DNA of 64,000 nucleotides from Nitrospirota bacterium (GTDB lineage: Bacteria > Nitrospirota > Leptospirillia > Leptospirillales > Leptospirillaceae). The stretch covers positions 1 to 64,000 of the forward strand of contig JAJZHW010000002.1 in NCBI GenBank assembly GCA_021810805.1, in the 5' to 3' direction. The notes beneath the pieces were generated by a model. That model worked only from the letters and a program-made list of their open reading frames with translations. It was not told where the DNA came from and did not search any database. Below are positions 1 to 64,000 of the stretch, piece by piece; positions within the stretch are counted from its first letter, which is position 1, and each line of letters starts with the position of its first letter. The position numbers and the translations under genes are program-made.

Positions 1-110
1 AGTGCCATAGGTTCGTTGGCATTTGGATTTTCCTAGGTGATTTACGAGGCTCCAGGTACCTCGGCATGCAATCTGGGCTTTCCTGTCCCCGTCGAATCCA
101 GATCGCCCCC
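1..110 (-). ncRNA. ssrA: tmRNA, 5' part (cut by window edge)
   Basis: Read on the minus strand from position 110, the sequence starts GGGGGCGATCTGGATTCGAC, the hallmark 5' end of one-piece tmRNA. This forms the tRNA-like acceptor/D-arm half. From about position 20 the resume codon is probably GCC, giving a tag that begins Ala-Asn-Glu-Pro-Met-Ala-Leu and runs off the window. tmRNA rescues stalled ribosomes together with SmpB, whose gene ends only 16 nt upstream. The adjacency supports both calls. The 3' half, the pseudoknots and the end of the tag cannot be seen. The exact 5' end is set by similarity only. Confidence 0.9.
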
Positions 111-126
111 GTGGGCGTGGCGAGGA

Positions 127-639
127 TTACTCGTCGCGCTTGGAAAACTTCTGGTTTGAGCGGAACACTCGGGAAATTTCTCGGTTGGCCTCCCGACGTT
201 TGATGGCCTCCCGCTTGTCCCCCTGGGTCTTCCCTTTCACAAGGGCCAGGGTGACTTTAAATTTCTTTCTATTGTTAGAGTATATCCCAAGCGGAACAAC
301 CGTCAAGCCCTTCTGGAGCGTCAGGCCGAAAAGACGGAGGATTTCCTTCCGGTGGAGCAGGAGTTTTCTCACCCGGAGAGGGTCGTGGTTTTCGCGATTG
401 CCTCCGCGGTAGGGGCCCACGTGCATCTGGTAGAGCCACGCCTCCTCCTTCTCGAAGCGCACGAAGGCGTCGCCGAGATTCACGGAGCCCTCGCGGATGG
501 CCTTCACCTCGGTTCCCCAAAGGACGATCCCCGCCTCGAAGCGTTCGATGACCTCGTAGCGGAAGAGGGCCTTCCGGTTGGTGCTCACCGCCCGGGCTTT
601 CTCGTCGGCCGCTCTTTCGTCCTTACTTTTCGCCGCCAT
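127..639 (-). CDS. smpB: SsrA-binding protein SmpB
   Basis: 170 aa, slightly longer than the usual 150-160 because of a charged N-terminal extension of about 20 residues. It shows the family signatures in order: WGTEVKAIREG near residue 42, NHDPLRVRKLLLH near 83-95, GLTVVPLGIY near 110, and a lysine/arginine-rich C-terminal tail (DKREAIKRREANREISR). SmpB binds the tRNA-like domain of tmRNA and carries it to the A site of stalled ribosomes. The C-terminal tail reaches into the mRNA channel. It lies directly upstream of ssrA on the same strand and 3 nt after pepA, so it may be cotranscribed with both. Confidence 0.96.
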   Translation of the reverse strand: MAAKSKDERAADEKARAVSTNRKALFRYEVIERFEAGIVLWGTEVKAIREGSVNLGDAFVRFEKEEAWLYQMHVGPYRGGNRENHDPLRVRKLLLHRKEILRLFGLTLQKGLTVVPLGIYSNNRKKFKVTLALVKGKTQGDKREAIKRREANREISRVFRSNQKFSKRDE

Positions 640-642
640 GGA

Positions 643-2238
643 CTATTTTCTGGACCGGCTGGCGCGGGACGCCGGGGCCTTCCGGACCGTCTTCCTGGGA
701 GCGGAGGCTGAGGCGGCCGCCTTGGGAAGGAGGGGGCCCTGGGCCCGCTCTTCCACCAGATGGGTCAGAAGGCGAACGCCGATGCCCACGTTGCCCTTGG
801 GCTTGTAGGGCTCCGAGGAGTCCACCCAGGCGGTGCCGGCGATGTCCAGATGGACCCAGGGGGTCTCGTCCACGAAGTGGTGGAGGAAGGCCGCGCCGGT
901 GATGGTCCCCGCACCGCCCTTGTTCCCGGTGTTCCGGATGTCGGCGACGTCGCTCTTGATCTGGTCAAAATACTCCTCGAAGAGGGGCAGGGGCCAGCCG
1001 CGCTCCCCGACCCGGTCGCCCACCTCCCGGACCCGGGCGATGAGAGGCTCGTTGTTTCCCAAAACCCCCATGGCCTGTCCGCCCAGGGCGATGACCACCG
1101 CCCCGGTGAGGGTGGCCACGTCCACCACCAGCTCGGGGTGGTAGGTCCGGATCCCGAAGGAGAGGGCGTCGGCCAGGATCAGACGGCCCTCGGCATCGGT
1201 GTTGATGATCTCGATCGTCTTGCCGTTGTAGGACTGCACCACATCCCCGGGCTTGTTGGCCCGGCCCGAAGGCATGTTCTCGGTGGCGGGCATGACCGCC
1301 ACCACATGGACGGGAAGCCCCAGGTCGGCCACCGAGAGAATGGTGCCCAGGACCGCGGCTCCGCCGCTCATGTCCCCCTTCATGAGCTCCATCTTGTCCG
1401 CGGGCTTGAGGGAGATCCCCCCGGAGTCGAAGGTCAGGGTCTTGCCCACGAGGAGGAGCGGGGCGGCATTCACCGGCTTGGCGGGCTTGTATTCGAGGAT
1501 GATGAGGCGGGCGGGCTCGTCCGACCCCTTGGCCACCCCCACCAGAGCGTTGAGCCCCATTCTCTCGAGCTTCTCCCGGTCGTAGGAGAGATAGGAGATC
1601 TTTCTCTTGCGGGCCTCCTCTTCGGCCGTGCGGGCGATCATCGTGGGGGTCGCCACGTTGGCGGGATGGTTGCCCAGATCCCGGGCCAGAAGGGTGTTCT
1701 TCGAGATCACCTCTCCCCGGCGCAGACCCTCCGAAGCGGCGGAGCGATCCTTCGCCGCCACCGCGACGGAAAGCCCCGTCAGGGCATAGGGAGCCTTGTC
1801 CTTGTTGGGGCTTTTGTAGGTGTCGAAGTCGTAGAGCCCCAGAAGGGTTCCCTCCACCACCGCCTCCACGGCGGCCGCGGCGTCGGGGTGGGCCAGGGCC
1901 AAGGCGGAGACTGCATCGGTGAGGTTGCGCTTCTTGAGGGCGGTGGCGGCGCTTCCCGAGGCCTTGCGGAGGGTTTCGGGGTGGAGCTTCTCCCGCTTGC
2001 CCAGGCCGACGAGAAGGAGGGTGCGGGCCGGAAGCTTGCCGAAGGTCGGCAGGAGGGTCACCTCTCCCCCCGCCCCCCGGATCTCTCCGTTTTTGATCAT
2101 CCGGGCGATCTCCCCGCCCAGGGTGCGGTCGACGGTGGCGACGAGCCCTGAGAGGGCCTCCTCCTCGAAGAGGGGCAGGATCAGGGCGGCGGCTTTTTTC
2201 TTGGCGGGGTCGGTGGCGAGTATCTCGGTCTTCGTCAT
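643..2238 (-). CDS. pepA: Leucyl aminopeptidase (M17 family)
   Basis: About 531 aa, normal for cytosolic M17 leucyl aminopeptidases. The N-terminal half is the less conserved regulatory domain. The C-terminal half carries the two-metal catalytic site: the GKTLTFDSGGISLKP block and the family motif NTDAEGRL near residue 347. The enzyme removes N-terminal residues from peptides and works as a hexamer. An ATG two codons upstream (2244) is in frame, but the GAAAGG ribosome site fits the ATG at 2238 better. The C-terminal tail after about residue 500 is Ala/Lys/Arg-rich and not part of the fold. It lies between queC and smpB. Confidence 0.94.
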   Translation of the reverse strand: MTKTEILATDPAKKKAAALILPLFEEEALSGLVATVDRTLGGEIARMIKNGEIRGAGGEVTLLPTFGKLPARTLLLVGLGKREKLHPETLRKASGSAATALKKRNLTDAVSALALAHPDAAAAVEAVVEGTLLGLYDFDTYKSPNKDKAPYALTGLSVAVAAKDRSAASEGLRRGEVISKNTLLARDLGNHPANVATPTMIARTAEEEARKRKISYLSYDREKLERMGLNALVGVAKGSDEPARLIILEYKPAKPVNAAPLLLVGKTLTFDSGGISLKPADKMELMKGDMSGGAAVLGTILSVADLGLPVHVVAVMPATENMPSGRANKPGDVVQSYNGKTIEIINTDAEGRLILADALSFGIRTYHPELVVDVATLTGAVVIALGGQAMGVLGNNEPLIARVREVGDRVGERGWPLPLFEEYFDQIKSDVADIRNTGNKGGAGTITGAAFLHHFVDETPWVHLDIAGTAWVDSSEPYKPKGNVGIGVRLLTHLVEERAQGPLLPKAAASASAPRKTVRKAPASRASRSRK

Positions 2239-2295
2239 GGTCATCCTTTCGTCGGGATCTTGGGGTGTTGGCCGGAGAACAACGTCTTCCGACTG

Positions 2296-2985
2296 TTACG
2301 AGAGGTCGTAAGGGAGAGGGTCGGAGACCCCCGCCCGGGCAAATCCCCTAAGGCGAAGGAGGCAGCTGTCGCAATGGCCACAGGCCTTCTCTCCCTCCCG
2401 GTAGCACGACCAGGTCAGGGCAAAGGGAACGGACAGGGAGAGCCCCGTGCGGACGATCTCTCCTTTATCCATGCGGATCACGGGGGTGACGATGGAGAGG
2501 GAGGAGCCCTCCCTCTCCATGGCCGTCCCCAGTCGGGCCGCCTGCTCGAAGGCGTCGTAGAAGGAGCGCCGGCAGTCGGGATAGCCCGAGCTGTCCTCCT
2601 CCACCGCCCCGATATAGATCCTGTCGCAGGAGAGGACCTCGGCCCAGGAGACCGCCACCGAGAGAAAGTGGGCGTTCCTGAAGGGGACGTAGGTCACCGG
2701 GATCCCCGTGCGCTCGAGGTCCCCCTCGGGGATCTCGAGGCTCCCGTCGGTGAGGGCCGATCCTCCCACCGCGGCCAGGGAAGGGGCATCGGTGATCAGG
2801 GTCCGGTCCGGCCGGAAGTGGTCGCAGAGGGCCCGGAAGGACTGCTCCTCCCGCCTCTGGGTCCGCCCTCCGTAACGCACATGAAGAAACCCCAGAAAAT
2901 CGCACTCCTTGCAGGCCAGGGCCGCAGTGACCGCACTGTCCATCCCCCCGCTCACCAGGACGACTCCCCGTCCGCCTGACGCCAC
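2296..2985 (-). CDS. queC: 7-cyano-7-deazaguanine synthase QueC
   Basis: 229 aa, the usual size. The PP-loop SGGMDS at residues 13-18 binds ATP. The C-terminal CGHCDSC cluster, with an earlier Cys, is the zinc site. QueC converts 7-carboxy-7-deazaguanine to preQ0, a precursor of queuosine in tRNA. The start is a GTG that overlaps the queE stop codon, with AGGAGG about 8 nt upstream, so translation is probably coupled to queE. queA, a later step of the same pathway, lies at 24.8-25.9 kb. queD and queF are not in the window. Confidence 0.95.
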   Translation of the reverse strand: MASGGRGVVLVSGGMDSAVTAALACKECDFLGFLHVRYGGRTQRREEQSFRALCDHFRPDRTLITDAPSLAAVGGSALTDGSLEIPEGDLERTGIPVTYVPFRNAHFLSVAVSWAEVLSCDRIYIGAVEEDSSGYPDCRRSFYDAFEQAARLGTAMEREGSSLSIVTPVIRMDKGEIVRTGLSLSVPFALTWSCYREGEKACGHCDSCLLRLRGFARAGVSDPLPYDLS

Positions 2986-3623
2986 TAGACACCCCTCCTG
3001 TCGGGATCAAAAAGGATCTTGTGGAGCTGAAGTCCCACCCGCAGATCCCGCCCGGAGGCGAGGACCCATTCGGCCAACTCTCCGGGGGCACACTCCCCGA
3101 AGACGGGGGAGACGGTCACCGGGATCTCCCGGGGAAGGGCCAGCCGGTCCAGAAAGTCGAGACAGAAGTCGAAGTCGCGCCGGTCGGCGACCACGGCCTT
3201 GATCTCGTCCCCCGGAAGAAGCGCCCGGAAGGTCTCCTCCGCCATGAGATGGGCCATCCCCGAGCCGGGCGGCTTGATGTCCATCACGAGGTGGCAGCGC
3301 CGGTCGAGATCTCCGGGGACCGGCAGGGCCCCGGAGGTTTCGATGAGGACGGTCTTGCCGGCGTCGAGAAGGGCCCGGACGAGCCCCGAGAGCTCGGGCG
3401 CCGAAAAGGGCTCGCCTCCCGTCACCTCGACCAGGGGGGCCGGATGGGAGAGCGCCTCGGCCACCAAAGAGTCGACGCTTCTCTCCGACCCCTCGTAGAA
3501 GGAATAGGTGGTGTCGCACCAGCGGCACCGCAGGGGACACCCGGTGGTCCGGATAAAGAAGCAGGGCCACCCGGCAAAGGTGGACTCCCCCTGGATGGAC
3601 AAAAAGGTCTCGTTGATCCTCAT
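2985..3623 (-). CDS. queE: 7-carboxy-7-deazaguanine synthase QueE (radical SAM)
   Basis: 212 aa, typical. The radical-SAM cluster motif C-x3-C-x2-C is visible as GCPLRCRWCDT near residues 29-39, preceded by the family start INETFLSIQGES. VTGGEP, the SAM-binding GGE motif, follows near residue 68. QueE rearranges 6-carboxy-tetrahydropterin to 7-carboxy-7-deazaguanine, the substrate of QueC encoded next. The ATG at 3623 overlaps the stop of the upstream lipoprotein gene (TGATG). A GTG one codon earlier is possible but less likely. It belongs to the run gyrA-lipoprotein-queE-queC. Confidence 0.95.
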   Translation of the reverse strand: MRINETFLSIQGESTFAGWPCFFIRTTGCPLRCRWCDTTYSFYEGSERSVDSLVAEALSHPAPLVEVTGGEPFSAPELSGLVRALLDAGKTVLIETSGALPVPGDLDRRCHLVMDIKPPGSGMAHLMAEETFRALLPGDEIKAVVADRRDFDFCLDFLDRLALPREIPVTVSPVFGECAPGELAEWVLASGRDLRVGLQLHKILFDPDRRGV

Positions 3624-4525
3624 CACTTCTTTCCTGGAGTTCCCGCCCCGGACGAAGTCCCCGTCTCCGACCCGGTTTTCGCCCCCGGAGCGGCCGCCGT
3701 TCCCGTCGCTGACTCCGAGCCCCCTCCCCCCTTCATCTTGCGGCGGATGGAGGCAATCTGCGCCGTCACCTCGTCGGGGTTGGGGTAGCGGCCCATGACG
3801 TCGGCCAGCAGGGCCAGCGCCTGACGGTCGTGGCCCTGGGCCGAGAGGGCCCGGGCCAGATTGAACTCGGCGATGTCGGCCATGGGACCGTGGGGATGGC
3901 TTTTGAGAAAGGCCCGGAGATCCCGGGCCGAGGCCTTAGAGTCCCCCAGGATCCCTTCGAGGAGCCCCACCTTGAGCCAGGCGCGGATCCCCTCCTTTTC
4001 GTCCCCGTCCTTCTTCCAGACCTCCCGGTAGAGGGAGAGGGCCCCGTTGTAGTGCTGCTCCCGCTCGAGGATCCCGGCGGAGAGGGCCGTGGCGCGCATC
4101 CAGAGGATCCGGTCCGGGGAGGACTCCCGGAGCTTTTTCAGCACCGACAGGGCGTTGTTCATCCGCCCCTGGCTCACCAGATCCCGGGCCAGATAGAAGG
4201 AGGCCCGGGAGCGGATGGTCCTGTCGGAGAGGTTTTCCAGGGCCCGGATGTAGTCCTCCCCCGCGCGGTCGGGGCGGTTTTCGTAGCGATCCTCGATCTC
4301 CCCCAGACGGAAATAGGACAGACCCGCGATCCCCGACCGGGGGGCGATGCGGATCGCCTTCTTGAAGTCGGTCCGGGCCTCCTCGATCCGGAACTCGCCC
4401 AGCGCCTTCAGCCCTTCATGGTAGGCGATGCGCGACTGGGACTGGGAGCAGCCGGCAAGACACAGAAGGGAGAGGGCGGCGAGGCGGACCAGCGGTCCGC
4501 GAGGGGCGAGGCAGGATGGGACCAT
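3623..4525 (-). CDS. TPR-repeat lipoprotein
   Basis: 300 aa. The N-terminus has a signal peptide ending in the lipobox LAGC with Cys26 as the lipidation site. The rest is predominantly helical with several tetratricopeptide-like units, e.g. around YFRLGEIEDRYENRPDRA and FNLARALSAQGHDRQALALL. The last 40 residues are low-complexity Gly/Ser/Thr/Ala. Such proteins are outer-membrane or periplasmic scaffolds. No specific function can be assigned. It starts 5 nt after gyrA and overlaps queE, so it is probably in one transcript with them. No clear ribosome site is seen before the ATG, so a later start is possible. Confidence 0.75.
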   Translation of the reverse strand: MVPSCLAPRGPLVRLAALSLLCLAGCSQSQSRIAYHEGLKALGEFRIEEARTDFKKAIRIAPRSGIAGLSYFRLGEIEDRYENRPDRAGEDYIRALENLSDRTIRSRASFYLARDLVSQGRMNNALSVLKKLRESSPDRILWMRATALSAGILEREQHYNGALSLYREVWKKDGDEKEGIRAWLKVGLLEGILGDSKASARDLRAFLKSHPHGPMADIAEFNLARALSAQGHDRQALALLADVMGRYPNPDEVTAQIASIRRKMKGGGGSESATGTAAAPGAKTGSETGTSSGAGTPGKK

Positions 4526-4530
4526 GACGC

Positions 4531-7068
4531 TCAGATTGTGACCTCGGAATCCTTCTCTCCTCCGTCGTCCGTCCCCTGGGTAGCGGCGGGCTCCTTCTCG
4601 AGATAGGCCTCGAGGGGGGTGGGCTCCCGCTTGGGGTTGATGGCGGCGCAGACGATGGTCTCCTGGGGGTTGGGTGAGAGGTTGACGAGCTTGACCCCCT
4701 TGGCCGTCCGGCCCACCTGGCGGATCTGCTCGGAGGGGATGCGGATTACCCGGCCGGTATCGGTGACCACGTCGATGTCGTCGCGCTCGGTCACCTTGAG
4801 GATCGCCACGATGGAGCCGGTTTCCGGGGTGACCTTGGCGATGCGCACCCCCTTGCCTCCCCGCTTCTGGAGGCGGAAGAGATTGGTGTCGACCCTCTTG
4901 CCGAAGCCCCTTTCGGTGGTGACGAGGAGGAGGTCGCTTTCGCTCACCTCCTCGAAGCTGACCACCGAGTCGTCCGGGGCGAGGCGGATGGCCCTCACCC
5001 CCCGGGTGGCGCGGCCGGTGGGACGGATGTTGTCGGCCTCGAAGCGGATGGACATCCCGCCCCGGGTGGCCACGAGAAGCCGTCGATCGGGGTGCAGGAC
5101 CAGGACCCTTGCCAGGCGGTCACCCTCTTCGAGGACGGTGGCGATAAGCCCCCCCTGGCGGATGTTGGCGTATTCCGAGAGGCGGGTCTTCTTGAAGTAC
5201 CCCTTCACCGTCCCGAAGAGCAGGAGGTTGTCCCCCTCGAAGGAGCGCACCGGGAGGATCGCCGCCACCCGCTCGTCGGGGGAGAGGGAGAGAAGGGAGA
5301 GGAGGTGCTTGCCCCGGGCGGCCCGCTGGGCCTCGGGGAGCTCGTAGGTCTTCAGGCGATAGACCTTGCCCAGGTCGGTGAAGAAGAGAAGGGTGTCGTG
5401 GGCCCGGGCGTTGAGGGTCGCGATCAGGCAGTCGTCCTCCTTGAGGGTCACCCCGATGCGTCCCTTGCCTCCCCGCCTCTGAGTGGGGAGGACGGCGTCG
5501 GGCATCCGCTTGATGTAGCCTTCGTAGGAGAGGGTGACGATGAAGGGTTCGTCGGGGATGAGAGCTTCTGGGGTGAGCTCTCCCTCGTCGGGAACGATCA
5601 CCGTGCGACGGCCGTCTCCGAAGCGCTCGAGAAGGACGCGGGTCTCCTCCCGGATCACCTCGAGGAGGGCTTCCCGGGAGGCCAGGATGGCCTCGAGAGA
5701 GGCGATGAGGGCGGCCACTTCCCGGTACTCGGCCTCGATCTTCTCCCGCTCGAGGCCGGTGAGGCGCTGGAGTCGGAGATCGAGGATGGCCTGGGCCTGA
5801 AGTTCCGAGAAGGCAAAGGTGGAGACGAGGCCGTTTCGGGCCTCTTCGGGAGAGCCGGAGCGGCGGATGAGGGCGATGATTTCTTCGATGAGGTCGATCG
5901 CCCGCCGGAGACCTTCAAGGATATGGAAGCGCTCCCGGGCCTTCCGGAGCCGGAAGAGGGTCCGCCGGGTCACCACGTCCTTCCTGAAGCCGAGGAAGAC
6001 CCGGAGGGACTGGGAGAGGGAGAGGGTCTCGGGGCGGCCGTTGACGATGGAGACGGCGTTGTAGCCAAACGAGCTCTGGAGAGGGGTCAGGAGGAAGAGC
6101 TGGTTCATGATGATGCGGGGGATGGCCTCCCGCCGCAGGTCGATCACGATGCGCATCCCGTCCCGGTCCGATTCGTCCCGGATGTCGGCGATGTGTTCGA
6201 TCTTCTTCTCCCGGACGAGCTCGGCGATCTTCTCGATGAGCCGGGCCTTGTTCACCAGGTAGGGGATCTCCCGGATCACCAGGCACTGGCGATCGCTGCG
6301 GGTGCTGTCCTCCACCTCGACGACCCCTCGCATGACGATGGATCCGCGGCCGGTGCGGTAGGCCGACTCGATCCCCGAGCGGCCCAGGATGACGCCACCG
6401 GTGGGGAAATCCGGGCCGGTGACGAAGGTCATGAGATCGGAGTCGGTGGCCTCGGGATTGTCGATCAGGTGGAGAAGGGCGTTGAGGACCTCGGTGATGT
6501 TGTGGGGAGGGATATTGGTGGCCATCCCCACGGCGATGCCGGAGGAGCCGTTCAGCAGAAGGAGGGGGAGGGAGGCGGGAAGGACCCGGGGCTCCTCGAG
6601 GGACTCGTCGTAGTTGGGAGACCAGTCCACCGTCTCCTCGTCGAGCTCGCCCATCATCTCTTCGGCCAGACGGGTGAGGCGGATCTCGGTGTAACGCATG
6701 GCGGCGGGAGCGTCCCCGTCCACCGACCCGAAGTTCCCCTGTCCGTCGATCAGAGGATAGCGCAGGGTGAAGGGCTGGACGAGGCGGACCGCGGTGTCGT
6801 ACACCGCCGTATCCCCGTGGGGATGGTATTTACCGATGACGTCGCCCACGATACGGGCGGACTTGCGGTAGGCGGTCCCGGGACGCACCCCCATCTCGTG
6901 CATGGCGAAGAGGACACGACGCTGGACGGGCTTGAGCCCGTCCCGGGCGTCGGGAAGGGCCCGGCCCACGATCACGCTCATGGAGTAGTTCAGGTAGGCG
7001 GTGCGGATCTCCTCGTCGATCGAAACCGTGGTTTCGCGGGGGGAGTCCTGGGGGTGAAGAGTATCCAA
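4531..7068 (-). CDS. gyrA: DNA gyrase subunit A
   Basis: 845 aa, full length. The N-terminal breakage-reunion domain contains KYHPHGDTAVYD, with Thr at the quinolone-relevant site that is Ser83 in E. coli. The catalytic Tyr lies in RYTE at about residue 126. The C-terminal beta-pinwheel carries the GyrA box QRRGGKG, which separates gyrase from topoisomerase IV. The only sensible start is TTG at 7068, with GGAGG 6 nt upstream, but that GGAGG is part of a perfect palindrome followed by six U (see the separate entry). Gene order gyrB-gyrA on the origin-proximal minus strand. Confidence 0.97.
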   Translation of the reverse strand: MDTLHPQDSPRETTVSIDEEIRTAYLNYSMSVIVGRALPDARDGLKPVQRRVLFAMHEMGVRPGTAYRKSARIVGDVIGKYHPHGDTAVYDTAVRLVQPFTLRYPLIDGQGNFGSVDGDAPAAMRYTEIRLTRLAEEMMGELDEETVDWSPNYDESLEEPRVLPASLPLLLLNGSSGIAVGMATNIPPHNITEVLNALLHLIDNPEATDSDLMTFVTGPDFPTGGVILGRSGIESAYRTGRGSIVMRGVVEVEDSTRSDRQCLVIREIPYLVNKARLIEKIAELVREKKIEHIADIRDESDRDGMRIVIDLRREAIPRIIMNQLFLLTPLQSSFGYNAVSIVNGRPETLSLSQSLRVFLGFRKDVVTRRTLFRLRKARERFHILEGLRRAIDLIEEIIALIRRSGSPEEARNGLVSTFAFSELQAQAILDLRLQRLTGLEREKIEAEYREVAALIASLEAILASREALLEVIREETRVLLERFGDGRRTVIVPDEGELTPEALIPDEPFIVTLSYEGYIKRMPDAVLPTQRRGGKGRIGVTLKEDDCLIATLNARAHDTLLFFTDLGKVYRLKTYELPEAQRAARGKHLLSLLSLSPDERVAAILPVRSFEGDNLLLFGTVKGYFKKTRLSEYANIRQGGLIATVLEEGDRLARVLVLHPDRRLLVATRGGMSIRFEADNIRPTGRATRGVRAIRLAPDDSVVSFEEVSESDLLLVTTERGFGKRVDTNLFRLQKRGGKGVRIAKVTPETGSIVAILKVTERDDIDVVTDTGRVIRIPSEQIRQVGRTAKGVKLVNLSPNPQETIVCAAINPKREPTPLEAYLEKEPAATQGTDDGGEKDSEVTI

Positions 7069-7083
7069 AAAAGCCTCCGGAGG

Positions 7084-7085
<2 letters not shown>
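7066..7085 (-). promoter_or_regulatory. Palindrome plus U-run between gyrB and gyrA
   Basis: The whole gyrB-gyrA gap is the perfect palindrome AGCCTCCGGAGGCT (7072-7085) followed on the minus strand by six T residues. It looks like a minimal intrinsic terminator. The gyrA Shine-Dalgarno GGAGG is the descending arm of the same stem. The gyrB stop codon is at its edge and the gyrA TTG start begins inside the T-run. It could terminate part of the transcripts or hide the gyrA ribosome site until a ribosome finishing gyrB opens the stem. The sequence is certain; the role is inferred. Confidence 0.55.
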
Positions 7086-9606
<2,521 letters not shown>

Positions 9607-10782
9607 TTAGGAATGAGTCTCGAGAGGCATAATAACATAACGGGACTGAGGTTCCTCGACGGAGCTCCAGACAACGGGAACCTTGCTGTGTTCCAACGGG
9701 TCGTCGAGGATCACCGCCTGCATCCGCAGGGTGGTTCCCCCCACGACCCCCAGAAGCTTCGAGAGGGACTGAATGCTGAAGAAAAATCCGCTGGGGGGTC
9801 CGGTCACGATGGCCGGAGTCTGCTCCCGGGAGTCGCCGATGTCGATGTTCTGGGAGGTCATGGTCACCGACCGCGTATCCCAGGTCAGTTCAAGCTCGAC
9901 GTTTTTCTCGGAGATGAGCCCGGCACGCCGGAGGATGGAGGTGGCGGCTTCCCGTCCCATGTCCACCGTCACCGAATGCTCTTCGGGAAAGACGTCCCGG
10001 TAGTTGGGGAAGCGCAAATCGAGGAGCCGGACAAAGAAGTAGAAGCCGAGCCACCGGAACTGGGCATAACGGGGGTTGACGGAAATCTCCACCGTCAGCT
10101 TCTCGTCCTTGGCGTCGGTTTCGAGCATGCGCATGAGATCGGCCGCGTGGCGTTTCTTGATGAGAAATCTCTTCTCCCCCTGTTCGGAGAGGTCGATGGC
10201 CCCCTCTTCGCCCAGAGGAATCTGTCCGTGGTGCAGGCCGTTCCCGTCGGTTCCCACCACGTTCAGGGCGGCCTTTCCGCCGGAGGTTCTCTCCCGCTGG
10301 AACAGCACCCCGTTCATGTAGGTTCCCTCCTCCTCCACCACAAAGGGGAGGGTCTTCTCGATCAGTGTCTTGAGATCCCGGATGGGAACACCAAAGGAGT
10401 ATTCGGGGGTGATTTCGGGAAAGGCGGCAAAGTCCCGGGGATCGATCCCCTTGAGGTGGAAGACGGCGGAATCCTTTTCCACCGTGGTCATCCCCTTGCG
10501 GCCCCCCTCCTCCCGAAAGACATGGATCATGCCGGGGGAGAGTTCGCGAACGATCTGGAAGATCTTCTTTCCCAGAACCGTGGCCTGTCCGGGAGTGGTC
10601 ACCTTGGCGGGAATCCGCAGGCGACCCCCGGCCGACTGGTCGAAGGAGAGGAGGGTGATGCCGTCGTCTCCGGCCTCGATCAGGATATGGGAGGAGAGAA
10701 GGGCGATGTTCTTCCGGTCGGAAAGGACGGAGACCTTTTCGAGGCCTTCGAGAAAGACGCTCTGTTCGATCAAGAAATCCAT
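9607..10782 (-). CDS. dnaN: DNA polymerase III sliding clamp (beta subunit)
   Basis: 391 aa from the ATG at 10782, preceded by AGGAG with a 5-nt spacer. An in-frame start nine codons upstream (10809) gives MTWPFPGVF, which is not family-like. Three repeated clamp domains are expected; visible marks include SFDQSAGGRLRIPAKV in domain 1 and the C-terminal RYVIMPLETHS, close to the usual YVIMPMR ending. The dimer encircles DNA and tethers the replicative polymerase. It lies between dnaA and gyrB, the standard origin cluster. Confidence 0.96.
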   Translation of the reverse strand: MDFLIEQSVFLEGLEKVSVLSDRKNIALLSSHILIEAGDDGITLLSFDQSAGGRLRIPAKVTTPGQATVLGKKIFQIVRELSPGMIHVFREEGGRKGMTTVEKDSAVFHLKGIDPRDFAAFPEITPEYSFGVPIRDLKTLIEKTLPFVVEEEGTYMNGVLFQRERTSGGKAALNVVGTDGNGLHHGQIPLGEEGAIDLSEQGEKRFLIKKRHAADLMRMLETDAKDEKLTVEISVNPRYAQFRWLGFYFFVRLLDLRFPNYRDVFPEEHSVTVDMGREAATSILRRAGLISEKNVELELTWDTRSVTMTSQNIDIGDSREQTPAIVTGPPSGFFFSIQSLSKLLGVVGGTTLRMQAVILDDPLEHSKVPVVWSSVEEPQSRYVIMPLETHS

Positions 10783-10868
10783 GAAAACTCCTGGAAATGG
10801 CCATGTCATGGGGGAGGATCACGAAGACCCTGACCCCCGGGGCGGTTAGACGAGTGGCTCCTTTGGAC

Positions 10869-12221
10869 TCAAAGCTGAAGGAGCCGCCGTTTCAGTGTTT
10901 CGATATCCCGGGAAAGGACGGCATCGGAATCCCTGTTCTCCTCCACAGACCTGAAGGCATACATCGCCGTCGAATGGTCGCGCCCTCCCATCTCGCGGCC
11001 GATCTCCGGAAAGGACATCTGGGTCAGGTCCCGAAGAAGGAAGATCGCCACCTGCCGGGCCACCGAAATGGAACGGTTGCGTTTCTTCGAGCGGATCTCC
11101 TTGGGGGAGACCTTGTAATAGGAGGCCACCTCGTTGACGATGAGTTCGGTGTGGACGGGAGCCGGAGCCGTCTGGATCAGGTTCGACAGGAGCCGGCGGG
11201 TCACCTCCATGGTTACGGGCTTGCCCATGAGGGTCTGGTAAGCCCCGAGCCGGATCATTGCCCCTTCGAGCTCCCGGATGTTGGACTTGATGCTCGTGGC
11301 GAGAAAATAGATGACATCTTCGGGAAGGGCAATCCCCTCGAGCTTCATCTTTTCGATGAGGATGGCCACCTTCGTCTCGAAGTCCGGGATCTGGATGTCG
11401 GCGATCAGCCCCGAGGCGAATCTCGACCGGAGCCTCTCCTCGAGGGTCGCGATTTCGTTGGGTGGGCAGTCGCTGGTGAGGATGATCTGCTTCCCCTTCT
11501 CGAAGAGAGAATTGAAGGTGTGGAAGAACTCCTCCTGGGTCTTCTCCTTGGTCGAGATGAACTGGATGTCGTCGATGATCAGAACGTCGATGGTGCGGTA
11601 GCGCTCCTTGAACTCGATCATCTTGGCAAAGCGGATGGCGCTCACCATCTCGTTGAGAAAGGACTCCGAGGTCAGATAGAGAATCCGCGCCGAGGGGGTC
11701 TTTTCGAGAATGGCGTTTCCGATGGCGTTGACGAGATGGGTCTTCCCCAGCCCCACCCCTCCGTAAATATAGAAGGGGTTGTAGGACTTTCCGGGATTTT
11801 CCGAGACCTGGAAGGCGGCGGCATGGGCAAAACGGTTCGACTCTCCCACCACGTAGGTCTCGAAGGTATGGCGGGAAATCAGATGGCTCTCCCAGGAGGG
11901 ATCGCGGGAGGGAGCTTCTTTCGGAACCGGAAGGGAGGGTTTGGCGCTCTGCCGGGGCTTTTTGGCCTTCTTCTCCTCGGAGACCGAGATGGAAAACTCG
12001 AGATCGGAAAGACCGGTCAGAACCTTGCAGGCTGAGATGATCGATTCCTGGTGGCGGCCCGAGACGAGACGGCTCACAAAGCCGTTGGGAACCACCAGGA
12101 GGAGCCGGTTGCCCGTCCTTTCGAGACGGCACTCCCGATAGAGATCCCGAACCCCTTCAAGGACAGAGGTTCCCTCCTTCTCGTCGATATGGTCAAGTAC
12201 GTCGTTCCAAAGATCCTGCAT
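10869..12221 (-). CDS. dnaA: Chromosomal replication initiator DnaA
   Basis: 450 aa, standard length. Domain I occupies roughly residues 1-85, a short charged linker follows, then the AAA+ domain with Walker A GGVGLGKTH, Walker B VLIIDDIQFIS and the arginine-finger region RLRSRFASGL. Domain IV has the DnaA-box-binding signature GGRDHSTAMYAF near the C-terminus. It opens oriC and loads the helicase. The ATG at 12221 follows a weak AAGAG ribosome site. DnaA-box-like sequences lie 57-76 nt upstream, so it is probably autoregulated. Confidence 0.97.
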   Translation of the reverse strand: MQDLWNDVLDHIDEKEGTSVLEGVRDLYRECRLERTGNRLLLVVPNGFVSRLVSGRHQESIISACKVLTGLSDLEFSISVSEEKKAKKPRQSAKPSLPVPKEAPSRDPSWESHLISRHTFETYVVGESNRFAHAAAFQVSENPGKSYNPFYIYGGVGLGKTHLVNAIGNAILEKTPSARILYLTSESFLNEMVSAIRFAKMIEFKERYRTIDVLIIDDIQFISTKEKTQEEFFHTFNSLFEKGKQIILTSDCPPNEIATLEERLRSRFASGLIADIQIPDFETKVAILIEKMKLEGIALPEDVIYFLATSIKSNIRELEGAMIRLGAYQTLMGKPVTMEVTRRLLSNLIQTAPAPVHTELIVNEVASYYKVSPKEIRSKKRNRSISVARQVAIFLLRDLTQMSFPEIGREMGGRDHSTAMYAFRSVEENRDSDAVLSRDIETLKRRLLQL

Positions 12222-12725
12222 GCAAATCTCTTAGGTCCAGATGCCGAAGACATCGCTACGAAAAGTTTTTAACAGTCTGTGGAAAACCTGTGAAAAAATA
12301 CCTTACAACCCGGGAGAAAAAGGGGAGAGATAAAGTCGGTCTTAATATCTTTTAAGTTATTAAAAAATAAAAGAAAAATAATGATGACCTGGGTCTTTTT
12401 CAGGGGTAAATTCAGGGGCGGGGTTGATCCTATCAAAGAACAGGGTGAGGGTCAAATGAGATGGTTTCAGACAGAGATTCACCAGACTTTCCATAGGATC
12501 AACCCCCTTTCTCTCAATGACAATCCCTCTATTTTCCCCAAAAAGGCCCGGCTCTATGTACGACTTCAATCTTTTAATGAAATGAAAAACAAAATAAAGA
12601 AGAAGAGTTTCTCTCTTCATTCATTCATGCCGGGGGCGATCACACCCCTGGCCATGAGAATGCGGGGAAGGAGAGCGCCGACGCCAGGGGACGGCCCTGC
12701 ATTGGATTTCAGTATAGAGGGCTTC
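12222..12725. other. Probable chromosomal replication origin (oriC)
   Basis: This 504-nt gap between dnaA and hipA has no convincing gene. It holds TGTGGAAAA at 12278-12286, the complement of the DnaA-box variant TTTTCCACA (one mismatch to TTATCCACA). A weaker copy, TGTGAAAAA, is at 12289-12297. A strongly AT-rich tract at 12340-12382 could be the unwinding element. TTCAGGGG is repeated directly near 12400-12418. Genes run minus to the left and mostly plus to the right, as expected at an origin. Few boxes are visible, so the minimal origin could also extend elsewhere. Confidence 0.65.
12420..12506. repeat. Perfect 14-bp inverted repeat in the origin region
   Basis: GGGGTTGATCCTAT at 12420-12433 is repeated in inverse orientation as ATAGGATCAACCCC at 12493-12506, separated by 59 nt. 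The match is exact. Such a pair could be a binding site for an origin-regulating protein, a large stem, or the ends of a tiny decayed mobile element. No target duplication is visible. Confidence 0.6.
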
Positions 12726-13952
12726 TCAATGTTTCGGGACAGCCCCTGACGTCTCTCCTGAACCGTCAATCAGTGAAAAAGATTTCTCCATTCTGGCGAT
12801 CTCTCTCGATTCCACCCCAACGCTTTTCGCCACTTCCTTCCATCGGGAAACGCCTTCACAAATCCGTTCCAATTCGTTATTTGCTTCCGTCGCGCTTCCA
12901 TAGCGAAAATAAGGAGAAAGCGACAGGAACAGTTTCATGCTCGGCAAAGAATTGAACCCATCGAACGAAAGAGCGTGATGTTGCCTTCGGGGATTCGGAT
13001 TCAGGTCGTATGCCGGAGAAAGTGTCCATCCGGATACAGTTCTCAGAAAGCCGTGGTTTCTTAAATGGTCATCCGTATTCCCGGTCAGAGCATTGAACAC
13101 CATCCGTTTCCAGAGATTTTTGGCGTCCTTCGTTGGATTGGATGAAACAGTGACAATCATTTCGACCAATTCCAGATAGCTTCCATAATCTCGGGTCGTT
13201 TCATCTCGTCCGAGCATCGTCATGGCCGACATGAACGGGATTCTTCCCCCATCGGCAGTCCGGTCGAAACGCTTCACCAGCAAGACGTGATTTCCCCTTG
13301 GAAGATCCAGCACTTTTGTATCAGGTGTTTCAATCCCGACAGATCCGGCCAGTTTCAGCATCGTGAATTCCCACAATCCGACTCGATGCTCATCGTTTTG
13401 GGATGGAAATTTTGCAATCCACATCGTCCCGTCCTCCTGAACGACCGCTTTCGGTCCGGCACCGCCAAGCGAAGCTCCGGGACGCAGCAACTTTCGGATG
13501 TCATCGGAAGTTTCCCGATCTGTCTCAACTCTTCTTATCGCCTCACTTAGTTCCGAGATCATGACAAACTTCGGAACATCAGAATGTTGTGAAAGATACT
13601 CTTTAGGGTTATTTGACAGACTGATTCTTATGGCTCCCAACCGCATATAGTCGCTAACGCCGATCATGGATTCGCTAGGAGCCCTTCCGCCCGGATAAGC
13701 CCTGTCCTGAAGGATCTGACCCCAACGATCAGGAGAAATATCCTTAAAAACCCCAAAGAGGCGATTCTCTTGAAAAGGAAAATTCCGTTTTAAAGGAAGC
13801 ATCGGATCGATCTCGAAAGAGAAAGGATGATTAATCCACTCATCTGAATACTGGAAACGATAGAATTCCTTTTCCCGATTGTTGAAAACGTCCAGCATCC
13901 CTACCAAATGCGTTTCCCGACCGATCTCGATACTGATCCGATACGAAGACAT
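12726..13952 (-). CDS. hipA: HipA-family serine/threonine kinase toxin
   Basis: 408 aa. The gly-rich loop PGASLGGAGPKA is followed by WIAKFPS with the ATP-binding Lys. The catalytic block NTDDHLRNHGF and then SPAYDLNP (metal-binding Asp) are clear HipA features. HipA toxins of E. coli phosphorylate glutamyl-tRNA synthetase and cause growth arrest; the target here is unknown. The start is chosen at the ATG 13952 because GTAGGAG lies 5 nt before it. An upstream ATG at 13973 is inside hipB. Base composition is visibly more AT-rich than the neighbours, and codon use includes many ttt, gaa, aat and tcg codons. This suggests horizontal acquisition. Confidence 0.9.
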   Translation of the reverse strand: MSSYRISIEIGRETHLVGMLDVFNNREKEFYRFQYSDEWINHPFSFEIDPMLPLKRNFPFQENRLFGVFKDISPDRWGQILQDRAYPGGRAPSESMIGVSDYMRLGAIRISLSNNPKEYLSQHSDVPKFVMISELSEAIRRVETDRETSDDIRKLLRPGASLGGAGPKAVVQEDGTMWIAKFPSQNDEHRVGLWEFTMLKLAGSVGIETPDTKVLDLPRGNHVLLVKRFDRTADGGRIPFMSAMTMLGRDETTRDYGSYLELVEMIVTVSSNPTKDAKNLWKRMVFNALTGNTDDHLRNHGFLRTVSGWTLSPAYDLNPNPRRQHHALSFDGFNSLPSMKLFLSLSPYFRYGSATEANNELERICEGVSRWKEVAKSVGVESREIARMEKSFSLIDGSGETSGAVPKH

Positions 13953-13960
13953 GGGTACTC

Positions 13961-14275
13961 CTACTGATTCCATTTTCTGCGGGGAGTGCGAATCCTTTTC
14001 GGCAGGGTTTCCTCAAGCATGTTCAGCCCCAAGGGATCCCTTGTTCGATCGACAATCATTTCAAGATCCTCAAGCTTGCCGAGAACCATGATCGCCATGG
14101 CATAAGCACCCATGTTGACCTTCGGATCACCTTTTTCGATCCGCCCCAACGTGACACGAGTCACCCCCATCCGTTCCGCCATCAGGGATGTGGAAATACG
14201 GCGTCTCTTCCGGGCATCGGCGATATCTTGTCCAAGTTTTCTCAATGCGGTTTCAATTCTGAACGAATGAATCAT
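13961..14275 (-). CDS. hipB: HipB-like antitoxin, XRE-family repressor
   Basis: 104 aa from the ATG at 14275, which has GGAGG 7 nt upstream; an in-frame ATG 7 codons earlier lacks one. A helix-turn-helix spans roughly residues 27-60 (ISTSLMAERMGVTRVTLGRI), typical of Xre/Cro repressors. The C-terminus is basic and ends 8 nt before hipA. In the family, the antitoxin binds the toxin and represses the operon through palindromic operators. Two palindromes lie just upstream (see the operator entry). Composition is AT-rich, like hipA. Confidence 0.85.
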   Translation of the reverse strand: MIHSFRIETALRKLGQDIADARKRRRISTSLMAERMGVTRVTLGRIEKGDPKVNMGAYAMAIMVLGKLEDLEMIVDRTRDPLGLNMLEETLPKRIRTPRRKWNQ

Positions 14276-14287
14276 AATGAATCCTCC

Positions 14288-14340
14288 AATATTCAATATT
14301 TAAGTTTATTGTATATTATGAGATGCATTATTTAAATAAT
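14288..14340 (-). promoter_or_regulatory. Putative hipBA operator/promoter palindromes
   Basis: Directly upstream of hipB lie a 13-nt palindrome with a central unpaired base, AATATTCAATATT (14288-14300), and a perfect 14-nt palindrome, ATTATTTAAATAAT (14327-14340). The stretch between them is AT-rich and holds possible -10 hexamers. Positions and symmetry fit HipB autorepression, but this is inference. Confidence 0.5.
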
Positions 14341-14358
14341 AAAATCATTGATCCAATT

Positions 14359-14452
14359 CGCCGGGGCAACCCGGCGAGTTCGTCGCCTGACCGTTCAGGC
14401 GGCGGATCGATCCCCGTCTCCAAAAGGGGAGTCGGCAGGAAGGACTCCCCTT
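14359..14452. other. Three consecutive hairpins between hipB and ilvB
   Basis: Three stems follow one another. CGCCGGG-GCAA-CCCGGCG is at 14359-14376, with a GNRA tetraloop when read on the plus strand. CGTCGCCTGA pairs with TCAGGCGGCG (14381-14404, one G-T pair, loop CCGT). AAGGGGAGTC pairs with GACTCCCCTT (14424-14452, 9-nt loop). None has a T-run. A good ilvB promoter starts about 85 nt downstream, so the element need not be part of the ilvB leader. It could be a small RNA, a leader from a more distant promoter, or a repeat element. No known riboswitch class was recognised. Confidence 0.4.
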
Positions 14453-14535
14453 AGCGATGGAAGGGAGGATGTCAAGAAGAGCTCTCCATATCTAAGAAAA
14501 TGCCTCGGACAATCCGAATTTGGCCCCGTCTCCAC

Positions 14536-14565
14536 TTGACCCCCTTTCCCTGTATTTCTTACAAT
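14536..14565 (+). promoter_or_regulatory. Sigma-70-type promoter of ilvB
   Basis: TTGACC (14536-14541) and TACAAT (14560-14565) are separated by 18 nt. The expected transcript start near 14572 leaves a leader of about 37 nt before the chosen ilvB start. This is too short for a classical attenuator peptide. Confidence 0.6.
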
Positions 14566-14608
14566 TTACTTTTAAACCTCGATGGACCTCCCGAAGGAGT
14601 TTCAGGAT

Positions 14609-16372
14609 ATGGTAAAGATGACCGGTGCCGAAATGCTGCTCGAATGCTTCAAAAAAGAGCGCGTTTCCCAGATATTCGGATACCCGGGAGGCGTCGTCCT
14701 CCCCATTTTCGATGCCCTCTACAAGGACCCCTCCCTGTCGGTCGTCCTGACCCGCCATGAGCAGGGGGCCGTTCATGCGGCCGAAGGATATGCCCGCTCC
14801 ACCGGCGAGGTGGGCGTGGTTCTCGTCACGTCGGGTCCTGGCGCCACCAATACGGTGACGGGGCTTGCCGACGCCAATATGGATTCGATTCCCCTGGTGG
14901 TCGTCACCGGTCAGGTCCCCACGAAGATGATCGGAAACGACGCCTTCCAGGAGGCCGACATCGTGGGGATCAGCCGATCCTGCACCAAGCACAACTATCT
15001 CGTTCGGGACATCTCCGAGCTTCCTCGAATCATGAAGGAGGCCTTCTACATCGCCCGTTCCGGACGGCCGGGCCCCGTTCTCGTGGATGTGCCCAAGGAT
15101 GTCATCGTGGACCGGGCCGAGTTCCGTTACCCCGAGACTCTGGCTCTGCGCGGCTACAACCCCACTGTCCACGGGAATCGCTGGCAGATCCGGAAGGCCG
15201 CCGGCCTCATCGCCAAGGCCAAGAAGCCCGTCCTTTACGTGGGCGGAGGGGTCATCTCCTCGGATTCCCACGCCGAGCTTGCCGAACTCGTCTCCCTGAC
15301 GAAGATCCCGGTCACCCTGACCCTGATGGGTCTCGGCGCCTATCCCGGGAACGATCCCCTCTTCATGGGGATGCTGGGCATGCACGGGACCTATACCGCC
15401 AACATGGCCGTCCACCACAGCGATCTTCTCATCGCCGTGGGGGTGCGCTTCGACGATCGCGTCACCGGAAAGATCTCCGAATTTTCTCCCCACTCGAAGG
15501 TGATCCATATCGATATCGATCCCACCTCCATCCGGAAGAATTTCCGGGTCGACGTCCCCGTGGTGGGAGATGCCCGGCTGATCCTCTCCGATCTTCTCGA
15601 GGACGTGAGGAAGATCCAGGAAGAGGAAGGGCTTGCCGATCTCGCCGACTGGCACGAGCAGATCGCCCACTGGAAAGAAGAGCATCCCCTGACCTATCGC
15701 CACGACACCGAGATCATCAAACCCCAGTTCGTGATCGAAAAGGCCTTCGACCTCACCGGGGGAGACTGCATCGTCTCCACCGACGTTGGCCAGCATCAGA
15801 TGTGGACGGCCCAGTACTTCAAGTTCCTTCGTCCCCGCACCTGGCTCACCTCCGGGGGACTTGGAACGATGGGCTACGGATTCCCGGCAGCCATCGGTGC
15901 CCAAAGGGCCTTTCCCAAGGCCCGGGTCATCGCGGTGACCGGGGAGGGGAGCTTCATGATGAACATCCAGGAGATGGCCACCGTGGCCTCCATGGAGATC
16001 CCCGTCAAGATCGTGGTTCTCAACAACAAGTATCTCGGCATGGTCCGCCAGTGGCAGGAGTTCTTCTACGGAGGCCGCTATTCCTCTTCCTTCGTGGGCC
16101 AGTCCCCCGACTTCGTGAAGCTTGCCGAGGCCTTCGGCGTGGCCGGATTCCGGGCGACCCGTACCGGAGAGGTGGAGGATGTGCTCCTCAAGGGGCTCTC
16201 CACCAAGGGTCCCGTTCTCATGGAGTTCATGGTGGATCCCGAAGAAAACGTCTTCCCCATGGTTCCGGCCGGCGGGTCCAACATCGAGATGATCTTCGAG
16301 GCCCCCCCCGCCTCCTCCGGCAAGGCGTCCCGTCCTTCCCGCAAGGAAAAGGATTCGGTGATCACGGCATGA
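14609..16372 (+). CDS. ilvB: Acetolactate synthase, large (catalytic) subunit
   Basis: 587 aa from the ATG at 14609, which has GAAGGAG 9 nt upstream; an ATG at 14582 is in frame but lies almost at the predicted transcript start. The ThDP enzyme marks are present: GYPGGVVLPIFDALY, the catalytic Glu in HEQGAVHAAEGYARSTG, the central FAD domain, and the ThDP/Mg block VTGEGSFMMNIQEM with NNKYLGMVRQWQ. It condenses two pyruvates, or pyruvate and 2-oxobutyrate, the first common step to valine, leucine and isoleucine. The stop overlaps the ilvN start (ATGA). Confidence 0.97.
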   Translation: MVKMTGAEMLLECFKKERVSQIFGYPGGVVLPIFDALYKDPSLSVVLTRHEQGAVHAAEGYARSTGEVGVVLVTSGPGATNTVTGLADANMDSIPLVVVTGQVPTKMIGNDAFQEADIVGISRSCTKHNYLVRDISELPRIMKEAFYIARSGRPGPVLVDVPKDVIVDRAEFRYPETLALRGYNPTVHGNRWQIRKAAGLIAKAKKPVLYVGGGVISSDSHAELAELVSLTKIPVTLTLMGLGAYPGNDPLFMGMLGMHGTYTANMAVHHSDLLIAVGVRFDDRVTGKISEFSPHSKVIHIDIDPTSIRKNFRVDVPVVGDARLILSDLLEDVRKIQEEEGLADLADWHEQIAHWKEEHPLTYRHDTEIIKPQFVIEKAFDLTGGDCIVSTDVGQHQMWTAQYFKFLRPRTWLTSGGLGTMGYGFPAAIGAQRAFPKARVIAVTGEGSFMMNIQEMATVASMEIPVKIVVLNNKYLGMVRQWQEFFYGGRYSSSFVGQSPDFVKLAEAFGVAGFRATRTGEVEDVLLKGLSTKGPVLMEFMVDPEENVFPMVPAGGSNIEMIFEAPPASSGKASRPSRKEKDSVITA

Positions 16373-16917
16373 GCCTCTCTCCCCAAAAACGCCACTATAT
16401 TCAGGTTCTCGTGGAAAACCGCTTTGGAGTGCTCTCTCGGGTGGCGGGGCTTTTCAGCGCCCGGGGCTACAATATCGAGAGCCTCTCGGTGGGTGCAGGG
16501 CAGGATCCCAGCGTCGCCCAGATGACCATCGTGACCGTCGGCGACGACCATGTGGTGGAACAGATCACCAAGCAGCTCAACAAGCTGGTGGATACCATCA
16601 AGGTGGTCGATCTCTCCACGACGCCCTTCGTCAGCCGGGAGACGATCCTGGTCAAGGTCAATACGACGACCCGCCCGGAGGATCGCCAGGAGGCCTTCCG
16701 CATCGCGGAGATCTTCCGCGCCAGCATCGTCGACTCTTCTCCCTCCACCTATACCCTGATGGCCACGGGGGAGGAGGAGAAAATCGAGGCGATGATCGCC
16801 CTTCTCCGTCCCCTGGGAATCAAGGAGCTCGTGCGGTCGGGGACGATCGCCATCGCCCGCGAGGAGGTCCGGATCTCCTCCCGGGGCTCCCGCCACGAAA
16901 ATGAGATTACCGCCTGA
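16369..16917 (+). CDS. ilvN: Acetolactate synthase, small regulatory subunit
   Basis: 182 aa. The start is fixed by the ATGA overlap with ilvB. An N-terminal ACT domain is marked by VLVENRFGVLSRVAGLFSARGYNIESL. A second regulatory domain follows with a further glycine-rich region near residues 110-165. It activates IlvB and carries valine feedback inhibition. Length is normal for the long-type IlvN/IlvH. It is translationally coupled to ilvB, and ilvC follows after 142 nt. Confidence 0.96.
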   Translation: MSLSPQKRHYIQVLVENRFGVLSRVAGLFSARGYNIESLSVGAGQDPSVAQMTIVTVGDDHVVEQITKQLNKLVDTIKVVDLSTTPFVSRETILVKVNTTTRPEDRQEAFRIAEIFRASIVDSSPSTYTLMATGEEEKIEAMIALLRPLGIKELVRSGTIAIAREEVRISSRGSRHENEITA

Positions 16918-17056
16918 CTCCGGTGACGGAAGACGGCGGAAAGACCCCCCATCCGGGAAGAGACAAGAGAAACGATCATCCCCAGGGTCCGCAAGAGACC
17001 GAAGGCAAGAGCCTCTTTCGGGACCCGAGACCTTCCACCCCTATCGTACGGAGTGA

Positions 17057-18079
<1,023 letters not shown>

Positions 18080-18098
18080 TGGACCATCCATCCATTGT

Positions 18099-18755
18099 GT
18101 GCGACGGGACTCCGTCGTGAAGGTCGGACCGGACCACTTCCGGACACCCATTGCCCGGGAGGGGATTCCCTTTATTCTCGTCGCTGGGGGGATCGCCTCC
18201 GTCCTTTTCCTCTTTTCGAAGGTTCTCGGTCTCCTCGGGCTTCTTCTCGTGGCCTTCGTGGTGAATTTTTTCCGGAACCCTCCCCGCCAGGTTCCCGCCG
18301 GTCCTCCCGGCCGGATCGTCTCTCCCGCCGACGGCAAGATCGTCGTGGCGGAGACGGCGCCCACGGGCCGGGTGAAGGTCTCGATCTTCATGAACGTCTT
18401 CAACGTCCACCTCAACCGGATTCCCGTGGACGGGACGGTCACCGGCGTCACCTACTTTCCCGGGGCCTTCATGAACGCCTCCTTCGACAAGGCCTCGGAG
18501 CAGAACGAGCGCAACCGGGTGGAGATGCGCACGGAGAAGGGGGAGAGCCTCACCATGGTCCAGGTGGCGGGCCTTGTGGCCCGCCGGATCCTGTGCTACG
18601 CCGAGCCGGGGGAGACACTTTCGGCCGGTACGATCTATGGCCTGATCCGCTTCGGCTCCCGCGTCGACCTCGACCTTCCCGCGGGAACGACACTTGCTGT
18701 GCGCCTGGGCGAGACGGTCAAGGGAGGAGAGACAATCCTTGGAACACTACCCTAA
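18099..18755 (+). CDS. psd: Phosphatidylserine decarboxylase proenzyme
   Basis: 218 aa, the short archaeal-type class. An N-terminal hydrophobic stretch (residues about 23-47) anchors it to the membrane. RIVSPADGKI and the metal/substrate histidine in FNVHLNRIPVDG are conserved. The self-cleavage site is the Gly-Ser in IRFGSRVD, which generates the pyruvoyl cofactor. It makes phosphatidylethanolamine from phosphatidylserine. The start is uncertain: GTG at 18099 and GTG at 18117 both have weak ribosome sites. The 3' end overlaps pssA, the preceding enzyme of the pathway. Confidence 0.93.
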   Translation: MRRDSVVKVGPDHFRTPIAREGIPFILVAGGIASVLFLFSKVLGLLGLLLVAFVVNFFRNPPRQVPAGPPGRIVSPADGKIVVAETAPTGRVKVSIFMNVFNVHLNRIPVDGTVTGVTYFPGAFMNASFDKASEQNERNRVEMRTEKGESLTMVQVAGLVARRILCYAEPGETLSAGTIYGLIRFGSRVDLDLPAGTTLAVRLGETVKGGETILGTLP

Positions 18756-19608
18756 TTCCCACGACGAACCGGGAGATGAACCTCCTCCGGTGGCCCATCG
18801 AGGTCGCGGGATCTATATTCTGCCCAACCTCTTTACCGCCGGGAACCTCTTCTTCGGCTTCTATTCCATTCTGGCGGGCTTTGGCCACCGGTACCGGGAG
18901 GCCGCCTTTGCCATCCTGATCGCCGCGGTCTTCGACAACCTCGACGGCAAGATCGCGCGTCTGGCCCGGGCGACCTCCGCCTTCGGCGTGGAGTTCGACA
19001 GCCTGGCCGACCTCGTCTCCTTCGGTGCGGCTCCCTCCCTTCTGGTCTACAACTCCGACCTCTTCGCCTACCATCGTCTGGGCATGGCCGCGGCCTTTCT
19101 CTTTTTGGCCTGTGGGGCCCTGCGTCTGGCCCGGTTCAACGTGATGACGACCAAGATCTCCTCGAAGTACTTTCTGGGGCTTCCCATTCCCGCGGGGGCT
19201 CTGGTCATCGTTGCCTCGGAGCTGGCCCGAACCGGACCGCTCTCCCATGTCTTTTCCTTTCCTCCAGGTTTTTTCCTTCTCTCGACCTATCTGGTCTCGA
19301 TCCTGATGGTGAGCCCTTTCCGGTATAGGAGCTTCAAGGAGGCCCGCCTTCTGCGGCGCCCGCTGACCACCTTCGTCACGGTGATGATCGTGGCCCTCTC
19401 CTTCGTCCTTTACCCCACCTCGAGCCTCTTTGTGGGCATCCTCCTCTATGCCGCCCTGGGGCCGACGGAATATCTCCTCTACCGCTGGGGGCTCCGCTCT
19501 CCGGTGGGAGATCCCGGAGAGCCCCTCCTGGGGTGGATGGGCGGAACGGTGAAGCGCCGGGGTCGGATTGTCCGATTTCGCAAGCCCGGGCCTCCCCGAG
19601 GGCGTTAA
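18739..19608 (+). CDS. pssA: CDP-diacylglycerol-serine O-phosphatidyltransferase
   Basis: 289 aa from a TTG at 18739, which has AGGGAGGAGA 9 nt upstream and lies inside the end of psd. The CDP-alcohol phosphatidyltransferase motif D-G-x2-A-R-x8-G-x3-D-x3-D is visible as LDGKIARLARATSAFGVEFD plus SLAD. Several membrane helices follow. It makes phosphatidylserine from CDP-diacylglycerol and serine. The pair with psd gives the complete route to phosphatidylethanolamine. The C-terminal 40 residues are basic and cytoplasmic. Confidence 0.94.
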   Translation: MEHYPNSHDEPGDEPPPVAHRGRGIYILPNLFTAGNLFFGFYSILAGFGHRYREAAFAILIAAVFDNLDGKIARLARATSAFGVEFDSLADLVSFGAAPSLLVYNSDLFAYHRLGMAAAFLFLACGALRLARFNVMTTKISSKYFLGLPIPAGALVIVASELARTGPLSHVFSFPPGFFLLSTYLVSILMVSPFRYRSFKEARLLRRPLTTFVTVMIVALSFVLYPTSSLFVGILLYAALGPTEYLLYRWGLRSPVGDPGEPLLGWMGGTVKRRGRIVRFRKPGPPRGR

Positions 19609-19810
19609 TGGAAAAATTCCCAGCATGATCCGCCAACAGAGGCATCTCAATGAAAGTCAGTTTAAAGACTTCCATGAATGTCCGCTAACATAAGGAAAAC
19701 TATCTAGAAGTTCTTAAAGAACAAAATCTTTACATTCCTCCCCAAAAAATTTTCATTTTTGGAGAGGGTTCTCCACCTCGCATTTTCGACAGGATTTGAA
19801 GGAGATCACC
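19609..19810. other. Intergenic region before leuA
   Basis: 202 nt, clearly AT-richer than the genes around it. It holds the near-palindrome GTTCTTAAAGAAC (19710-19722) and a possible -10 (TACATT, 19731-19736) without a good -35. It probably contains the leuA promoter and operator. No gene or terminator is convincing. Confidence 0.35.
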
Positions 19811-21388
19811 ATGGCAGATCGCGACAGAAAAAAGAGCGAGGAGAGGGTTCGGATCTTCGACACCACCCTCCGCGACGGTGAGCAGAGCCCCGGGGCCTCC
19901 ATGCAGAAGGAGGAGAAGCTCCAGATCGCCCGGCAGCTCGAGAAGATGGGGGTCGACATCCTCGAGGCGGGCTTTCCTGTGGCCTCCCCCGACGACTTTG
20001 CGGCGGTGTGCGCCATCTCCGAGGAGATTCGCCACGCCTCCGTCTGCGCCCTCTCCCGATGCCGGGCGGAAGATATCGAGGCCGCGGCCCGCTCTCTCGA
20101 AAAGGCCCGCTCTCCCCGGATCCACACCTTCCTGGCCACCTCCGCCCTCCATATGGAGAAGAAGCTCAAGCTCTCCCCCGAGGAGGTGCTCGAGACCATC
20201 GACCGCTCGGTTCGCCACGCGGTGCGACTTGTGGGGGAGGTGGAGTTTTCCGCCGAGGACGCCACCCGGAGCGACCGGGACTTCCTGGCCCGGGCCGTGG
20301 GGGTTGCCATCGCCGCCGGAGCCCAAACGATCAATATCCCCGACACGGTGGGGTATGCCCTTCCCACGGAGTTCAAGGAGCTTTTGGCCTTCCTTCGCTC
20401 CACCGTTCCCGGCGCGGACAGGGTGATCTTCTCTGCCCACTGCCACAACGACCTGGGGCTCGCCGTGGCCAACTCCCTGGCGGCGGTCGAAGGAGGGGCC
20501 CGGCAGATCGAGTGCACCATCAACGGCATCGGCGAGCGGGCCGGGAACGCGGCCATGGAAGAGGTGGTGATGGCCCTTCGGGTGCGCAAGGCCTTCTACC
20601 GCCTCGAGACGGGGATCCGCACCGAGGAGTTCGTCCGGGCCTCCCGCCTGGTCTCCACCGTCACCGGCATGCTTGTCCAGCCCAACAAGGCGATCGTGGG
20701 GGCCAACGCCTTCGCCCACGAGTCCGGGATCCACCAGGACGGCCTTCTCAAGGACAAGCGGACCTACGAGATCATGCTTCCCGAACAGGTGGGGCTCTCG
20801 GAGGGGAGCCTCGTCCTGGGCAAGCACTCCGGCCGCCACGCCTTCCGGGCCAGAATCGAGACCCTGGGCTACCGCCTCTCCGAGGAGGAGCTCTCGGCGG
20901 CCTTTCTCCGCTTCAAGAAGCTGGCCGACCAGAAGAAGGAGATCTACGACGAGGACATCGAGACCCTTCTCTCGGAAGGCTCCGGCACGCCGGAGACGGA
21001 CCGCTTCCGCCTCGAGCGGCTCGCGGTGAGCGGAGGAACCCTCGTGCCCCCCACCGCCACCATCGTCCTCTCCGTCGATGGCGAGGAGCGCCAGATGGCG
21101 GGCCTCGGGACGGGTCCGGTGGATGCCATCTACCGCACCCTGTCGAACCTCACCGGCTCGGCCGCCCGCCTTCTCTCCTTCACCATCAAGGGGATCACGG
21201 GGGGAAGCGACGCCCTGGGCGAGGTCACGGTGCGCCTCGAGGAGGAAGGGCGCGTGGCCGCGGGCCACGGGGCCGACACCGACATTTTGGTGGCCGCCGC
21301 CCGGGCCTATCTCGAAGCGCTCAACCGGCTGGAACGAAAGAAGGAGCGGGACCGGAGGGCCGGACTCTCCTCCAGGGTTTCCCTGTAG
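19811..21388 (+). CDS. leuA: 2-isopropylmalate synthase
   Basis: 525 aa from the ATG at 19811, with GAAGGAG 6 nt upstream. The N-terminal TIM barrel shows IFDTTLRDGEQSPG, followed by the metal-binding HCHNDLGLAVANSL and a second HMGR-like signature NGIGERAGNAAMEEV. The C-terminal LeuA dimer domain (about 385-510) is the leucine-binding allosteric part and ends with the family-like ITGGSDALGEV...AHG-like GHGADTDILVA. It commits 2-oxoisovalerate to leucine. leuB follows; leuC and leuD are not in the window. Confidence 0.96.
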   Translation: MADRDRKKSEERVRIFDTTLRDGEQSPGASMQKEEKLQIARQLEKMGVDILEAGFPVASPDDFAAVCAISEEIRHASVCALSRCRAEDIEAAARSLEKARSPRIHTFLATSALHMEKKLKLSPEEVLETIDRSVRHAVRLVGEVEFSAEDATRSDRDFLARAVGVAIAAGAQTINIPDTVGYALPTEFKELLAFLRSTVPGADRVIFSAHCHNDLGLAVANSLAAVEGGARQIECTINGIGERAGNAAMEEVVMALRVRKAFYRLETGIRTEEFVRASRLVSTVTGMLVQPNKAIVGANAFAHESGIHQDGLLKDKRTYEIMLPEQVGLSEGSLVLGKHSGRHAFRARIETLGYRLSEEELSAAFLRFKKLADQKKEIYDEDIETLLSEGSGTPETDRFRLERLAVSGGTLVPPTATIVLSVDGEERQMAGLGTGPVDAIYRTLSNLTGSAARLLSFTIKGITGGSDALGEVTVRLEEEGRVAAGHGADTDILVAAARAYLEALNRLERKKERDRRAGLSSRVSL

Positions 21389-21394
21389 CTTTCG

Positions 21395-21439
21395 GGGAGG
21401 AGGACCGTCCCGGGCGGTGCCCCGGACGCTTCTCCTCCC
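21395..21439 (+). terminator. Long hairpin in the leuA-leuB gap
   Basis: GGGAGGAG (21395-21402) pairs with CTCCTCCC (21432-21439). Inside it GTCC-c-GGGC pairs with GCCC-c-GGAC around a 3-nt loop (21407-21427). Only TTTC follows, so termination would be inefficient. It may set the leuA:leuB ratio or protect the leuA mRNA 3' end. Confidence 0.45.
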
Positions 21440-21498
21440 TTTCAATCTGCGGTTCGGGGGCTCTCCCCGAATAACGATCCCATGCGAAAGGACACGAC

Positions 21499-22611
21499 GT
21501 GACACACGGCAAGACCCACAAGATCCTCCTTCTCCCCGGCGACGGCATCGGACCCGAGGTCATGAAGCCCGTCTCCGCGCTTCTTTCCGAGATGGTCTCC
21601 CGGAAGGCCATCGACCTTCAGGTCTCCGAGGCCCTCATCGGGGGCTCCGCCTACGACCGGACCGGCCATCCCCTTCCCCCCGACACCGTCACCCGGGCGC
21701 TGGAGTCCGATGCGGTCCTTCTGGCGGCGGTGGGGGGACCGAAGTACGATACCCTTCCCTACGAACACCGGCCGGAGCGGGCCCTTCTGGGGATCCGGGA
21801 GAAGCTGGGCGCCTTCGCCAACCTTCGCCCGGCGAAGCTCTTTCCCCAGCTGGCCAACGCCTCCACCCTCAAGCCCGAGGTCATCCGTGGCCTCGATCTG
21901 GTGGTGGTCCGGGAGCTCACCGGCGGGATCTACTTCGGCTCCCCCCGGGGGATCGTCACCGAGGGCGGGGTCCGGGTGGGGATCAACACGGAGCGCTACT
22001 CCGAACCCGAGATCGAGCGCATCGCCCGGGTGGCCTTTGCCCTGGCCCGCAACCGGAAGAAGAAGGTCACCTCGGTGGACAAGGCCAATGTCCTCGAATC
22101 CTCCGTCCTCTGGCGGGAGGTGGTGGTGCGGGTGGCTCGGGAGTTCCCCGACGTGACGCTTGAGCACATGTACGTGGACAACGCCGCCATGCAGCTCGTG
22201 CGCAACCCCGGGGGCTTCGACGTCATCGTCACCGGGAACATCTTCGGGGACATCCTCTCCGACGAGGCCTCCCAGCTCACCGGCTCCATCGGGATGCTGG
22301 CCTCGGCCTCGGTGGGGGGCAAGACCGGCCTCTTTGAGCCCATCCACGGGAGCGCCCCCGACATCGCCGGAAAGGATCTCGCCAACCCCTCGGCCATGTT
22401 CCTCTCCCTGGCCATGCTCCTCGAACACTCGCTGGGGGAGGGGGCTCTCGCCCGGATGCTCGAGAAGGCCGTGGAGAGCGTTCTCGAAGAGGGGGTCCGG
22501 ACCCGCGACATCGCGGAGCCCGGCAGGACCGTGGTGGGATGCCGGGAGATGGGCGAGAGGATCTCCCGGGCCTTTTTCCGTCTTCTCGAGAGCTCCGGGA
22601 GGGGGAAGTGA
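21499..22611 (+). CDS. leuB: 3-isopropylmalate dehydrogenase
   Basis: 370 aa, GTG start with AAGGA 7 nt upstream. It is a decarboxylating dehydrogenase with the N-terminal [21 protein letters not shown] with the catalytic Tyr region, the catalytic Lys in [11 protein letters not shown], and the metal-binding Asp in [35 protein letters not shown] is the cofactor-binding end that favours NAD. It oxidises 3-isopropylmalate in leucine synthesis. Its stop overlaps the asd start (GTGA). Confidence 0.96.
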
Positions 22612-23630
22612 AGGTTGCCGTCGTCGGCGCTACCGGCGCCGTGGGACGGGAGATGGTCGCGGTCCTCGAGGAGCGGGAGTTCCCGGTCACGGAGCTCCTG
22701 CTCTTCGCCTCGGAGCGCTCCGAGGGGGAGAGGATCTCCTTCCGGGGGAAGAGCGTCTCCGTCCGCCGCCTCGAGAAGCCCTCCCAGCTTGCCGGAGTTC
22801 CCCTGGCCCTCTTTTCGGCGGGGGCGGAGACCAGCCGGGAGCTCTCACCGGCCCTGGTGGCCCAGGGAACCTCGGTGGTGGACAACAGCTCGGCCTTCCG
22901 GATGGTTCCGGAGATCCCCCTGGTCGTTCCCGAGGTCAACCCCCACCATCTCCCCAGCCGGGGTCCCTGCCTGATCGCCAACCCCAACTGCGCCACCATC
23001 ATCCTTCTGGTGGCGGTCAGACCCCTGATGGAGCTGGCCCCTCTGGAGCGGATCGTCGTCACCACCTTCCAGTCGGTCTCGGGGACCGGGCGGGAGGCCA
23101 TGGACGAGCTGGCCACCCAGGTGGCCCAGATCCTGAACGGCGAGGCCGACAACATCGTCCCCCGGGTCTATGCTCCCCACCAGATCGCCTTCAACTGCCT
23201 TCCGAGAATCGATGCCTTCCTCCCCGACGGATCGACCAAGGAGGAGGAGAAGATGGTCCGGGAGAGCCGCAAGATGCTGGAAATGCCCGATCTCGCCGTC
23301 TCGGCCACCTGTGTCCGGGTGCCGGTGATGGTGGGCCACTCCGAGTCGGTGAATCTGGCCTTTGCGGCACCGGTCTCGCCGGAGGCGGTGCGGGAGACCC
23401 TCTCCCGCTCTCCCGGGGTCCTCGTCTGGGACGACCCGGCCCACGACCTCTATCCGGTCCCCCGGAGCGTGGCCGGCCGCGACGAGGTCCTGGCCGGCAG
23501 GATCCGTCAGGATCCCTCCGTCCCCCACGGAATCAACCTCTGGCTCTGCGGGGACAACCTTCGAAAGGGAGCCGCCACCAACGCCGTGCAGATCGCCGAG
23601 CTTCTCCTTGAGAAGGGGGCGATCCGATGA
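22608..23630 (+). CDS. asd: Aspartate-semialdehyde dehydrogenase
   Basis: 340 aa. The start is the GTG overlapping the leuB stop, after GGGAGGGGGAA; upstream in-frame ATGs lie inside leuB. The N-terminal [14 protein letters not shown] binds NADP. The catalytic Cys is in NPNCATII near residue 125, and the active-site His is in the [14 protein letters not shown] segment. It reduces aspartyl phosphate to the semialdehyde that leads to lysine, threonine, methionine and diaminopimelate. It is followed with a 4-nt overlap by nadA. Confidence 0.96.
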
Positions 23631-24553
23631 GTGCCGGTGCCGCGGTCCGCGATCCGGTGGTGGAGCGGATCGAGGCCCTGAAAAAGAGGCGGGATGCCAT
23701 CATTCTGGCCCACAACTACCAGATCGGAGAGATCCAGGAGGTGGCCGACTTCGTGGGGGACTCCCTCGAGCTCTCCCGGTATGCCGCCCGGACCTCCCAT
23801 CCGGTGATCGTCTTCTGCGGGGTGCACTTCATGGCGGAGACGGCCAAGGTCCTCTCCCCGGACAAGACCGTGGTGGTGCCCGACCTTCGGGCCGGCTGTC
23901 CCATGTCGGACATGATCACCCCCGAGGAGGTGAGGGCCCTCCGGGCGCGCCATCCGGGGGCCATCGTGGTCACCTACGTCAACTCCTCGGCGGCGGTGAA
24001 GGCCGAGTCCGACATCTGCTGCACCTCCGCCAATGCCGTGGCCATCGTGAAATCTCTCCCCGCCGACCGCCCGATCCTCTTTATTCCCGACCGCTACCTC
24101 GGAGAGTACGTCCAGCGCCAGACCGGACGGGATCTTCTCCTTTATTCGGGCTTCTGCCCCACCCATGTGCGGATCATGGCCACGGACATCGCCCGGGAGC
24201 GGGAGAGCCACCCGGACGCCCTGGTCATCGCCCATCCGGAGTGTCCCGCCCCGGTGGCGGAGGCCGCCGACGTGGTGGCCAGCACGAGCCGGATGGCAAG
24301 CGAGGTCCGTCTCTCCGACAAGAAGACGGTCATTGTGGGGACCGAGCTCGGCATGATCCACCGCCTCTCCCGGGAAAATCCCGAAAAGACCTTTATTCCG
24401 GCCTGCCAAACCTGCGACTGCGCCAACATGAAGGTGAACTCCCTCGAACGTCTCCTGTGGTCTTTGGAGGATCTCTCCCCCGAGATCCGGCTCTCCGACG
24501 AGGTGATCAGTGGCGCCCGCCGGGCCCTCGACCGGATGCTCGAGGTCTCCTAG
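23627..24553 (+). CDS. nadA: Quinolinate synthase A
   Basis: 308 aa. The three cysteines that hold the [4Fe-4S] cluster are in DLRAGCPMSDMI, the SDICCTSANAV region and ACQTCDCANMKVN. ILAHNYQIGEIQEVADFVGDS-type substrate residues are at the N-terminus. It condenses iminoaspartate with dihydroxyacetone phosphate to quinolinate for NAD. The ATG overlaps the asd stop. Its partners nadB and nadC are not in the window. Confidence 0.96.
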   Translation: MSAGAAVRDPVVERIEALKKRRDAIILAHNYQIGEIQEVADFVGDSLELSRYAARTSHPVIVFCGVHFMAETAKVLSPDKTVVVPDLRAGCPMSDMITPEEVRALRARHPGAIVVTYVNSSAAVKAESDICCTSANAVAIVKSLPADRPILFIPDRYLGEYVQRQTGRDLLLYSGFCPTHVRIMATDIARERESHPDALVIAHPECPAPVAEAADVVASTSRMASEVRLSDKKTVIVGTELGMIHRLSRENPEKTFIPACQTCDCANMKVNSLERLLWSLEDLSPEIRLSDEVISGARRALDRMLEVS

Positions 24554-24557
24554 CGCC

Positions 24558-24791
24558 ATGGTCCGGATGCTGGCCCTGGCCGGAATCTTTCTTCTTGTCC
24601 TGGCGGGGATCCTGGCCCTGGCCGAACGCCTGGGAGGCCGGGGTCTTCTCTCCCGCTTCGGCCACCTTCCCGGGGACATCGTCGTCAAAAAGCCCGGCAT
24701 GATCTTCTCCTTTCCCCTGGTCTCGGGGCTTCTTCTCTCCCTGGTGCTCTCGGTCGTCCTCTCCCTTCTCTTGGCCCTTTTTCGGCGGTAG
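24558..24791 (+). CDS. DUF2905 family membrane protein
   Basis: 77 aa from the ATG at 24558, 4 nt after nadA. Two hydrophobic helices (about residues 4-22 and 50-72) flank the family block FGHLPGDIVVKKPGMIFSFP. DUF2905 proteins are small inner-membrane proteins of unknown function. queA starts 3 nt downstream, so all are in one transcript. Confidence 0.85.
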   Translation: MVRMLALAGIFLLVLAGILALAERLGGRGLLSRFGHLPGDIVVKKPGMIFSFPLVSGLLLSLVLSVVLSLLLALFRR

Positions 24792-24794
24792 ACC

Positions 24795-25865
24795 ATGGAC
24801 CGATCCCCCCCGGAGGCCCGGGACTACGACTACGAACTGCCCGAGGAGCAGATCCGCCTCGTTCCGCCCCCCCGGCGGGAGGAGAGCCGCCTGGCGGTGG
24901 TTCCCCGGAGGCCCGACGGCGAACGTCCCCCCTTCCTCGCCTCCTCCGTCTCGCACCTTCCCTCCCTCCTCGCCCCCGGAGATCTTCTGGTGGCCAACGA
25001 CTCCCGGGTCGTTCCGGCGAGAACCCGGGCCCGGACCTCCCGGGGACGGGCGATCGAGATCCTGGTTCTCGGCCCATTCGGCAACGGAACACATGGTCCG
25101 GTGCACTTTCTGGGGAAGGGGCTGAAAGGGGAGACCCGCCTCGATCTCTTCGATGGGCGGGGCGTTCTCGACGGGATCGGCTACGACGAGGCGCTGGAGT
25201 GCTTTTCGGGGGAGTACCGGGGAGAGGAGCCGCTGGTGGCCTTTCTCGAAGAGCGGGGGGAGATGCCCCTGCCCCCCTATATCGCCCGCAGGCGACCGGC
25301 CGACGGCAGCGACCGGGAGCGCTACCAGACGGTCTACTCCCGGGTGCCGGGGTCGGTGGCCGCCCCCACCGCGGGGCTCCACCTGGGATGGGAGCTTCTC
25401 GACCGGCTCCGGGAGAAGGGGGTGGAGCGGGCCAGCGTCACCCTCCATGTGGGGGTGGGCACCTTCCGGGGGCTCTCCGAAGGGCCGGTGGAGCGCCACC
25501 GGATGCACGAGGAGTGGTATTTCGTTCCCCGGGAGACGGCCGAGGCCATCGCGCGCACCCGGGCCCGGGGGGGCCGGGTGGTGGCGGTGGGAACGACCTC
25601 GCTTCGGGCGCTGGAGTCGGCCTATGCCCAAGGGGAGATCCCCGAGGGGGGGCGGGCCGGGTGGACACGTCTCTACGTGCGGCCGGGGTATCCCTTTTTG
25701 GCCGTCGAGGGTCTCCTCACCAATTTCCATACCCCCCGGTCGACCCTGCTCGTTCTGGTGGACGCCTTTTTGGGAGGGGACGGGCGGTGGCGGGAGATCT
25801 ACGGCCGGGCTCTGGAGGAGGGGTTTTTCTTTTTGAGCTACGGGGACGCGATGCTCATTCTGTAG
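24795..25865 (+). CDS. queA: S-adenosylmethionine:tRNA ribosyltransferase-isomerase QueA
   Basis: 356 aa. Family marks are YELPEEQIRLVPPPRREESRL at the start, VANDSRVVPARTRA, YQTVYSRVPGSVAAPTAGLH and a C-terminal TNFHTPRSTLLVLVDAFLG. QueA transfers ribosyl from SAM to preQ1 in tRNA to form epoxyqueuosine. The usual AAPTAGLHFT reads AAPTAGLHLG here, a small departure. The pathway genes queC and queE lie 21 kb away on the other side of the origin. Confidence 0.95.
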   Translation: MDRSPPEARDYDYELPEEQIRLVPPPRREESRLAVVPRRPDGERPPFLASSVSHLPSLLAPGDLLVANDSRVVPARTRARTSRGRAIEILVLGPFGNGTHGPVHFLGKGLKGETRLDLFDGRGVLDGIGYDEALECFSGEYRGEEPLVAFLEERGEMPLPPYIARRRPADGSDRERYQTVYSRVPGSVAAPTAGLHLGWELLDRLREKGVERASVTLHVGVGTFRGLSEGPVERHRMHEEWYFVPRETAEAIARTRARGGRVVAVGTTSLRALESAYAQGEIPEGGRAGWTRLYVRPGYPFLAVEGLLTNFHTPRSTLLVLVDAFLGGDGRWREIYGRALEEGFFFLSYGDAMLIL

Positions 25866-25881
25866 GGGGGAAAAGAGAGCG

Positions 25882-26283
25882 ATGGAGAGAGACAGGAGAG
25901 GATCCGGGGGAGGAGAGGCAAGACGGCGTCTCGAGGGCAAGACCGTCGACGGGGTGGAGATCTCCTCCGACCGCATGGAGATTCGTTTTACCGACGGAAG
26001 CCTCTGCGAGATCCGCGTCGAACGGGGGGCGCTTGTCCTGTCCGTTCCAAAGGCCGATCCGGACGGGCCGACCCTCCGCCAGCGGGAGTACCTGAGGTTC
26101 ATCCAGAGCTACATGGACCGGTACCGTGTCGCCCCCTCGGAGTCCCGGATCGCCAAACATTTTCTGGTGGCCCCCCCTTCGGCCCACCAGATGGTCGTGG
26201 CCCTGGAAAAGCGGGGGTTCATCGTCCGGACCCCCGGGGAAGCCCGTTCGATCCGGTTTGCGGATCCTGCGGTGCGGTGGTAG
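25882..26283 (+). CDS. LexA-type winged-helix protein without peptidase domain
   Basis: 133 aa. The N-terminal half (about residues 17-57) looks like a small beta domain (GVEISSDRMEIRFTDGSLC). The C-terminal half resembles the LexA DNA-binding domain: LRQREYLRFIQSYMDRY, then PSESRIAKHF, PSAHQMVVALEKRG and a beta-wing ending in ARSIRF. LexA repressors have this fold at the N-terminus followed by a Ser-Lys peptidase; here the order is reversed and the peptidase is absent. It is probably a DNA-binding regulator. Target and signal are unknown. It lies 16 nt after queA. Confidence 0.65.
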   Translation: MERDRRGSGGGEARRRLEGKTVDGVEISSDRMEIRFTDGSLCEIRVERGALVLSVPKADPDGPTLRQREYLRFIQSYMDRYRVAPSESRIAKHFLVAPPSAHQMVVALEKRGFIVRTPGEARSIRFADPAVRW

Positions 26284-26372
26284 GAGAACCGTCTCGGGGA
26301 GGAGCTTCGCTTGGGCGAGGGTCCTTCCCTGTCGCGCGAGACTTCTGACTCGCCTTTCGAACAGGAGGTTCC

Positions 26373-26894
26373 ATGAAGGAAAAATCCCGCAAGGTTCCGG
26401 AAGCGATGGCGGAAAAGGTGAAGGAGATCCTGGCCCTCACGGACAGTTTCTGCCGGGAGAGGCTGTCGGAGGAGAGCCGGGATCTCGCGAGGGACCTCGT
26501 CTCCGCCCTGGCCCGGAAGCGTCCCTCGCCTCTCGCTTCGGGGCGGGCCGCCTCTCTCGGAGCCGGAGCGGTTCACGCCCTCTGTTTCGTCAACTTCCTC
26601 TTCGACCCGTCGCAAAAGCCCTCGACCACCGTCGAGGCCATCGCGGATCACTTCGGCGTCTCGAAGAGCACGGTGTCGGGAGTCTCCAAGAAAATCCGGG
26701 ATGCCATGAAAATGTCGTATTTCTCCACCGACTGGTGCCTTCCCTCCCGGATCGGAGACAATCCCTTTGCCTGGTGGGTCGAGGTGAACGGTTTCATGGT
26801 CGACGCCCGGACGCTGCCGCTCCACCTGCAGACAATCGCCTTCGAAAAGGGGCTGATCCCTTACGTTCCCGGAGAAGGGAAGGCAAGATCCTGA
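26373..26894 (+). CDS. DUF6398-like protein with helix-turn-helix
   Basis: 173 aa with AGGAGG 5 nt before the ATG. The central part AGAVHALCFVNFLFDPSQKP followed by ADHFGVSKSTVSGVSKKIRD resembles the DUF6398 domain, which contains a helix-turn-helix. The N-terminal 60 residues are helical and charged. The last 40 residues have no recognised motif. Role unknown. Together with the preceding LexA-like gene it forms a small regulatory-looking pair between queA and marC. Confidence 0.7.
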   Translation: MKEKSRKVPEAMAEKVKEILALTDSFCRERLSEESRDLARDLVSALARKRPSPLASGRAASLGAGAVHALCFVNFLFDPSQKPSTTVEAIADHFGVSKSTVSGVSKKIRDAMKMSYFSTDWCLPSRIGDNPFAWWVEVNGFMVDARTLPLHLQTIAFEKGLIPYVPGEGKARS

Positions 26895-26942
26895 TCGGGT
26901 CCTCTCCGCCTCCCGTCGGGCCGTCACTTTGTGGTCCGGCCG

Positions 26943-27548
26943 TCAGCTTAAGGGAAGCCCCAGAAGGCCGTCGATGCCCCGGTGGATCAGATGGATGGCG
27001 ATGGCCGCGAGCAGGAGGGAGAAGATCTTTCCCACCGCGGAGGAGAGGGGGGCACCCAGAAGGCGGGTGATCCTGTCCGCGGCCAGGAGGACCCCCAGAA
27101 GAATGATCATGTTGGCGGCCAGGGCCGCCAGGGCCCAGGCGAGCGAGACGCTCTTCGAGGCGATGAGCGAGGTGGTGAGCGTGGCCGGGCCGGCGATGAT
27201 GGGTATCCCCAGGGGAACGGGGCCCAGAGATCCCGACAGGGGGCCGGGAGGGCGCCCGGCGGTTGCCGGGTCCTGGTTTTTCAGAAGGTCGGAGACGGAA
27301 AGGACCAGAAGGAGGAGCCCCCCGGCCAGGGTGAAGTCCCAAAGCGAGAGCCCCAGAAAGTCCAGGAGGCGGGTTCCGAAGATATCGAAAAAGAGGACGG
27401 TGAGGGAGGCCGTAAGGACGGCCGACCGGGCCGTCCTTCTTTTTTGGGCGATATCGACCCCTTGTGTTAAACTGAAGAAAATCGACAGCACCCCCGGAGG
27501 ATCGATGGCCACGAAAAGGGGGAGAAAGACACTCCAGAAGGTATGCAC
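26943..27548 (-). CDS. MarC family integral membrane protein
   Basis: 201 aa with about six hydrophobic helices. The N-terminal FLPLFVAIDPPGVLSIFFSLT and the central PLGIPIIAGPATLTTSLI are the conserved MarC blocks. The family has no proven substrate; the older link to multiple antibiotic resistance is not supported. The GTG start at 27548 leaves only 36 nt to the divergent gene at 27585, so the two promoters must overlap. Confidence 0.88.
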   Translation of the reverse strand: MHTFWSVFLPLFVAIDPPGVLSIFFSLTQGVDIAQKRRTARSAVLTASLTVLFFDIFGTRLLDFLGLSLWDFTLAGGLLLLVLSVSDLLKNQDPATAGRPPGPLSGSLGPVPLGIPIIAGPATLTTSLIASKSVSLAWALAALAANMIILLGVLLAADRITRLLGAPLSSAVGKIFSLLLAAIAIHLIHRGIDGLLGLPLS

Positions 27549-27584
27549 GAGGCCCGTCCCTTAAAGAAGGAAGGATGATTTCAG

Positions 27585-28247
27585 ATGGCAAACGATTCCC
27601 GCGAGAGCGGTCAAGAGGAACCTGCAGTCATTATAAACGATCGGCGGGTCCGGTACGATTCCGATGAGCCGGCGTCGTCTTCGGACAGGGCCGCGACCGC
27701 GGCCGAGAGCGCTCCCTCGCCGTCGACCTCCTCCCCCGGGGAAGAAAAGACCCTGAAGGAAAAGACCGAGGAGGCCCGGGAGGGACGCCTCCTGGCCCTT
27801 CTCTCCGGGATGGTGGCGACCCATCTCTTCGTGGATCCCTCCACAGGCCTTCCCGACGAGCGGTGGAGCCCGCGGGAGGCCCGCTTCTACCTCGATCTGA
27901 TCGATCTTTACGTGAAGGCCAGGGGCGGGGCCGGACTCACGGGAGGACAGCCCGAGGAGAGCCCTGTCGATCGCGAGGAGCCACGGCTTGGCCATATCCC
28001 GGCGATCTTGGGGGCCATGGCCGTCCACGCCCTGGGCGTCGACCCCCAGACCGGGCGACCCGGAGGGGCCGGGAGCCTCGAGGCGGCCAAGCTCTATATC
28101 GAGCTTCTGGACTACGTCTCCCAGACGGTGGGGTCGTCCATGACCGAGGAGGACCGCTCCTACATGAAGGACATCCTCTACCAGACCAAGATGTTCTTCG
28201 TGCGGATGAAGGACAGCGGGCGTCCCGCCGGAGGTCCGGGGGTTTGA
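27585..28247 (+). CDS. DUF1844-like protein
   Basis: 220 aa. The first 65 residues are acidic, Ser/Pro/Ala-rich and probably disordered. Two related helical segments follow: one near residues 67-110 (LLALLSGMVATHLFVDPSTG) and one near 140-205 (ILGAMAVHALGVDPQTG, AKLYIELLDYVSQTVGSSM). The second matches the DUF1844 pattern of a short helical bundle. The two halves look like an internal duplication. Function is unknown. The stop overlaps the TTG start of the next gene. Confidence 0.6.
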   Translation: MANDSRESGQEEPAVIINDRRVRYDSDEPASSSDRAATAAESAPSPSTSSPGEEKTLKEKTEEAREGRLLALLSGMVATHLFVDPSTGLPDERWSPREARFYLDLIDLYVKARGGAGLTGGQPEESPVDREEPRLGHIPAILGAMAVHALGVDPQTGRPGGAGSLEAAKLYIELLDYVSQTVGSSMTEEDRSYMKDILYQTKMFFVRMKDSGRPAGGPGV

Positions 28248-29476
28248 ATCGCCGCCTGGGCCTCTTCGCTCTTTTTTTGGCGGGAGTCGCCCTTGCCGGC
28301 TGGGAGGGGACCCATCTCCTGGAGCGCTCTCTTGCGCTCCGGGCCCAGGAGGCCCTCTCGGGATCCTTCGGGTGTGCGGTTCGCCTGAACGGTCTTTCCA
28401 TCGACTGGTTGCGTCGGGTGATCGTGATGACGGGGCTCTCCGTCACCTGTCCCCTCTCCGGACCTCCGGACAAGGCCCGAGGTCAGGAGGGAGAGGGCGT
28501 CCCGCCCCTTCTTTCCATCGCGCGCCTCGAGGCCCGCTTCGAACCCCTCTCCCTTCTCGACCGGGTGGTGGAAGTCGACTGGCTGGCTGTCTCGGGGGGA
28601 CGCGTCCAGGCGGTGTCGGCCGAGGCGGGGGACAACTTCCGGGCCTTCCTCCTCCGCTGGATTTCGGGGATCCGTCCGAAGGGCCTCTCCGCCTCCGCCA
28701 CCATCCGCCGGATTTCCTTTTCCGATACCGATGTCTCCCTTCTCTTTCCGAGCCGGGGGTCGGGAGTCACCCTTCATGCCTCCCGGGCCCTCCTTCGCCC
28801 CAACCTCTTCATGAACCGCTTCCGCCTCGAAATTCCCTCCGGATCCCTCTCGGCCTCCCTCTCCGGCCGGACGATCGTCTCGAGCGCCCTGCGGGCGACC
28901 GCCTCCTTCGCCCGCGGGGGGGTCTCCGACCTCGAGGTGGTGGCCTCCTCTCCGGGGGGGCGCCTTCGGGTGGCCGGGCAGGTTCTCTCCTTCGACCGGG
29001 AGCCCCAGGCGAGCCTCTTTGTCCGGGGGCGCCTCGCCCTCTCGTCCCTCGCCCCCCTCTTTCCCGATCCTCCCCCCTTAGGTGGCAGCCTCGCCTTCCG
29101 GGGCTATCTTCACGGAGAGATGAACCGGCTTAAGGCGAGGTCAGTGGTGACCTCCCCTTCCCTGACATTGGGATCGCAGACCCTCTCCGGGGTCCGCATC
29201 ATCCTCTCCCTCGTCCCCGGCATTCTTCGGGCCGATCCGGTCCGGCTCACGGCGGGCACCACCGGCATCGAGGGGAAGGTGGTCGCCAAGTTCGCCGGGG
29301 CGACTCCCGAGGCGGAGGTCGTCTTGCGGGAGCAGGGCCGGAACCCTCTGCTGGGACCCTTTTCGGCCACAGCTTCCGGGCGCCTTGGCCTTCCCTCCCG
29401 CCCCGAGGAGTGGGAAGGGTTCTTCCGGGATCTCGGCCGGCTGGCCCGCCTGAGTCCGCTGGAAAAGGCGTCCTAG
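28244..29476 (+). CDS. AsmA-like periplasmic/inner-membrane protein
   Basis: 410 aa from a TTG at 28244, with GGAGG 8 nt upstream. A single N-terminal membrane segment is followed by a long chain of alternating hydrophobic beta-like strands. The pattern (ALSGSFGCAVRLNGLSIDWL, SIARLEARFEPLSLLDR, VSGGRVQAV) recalls AsmA/DUF748-type proteins that bridge inner and outer membranes. No catalytic motif is seen. It sits between the DUF1844-like gene and ntrY, 4 nt before the latter. Confidence 0.55.
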   Translation: MNRRLGLFALFLAGVALAGWEGTHLLERSLALRAQEALSGSFGCAVRLNGLSIDWLRRVIVMTGLSVTCPLSGPPDKARGQEGEGVPPLLSIARLEARFEPLSLLDRVVEVDWLAVSGGRVQAVSAEAGDNFRAFLLRWISGIRPKGLSASATIRRISFSDTDVSLLFPSRGSGVTLHASRALLRPNLFMNRFRLEIPSGSLSASLSGRTIVSSALRATASFARGGVSDLEVVASSPGGRLRVAGQVLSFDREPQASLFVRGRLALSSLAPLFPDPPPLGGSLAFRGYLHGEMNRLKARSVVTSPSLTLGSQTLSGVRIILSLVPGILRADPVRLTAGTTGIEGKVVAKFAGATPEAEVVLREQGRNPLLGPFSATASGRLGLPSRPEEWEGFFRDLGRLARLSPLEKAS

Positions 29477-29480
29477 CCCC

Positions 29481-31729
29481 ATGGATCCCCTTTCCCCCGG
29501 CCAGGAGAGCTCTCCGCCTCCGCGATTTCCGCGGCTTCCCTCCGTCTCTCCGGTCCTTCTCGTGGGGGCGGGTCTCCTTTTCTTTCTCCTCGTGACGGGG
29601 ATCGAGTTCCAGCACGCCTCCGACCGGTCGGGGTCCGACTTGGTGGCCCGGGTCATCGTCGTCCTCCTCTTCAATATCGACGTCGTCCTGGCGGTCCTCC
29701 TCCTCTATGTGCTCCTTCGCAGCGTGGTCAAGATCTACTGGAACCGGACGGCCAGCGGTTTCGGCTCGGGCTTCCAGGCCCGGCTCATCGGCTCCTTCCT
29801 CCTCATGGTCATGATCCCCTCCTTCCTCCTCTTCGTGGTGGCTTCGGGCTTCCTCAACACCTCGGTGCAGCGATGGTTCACCTTCCCGGTCTCAGCCTCC
29901 CTTCGGGCCTCCTCCTCCGTCTCCCGGGCCTATGAGAAGGAGGTTCGGAGCGATGTTCTGAGGACGGCCCGTTCCCTGGCCATGGGGGCCGGGGAGTGGC
30001 CGGGAGGGGGGAGCTCCCGCCTCGGACAATTCCTCGACGAGACCCGGCGTCGGCTGGCGCTCTCGGGTCTCGAGCTCTACGCGGGGAAGGAAGGAAAGGG
30101 GGAGACCCCCGTTCGCCTGGCCCGCTCGCTCGACATCGATGTCCGGCTCCTCGACGCTCCCGGCCCCGACCTGTTTTCCGCCCTTCCTCCCGGGGGGAAG
30201 GTCTTCGTCAAAAAGAGCGGGGTGGGAACTCTTGTCCGGGCCCTTGTTCCGGTGACCCTCTCCCGGGGAGGCTCTCCGGAACCGGGGGTTCTGGTGGTTG
30301 ACCACCTGGTCCCGGAGAGCTTCTCTCGGACGCTGGCCGGCCTCGCCCGGGCCTACACCGACTACCGGGAGCTTCGGCAGTTCAGAAACCCCATCCGCCA
30401 GTCCTATCTTCTGGTCTTCTTCATGATCACCATCATGATCATCTTCGGCGCCGTCTGGTTCGGCCTCTATCTCGCCCGCCGGATCACCCGTCCCCTCCTG
30501 GCCCTTGAAAAGGCCACCGAGGAGGTGGCCCGGGGGAACCTCGCGGTCCGGGTTCCCCTCACCGGAGAGGAGGAGTTCGGGGTCCTGGTGGAGTCCTTCA
30601 ACCAGATGACCTCCGATCTGGCGCTCTCCACCGAGACCCTCCAGCAGACCAACCTCGAGCTCTCCCATCGCCGGGAATACATGGAGAAGGTCCTGGAGCA
30701 CATCGGCACGGGGGTCTTCTCCCTGAACCGGGAGAAGATCGTCACCACCTTCAACCGTTCGGCGGAAGAGATCCTCGCCATCCCCCGCTCCTTCGTCCTG
30801 GGACGCCCCCTGGGGGAGGTGCTCCATCCGGCCTTCCGTGCCTTCGACCGCTGGATCGACCGGGTGGTCCCGTCGGGGGAGTTTCATGTGGAGGAGGAGG
30901 TGACGGTGGATGCGGACGGCTCCCTCCAGACCTACCGGATGCGCTACAATCGCTTCGAGGACCCCGGAGCCGGAGCGGTGGTGGTCTTCGACGACGTCAC
31001 CACCCTCCAGAACGCCCAGAAGGCCCTGGCCTGGCGGGAGGTGGCCCAGCGCATCGCCCACGAGATCAAGAACCCGCTGACGCCCATTCAGCTGGCTGCC
31101 GAGCGCCTTCGTCGCAAGTTCTCGGACAACGCTCCCGATCTGCCCCAGGTCTTCGAGGAGTCGATCCGGACCATCGTCTCCGAGGTGGCCGGGATCAAGC
31201 ATCTCGTCGACGAGTTCTCCACCTATGCCCGGCTGCCCGAGAGCCGTCTCGTCCGGGGCTCTCTCGAGCCGGTCCTCCTCGAGAGCGTCGTCCTCTACCG
31301 GTCGGCCCACCGGGAGGTGGTCTTCGATGTGGAGATCGCCCCGGGCCTTCCCGATCTTCTCCTCGACCCCCAGGCGATCCGCCGGATCTTCTCCAACCTC
31401 TTCGAAAACGCCATCGAGGCCATGGGGGGGAAGGGGAGGATCGGGGTGCGGGTCTTCGCCGACCGCGAAAGACACCATCTCAGGGTCGAGGTCGCCGACG
31501 ACGGTCCGGGGGTGCCGCCCGAGATGGTGGACCGGATCTTTCTTCCGTATTTTTCGACCCGGGAGAAGGGGTCGGGGCTGGGGCTGGCCATCGTCTCCCG
31601 CATTGTCAGCGAGCACCGGGGCGGGGTCTTTTATGCGCCGGGTGAGCCGGGAGGATCGGTCTTTACCATCGACCTTCCCGTGCCTTCTCCCGAGAGCCGC
31701 GCCCCCGGTCAGGCGGAAGGAGGTTCTTC

Positions 31730-31733
<4 letters not shown>
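29481..31733 (+). CDS. ntrY: Sensor histidine kinase, NtrY type
   Basis: 750 aa. Three N-terminal helices (about 30-47, 60-80, 95-118), an extracytoplasmic region to about residue 310, and a further helix near 315-332 lead into a HAMP domain (RRITRPLLALEKATEEVARGN). A PAS domain follows around 395-500. The HisKA site is QRIAHEIKNPLTPIQLAAERLR with the phospho-accepting His. The HATPase has N, G1 and G2 boxes (NLFENAIEA, VADDGPGVP, GSGLGLAIV). NtrY-like kinases respond to nitrogen or redox state. It overlaps ntrX by 4 nt. Confidence 0.88.
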
Positions 31734-33142
<1,409 letters not shown>

Positions 33143-33202
33143 AGGTCCGGAAGAGAAGAGTCGAGAAATCCTGAGGAGAGAGGGTTATTCGGAGGGTGCG
33201 GG

Positions 33203-34210
33203 CTAGGTCTCGACCGGGTCGAGCCGGCCGACCCCCCAGGTGATCCCGCCGCCGGCGGCCCCCAGAAGGAGGGGGCCCCGGGGGAGACGGGGGCCCTTCG
33301 GGTCGAAAAATTCTCCCAGCGTGATCCCCAGACTGGCCGAAGACGTGTTACCATGGTCGCACAGGGTGAGGGGAACCTTCTCCTCCGGGAACCCCAAACG
33401 TGCCGAGATCCCGGCGACGATGCGCCGGTTGGCCTGGTGGAGAACGAGCGCCCCGGTCCCCCCGGGAGAGAGCCCCTCCTCTTTCATGAGCTGGCCGATT
33501 TCCCGGGAGAGGGTGCGGACGGCCTTCCGGAAGAGCCCCCCTCCGTCCATGCGGAGGATCTTCCGGCCGCTCTTGGGGTCGAACCCGTAGGTGACGAGAT
33601 CGGCAGCGCTCCCGTCGGCTCCCACCGAAAGGCGCGAGAGCCGCAGGACGGTTCTCCCGGCCGGAGGGCGGGCACAGATCCAGGCCGCGCTGGCTCCGTC
33701 TCCGAAGAGAAGGGCCGTCTCCGGGGCGTGAGCCGGGCAGAGGTGGTCCGTCTTTTTTTCGGCGTTCACCAGAAGGACGCTGTCGCAGGCTCCCGACCCC
33801 ACGAGGTGGCGGGCGGTGAAGAGGCCGGTCATGAAGGCGGCGCAGGAGCCTCCTATATCCATGGCCGGCGGACCCCCTCCCCCGGGAAAGAGCTTCCGGT
33901 GGAGGCGCATGGCGGTGGCAGGCACGTGGGAGGGGGGCGTGGTGGTGGCGAAAAGGAGCATCCCCGGAGATCCCGTCCCGGGAGGCAGGCGCGCAAACAG
34001 AGTCTGCGTGGCCCGATAGGCCAGATCCTCCGTCCCCTCGAAGGGGGCATAGGAGCGTTGTCTGACCCCGGTCAGCGACTCGATGGACGAGGGGGGGATC
34101 CCGGTTTTTTGAGAGAGCTCCTCGTTGGTGACGCTCCGGCCTCCGACGGCGGCGCCCACCGAGACGAGATAGACTGGCCGTGGCAGGGAAGAGTCATCAG
34201 GGGAGGTCAT
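33203..34210 (-). CDS. 3-oxoacyl-ACP synthase III family protein
   Basis: 335 aa. The catalytic triad of KAS III is present: Cys in DIGGSCAAFMTGL near residue 118, His in LVLHQANRRIV near 258, and Asn in DHGNTSSASLG near 288. ATG at 34210 has GGAGG 7 nt upstream. Such enzymes start fatty-acid synthesis or act in lipid or quinolone-type side pathways. It stands alone here without fab genes, so the substrate is open. It is divergent from bamD, with only 32 nt between them. Confidence 0.82.
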   Translation of the reverse strand: MTSPDDSSLPRPVYLVSVGAAVGGRSVTNEELSQKTGIPPSSIESLTGVRQRSYAPFEGTEDLAYRATQTLFARLPPGTGSPGMLLFATTTPPSHVPATAMRLHRKLFPGGGGPPAMDIGGSCAAFMTGLFTARHLVGSGACDSVLLVNAEKKTDHLCPAHAPETALLFGDGASAAWICARPPAGRTVLRLSRLSVGADGSAADLVTYGFDPKSGRKILRMDGGGLFRKAVRTLSREIGQLMKEEGLSPGGTGALVLHQANRRIVAGISARLGFPEEKVPLTLCDHGNTSSASLGITLGEFFDPKGPRLPRGPLLLGAAGGGITWGVGRLDPVET

Positions 34211-34242
34211 GGGAGACCTCCGAAAGGGAAGGACATGGGATC

Positions 34243-35055
34243 ATGAGGTTCATTGTGGGGGGGAGATCGGGGAAGGTCAAGGGCCCAACGGGTCCGGAGA
34301 AGGGAGACCTTCGTCCAGGGGAGGGCGTGCGGGCTTTTCATAGGCTTGCGATGGCCCTGGTGCTGTTCGGGAGCCTGGGGGCCCTCACCGGATGTCAGTC
34401 CCTGAGCGACACCTTCCAGAAATGGAACCCCTTTTCGAACATCCTCCCCAAGGACGAGCCGACCCACTCCTTCCGGACCAAGGTCTTTGGAACCTCGGCC
34501 CTTCTCGACGAGGCCTCCCGGTTCTATTTCAAGGGGGACTTCATCGAGGCCCGGGGGGAGTACAAGCGCTTCCTCGAGCTCCATCCCACCCATCCGCTGG
34601 CCGCCTTTGCCCAGTACCGGATCGGGATGTGCGACTTTTACCAGATCGGGGGGGTCGACCGGGACCCCTCCCCGACGGAGAAGGCCCTGGCGGACTTCCA
34701 GAAGGTGATCGACGAGTATCCGGACTCTCCCTATGTGGACAAGGCGCAGAAAAAGGTGGCCTTTTGCCGGGAGCGCAAGGCCCGGCTGCACTTCTATGTG
34801 GGAAGCTTCTACTACCGGACCAAGTTCTACAAGGCCGCCGCCTATCGCTTCCATTCGATCCTTCTCAAATACCCCGACTCCAAGATCTATCCCCAGGCGC
34901 AGTACAACTATGCCAAGGCGCTCTTCAAGGAAAAGAAGCGCGAGAAGGCCGCCGAGGTGATGCGGACGATCGTGGCCCAGTCGCCGGGAAGCACCTATGC
35001 CAGAAAGGCTCAGATCCTCCTGGACTACTGGAAGCGGCGGGGATTCATCTCATGA
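34243..35055 (+). CDS. bamD: Outer-membrane assembly lipoprotein BamD
   Basis: About 270 aa. A hydrophobic signal stretch ends in LGALTGC with the lipobox Cys. Five TPR-like helix pairs follow, e.g. LLDEASRFYFKGDFIEARGEY, YRIGMCDFYQ and AAAYRFHSILLKYPDS, the arrangement of BamD/YfiO. It works in the BAM complex that inserts outer-membrane beta-barrels. The start is unsure: ATG 34243 leaves a long basic leader, while GTG 34327 would give a compact signal peptide. The stop overlaps the next gene. Confidence 0.85.
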   Translation: MRFIVGGRSGKVKGPTGPEKGDLRPGEGVRAFHRLAMALVLFGSLGALTGCQSLSDTFQKWNPFSNILPKDEPTHSFRTKVFGTSALLDEASRFYFKGDFIEARGEYKRFLELHPTHPLAAFAQYRIGMCDFYQIGGVDRDPSPTEKALADFQKVIDEYPDSPYVDKAQKKVAFCRERKARLHFYVGSFYYRTKFYKAAAYRFHSILLKYPDSKIYPQAQYNYAKALFKEKKREKAAEVMRTIVAQSPGSTYARKAQILLDYWKRRGFIS

Positions 35056-35510
35056 GTGCCTATCCTCTGATGGCCGATCTCGCCGGGGACTCCGTTCTGG
35101 TGGTCGGAGGCGGGGGGGTGGCGACCCGTCGCATCCCCCGCCTTCTCGAGGCGGGCGCCCGGGTGGCGCTGGTGAGCCCTGAGGCCGCCCCCGAGCTTGT
35201 CCGTCTGGCTCAGGAGGGGCAGATCTCCTGGCTTCGGAGGCGGTATGTGGAAGGGGACGAGCACGGCTTTGGCTTTGTCTTTGCCCTCACCGACGATCCG
35301 GAGGTGAACGACCGGATCGCCCGCCGGCGGGGAAGCGCCCCCACCAATGTGGCCACCCGGACCTCCTTGCGCCGTCTCTCTGTTCCTGCCGTGAGGCAGG
35401 CGGGAGGGGTGACCCTGGCGGTGGCCTGCCACCCGCCCGATCCCCGGCGCTCGAGAATGATCGCCGACCTCTGTCTTTCCACCCTTTCCGGGAGGCTTAC
35501 CGGTGCGTGA
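35052..35510 (+). CDS. Siroheme synthase domain (precorrin-2 dehydrogenase, Met8/CysG-N type)
   Basis: 152 aa. The N-terminal Rossmann stretch VLVVGGGGVATRRIPRLLEAGARVALVSP is the NAD-binding part. ALTDDPEVNDRIARRRG and a C-terminal dimer segment with VACHPPDPRRSRMIADL follow. Met8-like proteins oxidise precorrin-2 and may insert iron to make siroheme. It is shorter than typical 200-residue Met8 proteins, so the C-terminal helical domain is reduced. It overlaps bamD and the following gene. Confidence 0.8.
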   Translation: MSAYPLMADLAGDSVLVVGGGGVATRRIPRLLEAGARVALVSPEAAPELVRLAQEGQISWLRRRYVEGDEHGFGFVFALTDDPEVNDRIARRRGSAPTNVATRTSLRRLSVPAVRQAGGVTLAVACHPPDPRRSRMIADLCLSTLSGRLTGA

Positions 35511-35736
35511 CTTCCTCTATCCGGCCGGCCGGGCCCTCCAGCTCGCCGGAATCGTGGTGACCTTCATCGACGTGGTCCTCTTCTTCGTCAAGAGCATGAC
35601 GATGATGTTCCTCCTGAAGATCTTCCTCTTCGGAGTCGCGCTCTTCTATTCGGGATACTTCCTCTCCGGTCTGGGGACCCCCCGCCCTCGGCCCATCGAA
35701 CCCGAAAACCCCCGGCCTCCGAAGAAAAAATCCTGA
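35503..35736 (+). CDS. Small membrane protein, family unknown
   Basis: 77 aa from a GTG that overlaps the end of the upstream gene. Two hydrophobic segments (about residues 10-29 and 33-55) are followed by a Pro/Arg/Lys-rich tail. No family was recognised. The overlap suggests cotranslation with the siroheme gene. Confidence 0.6.
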   Translation: MRDFLYPAGRALQLAGIVVTFIDVVLFFVKSMTMMFLLKIFLFGVALFYSGYFLSGLGTPRPRPIEPENPRPPKKKS

Positions 35737-35764
35737 CCGGGCCGACTTTTTCCAAGGAGGACCG

Positions 35765-36844
35765 ATGAGACCCGTCCCTTGTCGTCTCTGGCTCGTCTTC
35801 GCGAGCCTCTCTTTCGCTCTTTCTGCCCCACCTCCGGCCTCGGCCGAGGAGCTTCTTCTCTCGGGCTCCTCCATGCTGACCCCCCTGGAGAAGAGCTGGG
35901 TCTCGGCCTACGTCCGGGAGCATCCGGCCCGCCCGGTTAAGGTGAGAGCTTCGGGCTCCGGAATCGGAGTCCGGAGCGCCTCCGGCGGACGGGCCTCGAT
36001 CGGTGCCTCCGACATTCCCCTGACCTCCCGGGAGAAGGCAAAGGAGGGGGGGATCGTCGCCATTCCCGTGGCTCTCTCGGCGGTGGTGGTGGCGGTCAAC
36101 CTTCCCTCCCTCCCCTCTGGAACGACCCTTCGGCTCGACGGTCCGCTTCTCGCGCGCCTCTTTGCGGGACGGACCCGGTTCTGGGACGACCCGGCCCTTC
36201 TCGCGGCCAACCCGGGGCTTTCCCTTCCCCATCTGGCCATCCGTCCGATCCATCGCACGGACCTGTCGGGGACGACCTTTCTCTTCACCTCCTACCTGAC
36301 CCGCTCCTCTGTTCTCTGGCGAGAATCCTTCGGAACCGAGGATCTTCCCTCGTGGCCCGGGGGATCGGAGGGGGCGGCAGGCTCCGAGGCTCTTCGCTCC
36401 CGTCTTCTCGAGACGCCGGGGGCGGTGGGGTACCTGGGGCTGGGGTGGGTGCTCGGATCCTCTCTGCTTCGGGCGTCTCTCAAAAACGACCGGGGAGAGT
36501 TTGTCGCTCCGAGCCAGGCAGCGGTGCGCCGGGCGGGAGAGGGTCTGGGCCCCGAGCCGGACTTCCCGGAGGGCTTCGACCGGTCCATCGTGGGAGGGGC
36601 AAGTCCGGGAGCCTATCCCATAGCGGGGGTGGAGCTCTGGACGGTGAACCCCAACCTCCCCGAGGAGACGATGCGCGATGTGCGGGATCTCCTTCTCTTT
36701 GTCCTGACCCGGGGGCAGGAGCCCTCCTTTACGGAAAAGAACGGATTTGCCAGCCTTCCGGGAGTTCCCGGCAAAATCCGCCTTCGCCAGCTCCTCCGGG
36801 AGCTTTTTCCCGGAAACGCCTTCCGGCCCACCACCGGAGGGTAG
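35765..36844 (+). CDS. PstS-like periplasmic substrate-binding protein
   Basis: 359 aa with AAGGAGG before the ATG. A signal peptide ends near SAPPPASA. The fold marks of phosphate-binding proteins are visible: SGSSMLTPLEKSW near the start, ASGSGIGVRSASGGRASIGASD, and HRTDLSGTTFLFTSYL. PstS binds phosphate for the PstCAB importer, but no pst transporter genes are nearby. It may serve a distant transporter, sense phosphate, or bind another oxyanion. An APC permease follows after 6 nt. Confidence 0.75.
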   Translation: MRPVPCRLWLVFASLSFALSAPPPASAEELLLSGSSMLTPLEKSWVSAYVREHPARPVKVRASGSGIGVRSASGGRASIGASDIPLTSREKAKEGGIVAIPVALSAVVVAVNLPSLPSGTTLRLDGPLLARLFAGRTRFWDDPALLAANPGLSLPHLAIRPIHRTDLSGTTFLFTSYLTRSSVLWRESFGTEDLPSWPGGSEGAAGSEALRSRLLETPGAVGYLGLGWVLGSSLLRASLKNDRGEFVAPSQAAVRRAGEGLGPEPDFPEGFDRSIVGGASPGAYPIAGVELWTVNPNLPEETMRDVRDLLLFVLTRGQEPSFTEKNGFASLPGVPGKIRLRQLLRELFPGNAFRPTTGG

Positions 36845-36850
36845 CCCAGA

Positions 36851-38470
36851 GTGTCTTCCGGATCCCTTCGCCGGGAGGGGGGACCGGTGGGTCTCCTCTA
36901 TGCCAGCCTCGGCGCCATTATCGGCTCGGGGTGGCTCTTCGGCCCCCTCAACGCCGCCCGGGAAGCCGGGCCACTTTCTCTGGGCTCCTGGGCCATCGGG
37001 GCCCTCTCGATCCTTCTTCTGGGAACGGTCTTTGCCGAACTTGGCCCTCTGGCCCCCCGGAGCGGGGCCATCGTCCACCTCTCCCACGTGGGTAACGGCC
37101 CCCTTCTGGGGAAGGTCTGGGGGTGGATCCTCTTCTTCTCCTACGTCTCGGTGCCTCCGGTGGAGGTCATGGCCATCCTGGCCTACGCCAACAACTACCT
37201 TCCCGGCTTCGTCGACCCCGCTTCGGGGCTTCTCACCGGGAAGGGGTTCTGGACGGCGATCCTTTTGCTGGGGGCCGTCACCGCCTCCAATTTCCTCGTC
37301 ATCCGCCTTGTCCTTCTCCTCAACAGTGCGGCCACGTGGTGGAAGCTTCTGATCCCCTTTGCCACGATTTTCCTCCTGTTCCATCTCTCCTATCATCCGG
37401 AGAATCTCTCGGTGGCCTCTTCCGGAACGATCGGAGAGGGCCTTGAAAAGATGTTCGCGGCGGTGGGGAGCGCCGGTGTCATCTTCAGCTTTTTTGGCTT
37501 CCGGCAGGCGGTGGACCTGGCCGGGGAGACCCGGACCCCCGGGCGCAACCTTCCTCTGGCGGTGATCGGGTCGGTGGTGGTGGGAAGCCTCCTCTACCTC
37601 GGCCTTCAGGCGGCCTTTCTCCTCTCCGTCGACCCTCGGGATCTGGCCCGGGGGGGGTGGAGCCATCTCGCCTTCTCCGGAGTGACGGGGCCTTTCGCCG
37701 CCCTGGCCGTCAGTCTGGGGGCGCTCTGGTGGGGAGCGGTGCTCTATGCCGATGCCCTGATCTCTCCCGGAGGAACGGCCTTCATCTATCTCACCTCGGC
37801 CTCGCGCATCGCCATGGCCCAAGCCGAAACGGGCAGCGCCCCCCGGATCCTGGGGGAGGTGAACGGCCGGGGGGTGCCCTGGACCGGTTTGATCTTCTCC
37901 TGGGCCGTGGGCTCGCTCTTCTTCTTTCCCTTCCCCTCCTGGCATCGCCTGGTGGCCTATATCTCCTCCGTCACCGTCCTCTCCTACTGCCTCGGTCCGG
38001 TCATCCTTCTCCAGCTCCGGAAGGCCCTCCCTAAGACGCAACGCCCCTTTCGCCTTCCCATGGCGGGCTTCTTCGCGCCGGCCGCCTTCGTGGTCTCCAA
38101 CTGGATCGTCTTCTGGGCGGGGTTCCGGACATTGAGCGTCACCCTGGGGGCTCTGGCACTTTTTGTGGGACTCTACCTCGGCAGTCGCCTCCTCTCTCGC
38201 CGGGGACCCTCTCCTCCAGAGGTGTGCCGGGAGCTCGGGGTGGCCCACAGCTGGTGGGTCCTTCCGTACTTCGGGGGGCTTTGGATCTTGTCGGGCCTGG
38301 GTCCCCGGGATCTGGGCGGCAACGGGACGATCCCGTTCTTTGCCGACATGGGGATCGTGGCGGCCGGAAGTCTCTTGGTCCTTCGGACAGCCCTCGCCTC
38401 CACCGTTCCGGCCCCGGAGATCGTCCGGATCATGGAGACCCTCCGGGAGAATCCCCCGGCCGCCCCATGA
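36851..38470 (+). CDS. APC-superfamily amino acid permease
   Basis: 539 aa, GTG start with GGAGG in range. Twelve or more hydrophobic helices are visible. GAIIGSGWLFGPLNAAREAGP is the helix-1 motif for amino acid binding, and FFGFRQAVDLAGETRTPGRNLP is the conserved loop after helix 6. It probably imports an amino acid by proton symport. The substrate cannot be read. It ends the plus-strand run that began at bamD. A strong hairpin lies 122 nt downstream. Confidence 0.85.
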   Translation: MSSGSLRREGGPVGLLYASLGAIIGSGWLFGPLNAAREAGPLSLGSWAIGALSILLLGTVFAELGPLAPRSGAIVHLSHVGNGPLLGKVWGWILFFSYVSVPPVEVMAILAYANNYLPGFVDPASGLLTGKGFWTAILLLGAVTASNFLVIRLVLLLNSAATWWKLLIPFATIFLLFHLSYHPENLSVASSGTIGEGLEKMFAAVGSAGVIFSFFGFRQAVDLAGETRTPGRNLPLAVIGSVVVGSLLYLGLQAAFLLSVDPRDLARGGWSHLAFSGVTGPFAALAVSLGALWWGAVLYADALISPGGTAFIYLTSASRIAMAQAETGSAPRILGEVNGRGVPWTGLIFSWAVGSLFFFPFPSWHRLVAYISSVTVLSYCLGPVILLQLRKALPKTQRPFRLPMAGFFAPAAFVVSNWIVFWAGFRTLSVTLGALALFVGLYLGSRLLSRRGPSPPEVCRELGVAHSWWVLPYFGGLWILSGLGPRDLGGNGTIPFFADMGIVAAGSLLVLRTALASTVPAPEIVRIMETLRENPPAAP

Positions 38471-38591
38471 GTCTGTGCGGGGAGTCTCCCTGGGCAAGTC
38501 TGCCAGGGCAGGTCTTGCCACAGTCGAAAAGAGAGCAATTCATAAGGGGATGTTAAGGAGAGGAAGCGGGTCGGGGAGAGGAGCATAACAG

Positions 38592-38618
38592 GGGAGAGGC
38601 CAAAAAGCGGTCTCTCCC
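38592..38618 (+). terminator. Strong hairpin downstream of the APC permease
   Basis: GGGAGAGGCC pairs with GGTCTCTCCC (one G-T pair) around the loop AAAAAGC. No long T-run follows on either strand, so it is a moderate terminator or a 3'-end stabiliser. It lies between the convergent permease gene and the 35-aa gene and could serve either. Confidence 0.45.
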
Positions 38619-38707
38619 GTCGTACCCGCCAGTGAGGCGGTTTTACCGAGTGATGTCCCGGCGAGAGCGACGGTCTGGCCGGCTCTCTGCCGGTGACGCA
38701 ACCCCTC

Positions 38708-38815
38708 TTACCGGTGGGCGTCGCTCTTGCCGAACAGGTAGCTCAGATAGCCCGTTCCCACAAAAAAGACGACCAGAACCAATGCAAGGGCAATTGGGTT
38801 GGCTGAAGGTCCCAT
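38708..38815 (-). CDS. 35-aa single-span membrane microprotein (paralogue of 39126-39257)
   Basis: The ATG at 38815 has AAAGGAGG 6 nt upstream, an excellent ribosome site. The protein begins MGPSANPIALALVLV and ends FGKSDAHR, with one membrane helix in between (FFVGTGYLSYLF). It shares 21 of 32 aligned residues with the 43-aa protein encoded 310 nt upstream on the same strand, including GPSxNPI and FFVGTxxLxYLFGxxDA. Conservation at protein level in two copies is strong evidence that both are real. Proteins of this shape are often small subunits of respiratory complexes. No family was recognised. A leader hairpin lies 48 nt before the start. Confidence 0.8.
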   Translation of the reverse strand: MGPSANPIALALVLVVFFVGTGYLSYLFGKSDAHR

Positions 38816-38862
38816 GGTAGGCCTCCTTTCTCGTTTTAAGGTTGTCTCTGACCGTTCCCGCT

Positions 38863-38890
38863 GACTCTCTCCGGATCTCCGGGGAGAGTC
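38863..38890 (-). promoter_or_regulatory. Leader hairpin of the 35-aa microprotein gene
   Basis: GACTCTCTCCGG pairs with CCGGGGAGAGTC (12 bp, one G-T) around the loop ATCT, 48 nt upstream of the start codon. It would be in the 5' UTR if transcription begins in the AT-rich stretch at 38900-38945. It may stabilise or regulate the message. Confidence 0.4.
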
Positions 38891-39079
38891 TGTAGTCTAC
38901 CAAAAAAAATAATCCGCTCAGACTCTTGCATGATTTTTTGAAGATCCTTGGGGAAGGGCCAGCGGCGGGCTTTTTGCCGGAGGAATCCCGAAAGGGGGGT
39001 GTCAAGGGGAAAACTCGAGAAAAATCCGGAGGAAACGACAGATCCGAGCAGGGGCGAGAAAGGGGCCGGGGACAAGAAG

Positions 39080-39109
39080 GGGGGAGGCTCCCGCACGAGA
39101 GCCTCCCCC
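39080..39109 (-). terminator. Terminator of the 43-aa microprotein gene
   Basis: GGGGGAGGCTC pairs perfectly with GAGCCTCCCCC around an 8-nt loop, starting 17 nt after the stop codon on the minus strand. The tail on that strand is CTTCTTGT, with AAAA before the stem. On the plus strand the stem is followed by TTTT, so it could act in both directions. Confidence 0.65.
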
Positions 39110-39125
39110 TTTTGGTGCGTGTGCG

Positions 39126-39257
39126 TCAGATCGAGGGGCTGTTTCTTTTTGATTTCGCGTCGACCGACCCGAAGAGATAGGCCAAAAATGCGGTGCCGAC
39201 AAAGAAGCCAACGTTGACGATGGCGATGAGGATCGGGTTTGACGAAGGACCGAGCAT
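39126..39257 (-). CDS. 43-aa single-span membrane microprotein (paralogue of 38708-38815)
   Basis: The ATG at 39257 follows AGGAGG with a 5-nt spacer. The protein starts MLGPSSNPILIAIVNV, has one helix containing FFVGTAFLAYLFG, and ends in a polar tail KSKRNSPSI. It shares 21 of 32 aligned residues with the 35-aa protein downstream. Its own promoter (39310-39337) and terminator (39080-39109) mark it as an independent, probably strongly expressed gene. The Asn-Pro before the helix and the Phe-Phe-Val-Gly-Thr core are the most constant parts. Function unknown. A small subunit or assembly peptide of a membrane electron-transfer complex is a guess. Confidence 0.82.
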   Translation of the reverse strand: MLGPSSNPILIAIVNVGFFVGTAFLAYLFGSVDAKSKRNSPSI

Positions 39258-39309
39258 CTCAACCTCCTGTTTAATTTATTAAACGAATGTTTAAAATATC
39301 GAACGATCT

Positions 39310-39337
39310 ACTTTAACACTCCTGTAGGGTTTGTCAA
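39310..39337 (-). promoter_or_regulatory. Promoter of the 43-aa microprotein gene
   Basis: On the minus strand TTGACA (39332-39337), a 16-nt spacer and TAAAGT (39310-39315). The transcript would start near 39303, giving a leader of about 45 nt with the AGGAGG ribosome site. Confidence 0.6.
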
Positions 39338-39471
39338 ATGGAAATTCTTGACACATTTAAAAAATAACGTGAAAACACACGGATCGGAGTCTCTGTGCGC
39401 GTTGAAGATTTGACTCTCCCCCGTGTTTGGCGGACGAGGGTTCCCTTGTCGTCGGCAGGTTTTTCCTGCAG

Positions 39472-39500
39472 TTGATTTGTCGCGGACCAGTCAGTATAAT
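39472..39500 (+). promoter_or_regulatory. Promoter of tRNA-Leu(GAG)
   Basis: TTGATT (39472-39477), a 17-nt spacer and a perfect TATAAT (39495-39500). The mature tRNA starts 44 nt after the -10 box. Confidence 0.7.
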
Positions 39501-39543
39501 CAAGAAGTTTTTTCCCTCGTGTCCGGCTTTCCTTTTTGACTGT

Positions 39544-39627
39544 GCCGAAGTGGTGGAATGGTAGACACGCACGTTTGAGGGGCGTGTGGGGAAACCCGTG
39601 CGGGTTCAAGTCCCGCCTTCGGCACCA
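39544..39627 (+). tRNA. tRNA-Leu (anticodon GAG)
   Basis: The 84-nt gene includes the encoded CCA. The acceptor stem GCCGAAG pairs with CTTCGGC, with A as discriminator. The anticodon stem CACGT/GCGTG holds the loop TTGAGGG with anticodon GAG, which reads CUC and CUU. A long variable arm (TGGGGAAACCCGTG) is typical of tRNA-Leu, and the T-arm is CGGG-TTCAAGT-CCCG. CTC is the dominant leucine codon in the neighbouring genes, so this is probably a major isoacceptor. Confidence 0.97.
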
Positions 39628-39638
39628 TTTTTCCTCCT

Positions 39639-39660
39639 TGCCGGATTTCCGGCATCTCTT
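39639..39660 (+). terminator. Terminator after tRNA-Leu
   Basis: TGCCGG-ATTT-CCGGCA (39639-39654) followed by TCTCTT. A run of five T directly after the tRNA CCA may add to it. Confidence 0.5.
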
Positions 39661-39731
39661 TGCGAAAAGACCCCGCTCATGACCCATAGTATCCGAGGGA
39701 GTCGATCTTTAATGCCCTCTCACCCATTCCA

Positions 39732-40382
39732 TTGTGGATCCCGTCCTTGATCGAACTCGTGACCTCCGTTCAGCCTGTGCTTTCCGACCGATGGGAATCT
39801 CTCCTGGCCGCTGACCGGGAGGAGCTTTTCCGGATTCTCTACGAACGCTCCTTCATCCATCGGCCCGACCGTCCCTTTACCCTCTCTTCGGGAAAGAGCA
39901 GCCCGGTCTATGTCGATTGCAAGAAGACCACGCTGGGACACTCCCGGGCCCAGTTTCTGATCGGTGACCTCCTCTACCATCGGATTTCCCGCCTGGATCC
40001 CGATGGAATCGGCGGCCTCACGCTGGGGGCCGACCCCATTGCGGTGGCGACCTCTCTGGTGAGCGGCCTCTACCATCGACCCATTCCCGCCTTTGTCGTC
40101 CGCAAGGAGACGAAGGGCCACGGAACAAAAAATCCCGTCGAGGGAGACCTCATTGAGGGAGCCCGGGTGGTGGTGGTCGAGGATGTGGTGACCACCGGGT
40201 CCTCCGGAATGAGGGCGGTGGATGTCTGCCGGGAGTGCGGGTATCACGTTCTCGAGGTGGTGGCTCTCGTGGACCGGGAAGAGGGGGGACGGGAACGCTT
40301 TGCCCAGGCGGGTGTGCCCTTTTTCTCCTTTTTCACCCTCTCGGATTTTCTCGCTCACGACCGGGAGATCCGCTCGACCTGA
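39732..40382 (+). CDS. pyrE: Orotate phosphoribosyltransferase
   Basis: 216 aa counted from TTG 39732. The PRPP-binding motif VVVVEDVVTTGSSGM lies near residue 147, and FTLSSGKSSPVYVDCKK plus VVRKETKGHGTKNPVEG are the substrate and catalytic-loop parts. It makes orotidine monophosphate in pyrimidine synthesis. No good ribosome site precedes 39732; a GTG about 10 codons downstream is an alternative start. It stands alone, without other pyr genes. Confidence 0.93.
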   Translation: MWIPSLIELVTSVQPVLSDRWESLLAADREELFRILYERSFIHRPDRPFTLSSGKSSPVYVDCKKTTLGHSRAQFLIGDLLYHRISRLDPDGIGGLTLGADPIAVATSLVSGLYHRPIPAFVVRKETKGHGTKNPVEGDLIEGARVVVVEDVVTTGSSGMRAVDVCRECGYHVLEVVALVDREEGGRERFAQAGVPFFSFFTLSDFLAHDREIRST

Positions 40383-40722
40383 AGCGGGAGCTCCCGGCGA
40401 GCTTATGTTGCCCGAACCTTTCCCTCATTCTCCGAAGACCTCTCTTCCTCTCAAGGGCCTCAAGGATTTCCTGGAAGTTTTTTGACGCTCCTCCCTTTCA
40501 CCATGAACCGATGATCCGCGAAATGTCCCAAGGAGAGACGGGCTTTGGAGGAGAGGCAGGATTGATGGCCCCGGGATTGTCATGGAAAAGGGGAAGACGG
40601 CGGGTCAGATTTTGGAGGTGTTGACCTCTCATTTTTCCTAGGGTATAGTGTCTTTTGCCAATAAGTCCGACTTTTGGACGACAGAATCCGGAATCATCGA
40701 AAACTACGACGCGGGGGTTGCT
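40383..40722. other. Intergenic region pyrE to 44-aa gene
   Basis: 340 nt. The palindrome CGGGAGCTCCCG (40385-40396) follows the pyrE stop but has no T-run. Apart from the promoter at 40621-40649, nothing gene-like was found. Confidence 0.4.
40621..40649 (+). promoter_or_regulatory. Promoter of the 44-aa microprotein gene
   Basis: TTGACC (40621-40626), a 17-nt spacer and TATAGT (40644-40649). The expected transcript start near 40656 leaves a leader of about 67 nt. It also rules out the in-frame GTG at 40648 as a start codon. Confidence 0.65.
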
Positions 40723-40857
40723 ATGCCTTACAAGATGGGTTCCTTCAATCCGACCGATGCCAACTACGCCAACATGACCCTGACGGTCGTCTTCATCGTC
40801 CTGACCGGCGCGGCTCTTCTGACGGCCTTCACCATCATGAAGACCTTCGAGAAGTAA
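40723..40857 (+). CDS. 44-aa single-span membrane microprotein
   Basis: The ATG at 40723 is the only start compatible with the promoter. The protein has a polar, Asn-rich N-terminus (MGSFNPTDANYANM), one hydrophobic helix (LTVVFIVLTGAALLTAF) and a short basic-acidic end MKTFEK. It is not similar to the two minus-strand microproteins, but it is close to them and of the same build. A GC-rich terminator with eight T follows, so the gene is a single-gene unit, probably strongly expressed. No family was recognised. Its job may be as a small respiratory-complex subunit, which is speculation. Confidence 0.72.
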   Translation: MPYKMGSFNPTDANYANMTLTVVFIVLTGAALLTAFTIMKTFEK

Positions 40858-40967
40858 AAAGCTTCACCCCCTCTGGCCTCCGACCCCGGAGATCAAAGGG
40901 ATGAGTCTCCCCGGAGTTCCCGGGTTGCGACATCATTTGCCATCATTCTGATACATACATTCCTGAG

Positions 40968-41029
40968 GGCGGGGTTCCCCCAGATCCAGGCCGGCAACGG
41001 TCGGGGTCCGGGCCTCCCGCCTTTTTTTT
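40968..41029 (+). terminator. Terminator after the 44-aa gene
   Basis: GGCGGG (40968-40973) can pair with CCCGCC (41016-41021), which is directly followed by eight T. The 42-nt interior is GC-rich and can fold further. It separates the microprotein gene from the PBP1A gene. Confidence 0.55.
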
Positions 41030-41058
41030 CCCTGCACTCCTGAACCCTTCGGGAAGCC

Positions 41059-43419
41059 TTGAAAAAATTCCTGCTGTTCTCTCTTGTCATTCTCCTCATT
41101 CTCGGCACCGCGGCCGGAGTGACGGGGTATTTTGCCTACCAGAAAATCGTCGCGGGGATTCCTTCCGTCGACTTTCTTCGCCATTACGTCCCCTTCACCA
41201 CCTCCCACATTTACGACCGCAACGGCCAGAAGATCGGCTCCTTCTACAAGGAGCGGAGGGAATATCTTCCTCTGGGCCGGATTCCGCCGCTGATGGTGCA
41301 CAGCATCCTGGCGGTGGAGGACGAACACTTCTATGAGCATGGGGCCTTGGCCTACGGATCGATCATCCGCGCCGCCCTCTCCGATGCCCTGGCCGGATAT
41401 CTCCGCGAGGGGGCCAGCACCATCACCCAGCAGCTGGCCCGGAACATCTTCCTCACCCACAGAAAAACCTTTATCCGGAAGATCCGGGAAGCCCTTCTCT
41501 CCTATCGGATCGAGAAGGTCCTCACCAAAGACGAGATCCTCGAGCTCTACCTCAACCAGATCTATCTGGGGGAGGGGGCCTACGGGGTCTCGGCGGCCGC
41601 CCATACCTATTTCGGAAAGGACCTGGCGGACCTGACCCTTCCGGAGACGGCAATGATCGCCGGAATGATTCGCTCCCCCATCGAGTTTTCTCCGCTGCTC
41701 CATCCCGAGGCGGCCAAGCGGCGTCAATTGGTCGTTCTCCAGCGGATGGTCCGGGTCCATTACATTACCGCCGCGGAGAAGGCAAAGGCCTATGCATCTC
41801 CCCTCGAAATCGTTCCGCCCTCCCACTCCGCAAGTCCCAGCGCCTATTTTCTCGAGTATGTCCGCCAGAAGCTCGAGCGTGAGATGCCGGCGAAAAAACT
41901 CTTCGGGGGGGGGCTGAGGATTTTCACGACCCTTGACCTGAGGATTCAGATTGCCGCCAACATGGCCCTTAGGAAGGGGCTTCGGGCGATCGACAGGCGG
42001 CAGGGCTTCCGGGGGGCCATCCGGGTGCTCAAGCCGAAGGATCTGGGACTCCTTCGGACGAAGACGGTCCTCGGCTCGTCCGCCCACGATCTTGAGGATC
42101 TGGTGGGGAAACGCATCGATGCCACGGTTCTCTCCGTTTCTCCCAAGGAGGCCCGGATCTCCGTGGACAAGCACCTTGGGCGGATCACCCTCGACCATGC
42201 CCAGTGGGCCAAGACCATTCTGACCCGCCCGGAGATCAGCCGGGGACGGAAGGTCCTCTCGCCCTTTTCCCTGGACAAGATCCTCCGGCCCGGATATGTC
42301 GTCAGGGTCCACATTCTTTCCTCTCTCCAGAAGAAAAAAGGGTGGATTCTTGAGGGCTCCCTCGATCAGGTGCCGCTCGTTCAGGGGGCGGTGGTGGCTC
42401 TCGATCCCAAGACGGGGGGGATCCTGGCCATGGCGGGGGGGTACAGCTTCGCCCGGAGCAAGTTCAACCGTGCCGTTCAGGCGCTGAGGCAGCCCGGCTC
42501 GGCCTTCAAGGTGATCGACTATGGGGCCGCCCTCGAGAAAGGGTATGCTCCGGGATCGATTCTGAACGACTCGCCCCTGGTCTTTTTTGATCGCATTCAC
42601 CATCGGGTGTGGCGACCGAAGGACTTTGAGGCCGGCTTTCTCGGGCCGGTTCCCATGCGCAAGGCGTTGGCCGAATCGATCAATCTTGCGACCATCCGCC
42701 TGGTGCGTCGGGTGGGGGTGGGGTCGGTCATCGGATTTGCCCGCCGGCTGGGCATCACCACCCCTCTTCCCCATGACCTGACCCTGGCCCTGGGATCGGC
42801 AACCGTCAAGCCGATCGAGATTACAGGGGCTTACTCTGTGATCGCCAACGGAGGGGTCAAGGAGACTGTCCACTCCATCGACCGGGTCTTCGACAACCGA
42901 AAGACGACCATCTACCGGTTTACCCCGGATCCTCGCCCCGTCTATGACCCGGCTTACAGCTACCTGATGATCTCCATGATGGAAAGCGTCATCAAGGAAG
43001 GGACGGGGCGGGATGCCCTTTCGCTGGGGGTTTTGCTGGCGGGAAAGACCGGGACGACGAATGACTTCAAGGACGCCTGGTTCATCGGCTTCTCCCCCGA
43101 CATCGTCGTGGGCGTCTATACCGGCATGGACGACCATCGTTCCATGGGCCACGGGGAATACGGAGCCAAGGCCGCTCTTCCCATCTGGATGGATGTGATG
43201 AAGACGGCCCTTCCCTTTTTTCCCGGCAGCCATGGTTTCAGGATCCCCGACGACATCGTCGATGTCAGGATCGATCCGGAGACGGGGCTCAGGGTTCCGC
43301 TCACCGCCCAGAAGTTTGTGGTGGAGGAGTACAAAAAGGGGGAAGAGCCCCCTGCCGAGTCGACGACGGGTGCCGCTCCTCCCGATGCCGGCCTCTACAA
43401 CCTCGACGGGGCCCCCTGA
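41059..43419 (+). CDS. Penicillin-binding protein 1A (bifunctional)
   Basis: 786 aa. One N-terminal membrane helix (residues 5-27) is followed by the GT51 glycosyltransferase domain with the catalytic Glu in ILAVEDEHFYEHGA, then GASTITQQLARNIFL and YLNQIYLGEGAYGV. An OB-like insert comes next, then the transpeptidase with the nucleophile motif SAFK in RQPGSAFKVIDYG, the SxN motif in AESINLATI and KTGTT in AGKTGTTNDF. It polymerises and cross-links peptidoglycan. The start is TTG at 41059 with GGGAAG upstream. It is a class A PBP in the PBP1a/MrcA group. Confidence 0.94.
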   Translation: MKKFLLFSLVILLILGTAAGVTGYFAYQKIVAGIPSVDFLRHYVPFTTSHIYDRNGQKIGSFYKERREYLPLGRIPPLMVHSILAVEDEHFYEHGALAYGSIIRAALSDALAGYLREGASTITQQLARNIFLTHRKTFIRKIREALLSYRIEKVLTKDEILELYLNQIYLGEGAYGVSAAAHTYFGKDLADLTLPETAMIAGMIRSPIEFSPLLHPEAAKRRQLVVLQRMVRVHYITAAEKAKAYASPLEIVPPSHSASPSAYFLEYVRQKLEREMPAKKLFGGGLRIFTTLDLRIQIAANMALRKGLRAIDRRQGFRGAIRVLKPKDLGLLRTKTVLGSSAHDLEDLVGKRIDATVLSVSPKEARISVDKHLGRITLDHAQWAKTILTRPEISRGRKVLSPFSLDKILRPGYVVRVHILSSLQKKKGWILEGSLDQVPLVQGAVVALDPKTGGILAMAGGYSFARSKFNRAVQALRQPGSAFKVIDYGAALEKGYAPGSILNDSPLVFFDRIHHRVWRPKDFEAGFLGPVPMRKALAESINLATIRLVRRVGVGSVIGFARRLGITTPLPHDLTLALGSATVKPIEITGAYSVIANGGVKETVHSIDRVFDNRKTTIYRFTPDPRPVYDPAYSYLMISMMESVIKEGTGRDALSLGVLLAGKTGTTNDFKDAWFIGFSPDIVVGVYTGMDDHRSMGHGEYGAKAALPIWMDVMKTALPFFPGSHGFRIPDDIVDVRIDPETGLRVPLTAQKFVVEEYKKGEEPPAESTTGAAPPDAGLYNLDGAP

Positions 43420-43564
43420 TCCGCGATCCGCTCCCCTCCCAGCCCGGTCGCCTTCCTCTCCCGCAACCTTCGGCCTGTCGTGCAACCCTTTCTTCCCGTT
43501 TTTTCGCCTCGCATTTTTCGGGGGGAGTCTGTATCATTTTTACGGGTGTGGGGGAGGGAAAACG

Positions 43565-44035
43565 ATGGAAGAGGGGAAGACATCTGACAAGGATGGGGGA
43601 GATTCCGGGGATTTGATCCGGGAGATTCAACGGCTGCTTCGGGAGAGCGACCGGCGGCTCGAACGGATCGAGAGCGAAGTTCGCGAGATGGACGAACGCA
43701 ATCGCCGAGCTTACGAGAGCCTGGCGGGATCCCTGACCCCCAACCGGAGAGAGTGGACCTACATTGCGGGAGGGGCGGCTGTGGTGGCGGTCCTTCTGGC
43801 CGTTCTCTTCGTCGCTTTTCCCCGGTCCGGATCTTCGCCGGTGCCGCCCTCCTCCGGGCTGGCCCGTCCTGACCAGATGGGCGAAAAGGACCGGTATGTC
43901 TATTTCGTGGGGCGCTGGTATCTGGGTGTGCGCGACCGCATGTCCACGTCGGAGAGACAGTTTCTCGAGAATTACCTGAAGCCCTTCGACAATATCGATG
44001 CCGATCTGAAGGCGCGCAAGGAAGCGGGGCTCTAG
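43565..44035 (+). CDS. Coiled-coil membrane protein, family unknown
   Basis: 156 aa from the ATG at 43565 after GGGAGGG. Residues 15-60 form a highly charged coiled coil (REIQRLLRESDRRLERIESE). One membrane helix follows near 65-82. The C-terminal 60 residues, with YVYFVGRWYLGVRDRMSTSE, form a small extracytoplasmic domain. No family was recognised. It is convergent with the cytochrome operon. Confidence 0.65.
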   Translation: MEEGKTSDKDGGDSGDLIREIQRLLRESDRRLERIESEVREMDERNRRAYESLAGSLTPNRREWTYIAGGAAVVAVLLAVLFVAFPRSGSSPVPPSSGLARPDQMGEKDRYVYFVGRWYLGVRDRMSTSERQFLENYLKPFDNIDADLKARKEAGL

Positions 44036-44176
44036 CCTCCTCCGGGAGTCTTTAGACGCCCTTTCATCCCTCCCTCATTCCTGCCCCCAGCTTCTCCCTC
44101 GACGATGAACCGTTACAAAACCCCCCCAACGACGCCAGGACTCCTCTCTTGGAAGGGGCTTTAAAATGGCCGCCCA

Positions 44177-45013
44177 TCAGGGGGACGGAGGCGATTTCCG
44201 GGGGTCCCGGGGACGGGAGTGGCTGTCGACATAGGCCGCCACATCCCACGCCTGTTGGTCTGTAAGGCTCTTCCCCTTGGAAAGCGGCATATTCATGCGG
44301 AGAAATCCCGCCAGCTCCCGAATGTTGGAGAATCCGGCTCCCTGGTTGTAGGAGTGGGAACCCCAGACAGGAGGAAAGGCGACCTGGCCGAGATCCGCCT
44401 TGGTTCCCTGGCCATCGAGTCCGTGGCAGAGGGCGCAGCGCGCCTCGAACAGAATCTTTCCCCGGCGGGGGCTGGGGGTCTTGTCGGGTTTGGCAAGGCG
44501 GACGATCCCCTGTCCTTTGAGGTAGAGGCCGATGGGAGCCCCCCGGGAGACCCAGTAGGCATAGGCGACGATGGCCTTCATGGTCTCGCTGTCCACGGGA
44601 GGGGGGGTTCCGTTGAGCGAAAAGCGGAAACATCCCTGGATCCTCTCTTCGAGGGTATTGACCTTGTGGTTCTTCGCCCGGTAGCGGGGGTAGGTTCCGA
44701 CGGCTCCCCACAGGGGGGCGCTGTAAGGCTTGATCCCCCGGTCGAGATGGCAGGACTCGCAGGTCAGGTCGTTTCCCACATATTTTTTGGCGTAGAGGTT
44801 CGTGTGGATGAAGATGAGCTCACCCTTGCGGATCAGGCGGCCCAAGGGTCCGTCGGGAAGGCTTCCCTCGGCGGGAGGGGCGAAGAACTGGAAGTTCTGG
44901 GTCCCGGAGGAGGCCCGGGCTTCGGAGGGCTCCAACGCGGCCGGAAGTGAAAGGGCGAGAAGAAGAGCGAGGACGACCCGGAGCGTTCCGGGGGATGTCG
45001 AACCGGTCTTCAT
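44177..45013 (-). CDS. tsdA: Diheme cytochrome c, thiosulfate dehydrogenase (TsdA)-like
   Basis: 278 aa with a signal peptide ending near EARASS. Two haem sites are present: CESCH at residues 85-89 and CALCH at 193-197. The order of other blocks matches TsdA: KYVGNDLTCESCHLDRGIKP, APLWGAVGTYPRYRAKN, ERIQGCFRFSLNG, PPVWGSHSYNQGAG, and NMPLSKG...DQQAWDVAAYVDSH. Cys128 in the QGCFRFS block sits where TsdA enzymes have the unusual Cys haem ligand. Met240 or Met242 may bind haem 2. TsdA oxidises thiosulfate to tetrathionate, or the reverse. Activity is inferred only. It overlaps the c4-type gene upstream. Confidence 0.75.
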   Translation of the reverse strand: MKTGSTSPGTLRVVLALLLALSLPAALEPSEARASSGTQNFQFFAPPAEGSLPDGPLGRLIRKGELIFIHTNLYAKKYVGNDLTCESCHLDRGIKPYSAPLWGAVGTYPRYRAKNHKVNTLEERIQGCFRFSLNGTPPPVDSETMKAIVAYAYWVSRGAPIGLYLKGQGIVRLAKPDKTPSPRRGKILFEARCALCHGLDGQGTKADLGQVAFPPVWGSHSYNQGAGFSNIRELAGFLRMNMPLSKGKSLTDQQAWDVAAYVDSHSRPRDPRKSPPSP

Positions 45014-45846
45014 GGACGGGGGACCTCCTTCTTCTCCGGGATCAGCCGGAGCCTTTCGGGTGAGTTTTTACGGGAGATCGTTCCGTAGTCCGGAGGGGTG
45101 AGGCTTGCGAAGTACTGGGCCACCGCCTTGATCTCCCTGTTCTTGAGTTTGGAGGCGATTCCCCTCATCAGCCCTTCCGGGTCGTCTTTTCTGTCGACGA
45201 CGGCGAAGCTCTTGATCTGCTGCATCAAATAGGTCTTGCTCTGTCCGGCAATGTAGGGAAAGTTCGGAGGAATGCCCCGGCCGTCCTCTCCGTGGCAGAG
45301 GATGCAGGCCGGAATGTTTCTGTCCCAGAGCCCCCGGCGGGCGATGCGCCGGCCGAGGGGCTGGAGAGACGGATCGAACTCCGAGGGGTCGTGAAGCTTG
45401 GGGGTTCGAACGGTCGAATAGTAGAGAGCGACGGCCCGAATGTCGCTCTTCGAAAAGTTCCTGACGACCCGGCTCATAAAGGGAGAGAATCGGGTTCCCT
45501 TCTGGACCCCCCGAATTTCCCGGTAGATATAGGTCTCGGTCTGTCCGGCGATCCGGGGAATCCCCACCGAGGGCATCCCTCCCCCGTTGATCCGATGGCA
45601 CTCGGCACAGGCGGTCGACCCGGAAAACCCGTTTCCCTTCATGGCGATCAGATGCCCCAGAGCGATTTCCTCCTCCCGGCTTCCTCCCGCCCAAGCCAAG
45701 GGCGTATCCCCAGAAAACAGGGGCAGAGGGCCAAGGGCGAGGAGCGACAGGAGCAGAACCGGTCGTCCCAAAAAAAAGAGGAGGTGCCGGGCCAGGAAAG
45801 GCGCGGTGAGATTTTTCCAAAGAGGCCTGGGGGAGTCGGGGGCCAT
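45010..45846 (-). CDS. Diheme cytochrome c4-like protein (TsdB-like partner)
   Basis: 278 aa with an N-terminal signal region ending near PLAWAGG. Two similar cytochrome c domains carry CAECH (80-84) and CILCH (181-185). Likely axial Met ligands are M124 (SPFMSRVV) and M227 (GLMRGIA). Each domain repeats IPRIAGQTETYI / FPYIAGQSKTYL, the c4 duplication. Its stop overlaps the tsdA-like start (ATGA). In several thiosulfate oxidisers a diheme TsdB is encoded next to TsdA and takes its electrons. That role fits here but is inferred from context. Confidence 0.78.
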   Translation of the reverse strand: MAPDSPRPLWKNLTAPFLARHLLFFLGRPVLLLSLLALGPLPLFSGDTPLAWAGGSREEEIALGHLIAMKGNGFSGSTACAECHRINGGGMPSVGIPRIAGQTETYIYREIRGVQKGTRFSPFMSRVVRNFSKSDIRAVALYYSTVRTPKLHDPSEFDPSLQPLGRRIARRGLWDRNIPACILCHGEDGRGIPPNFPYIAGQSKTYLMQQIKSFAVVDRKDDPEGLMRGIASKLKNREIKAVAQYFASLTPPDYGTISRKNSPERLRLIPEKKEVPRP

Positions 45847-46031
45847 CGGGAGTCTTCCTGAGAAACGTCATGGCATCCTATTCCGGTGGGGTACCGGACC
45901 TTCTTGTCTCCCATTATCGAATCTCCCGCTCAACTCTGCAAGGCGGGGGGAGCCCGGAATGATGAACAGTCCCCACATCCGGGAAGAAGGCCGCTATCGC
46001 GTCGACGAAGCCTTAGAGGGGCAGGGGCGTC

Positions 46032-46060
46032 TTGAACGTATTGAAAAAAATCCGCATAAT
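46032..46060 (+). promoter_or_regulatory. Promoter upstream of gap
   Basis: TTGAAC (46032-46037), a 17-nt spacer and CATAAT (46055-46060). It would produce a gap leader of about 200 nt. Confidence 0.5.
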
Positions 46061-46100
46061 CTGAACGTGATCCCCCGTCTCTCCCTCCCTGGCTCCGGAC

Positions 46101-46127
46101 GATTCCCGGCGAATCTTCTTTTTTTTT
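46101..46127 (+). terminator. Terminator-like hairpin in the gap leader
   Basis: GATTC-CCGGC-GAATC (46101-46115), extendable through one mismatch, followed closely by nine T at 46119-46127. It lies between the predicted promoter and gap, so it could work as an attenuator. The stem is short. It may instead end an upstream transcript. Confidence 0.4.
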
Positions 46128-46269
46128 AGCCGACGGTCCTTTGCGAGACTTGTCCGGAGATGGGTCCTTCTGGACTTCGGACGGGAGATTCGTGGAAGAG
46201 ACGATGTTCATGTTGACCTGACTGAACCGGACTGATTTGGCGACAACAATTTTTGTGGAAAATAGGTGA

Positions 46270-47296
<1,027 letters not shown>

Positions 47297-47298
<2 letters not shown>

Positions 47299-47333
47299 CC
47301 CCGAAAGGGGGAGCGGACCCGCTCCCCGGGGCT
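47297..47333 (+). other. Nested hairpin between gap and pgk
   Basis: AGCCCCG (47297-47303) can pair with CGGGGCT (47327-47333). The inner stem GGGAGCGG pairs with CCGCTCCC (47309-47326). No T-run follows. It starts at the gap stop codon and probably protects the gap message or shifts the gap:pgk ratio. Confidence 0.55.
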
Positions 47334-47379
47334 TACGACCGACCCTTCCCCGGGAGGTTCCGGGAATACTGGAGGTGAG

Positions 47380-48576
47380 ATGGAGCGCTCCAAACGGTGC
47401 GTCGACCAGATTGATGTCAAAAACAAGCGGGTCTTTCTTCGGGCGGACTTCAACGTTCCCCTCGACGGAGACACCCACATTACCGATGACCGCCGGATCC
47501 GCTCCTCCCTCCCGACCATCAACTATCTGATCGACGAGGGAGCCCGGGTCATTCTGGCCTCCCATCTCGGACGGCCCAAGGGTGCTCCCGACGCTCGCTA
47601 CTCCATGGCTCCGGTGGCCAAAAGACTCTCCCGCCTCCTCTCGAAGGATGTCCACTATACGGGAGAGCTTGTAGGTCCCGCGGTGGAAAGGGAGATCGAG
47701 CGCCTCAAGCCCGGGGAGATCTTCCTCCTTGAAAACCTGCGCTTCGACAAGGGAGAGGAGGCCAATGACCTCGAGTTTTCGAAGAAGCTCGCGAATCTGG
47801 CCGACGTCTATGTCAACGACGCCTTCGGGGCCGCCCATCGAAGCCATGCCTCGGTGGTGGGCATCACCCAATTCGTCCGGGAGCTCTCCATCGGCTTTTT
47901 GATGAAAAAGGAGGTCTCCTACCTCAAAGGGGCCATCACCAACCCGACCCGCCCCCTGGTGGCGATTCTGGGGGGTGGAAAGGTCTCGAGCAAGCTGGGG
48001 GTCATCTCGAACCTCCACGAGAAGGTCGACAAGATGATCATCGGCGGCGGCATGGCCTTCACCTTCTATCGGGCGATGGGGCTGGAGACCGGACGCTCCC
48101 TCGTGGAGGAGAACCTCGTGGAGATGGCCCGGGAGATGCTGAACCGCTCGCGGGAGAGAAACGTCAAGTTCTATCTTCCGATGGACTGCGTGGTGGCGGA
48201 GAGCCGGGAGCCGAACGCCCCGACAAAGATCGTTCCCTACCAGGAGATTCCTCCGGGATGGATCGCCTTAGACATCGGTCCCGCCTCCGTGAAGCTATTT
48301 TCCGAGGTTCTCGAGAACGCCAAGACGATCCTCTGGAACGGACCGATGGGCGTCTTCGAGGAGGATGCCTTCTCCCGGGGAACCTTTGCCATGGCCCACT
48401 CGGTGGGGAACTGCTACGCCCTGACCATCGTGGGCGGAGGCGATACGGCTCTGGCCGTCCACCGGGCCGGAGAGTCGGACAACATGACCTTCATCTCCAC
48501 CGGCGGCGGCGCCGCCCTCGAGCTTCTCGAAGGGAAGGAACTTCCTGGACTCTCCGTGATTCCCGATGGCGACTGA
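47380..48576 (+). CDS. pgk: Phosphoglycerate kinase
   Basis: 398 aa, with GGAGGTGAG before the ATG. The N-terminal signature FLRADFNVPLDG, the substrate block ASHLGRPKGAPDARYSM, the hinge LGGGKVSSKLGVI and the ATP-binding GPMGVFEEDAFS with the C-terminal VGGGDTALAV are all present. It transfers phosphate between 1,3-bisphosphoglycerate and ADP. It is separated from gap by a structured 81-nt gap. Confidence 0.97.
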   Translation: MERSKRCVDQIDVKNKRVFLRADFNVPLDGDTHITDDRRIRSSLPTINYLIDEGARVILASHLGRPKGAPDARYSMAPVAKRLSRLLSKDVHYTGELVGPAVEREIERLKPGEIFLLENLRFDKGEEANDLEFSKKLANLADVYVNDAFGAAHRSHASVVGITQFVRELSIGFLMKKEVSYLKGAITNPTRPLVAILGGGKVSSKLGVISNLHEKVDKMIIGGGMAFTFYRAMGLETGRSLVEENLVEMAREMLNRSRERNVKFYLPMDCVVAESREPNAPTKIVPYQEIPPGWIALDIGPASVKLFSEVLENAKTILWNGPMGVFEEDAFSRGTFAMAHSVGNCYALTIVGGGDTALAVHRAGESDNMTFISTGGGAALELLEGKELPGLSVIPDGD

Positions 48577-48651
48577 ACCTGGGGCCAGGGCCGGCGCGAG
48601 CCTCATGGGCGGGGTCCGGGTGACCCGGATCTCCTCCGTGGAGGCTCTTTC

Positions 48652-49419
48652 ATGCTGATGGTGGCCAACTGGAAGATGAACATGGATCGGGATGCCATCG
48701 TCGGCTATCTCGATATCCTCGCCCGAGAGGGCCGTTGGCCACGGTGGTGCGCTCATGGCTATCGGCTCGTTTTGGCCCCCCCGGCGGTCTATCTCGATGT
48801 TCTCATGCACGAGCTTCGGGAGCGGGAGCTTCCCTTCTGGGTCGTGGCCCAGAACATGTGCGCCCACGAGAAGGGAGCCTACACCGGAGAGGTGAGCGCG
48901 GACATGCTCCGGGATCTGGGTCTCAATGGGGTGATCCTCGGCCATTCGGAACGCCGCCGGCTCTTCGGAGAGACCGATGCCCACGTTGCCGCAAAGACGG
49001 CGTTGGCCCTGTCGCGAGAGCTTGTCCCCATCGTCTGTTTCGGGGAGACGGAGGAGGAGCGGCTCTCGAAGGACCATGCCAGGGTGTGGGAGAGACAGAT
49101 CGCTCCCGTCTGGAAAGAGGTCCAGAAGGCAAGGTCCTCCGGTTCGGAGACCCCGGTCTATTTCGCCTATGAGCCGGTCTGGGCCATCGGCACGGGGCGA
49201 ACCGCCGCCCTGGACGATATCCGGGAGGTGGCCTGGACCCTTCGGGAATCCTTCGGCCATGACTGTGCCTCGGGGCTCCTCTATGGAGGTTCGGTGAACG
49301 ACGAGAGCCTCTCCGTGCTGGTGGAAAAGGGAACGGTGTACGGGTTTCTCGTGGGGGGAGCTTTCCTCGATCCCGAGGCCGTTCTTCGCTCCTTCAACCG
49401 CCTCTTTCCCCATCCCTGA
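48652..49419 (+). CDS. tpiA: Triosephosphate isomerase
   Basis: 255 aa. The active-site Lys is in MVANWKMN, the His in GVILGHSERRRLFGE, and the catalytic Glu in FAYEPVWAIGTGRTA. LYGGSVN and GFLVGGAFLDPEAVL complete the phosphate site. The ribosome site GGAGG is in the small stem CCTC-CGTG-GAGG, 8 nt before the ATG. It interconverts dihydroxyacetone phosphate and glyceraldehyde 3-phosphate. Confidence 0.97.
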   Translation: MLMVANWKMNMDRDAIVGYLDILAREGRWPRWCAHGYRLVLAPPAVYLDVLMHELRERELPFWVVAQNMCAHEKGAYTGEVSADMLRDLGLNGVILGHSERRRLFGETDAHVAAKTALALSRELVPIVCFGETEEERLSKDHARVWERQIAPVWKEVQKARSSGSETPVYFAYEPVWAIGTGRTAALDDIREVAWTLRESFGHDCASGLLYGGSVNDESLSVLVEKGTVYGFLVGGAFLDPEAVLRSFNRLFPHP

Positions 49420-49539
49420 CGACGAGGAGCAAGCCAACGGACCGGCCCTGGAAGATTGGGGGGATTTTTTGCTGATTCGTTCTCATTGGATCGTATCGCA
49501 TCAGTTTTTGGAACGCCTTAACGAAAGGACCTTTTTTTC

Positions 49540-49869
49540 ATGACTATTCTCATTACCGCCATTCACGTGCTGACATGCCTCCTCATTGTCGCCGCCGTTC
49601 TTCTCCAGTCGGGCAAGGGGGCCGAGACCGGCGTGATGATCGGCGGTTCGTCCCAGTCGATGTTCGGTGCCCAGGGCGCCACGCCCTTTCTGAGCAAGCT
49701 CACCGTGGTTCTCGCCACCGTCTTCATGGTGACATCCCTTTCCCTGGCCCTCATCAAGCAAAACGCCGTCGGCCCCTCTCTCCTTCTCAACACCCCGGTC
49801 AAGGCCCTTCCGGCTCCCTCGGCCCCGGCTCAGGCCCCCGTTCCGGCTCCTTCGGCCAAAAAGCCCTGA
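49540..49869 (+). CDS. secG: Preprotein translocase subunit SecG
   Basis: 109 aa. Two membrane helices (about residues 3-21 and 55-75) flank the cytoplasmic loop with QSGKGAETGVMIGGSSQSMFGAQGA, the SecG signature. An Ala/Pro-rich tail of about 25 residues follows. It assists SecYE during export. The position after tpiA is common in many bacteria. The 120-nt gap before it holds no clear feature besides an AAAGGA ribosome site. Confidence 0.93.
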   Translation: MTILITAIHVLTCLLIVAAVLLQSGKGAETGVMIGGSSQSMFGAQGATPFLSKLTVVLATVFMVTSLSLALIKQNAVGPSLLLNTPVKALPAPSAPAQAPVPAPSAKKP

Positions 49870-49939
49870 CGGAAGGACCCGCCATGAGGTCCGGGAGCCC
49901 GTCGATCCCCCGTCGAGACGACCGCTCTCGAGGGCTCCG

Positions 49940-51718
49940 ATGATCGGCTCCGTCCACGGGGGGGGCTCCCGCCATAAAAGCTTTCTCGGGGGGATCGCCT
50001 TCGCCCTTCTTCTGGGGGAGCTCCTCCTCATGGGGACGGGATGTGCACGGAAGGACTCCGGCACCGTTTTTCGGGTCCTTCCCCGCCCCTCGCCCGAGGG
50101 GGGCCAGATGGTCCTCGATCTTCTCTCCGACCCCAAGACCTTCAACCCCGCCCTGGCCTCCGAAACGACCAGCACCCAAATTCTGGGATACCTCTTCCGG
50201 GGGCTGACCCGAGTCTCGCCCTACGACGGAGGTGTCAAGCCGGACCTGGCCTCCCGCTGGACCGTCGACAAAACAGGACGAAAAATCGTCTTTACACTAC
50301 GCCGCCATCTGCGCTGGTCGGACGGGGCCCCTCTGACCTCGGCGGACGTGGTCTTTACCTTCAACAGGATCTACTACAACCCGGCGGTGGCCTCTCCGGT
50401 ACGAGATGTCCTCACCGTGGGAGGCAAGCCCTTTCGGGTGAGCGCCCCCGATCCCCGGACGGTGGTCTTCGAGACGGCCCGTCCCTTTGCCCCTCTTCTG
50501 GAAGAGCTCGGGGTCGAGATCCTTCCCGAACATCTCCTCTCTCCGGCGGTCTCGGCCGGTCGATTCAACACGACCTGGTCGGTGCGGACCCCCCCGGATC
50601 AGATCGTGGGGGACGGGCCCTTTCTCCTCGCGCGCTATCGGCCCGGCCAGGAGGTTGTCCTCAAGAAAAATCCTCTCTACACCCCTCCCCGGGGGCTTTC
50701 CGGACCTTACCCCGGGCCGCTTCCCTATCTCGATCGCGTTCGGCTCCGGATCGTTCCCAACCAGAACAGCACCCTTCTCCGATTTTTGGGGGGGAGGTCC
50801 GATCTCGTGGGGGTGAGCCCGTCCCAGGTCTCTGTCCTGTCGCCCCAGACCCGGTCCAAGGCCTTTCGGCTCCTCGTGAGGGGGCCCTCCCAGGCCGAGA
50901 CCTTTCTGACCTTCAACGAGAACGCGCGCGCTCCGATCCCGGCCTACAAGGTGGCGTGGTTCAGAAACCGGGCCTTCCGGCAGGCGGTGGCCTGGGCCCT
51001 CGACCGCAAGGCCATGGTCAACGTCGTTTACAACGGGCTGGGGGCGCCCATTCCCGGACCGGTCAGCCCGGCCAACAAGGCCTTCTTCGACCCTGGGGTC
51101 ATCCGCTATCACCACGACCTCTCCCGCGCCCGGGCCCTTCTTCTCTCGGGAGGATTCCGTCTGGAAGGCTCGCGGCTCTTCGACAGCTCGGGACATCGGG
51201 TGGCGGTGGTGCTCATGACCAACACCGAAAGCCCCGAGCGCCTCTCTCTGGCCCAGATGGTCCGGGCCATGCTGGCGCCTCTGGGTATCAGCGTCCGGGT
51301 GGTCCCCCTTCAGTTCAACATGCTGTCGACGTTGGTTCTCTCCTCTCACCAGTGGGAGATGCTTCTCTTCGGCCTGACCGGGACCCTCGATCCCCACGGC
51401 AACGCCACCGTCTGGAGATCGACGGGATTTCTCCACCTCTGGGATCCCGGGGAGAAGGTCCCGTCGACCCCCTGGCAGGCCGAGGTCGACGCCCTTTTCG
51501 ATCAAGGGGAGACGGAGATGGATCCGGTTCGCCGGAAGGCGATCTATGATCGGTGGCAGGAGATTGCCACCCGGGAGGTTCCGATGGTGGACCTCGTCAG
51601 CCCCGATGCCATCACCGCCGTCAGGAGGACCCTTTCCGGGATCGCTCCCACTCCCCTGGGGGGGGTCGTTCCCCATGTCTCCCTGGTGGCCCAGACGGGG
51701 AGGCTCCTCCTGCCATGA
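49940..51718 (+). CDS. Peptide-type ABC transporter substrate-binding lipoprotein
   Basis: 592 aa. A signal peptide ends in the lipobox MGTGC (Cys36). The family 5 marks are DPKTFNPALASETTSTQIL near the start, GLTRVSPYDGGVKPDLASRW, LRWSDGAPLTSADVVFTF, and YNGLGAPIPGPV. Such proteins bind oligopeptides, dipeptides or nickel for an importer. Two permease genes follow with 4-nt overlaps, but no ATPase genes. Confidence 0.9.
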   Translation: MIGSVHGGGSRHKSFLGGIAFALLLGELLLMGTGCARKDSGTVFRVLPRPSPEGGQMVLDLLSDPKTFNPALASETTSTQILGYLFRGLTRVSPYDGGVKPDLASRWTVDKTGRKIVFTLRRHLRWSDGAPLTSADVVFTFNRIYYNPAVASPVRDVLTVGGKPFRVSAPDPRTVVFETARPFAPLLEELGVEILPEHLLSPAVSAGRFNTTWSVRTPPDQIVGDGPFLLARYRPGQEVVLKKNPLYTPPRGLSGPYPGPLPYLDRVRLRIVPNQNSTLLRFLGGRSDLVGVSPSQVSVLSPQTRSKAFRLLVRGPSQAETFLTFNENARAPIPAYKVAWFRNRAFRQAVAWALDRKAMVNVVYNGLGAPIPGPVSPANKAFFDPGVIRYHHDLSRARALLLSGGFRLEGSRLFDSSGHRVAVVLMTNTESPERLSLAQMVRAMLAPLGISVRVVPLQFNMLSTLVLSSHQWEMLLFGLTGTLDPHGNATVWRSTGFLHLWDPGEKVPSTPWQAEVDALFDQGETEMDPVRRKAIYDRWQEIATREVPMVDLVSPDAITAVRRTLSGIAPTPLGGVVPHVSLVAQTGRLLLP

Positions 51719-52683
51719 CGCGGGCCCTTCTCCTTCGCCTCTCCCACATGGTCGTCGTTCTCTTCGGGATCGTCCTCCTCTCCTTTGTGATGATGGACTT
51801 CGCTCCGGGAGACTTTCTCACCCAGATGGCCCTCAATCCCCAGATCTCTCCCCAGACGATAGCGGCCCTGCGCCAGCAGTATGGGCTCGGACTTCCCTTT
51901 CCGGAGCAGTTCGGCCGATGGTTGTCCGCCCTTGTCCGGGGCCACCTGGGCTACTCCTTTTCCTACCATCTCCCCGTCGCTACCCTGATCGCCCAGCGCA
52001 TCCCCATGACACTTCTCCTGACTGGGACGGCGGTTCTGATTTCCTGGGGGGCGGCGCTCCCTTTGGCGGTCTACGGGGCCCGAAGGGCGGGGGGGGCTCT
52101 GGACCGTTCCCTTCTCTCCTTCTCCTATCTTTCCATCTCCTTCCCGTCCTTTTTCCTGGCGGTCCTTGGCCTTCTTCTGGCCGAAAAAACAGGGCTCTTT
52201 CCCATCGGGGGAGCCCGTTCGTCGCTCCCGGCCGGCTCCGGAGAGGGAGCGCGCCTGCTGGATCTCCTTCACCATCTGATCCTTCCCTCCCTGACGCTGG
52301 CTCTGGGAAGCTTTGGGGTCCTGTACCGCCTCATGCGCTCCTCCGTTCTCGAGGTTCTTTCCCAGCCCTACATGAATGCCGCCCGGAGCCGGGGACTGGC
52401 CGAGCGCATCCTTTTCTGGCGCTACCTCTTCAGAAACGCCATCAATCCGCTGGTGACGCTCTTCGGCATGGAGCTGGGAGGACTTCTTTCGGGGGCGGCC
52501 TTCACCGAGATGGTCTTCGGCTGGCCGGGGATGGGCCGTCTCATGCTCCACGCCGTCATGACCCGAGATCTCTATCTTGTGATGGGGGGTCTTCTCATGG
52601 GCGCGGTGCTCCTTCTCCTGGGGAATCTCTTGGCCGACGGTCTTCTCTATCTTCTCGATCCGCGAACCCGGGAGAGCGGATGA
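51715..52683 (+). CDS. ABC transporter permease, DppB/OppB type
   Basis: 322 aa. The start is fixed by the ATGA overlap with the binding-protein gene. Six membrane helices are expected. The BPD_transp_1 loop (EAA motif) is seen as NAARSRGLAERILFWRYLFRNA, followed by NPLVTLFGMELGGLLSGA. It forms one half of the pore for the peptide importer. The partner follows with an overlap. Confidence 0.9.
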   Translation: MTRALLLRLSHMVVVLFGIVLLSFVMMDFAPGDFLTQMALNPQISPQTIAALRQQYGLGLPFPEQFGRWLSALVRGHLGYSFSYHLPVATLIAQRIPMTLLLTGTAVLISWGAALPLAVYGARRAGGALDRSLLSFSYLSISFPSFFLAVLGLLLAEKTGLFPIGGARSSLPAGSGEGARLLDLLHHLILPSLTLALGSFGVLYRLMRSSVLEVLSQPYMNAARSRGLAERILFWRYLFRNAINPLVTLFGMELGGLLSGAAFTEMVFGWPGMGRLMLHAVMTRDLYLVMGGLLMGAVLLLLGNLLADGLLYLLDPRTRESG

Positions 52684-53714
52684 AAGGGGTCCGGGATCTT
52701 CTCCGGCGGGTGGGCTGGGCGGGCACCCTCCTGCTCCTTCTGGGCGTGGCCAGCCTCTTTGCCGAATTTCTTGCGCCCTACCGGTACGATTCCGTCCGAT
52801 TCGATCTTCCCTATGCGCCTGCGGTCTGGCCCCATCTCTCCCGTGGACGCCTTGTGGTCCCCGTTCTCCGGCTGGCCGATCCGGTGGCAAGACGCTACGA
52901 ACCCACGGGAGAGGCGGTCCCCCTGAGATTTTTTTGCCGGGGGGAGAAGGTCCGGATGTGGGGGCTCTTCCCAACCTCTCGCCATCTCTTCTGCGCGGAG
53001 TCTCCCGGACGCATCCTCCTTCTGGGGGCCGATCTCTTTGGCCGGGATCTCTTCTCCCGACTCCTTTACGGAATGAGGATCTCCTTTCTCCTCTCCCTGC
53101 TCGGCGTCAGCCTCTCTTTTGGCATCGGGATCCTCGTGGGGCTGGTGGCCGGGTATGCGGGGGGATGGACCGACCGGATTCTCATGAGGACCTCGGAGAT
53201 CGTCATGGCCGTTCCCTCCCTCTATCTCCTGATGGGGCTTCGTTCCATCGTTCCCTATGGGTTGTCGGGCCTGGCGGTGGCCTTTGTCATCACCGGCTCT
53301 CTGGCTCTGGTGGGCTGGGCCTCTCTGGCCCGGGTGGTGCGCGGCCTCGTCCGATCGCTGGTTTCCCGGGATTTTGTCCTTTCGGCCGTGGCCACCGGAG
53401 CCTCTCCCGCCCGGATCATCTTCCGCCACCTTCTGCCCAATATGCGCTACTACCTTCTGGTGGCGGTGACCCTCTCGATCCCGGCCTTCATCGTGGGAGA
53501 GGCGGGGCTCTCCTTCTTGGGGCTGGGCCTTTCCGAACCACGGCCAAGCCTTGGAAACATCCTGGCGGAGGGGCAATCCCTCGAGACGATGGAGAGCGCT
53601 CCCTGGCTTCTGGCCGCCGGCGGTCTGATCGTCCTTTTGGTGGTGCTCTTCAACCGGCTTGGGGATGTCCTTCGTGAGGCCCAGGAAGAGGCGGGCTCCG
53701 GGAAGAGCTCCTGA
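52680..53714 (+). CDS. ABC transporter permease, DppC/OppC type
   Basis: 344 aa from the ATG overlapping the upstream stop. An N-terminal helix is followed by an extracytoplasmic insert of about 80 residues before GADLFGRDLFSRLLYGMRIS, longer than usual. The EAA loop is SAVATGASPARIIFRHLLPN. Together with the DppB-type protein it forms the pore. The ATPase subunits must be encoded elsewhere. Confidence 0.9.
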   Translation: MKGVRDLLRRVGWAGTLLLLLGVASLFAEFLAPYRYDSVRFDLPYAPAVWPHLSRGRLVVPVLRLADPVARRYEPTGEAVPLRFFCRGEKVRMWGLFPTSRHLFCAESPGRILLLGADLFGRDLFSRLLYGMRISFLLSLLGVSLSFGIGILVGLVAGYAGGWTDRILMRTSEIVMAVPSLYLLMGLRSIVPYGLSGLAVAFVITGSLALVGWASLARVVRGLVRSLVSRDFVLSAVATGASPARIIFRHLLPNMRYYLLVAVTLSIPAFIVGEAGLSFLGLGLSEPRPSLGNILAEGQSLETMESAPWLLAAGGLIVLLVVLFNRLGDVLREAQEEAGSGKSS

Positions 53715-53769
53715 GAGGAAAGGGGGGTGGGTCCTCCGATCCTCACAAGACAGCACAAGGGAGAGAAAG

Positions 53770-54423
53770 ATGGGAAAAATGAGAAAGGGAATCGAAGAGT
53801 TCGGCCTCATCCTCTGGGATCTCGACGGAACCCTGGTCGACTCCCGGACGGATCTGGTGGAGGCGACCAATGTGGCGATGCGGGCACTGGGATATCCCAC
53901 CGTCCCGTTCGACCGCTTCTCGCAGATGGTGGGGCAGGGGGTCCGCCACCTGGTGACCTCGGCCCTTCCTCCCGGCGCCGATCCGGAGACGGTGGAGGAG
54001 GCGATAGAGATCTTCCTTGTCTGGTATCGCCGGCACCTGGCCGACACCACCCGGTTCTATCCCGGACTTCGGGAGGGAATTGCCCGGTCGAAGGCCCTTC
54101 ACGCGGTGGTTTCGAACAAGCGCGAGGATCTCTGCCGCTCTCTTCTCGCGCGGCTGGGGACGAGCGACCTCTTCGTCCGGATTGTGGGAGGGGATACCTG
54201 TCCCGAGAGAAAGCCTCACCCCGCGCCCCTTCTTGCCGCCATGGAAGGTCTTGGGATCGCGAGGGAAGGGGTTCTCATGGTGGGCGACAGTGCCGTCGAC
54301 ATCGAGGCCGGGAAGCTGGCCGGGGTGACGACCTGGGGGGTTCTGTGGGGCTTCGGGGATCCGGCCTCTAGCCGGCCCGATGCTCTTCTGGCCGATCCGT
54401 CGGAGGTCTTTTCTCCGGGGTGA
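53770..54423 (+). CDS. gph: HAD-family phosphatase, phosphoglycolate phosphatase-like
   Basis: 217 aa from the ATG at 53770, which follows AAGGGAGAG. The HAD nucleophile motif is LWDLDGTLVDS, motif II lies in AVVSNKRE, and motif III/IV in GDSAVDIEAGKLAG. Gph removes phosphate from 2-phosphoglycolate. Related HAD phosphatases act on other small sugar phosphates, so the substrate is likely but not certain. Its 3' end overlaps the convergent DUF4149 gene by 56 nt. Confidence 0.82.
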   Translation: MGKMRKGIEEFGLILWDLDGTLVDSRTDLVEATNVAMRALGYPTVPFDRFSQMVGQGVRHLVTSALPPGADPETVEEAIEIFLVWYRRHLADTTRFYPGLREGIARSKALHAVVSNKREDLCRSLLARLGTSDLFVRIVGGDTCPERKPHPAPLLAAMEGLGIAREGVLMVGDSAVDIEAGKLAGVTTWGVLWGFGDPASSRPDALLADPSEVFSPG

Positions 54424-54907
54424 GGGCGGGGGAAGGGGCCGGATACTCGACGGTGCGGGAAAGCAGCGAAAGAGTGGCCCCCAACAGACCGATCAGGATC
54501 ACGAGGTTCGCCATGAAGCTTTCCCGGTGGGCCGCAGCGAAGGCCGACATCAGGGCGGTATCGGCGGGGAGGGCATCGTGGAGGGCCTTGAGGCTGGAAG
54601 CCCGGGGGCCCAGGTAAAAGGCCAGAAGTCCCGAAAGCAAGAGCCCGATCGAGAAGGTGGCGAGGAGGGCCTTCGTGGGGCGCCGGGAGAGCTTCGAGAG
54701 AATCAGAAGAAGAAGAACCTCCACCAGAAGGCCGGTGAAGAGGAGGTGGAAGTAGCCGGGAAAGAGGGCTCCCACCGCCTCCCCGGCCTTGATGGTCCCC
54801 AGGTGGACGAAGAGGGCGGGAGCCACAAAGAGAGTCATGAGAATCGTTCCTCCCGTGAGGAAGACCAGAATATATCCATAGACGAGCCAGAGAATGCGGG
54901 GGATCAC
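54368..54907 (-). CDS. DUF4149 family membrane protein
   Basis: 179 aa with four hydrophobic helices. The N-terminal VFLTGGTILMTLFVAPALFVHL, followed by GEAVGALFPGYFHLL, is the DUF4149 pattern. The family has no known function. The last 25 residues, rich in Pro, Arg and Glu, are encoded in the overlap with gph. Confidence 0.75.
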   Translation of the reverse strand: MIPRILWLVYGYILVFLTGGTILMTLFVAPALFVHLGTIKAGEAVGALFPGYFHLLFTGLLVEVLLLLILSKLSRRPTKALLATFSIGLLLSGLLAFYLGPRASSLKALHDALPADTALMSAFAAAHRESFMANLVILIGLLGATLSLLSRTVEYPAPSPALTPEKRPPTDRPEEHRAG

Positions 54908-55159
54908 AGGGAGTCCTTTCGGTGTGGGGTCCCGTCCCGAAATGCTCCGGAACCAGGGAAGGCCGGAATCGGAACAAGTCGATGCGTTCGGTCAGAAAAA
55001 CGACGCGCCGGGGAAGGTCTTCGGGGACGCTGAATCCGTGGGTTCCGACGGATACGAAGTGATTTTACTGCACACGGGCGTGAGGGGCAAGGAGTCGAAC
55101 CTTCCAGCCCCTCTTGGCGGGCAGAACAATCCCGTCGAATCGTGTGACCGGGGGGACGA
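54908..55159. other. Intergenic region between DUF4149 and MCP genes
   Basis: 252 nt. It holds the structured element described at 55071-55146 and presumably the promoter of the DUF4149 gene. A plus-strand reading frame here lacks any family match and ribosome site and is not called. Confidence 0.4.
55071..55146 (-). ncRNA. Structured element with a T-arm-like hairpin, after the MCP gene
   Basis: On the minus strand CACACG (55146-55141) can close with CGTGTG (55076-55071). Inside are CGGG-9 nt-CCCG, and GAGGGGC with a TGG bulge leading to AAGG-TTCGACT-CCTT, closed by GCCCCTC. The last tip looks like a tRNA T-arm (GGTTCGACTCC), but no anticodon arm and no proper acceptor are present. It starts 14 nt after the MCP stop. 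It could be a decayed tRNA end, an integration scar, or a 3'-UTR terminator structure. No confident RNA family. Confidence 0.3.
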
Positions 55160-56773
55160 CTAGGATCGCTTCTCGTCGATTTTGAAGGAGGAGGTGAGGG
55201 AGGAGAGCTTTTCCACGATTCCCCGGAGCCGCTCCACCGCCGGGATGGCGGATGCCACGTCCTGTCCGCGGCTCTCCATGATCTTCGACAGGGAGATGAC
55301 CGCGTCGAGAATCCGGTCGGAGCCTTGCTTCTGGACCTCGGTCTCCTCCACGATCTTCTCCACGTCGAGGCCGGTGGTCCGGACCATTGTCGCCAGGGTA
55401 TCGATGGCCTTTTCGGCGGCGCTCGCTTGCGATCCGCAGGCTGCGAGAGCCGCGGCTTCCTTGCGGATGTCGGTGACCGTTTCGGAGATGGATTTCTGGA
55501 TGGTGGAGATGGCGGTGCTGATTTCGTCGGTGGCCTGGGTGGTGGTCTGGGCGAGCTTGCGGACTTCGTCGGCCACGACGGCAAATCCTCGGCCCTGCTC
55601 TCCGGCCCGGGCCGCCTCGATGGCGGCGTTCAGGGCCAGCAGGTTGGTCTGGGAGGCGATGGCGGTAATGGATCCCGCGATGGTGCCGATCTTCTGGCTG
55701 GCCTCTTCGAGTCCGGCGATCCGGTTGGCCAGGCTCGTGATCTCGTCGGAGGAGGAGCGGACCGATTCGAGGACGCTCTGGACGGTCTGGGATCCGGCAT
55801 TGGCCTCTTCGACGGCCTTTTTCGAGGCCTGTCCCATCTCGGAGGCCAGAGAGCTTTCCTGGCCCGCCTCCTCGGCGAGACCACGGGCTTTTTCCTGAAC
55901 GGTATTGAGGGTCTCCACCGCCTCCACGAATCCCTTGGAAACCGCCTCGAGAACGGCGGAGAGGTGGTCGGTCTCGTGGGCGATGGACTGGGCGTTGGAG
56001 TTGAGGTCGTGAGTCACCCCGGAGAGCTCGCCGATCATGCGGTCGATGCTCCGCCCCACTTCGCCGGCTTCGTCCTCCCCGTCGACGCCGGAGTATTGGG
56101 TCAGATCGCGTTTGGAGGCAAGCTTGACGGTGGCGGCGGCTTTCTCGAGACGGGTGGCCATGGCCGACAGCATCCGGAAGTCCCAGAAAAGGGCAATGGC
56201 CCAGGCGATGAGGGTCAGGATCTGCACCCAGGTCTGCATCGAGCGACGATGGGAGACGCTCGCGTTGAGCTTGTTGATCTGGCGGGAGATGTTGGCAAAG
56301 AGGATCCGCGTCTCCGCGACATAGTGGGAAAAGGCCGGGTGGGCGATCTGCGTCCAGAGCATGGGAGCCAGGGCTTCGTGGTGGTTCTTGACGATGTTCA
56401 CGATCTGGAGGGAGGTGGAGTGGGCCTCGTTCCGGTCCCTGATCAGGTTCTTGAGGGGGTCAATGCTCCCCCAGGCCTTCACGGCATCGATCCTGAGCCG
56501 GACCATCTGAACGTGGGAGAGGGCTTTCATCTGGAGGACCTGGGCCGAGGATTTCTGGAAATTCGTCTTCGGGTCTTCCCCGAGCTCGGTCATGGAGCGC
56601 TCCATCCGGCCTTCCGAGGCCATCATCAGGGCGAGGTCGACCGCGACGTGCTGGAGAGCCGCCTCTGACTCGAGGGATTCCGTGACCTGGTGCTGAAGCC
56701 AGAGGCCGATTCCGATGTTGAGGGAGAGCATCAGGGCGACAATGATGATGGTTTTCTTGATCAGCTTTCTCAT
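55160..56773 (-). CDS. Methyl-accepting chemotaxis protein
   Basis: 537 aa with GGAGG before the ATG. Two membrane helices (about 8-26 and 183-203) enclose a four-helix-bundle-type sensor region of about 155 residues. A HAMP-like linker follows. The signalling tip is well conserved: [37 protein letters not shown]. No C-terminal CheR-binding pentapeptide is seen. It senses an unknown signal and controls CheA. No other che genes are close. Confidence 0.93.
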
Positions 56774-57249
56774 GTGAAGACTCCTCCGAATCTTGATTTT
56801 CTAAAAGTTCCAAGAAAAATTCACCGAAAATTCCCACGGTGAAATATATGAAAATCACAGAGAATCGAAATCTTGGAGAAATGGCTGATGTAGGGTTTTG
56901 ACTGATGATAAATCAATATTTTTTGATTTTCCATTTTTTTTTTGATTTCAGGAGATTGCTCCTGAAACTTCTATCGGGGGTTTCAGGATTTTTCTTGAGG
57001 GAAGGAGCAAGGTTGTTTGGAGGATGGGGTGAGAAAAAAATTTTGAATCCTGGGAAGAGCCAGGATCCGGGCAGGGAGTTCTTCGGACCCCTGTCCAAAA
57101 TTCTTCTGTCCAGCCTTGAACAAAATCATAAAAAACGCTAAGATTGAAAAGATATGCTTTTGGCGGCACGATCAAGTGATCTCAAGCCGGAGTTTCCTGC
57201 GTGCGGGGCTACGGGAATCACCAGCAGCACACCCTGAAGGCTCTCCCCC
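56774..57249. other. AT-rich intergenic region, MCP / atp operon
   Basis: 476 nt between divergent units, clearly AT-rich, with two T-runs near 56930-56945 and 57033-57044. It contains a hairpin ATCCTGG-GAAGAG-CCAGGAT (57047-57066) and a smaller one GGAC-CCCT-GTCC (57085-57096). The atp promoter is described separately. No gene was found. The MCP promoter was not identified with confidence, and no sigma-28 motif was recognised. Confidence 0.5.
57116..57144 (+). promoter_or_regulatory. Candidate promoter of the ATP synthase operon
   Basis: TTGAAC (57116-57121), a 17-nt spacer and TAAGAT (57139-57144), about 105 nt before the atpI/Z start. Confidence 0.45.
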
Positions 57250-57477
57250 ATGGATCAGAAGAATAAAGGGGGCTGGTTCATCGCCCGGATCGGTTTCGAG
57301 CTTGTGGCCGTCACCTTCCTTTGTTCCGCAGGTGGCTATTTTCTTGATACCGTCCTTAAGATGAGATTCTTTCCGGCCTTGTCGCTTGCGGGTCTTGTCA
57401 CCGGAGGAGCGGCTGGGTTCTGGCTCGTCTACCGGGAGATGAGCCGACTGATTGGCGGGGACTCCGGAGGCAAGTAG
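57250..57477 (+). CDS. AtpI/AtpZ-like protein of the ATP synthase operon
   Basis: 75 aa, two membrane helices (about 14-33 and 42-61) joined by a short loop. The N-terminal FIARIGFELVAVTFLCSAGGYFLD is typical of the AtpZ/AtpI type that helps assemble the c-ring or imports Mg. It is the first gene of the operon. Confidence 0.75.
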   Translation: MDQKNKGGWFIARIGFELVAVTFLCSAGGYFLDTVLKMRFFPALSLAGLVTGGAAGFWLVYREMSRLIGGDSGGK

Positions 57478-57535
57478 GGCAGAATTTGGCCCCCGATCAA
57501 TGTGAGCCAGACAATGCTGGCCCATACTGGAGGAA

Positions 57536-58273
57536 ATGTTGCAAGGCAATCCGCTTGAAGAGTTTTTTCTTCATCCCATTATCAGGCTGCACCTCCTGGG
57601 CCTTGACGTCACCGTCACCCAGGTGGTCGTTTCGATGTGGCTCTGTGTCGGCATTACCGCCGTCGTCTCCCTTTACTTTGCCCGGGGAGCCTCCCTCGTT
57701 CCGGGTCGACTTCAGTCGGGCGTGGAGATGCTGTTCGAGACGATGACGACAATCGTCGACGAGAATGTGGGCGAAGAGAATCGAAAGAAATTTCTCCTTC
57801 CGATTTTTACCCTCTTTCTTTTCGTCTTTCTCGGAAATTTTCTCGGGCTGATCCCGGGGGTTTACACCGTGACCTCCCAGATCATCCTGACCGGGGTGAT
57901 GGCTGTGACGGTCTATCTCCTGAGCCTTCTCATCGGATTTGGCCGACATGGGATCAAGTTCCTCTCCATTCTCGTCCCCGAAGGGGTGCCTGGATGGATG
58001 ATGCCGCTGGTCATTCCCATCGAGATCATCTCTCAGCTGGCCCGCCCGCTCTCCCTTGCCGTTCGTCTCTTTGCCAACATGACGGCCGGCCATACCATTC
58101 TCTTCGTGCTCTTCACCCTGACGACCTCCCTGGCGATCTACCTCAAGTGGTTGCCATTTTCCATCTCGGTCGTCCTGTATCTTTTGGAAGTCCTGGTGGC
58201 CTTTATCCAGGCTTATATCTTCGCCGTGCTTTCGGCCGTCTATCTGGGCCAGGCGATGAAGTTGAACCACTAA
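57536..58273 (+). CDS. atpB: ATP synthase Fo subunit a
   Basis: 245 aa, GGAGGAA before the ATG. Helices include FLFVFLGNFLGLIPG, and the essential Arg is in RPLSLAVRLFANMTAGH. The C-terminal helix has VAFIQAYIFAVLSAVYLG, the standard ending. Subunit a forms the proton half-channels next to the c-ring. Confidence 0.97.
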   Translation: MLQGNPLEEFFLHPIIRLHLLGLDVTVTQVVVSMWLCVGITAVVSLYFARGASLVPGRLQSGVEMLFETMTTIVDENVGEENRKKFLLPIFTLFLFVFLGNFLGLIPGVYTVTSQIILTGVMAVTVYLLSLLIGFGRHGIKFLSILVPEGVPGWMMPLVIPIEIISQLARPLSLAVRLFANMTAGHTILFVLFTLTTSLAIYLKWLPFSISVVLYLLEVLVAFIQAYIFAVLSAVYLGQAMKLNH

Positions 58274-58297
58274 CGATCCTTCAGGAGGAAATTTTTC

Positions 58298-58528
58298 ATG
58301 GATGTGCATGCAGCAGCTTTGATCGGTATGGGTGCGGCCGCTATCGGCGTCGCCGGGTCGGGAGCCGGAATCGGCTACATCTTCGGCAAGATGATCGAGG
58401 CCGTGGCGAGACAGCCCGAGATCGAAGGCCGGGTATCGAAATACATGTGGCTCGGATTTGCCCTTTCCGAAGCCGTGGCTCTCTATGCTCTGGTGATTGC
58501 CTTCATCATCATGGGGCTCAGAAAGTAG
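58298..58528 (+). CDS. atpE: ATP synthase Fo subunit c
   Basis: 76 aa hairpin of two helices with the polar loop ARQPEI. The ion-binding carboxylate is the Glu in FALSEAVALYAL. The residue after it is Ala and not Ser/Thr, and no helix-1 Gln is in the matching position, so protons rather than Na+ are the likely coupling ion. An AGGAGGA ribosome site supports high expression, as needed for a ring of many copies. Confidence 0.97.
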   Translation: MDVHAAALIGMGAAAIGVAGSGAGIGYIFGKMIEAVARQPEIEGRVSKYMWLGFALSEAVALYALVIAFIIMGLRK

Positions 58529-58638
58529 CCAACTCCCGGGTCCGGTCAATCACCATAAACCGACTGGCACCATAAGCCGACAGGAGCTCAGGATGTCCGT
58601 CGGCTGGACCCCCATCGCGGAACATAAAGGAACGGGCC

Positions 58639-59145
58639 ATGCCTCAGTTTGATTCGCAGTTTTTTCCCTCGACCATCTTCTGGTCGCTGGTCTCTTTTGC
58701 GCTGATGCTTTTCATCGTGGGGAAATATCTTTATCCCTCGCTGATTCGGATCCTCGACGAACGCCGGACGAAGGTCTCTTCGGATATGGAGGCCGCCCGG
58801 GTGAGCCGGGAAGAGGCTGAAAAGCTTCTGGCCCAGCAGCGCGAGCTTCTTGAAAAGGCCCGGGCCCAGGCAGAGAACATGATCCGGCAGGCGGAAGAGA
58901 TGGCGCGAACTCTCCGCGAAGAGCGGGAGAAGGAGCTTGCCCAGTCGGTGAAGGCCGAGCTCGACAAGGCGACGGCCCAGATTGCGGCAGACCGGGAAAA
59001 GATGAAGACGGAGCTCCGGACGGAGACGGTCACCCTGGTGGTGAGAAGTCTTGAGACAATCCTCGAGGAAACGCTCTCCGACACCCAGAAAGTTGTCTAT
59101 ATCAACAAGGCCATGAAGGCGATCGACGAGCGAAAGGCCGGCTGA
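58639..59145 (+). CDS. atpF: ATP synthase Fo subunit b
   Basis: 168 aa. One N-terminal helix (about residues 12-30) is followed by a long charged helix that forms the peripheral stalk dimer (EEAEKLLAQQRELLEKARAQ). There is a single b gene and no b'. Its stop overlaps the atpH start (TGATG). The 110-nt gap before it holds no clear structure. Confidence 0.95.
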   Translation: MPQFDSQFFPSTIFWSLVSFALMLFIVGKYLYPSLIRILDERRTKVSSDMEAARVSREEAEKLLAQQRELLEKARAQAENMIRQAEEMARTLREEREKELAQSVKAELDKATAQIAADREKMKTELRTETVTLVVRSLETILEETLSDTQKVVYINKAMKAIDERKAG

Positions 59146-59750
59146 TGTCCTCCACTGTCGACCCCCGTTTTCTGGACCGCTGGGTCCAGACAATTTCGGA
59201 AGCGATCGGAAACGACGAAGGGCGCCTCGACCGCTGGGTTGGCCTTATCAGCCTGGCAGAATCCCTGAAACACTTTCGACCCTTGAGAAGCTTTTCTCTC
59301 GACGGGAGAGTGTCACTTACGGAGAAGGCGACGCTTTTTCAGGATTTTTGTGCCCAGACCCTCGGAAACCATTTGCCCGAAAAGTCGGAAATCCTCATCG
59401 TTCCCCTGCTGGAAGGCAATCTTTGGGAGGAGCTTTCCCCCCTCCGGGAGCGTCTCGAAAAGTCCTTTGATCTTCGGACCGCTCAGGTGAGGGTGGAGAT
59501 TCTCTCTGCCGCCGCGCTGTCAGGCGAGGAGAAGGAAAGGGTGCTTGAGACCGTCACCCGGTTCGTCAATGGTTCGGAGTTCCGAAAGGGATCGGGAGTC
59601 GCTTCAGGGACTCTCTCGGTTCGCCCAACGTGGACCGTCCGTCCGAGTCTTCTGGCCGGGCTTGAGGTGAGAATCGGATCTCGGGTGTGGGATGCAAGTC
59701 TCTCCTCCCGGATTCGTGAACTGGAAAAACAGCTGCTCAAATCGGCCTGA
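59145..59750 (+). CDS. atpH: ATP synthase F1 subunit delta
   Basis: 201 aa, slightly longer than usual. The N-terminal helical part is poorly conserved; the C-terminal half has VEILSAAALSGEEKERVLETV and the LLAGLEVRIGSRVWDASLSSRI block with the family ending. Delta links F1 to the b stalk. Confidence 0.92.
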   Translation: MSSTVDPRFLDRWVQTISEAIGNDEGRLDRWVGLISLAESLKHFRPLRSFSLDGRVSLTEKATLFQDFCAQTLGNHLPEKSEILIVPLLEGNLWEELSPLRERLEKSFDLRTAQVRVEILSAAALSGEEKERVLETVTRFVNGSEFRKGSGVASGTLSVRPTWTVRPSLLAGLEVRIGSRVWDASLSSRIRELEKQLLKSA

Positions 59751-59834
59751 CGAGCCCAAGGGCATAAGTCGGCCGTATCTGTTTCGGAAGAAGGCCCGGC
59801 GGGTCGGGCGTCATTCATATCATACGAGGGTGCC

Positions 59835-61337
59835 TTGAAAAGTTCAGAGATCACTGAAAACTTGATGAAAAACCTGGGGAACTTCAAGGGAGGGGTCGAA
59901 ACCTCGAATCGAGGGACGATCCTTTCTTCCGGAGACGGGATTCTCCGTATTTCCGGTCTGGACAAGGCGATGTCGGGCGAGATGCTCGAACTCATCAAGG
60001 GAGGAACGGCCCTTGTTCTCAACCTCGAAGAGAATGAGATCGGTGCCGTGATTCTCGAAGGCGGAGAGAATGCTGTGGTGGGCGATGAGGTTCGCACCAC
60101 CGGCAAGATCATGGAGGTCCCTGTGGGCCCCGGTCTCGTCGGACGGGTCGTGAACCCCATGGGCGAACCCCTTGACGGAAAGGGCCCGGTCAAAGCGGAG
60201 CTACACTCCCCCATCGAGAAGATCGCCCCCGGCGTCTCCACTCGGAAATCCGTCTCTGTTCCTCTCCAGACCGGTGTGAAGGCCATTGATGCCATGATTC
60301 CCATTGGTCGGGGACAGCGGGAGCTGATTATCGGCGACCGGCAGACCGGCAAGACCACGATTGCTCTGGATACCATTCTCAACCAGAAGGGCAACAACGT
60401 CGTCTGCATCTATGTGGCGATCGGCCAGAAGGCCTCGAGTGTTGTCAATGTCATCCGCACCCTCGAAAAGCACGGGGCGATGGAGTACACCATCGTCGTC
60501 TCCGCCTCTGCTGCCGAATCGGCCGCCCTCCAGTACATTGCCCCCTACGCCGGGTGTGCCATGGGGGAATACTTCCGTGACCGCGGCATGGACGCCCTCA
60601 TCGTTTACGATGATCTCACCAAGCATGCCTGGGCCTATCGCCAGATGTCCCTTCTTCTCCGGCGTCCTCCCGGTCGCGAGGCCTATCCCGGCGACGTCTT
60701 CTATCTTCATTCCCGTCTTCTGGAGCGGGCCGCCCGCCTCAACGAGAAAAGCGGCGGAGGCTCCCTGACCGCCCTCCCCATCATCGAAACCCAGGCGGGT
60801 GACGTTTCGGCCTTTGTGCCCACAAATGTCATCTCCATTACCGATGGACAGATCTATCTGGAGACCGACCTCTTCTACTCCGGTATCCGCCCGGCCATTA
60901 ATCCGGGAATCTCCGTCTCCCGTGTCGGCGGTGCCGCCCAGATCAAGGCGATGAAGCAGGTCGCCGGAAAGATGCGTCTGGAAATGGCGCAGTTCAGGGA
61001 GTTGGCGGCCTTTGCCCAGTTTGCCTCCGATCTCGACAAGACCACGCGGGACCAGATCGAGCGGGGCCTTCGTTTGACCGAGATTCTCAAGCAACCCCAC
61101 TATTCTCCGCTTCCCGTGGAAAAGCAGATTGCCATCATCTTCGCGGTGACCAATGGCTTCCTCGATGGCGTGGCTCCCTCCCGTGTTGGGGCCTTTGAAA
61201 AGGAGTTCCACCTCTTCCTCGACAGTCGCCATGGGGCCATACTCCAGACGATCCGGGAAGAAAAGGCGCTCTCTGACGCGACAGTGGCAAACCTCAAGGC
61301 GGCGCTTTCGGAATTCACCGCCTCCTTCAACGGATAG
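59835..61337 (+). CDS. atpA: ATP synthase F1 subunit alpha
   Basis: 500 aa, TTG start with GAGGGTGCC upstream. The P-loop [13 protein letters not shown] is at about residue 168, and the alpha-specific [17 protein letters not shown] with the catalytic-interface Arg near 362 is intact. It is the non-catalytic nucleotide-binding subunit of F1. Confidence 0.98.
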
Positions 61338-61341
61338 GACC

Positions 61342-62220
61342 ATGCCCTCACTTCGATCGATCCGTAGCCGAATCAAATCGGTCAAGAATACCCGCCAGAT
61401 TACCAAGGCCATGGAGATGGTGGCCTCGGCCAAGATGCGCAAGGCCCAGGCCCGGGTTCGCGACACGCGTCCTTATGCCGAGAAAATCAAGGAGCTGATG
61501 CTCCGGCTTTCTGCCATCGAGTCCCATCGTCCCAATCCCTTTTTTCAGGTAAGGCCGGTATCGACCGTCGGCATCATTCTTGTCTCCACCGACCGGGGTC
61601 TTTGCGGGCCCATCAACTCCAATGTCTTCAAGATGGTGACCCGGTTCATGGCTGAGAGGCCTGGGGTCAAATTCGAATTCGTGGTGATCGGGAAGAAGGG
61701 GCAGGACTTTGTCCGCCGCGGAGGATACAAGGCGGTCGGATCGATCTCAGGGGTCAAGGACAGGGGACAGATTGAAGAGATCCTCCCGGCCACTCAGGTG
61801 GCGGTGGAGGAGTTCTCGAATGGTCGCTGGGATGAGGCCTGGGTTTTCTATACGGAATTCGTCTCGACCCTCTCCCAGAAGGCTCGTTCGGAACAGCTTC
61901 TTCCGATTCTGCCGGAAAAGGAAGCCAATGGAGCCAAGAAGCCTTCACCCTTCCTCGGGGAGTATCTCTATGAACCCGATACGGCGGATATTCTTGATGT
62001 TCTGATTCCGCGCTATTTCGAAACTCTAGTCTTCCAGCGGGTGATGGAAAACTTTGCCAGCGAATACAGCGCCCGCATGATGGCGATGAGAAATGCCACT
62101 TCCAACGCCAAGGAAGTGATCTACCAGATGACTCTGATCTATAACAAGCTCCGCCAGGCGGCCATCACTCGGGAAATCTCCGAGATTGCCTCAGGAGCCG
62201 ATGCGGTTCAGCAGGGATAG
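61342..62220 (+). CDS. atpG: ATP synthase F1 subunit gamma
   Basis: 292 aa from the ATG at 61342, 4 nt after atpA. The N-terminal helix SLRSIRSRIKSVKNTRQITKAMEMVASAKM and the C-terminal helix with ASEYSARMMAMRNATSNAKEVI form the rotor coiled coil. STDRGLCGPINSN is the conserved central part. It is full length. Confidence 0.97.
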   Translation: MPSLRSIRSRIKSVKNTRQITKAMEMVASAKMRKAQARVRDTRPYAEKIKELMLRLSAIESHRPNPFFQVRPVSTVGIILVSTDRGLCGPINSNVFKMVTRFMAERPGVKFEFVVIGKKGQDFVRRGGYKAVGSISGVKDRGQIEEILPATQVAVEEFSNGRWDEAWVFYTEFVSTLSQKARSEQLLPILPEKEANGAKKPSPFLGEYLYEPDTADILDVLIPRYFETLVFQRVMENFASEYSARMMAMRNATSNAKEVIYQMTLIYNKLRQAAITREISEIASGADAVQQG

Positions 62221-62275
62221 GGACGACCCCACTCACGGTCTGATCCCGGTGAGGGCAGACCTTGGAATACGGTAA

Positions 62276-63682
<1,407 letters not shown>

Positions 63683-63685
63683 GCC

Positions 63686-64000
63686 ATGGCGTTCATGCTT
63701 TCGCTTCTGACCCAGGAGCGGGTTCTCGTGACCGAAGAGGTCGACTTCGTGAAGGCGAAAGGTGTGGACGGTGAGTTTGGCGTTCTGACCGGACACACTC
63801 CCTTCATTACTCTTCTTGATCCCGGTGAGCTCGTCGTCCGCAAGGGTGAGACCCTTTACTCCTATTATGTCAGTGGAGGTGTGGCCGAGGTTCTTCCAAA
63901 GTCCATGATCGTTCTGGCCAATACCGTTGAGCGGGCGGAGGAAATCGACATGCAGCTGGCCCAAACGGCAAGAAAGAATGCGGAAGAGGCCCTGTCGAAG
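63686..64000 (+). CDS. atpC: ATP synthase F1 subunit epsilon, cut by window end
   Basis: The first 105 codons are visible, starting 3 nt after atpD. The N-terminal beta-sandwich has TEEVDFVKAKGVDGEFGVLTGHTPF and YYVSGGVAEV, and the C-terminal helical part begins at AEEIDMQLAQTARKNAEEAL. The stop lies beyond position 64000. Confidence 0.95.
   Translation, partial: MAFMLSLLTQERVLVTEEVDFVKAKGVDGEFGVLTGHTPFITLLDPGELVVRKGETLYSYYVSGGVAEVLPKSMIVLANTVERAEEIDMQLAQTARKNAEEALSK

Follow-up and report, generated by a model that had tools for sequence, protein, structure and literature searches.

Two microprotein genes, here called W1 and W2, encode one-helix membrane proteins of a family that had not been recognised before and that is confined, among the genomes searched, to one genus of Nitrospirota. 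Both lie in the window, a stretch of 64,000 nucleotides (G000:C8:1-64000) in a 1.87-Mb, 32-contig MAG, whose host we infer from gene content and phylum to be an uncultured relative of the iron-oxidiser Leptospirillum. Our sample of the genus comprised 14 species genomes (MAGs, several from acid sites), and 12 of them carry the family, with one to five separately controlled copies each.

Lineage-specific microproteins are usually single, unverified ORFs; here there are about 30 intact copies in 12 species. Low dN/dS, synteny and unlike promoters together make this a testable family in uncultured relatives of iron-oxidisers, bacteria in which small membrane proteins are poorly charted, and the set of isoforms together with natural absences in two species provides ready material for a partner search.

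The gene pair and the extent of its family

W1 (MGPSANPIALALVLVVFFVGTGYLSYLFGKSDAHR; 38708..38815) and W2 (MLGPSSNPILIAIVNVGFFVGTAFLAYLFGSVDAKSKRNSPSI; 39126..39257) are minus-strand genes of 35 and 43 codons, found exactly where the sequence-only reading had placed them, and each has the perfect Shine-Dalgarno claimed for it, AGGAGG, 5-6 nt ahead of ATG (38822..38827 for W1 and 39263..39268 for W2, both on the minus strand). An ungapped alignment reproduced the 21 of 32 shared residues given earlier, and BLASTP of W1 against W2 gave E = 9e-15. The DNA is identical at 59 of 96 bases, with just 12 of 32 third codon positions the same, which agrees with the earlier view that the nucleotides have diverged more than the proteins under selection on the peptide. 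A search of the host's own genome recovers the other window copy at E = 1.2e-9; it also reveals a third paralogue, which lies on a different contig (G000:C19) and scores E = 1.8e-5, or 2.6e-20 with the family profile. A weak own-genome match at G000:C19:86411 was discarded as a piece of a longer, multi-helix reading frame.

W1 has orthologues in G002:C44 and G005:C74 (dN/dS 0.11-0.27) and W2 has one in G002:C44 (dN/dS 0.22); over 17 orthologue or within-subfamily pairs, dN/dS was 0.09-0.27. Nucleotide identity is highest over the ORF (0.76-0.84) and lower on either side. Because orthologues in other species keep the peptides at these dN/dS values, W1 and W2 are real genes, far beyond chance.

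Searches with a single peptide gave matches in 12 of the 14 genus genomes and in none of 27 others, and a profile of 23 sequences found 32 members at E < 1e-8, all in those same 12 genomes. Of these, 30 are intact, G005:C74:2-97 is truncated where its contig stops, and G001:C1:14511 has decayed. The profile found no member in the other four of the five genera that represent the host's family in the search set, and in the rest of the 296-genome phylum sample there were few matches, all at E >= 0.001 and most of them covering just a short part of a long ORF. A degenerate DNA pattern for FFVGxxxLxYxFG, which spans the FFVG subfamilies only, such that a highly divergent relative elsewhere could escape it, matched this group alone among 84,980 species, apart from two chance matches; the same pattern had no match in viral contigs, nor did tblastn of phage and plasmid collections yield one. 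All matches outside the genus were judged to be chance; besides the short stretches in long ORFs they comprised a Flavobacteriales ORF and, in a Bacillota MAG, a fragment resembling a nickel transporter. The homologues that the sequence-only reading proposed to seek by tblastn are thus present in 12 of 14 species of the genus, and there are none in the other iron- or sulfur-oxidiser genomes searched. No member was found in G010 and G011 (70% and 78% complete), so the role of the family appears to be dispensable. As the earlier reading had supposed, no known family is matched in Pfam, NCBIfam or the PDB sequences, the top PDB match being Psb30 at E 6.2.

Two other ORFs were noted in the window. 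At 40648-40857 (plus strand), between phosphoribosyltransferase-like and penicillin-binding-protein-like genes, there is a 69-aa ORF with one hydrophobic segment and no Pfam match, and the 415-aa ORF at 12726-13973 (minus strand) is by eye HipA-type kinase-like.

Lineages, gene neighbourhoods and the respiratory question

The neighbourhoods of 27 loci were compared by neighbour clustering and Pfam annotation. They resolve into at least seven lineages, mostly at conserved sites: 7 loci, one of them decayed, between the genes for an aldehyde dehydrogenase and for an old-yellow-enzyme-type oxidoreductase; 6 next to GH15 and EAL-GGDEF (GH15 alone in one case); 4 after MsrA/MsrB; 3 after phosphomannomutase; 3 in a sigma54-type group; and the pair of this window, which neighbours an amino-acid permease in 3 species. 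In an atpD tree, G012 branches first and the remaining genus genomes split into two clades. Both clades have the oxidoreductase site and the sigma54-type group, and G012 shares the GH15 and Msr sites with one of them; several lineages are therefore old, predating the main split of the genus, and have been lost in places. The decayed copy (L063, G001:C1:14511-14612), at the aldehyde dehydrogenase site, shows that a member can be lost. Since the neighbouring genes differ between subfamilies, the peptides are not tied to one operon.

The sequence-only reading had likened the pair to small subunits of oxidases or bc-type complexes, with synteny to cytochrome oxidase genes as the check. No conserved synteny of this kind was found: in the 27 neighbourhoods the conserved neighbours are not oxidase or bc1 genes, and no family member lies inside an oxidase locus. 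In the host's own genome, the cbb3-type COX1 and the bd oxidase are on other contigs than W1 and W2. We consider it unlikely that the peptides serve a respiratory complex (cbb3 or bd oxidase, or bc1-like) as small structural subunits, with isoforms encoded outside the main operon. Their size and single helix do resemble those of CcoM, a 36-aa cbb3 subunit (PMC10433244), but the family members have no linkage to cbb3. The NCBIfam CcoM model (NF041600) gave a weak match to one of 23 members, whose E of 0.034 falls short of the cut-off and is expected by chance among 23 queries, and none of ten members scanned singly matched it. Of the 27 loci, 4 have a cytochrome c gene within 5 kb, where an estimate from hit density, drawn up once the data had been seen, would give about 0.7; these cytochromes, however, differ from locus to locus and are not conserved between orthologous loci. 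Moreover, COX1 and bd oxidase occur in all five genera of the host's family, the sister genera having them without the peptides, and G004 and G013 carry 2-3 peptides each with no COX1 match (both are incomplete MAGs).

Two cytochrome arrangements near family loci are recorded here as observations. A three-gene cassette encoding a multi-haem cytochrome c of about 700 aa, a solute-binding protein and a 267-aa protein adjoins two different family loci in two species (L075:677-4990 and L078:11908-16114). In the window, two adjacent 278-codon genes at 44177-45846 (minus strand), 5-6 kb from the pair, have two CXXCH motifs each and are c-type cytochromes.

Promoters, palindromes and terminators

Each family member appears to be transcribed on its own, and the promoters are of unlike kinds. 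The earlier statement that each copy has its own regulatory signals is supported, W1 and W2 having independent promoters, although a scan gave no clear intrinsic terminator for W1. W1 has an extended -10 element, TGGTAGACT (38894..38902, minus strand), with no good -35; the element is kept in two other species, as TGGTAGAAT and TGGTATACT. W2 has a sigma70-type promoter, TTGACA-16-TAAAGT with TG before the -10 (39310..39337, minus strand), whose counterpart in G002 is TTGACA-16-TAGGGT; two such promoters were found in the region, against 0.3 in shuffles. Downstream of W2 is an intrinsic terminator-like hairpin of 13 bp (39080..39109, minus strand; z -4.7), and terminator-like hairpins follow several family members.

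The W2 promoter is followed by GTTCGATATTTTAAAC-ATTC-GTTTAATAAATTAAAC. The second unit, GTTTAATAAATTAAAC (39269..39284, minus strand), is a perfect palindrome that abuts the Shine-Dalgarno and is a candidate operator or weak RNA hairpin; the first, GTTCGATATTTTAAAC (39289..39304, minus strand), is a palindrome-like copy with its centre 20 bp away. Both 16-bp units and their 20-bp spacing are preserved in G002, where the spacer sequence differs. G000 and G002 have a single site each for the perfect palindrome, at the W2 gene in both cases, and the 12 remaining genus genomes have none. The natural reading of the tandem arrangement would be a dimeric repressor bound at two sites on one face of the DNA; a possible RNA hairpin spanning the start is weak (z -1.6).

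SOS control of W2 was considered because a GAAC-N4-GTTY box between the palindromes resembled a LexA site, and was rejected, as lexA promoters of the genus carry GGTGAACAnnTGTTCACC, which is unmatched in the W2 leader. Sites of the GGTGAACAnnTGTTCACC type occur in the promoter of the first lexA gene, and in several species the genes around GH15 include one for a second LexA-like protein (L193, L194, L195, L197, L198 and L199).

Across the family, an extended -10 (TGnTAnnnT) stands upstream of 17 of 30 copies, compared with 3.2 in shuffles. One subfamily has a sigma54-like TGGYMC-N5-TTGC ahead of all three of its copies, compared with 0.003 expected. RpoN is present in most of these genomes, including G005, and was not found in G009 (81% complete).

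The peptide, its proposed role and known small membrane proteins

AlphaFold predictions for 14 sequences, W2 among them, give one helix at residues 8-38, with block means of 93-95 in pLDDT across residues 11-30; with the own-genome and family searches, this upholds the description of the pair as single-span paralogues. The helix core is free of charged residues in 29 of 30 members, and with an uncharged hydrophobic single helix in fewer than about 50 aa the family belongs to the class of single-span small membrane proteins. The tail has a net positive charge in 27 of 30 and the N-terminus is neutral or -1, which by the positive-inside rule suggests an N-out/C-in topology.

G3, P4, P8 and G30 are invariant, and V14, F18, F19, L25, Y27 and D33 nearly so; such positions appear to indicate specific contacts rather than generic hydrophobicity. 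Conservation is densest in the N-cap and in the tail-side half of the helix, and there is no single-face periodicity (p about 0.6 at 100 degrees). Alternating conservation over residues 18-29 places conserved residues on two opposite sides of the helix, as might be expected if the peptides assembled with themselves into a homo-oligomeric channel or scaffold in which small residues on two sides pack like neighbours. We regard this as improbable: the two-face or period-2 pattern is just nominal (p about 0.05), and periodicity is not significant when the angle is left free (p 0.08-0.47).

The reading that we favour, with confidence a little short of even, is that the family members are small subunits, regulatory or accessory, whose helix binds a membrane protein, with isoforms for different conditions. 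It fits best because of the unlike promoters and neighbours, the strict polar, Gly and Pro signature and the dispensability of the family. The lack of single-face periodicity in the helix counts against it, and so does the absence of the family from two species. The isoforms would be genus-specific inner-membrane microproteins, each with one transmembrane helix that is preceded in the periplasm by a short N-cap (GPSxNP) and followed in the cytoplasm by a short basic tail (GxxD[AS]...). Through its conserved half (FFVGxGxLxYxFG) the helix may pack against one or more larger membrane proteins and so alter their stability or activity, the peptide itself being presumably non-catalytic. Different isoforms would be made under different conditions, since promoter and sigma-factor type are particular to each copy. 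A more specific form of this proposal, which we think has only a slim chance of being right, is isoform switching, in which up to five interchangeable one-helix peptides would compete for one shared membrane target and set its activity by growth condition, each under a different promoter class (sigma70 extended -10, sigma54-like or a dedicated repressor).

Type I toxins vary rapidly, and this bears on a further explanation, that the peptides are stress-induced and act on the bilayer or proton-motive force, as YohP-like dormancy peptides or type I toxins. They are small, hydrophobic, multicopy, alone in long intergenic regions, dispensable and lineage-restricted, and by description they resemble YohP (27 aa), a stand-alone small membrane protein of stressed cells that lowers membrane potential and induces metabolic silencing (PMC12719787). 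We nevertheless consider this explanation rather improbable, since several copies have long been kept in synteny and, unlike in type I toxins, the polar and Gly/Pro positions are strictly conserved. Conservation also drops downstream of the ORF, antisense promoters are rarer than in shuffles (1 of 30 compared with 3.9) and Rfam gave no antitoxin RNA match; a type I toxin-antitoxin system is accordingly not supported.

The regulatory or accessory reading has parallels among known small membrane proteins. MgtS of E. coli, a regulatory protein of 31 aa that acts on MgtA and PitA, is like the family in being encoded by a stand-alone gene and in having about 30-40 aa, one helix, an ML-G start and a short charged tail after FLAxYF. 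It differs in lacking GPSxNP and FG..D and in coming from a different phylum, and homology was rejected at an hhalign probability of only 30%. KdpF, a 29-aa subunit of KdpFABC, has a similar GYLxY closing its one helix; it was set aside at an hhalign probability of 21%, with no Pfam or NCBIfam KdpF match and no kdp gene conserved among the annotated neighbours of family loci. For CydX/AppX, of cytochrome bd, and AcrZ, the partner of AcrB, homology is rejected (hhalign probability below 1% each, 0.6% for CydX/AppX); CydX/AppX went unmatched in Pfam and NCBIfam at E up to 1-10, and the peptide genes are not adjacent to cydAB, with CydA at G000:C10 and the peptides on C8 and C19. The likeness to these proteins is a functional analogy, that of a one-helix accessory subunit of a large membrane protein, and bacterial proteins of similar size, MgtS, AcrZ and MntS, act in this way on transporters (PMC10710835).
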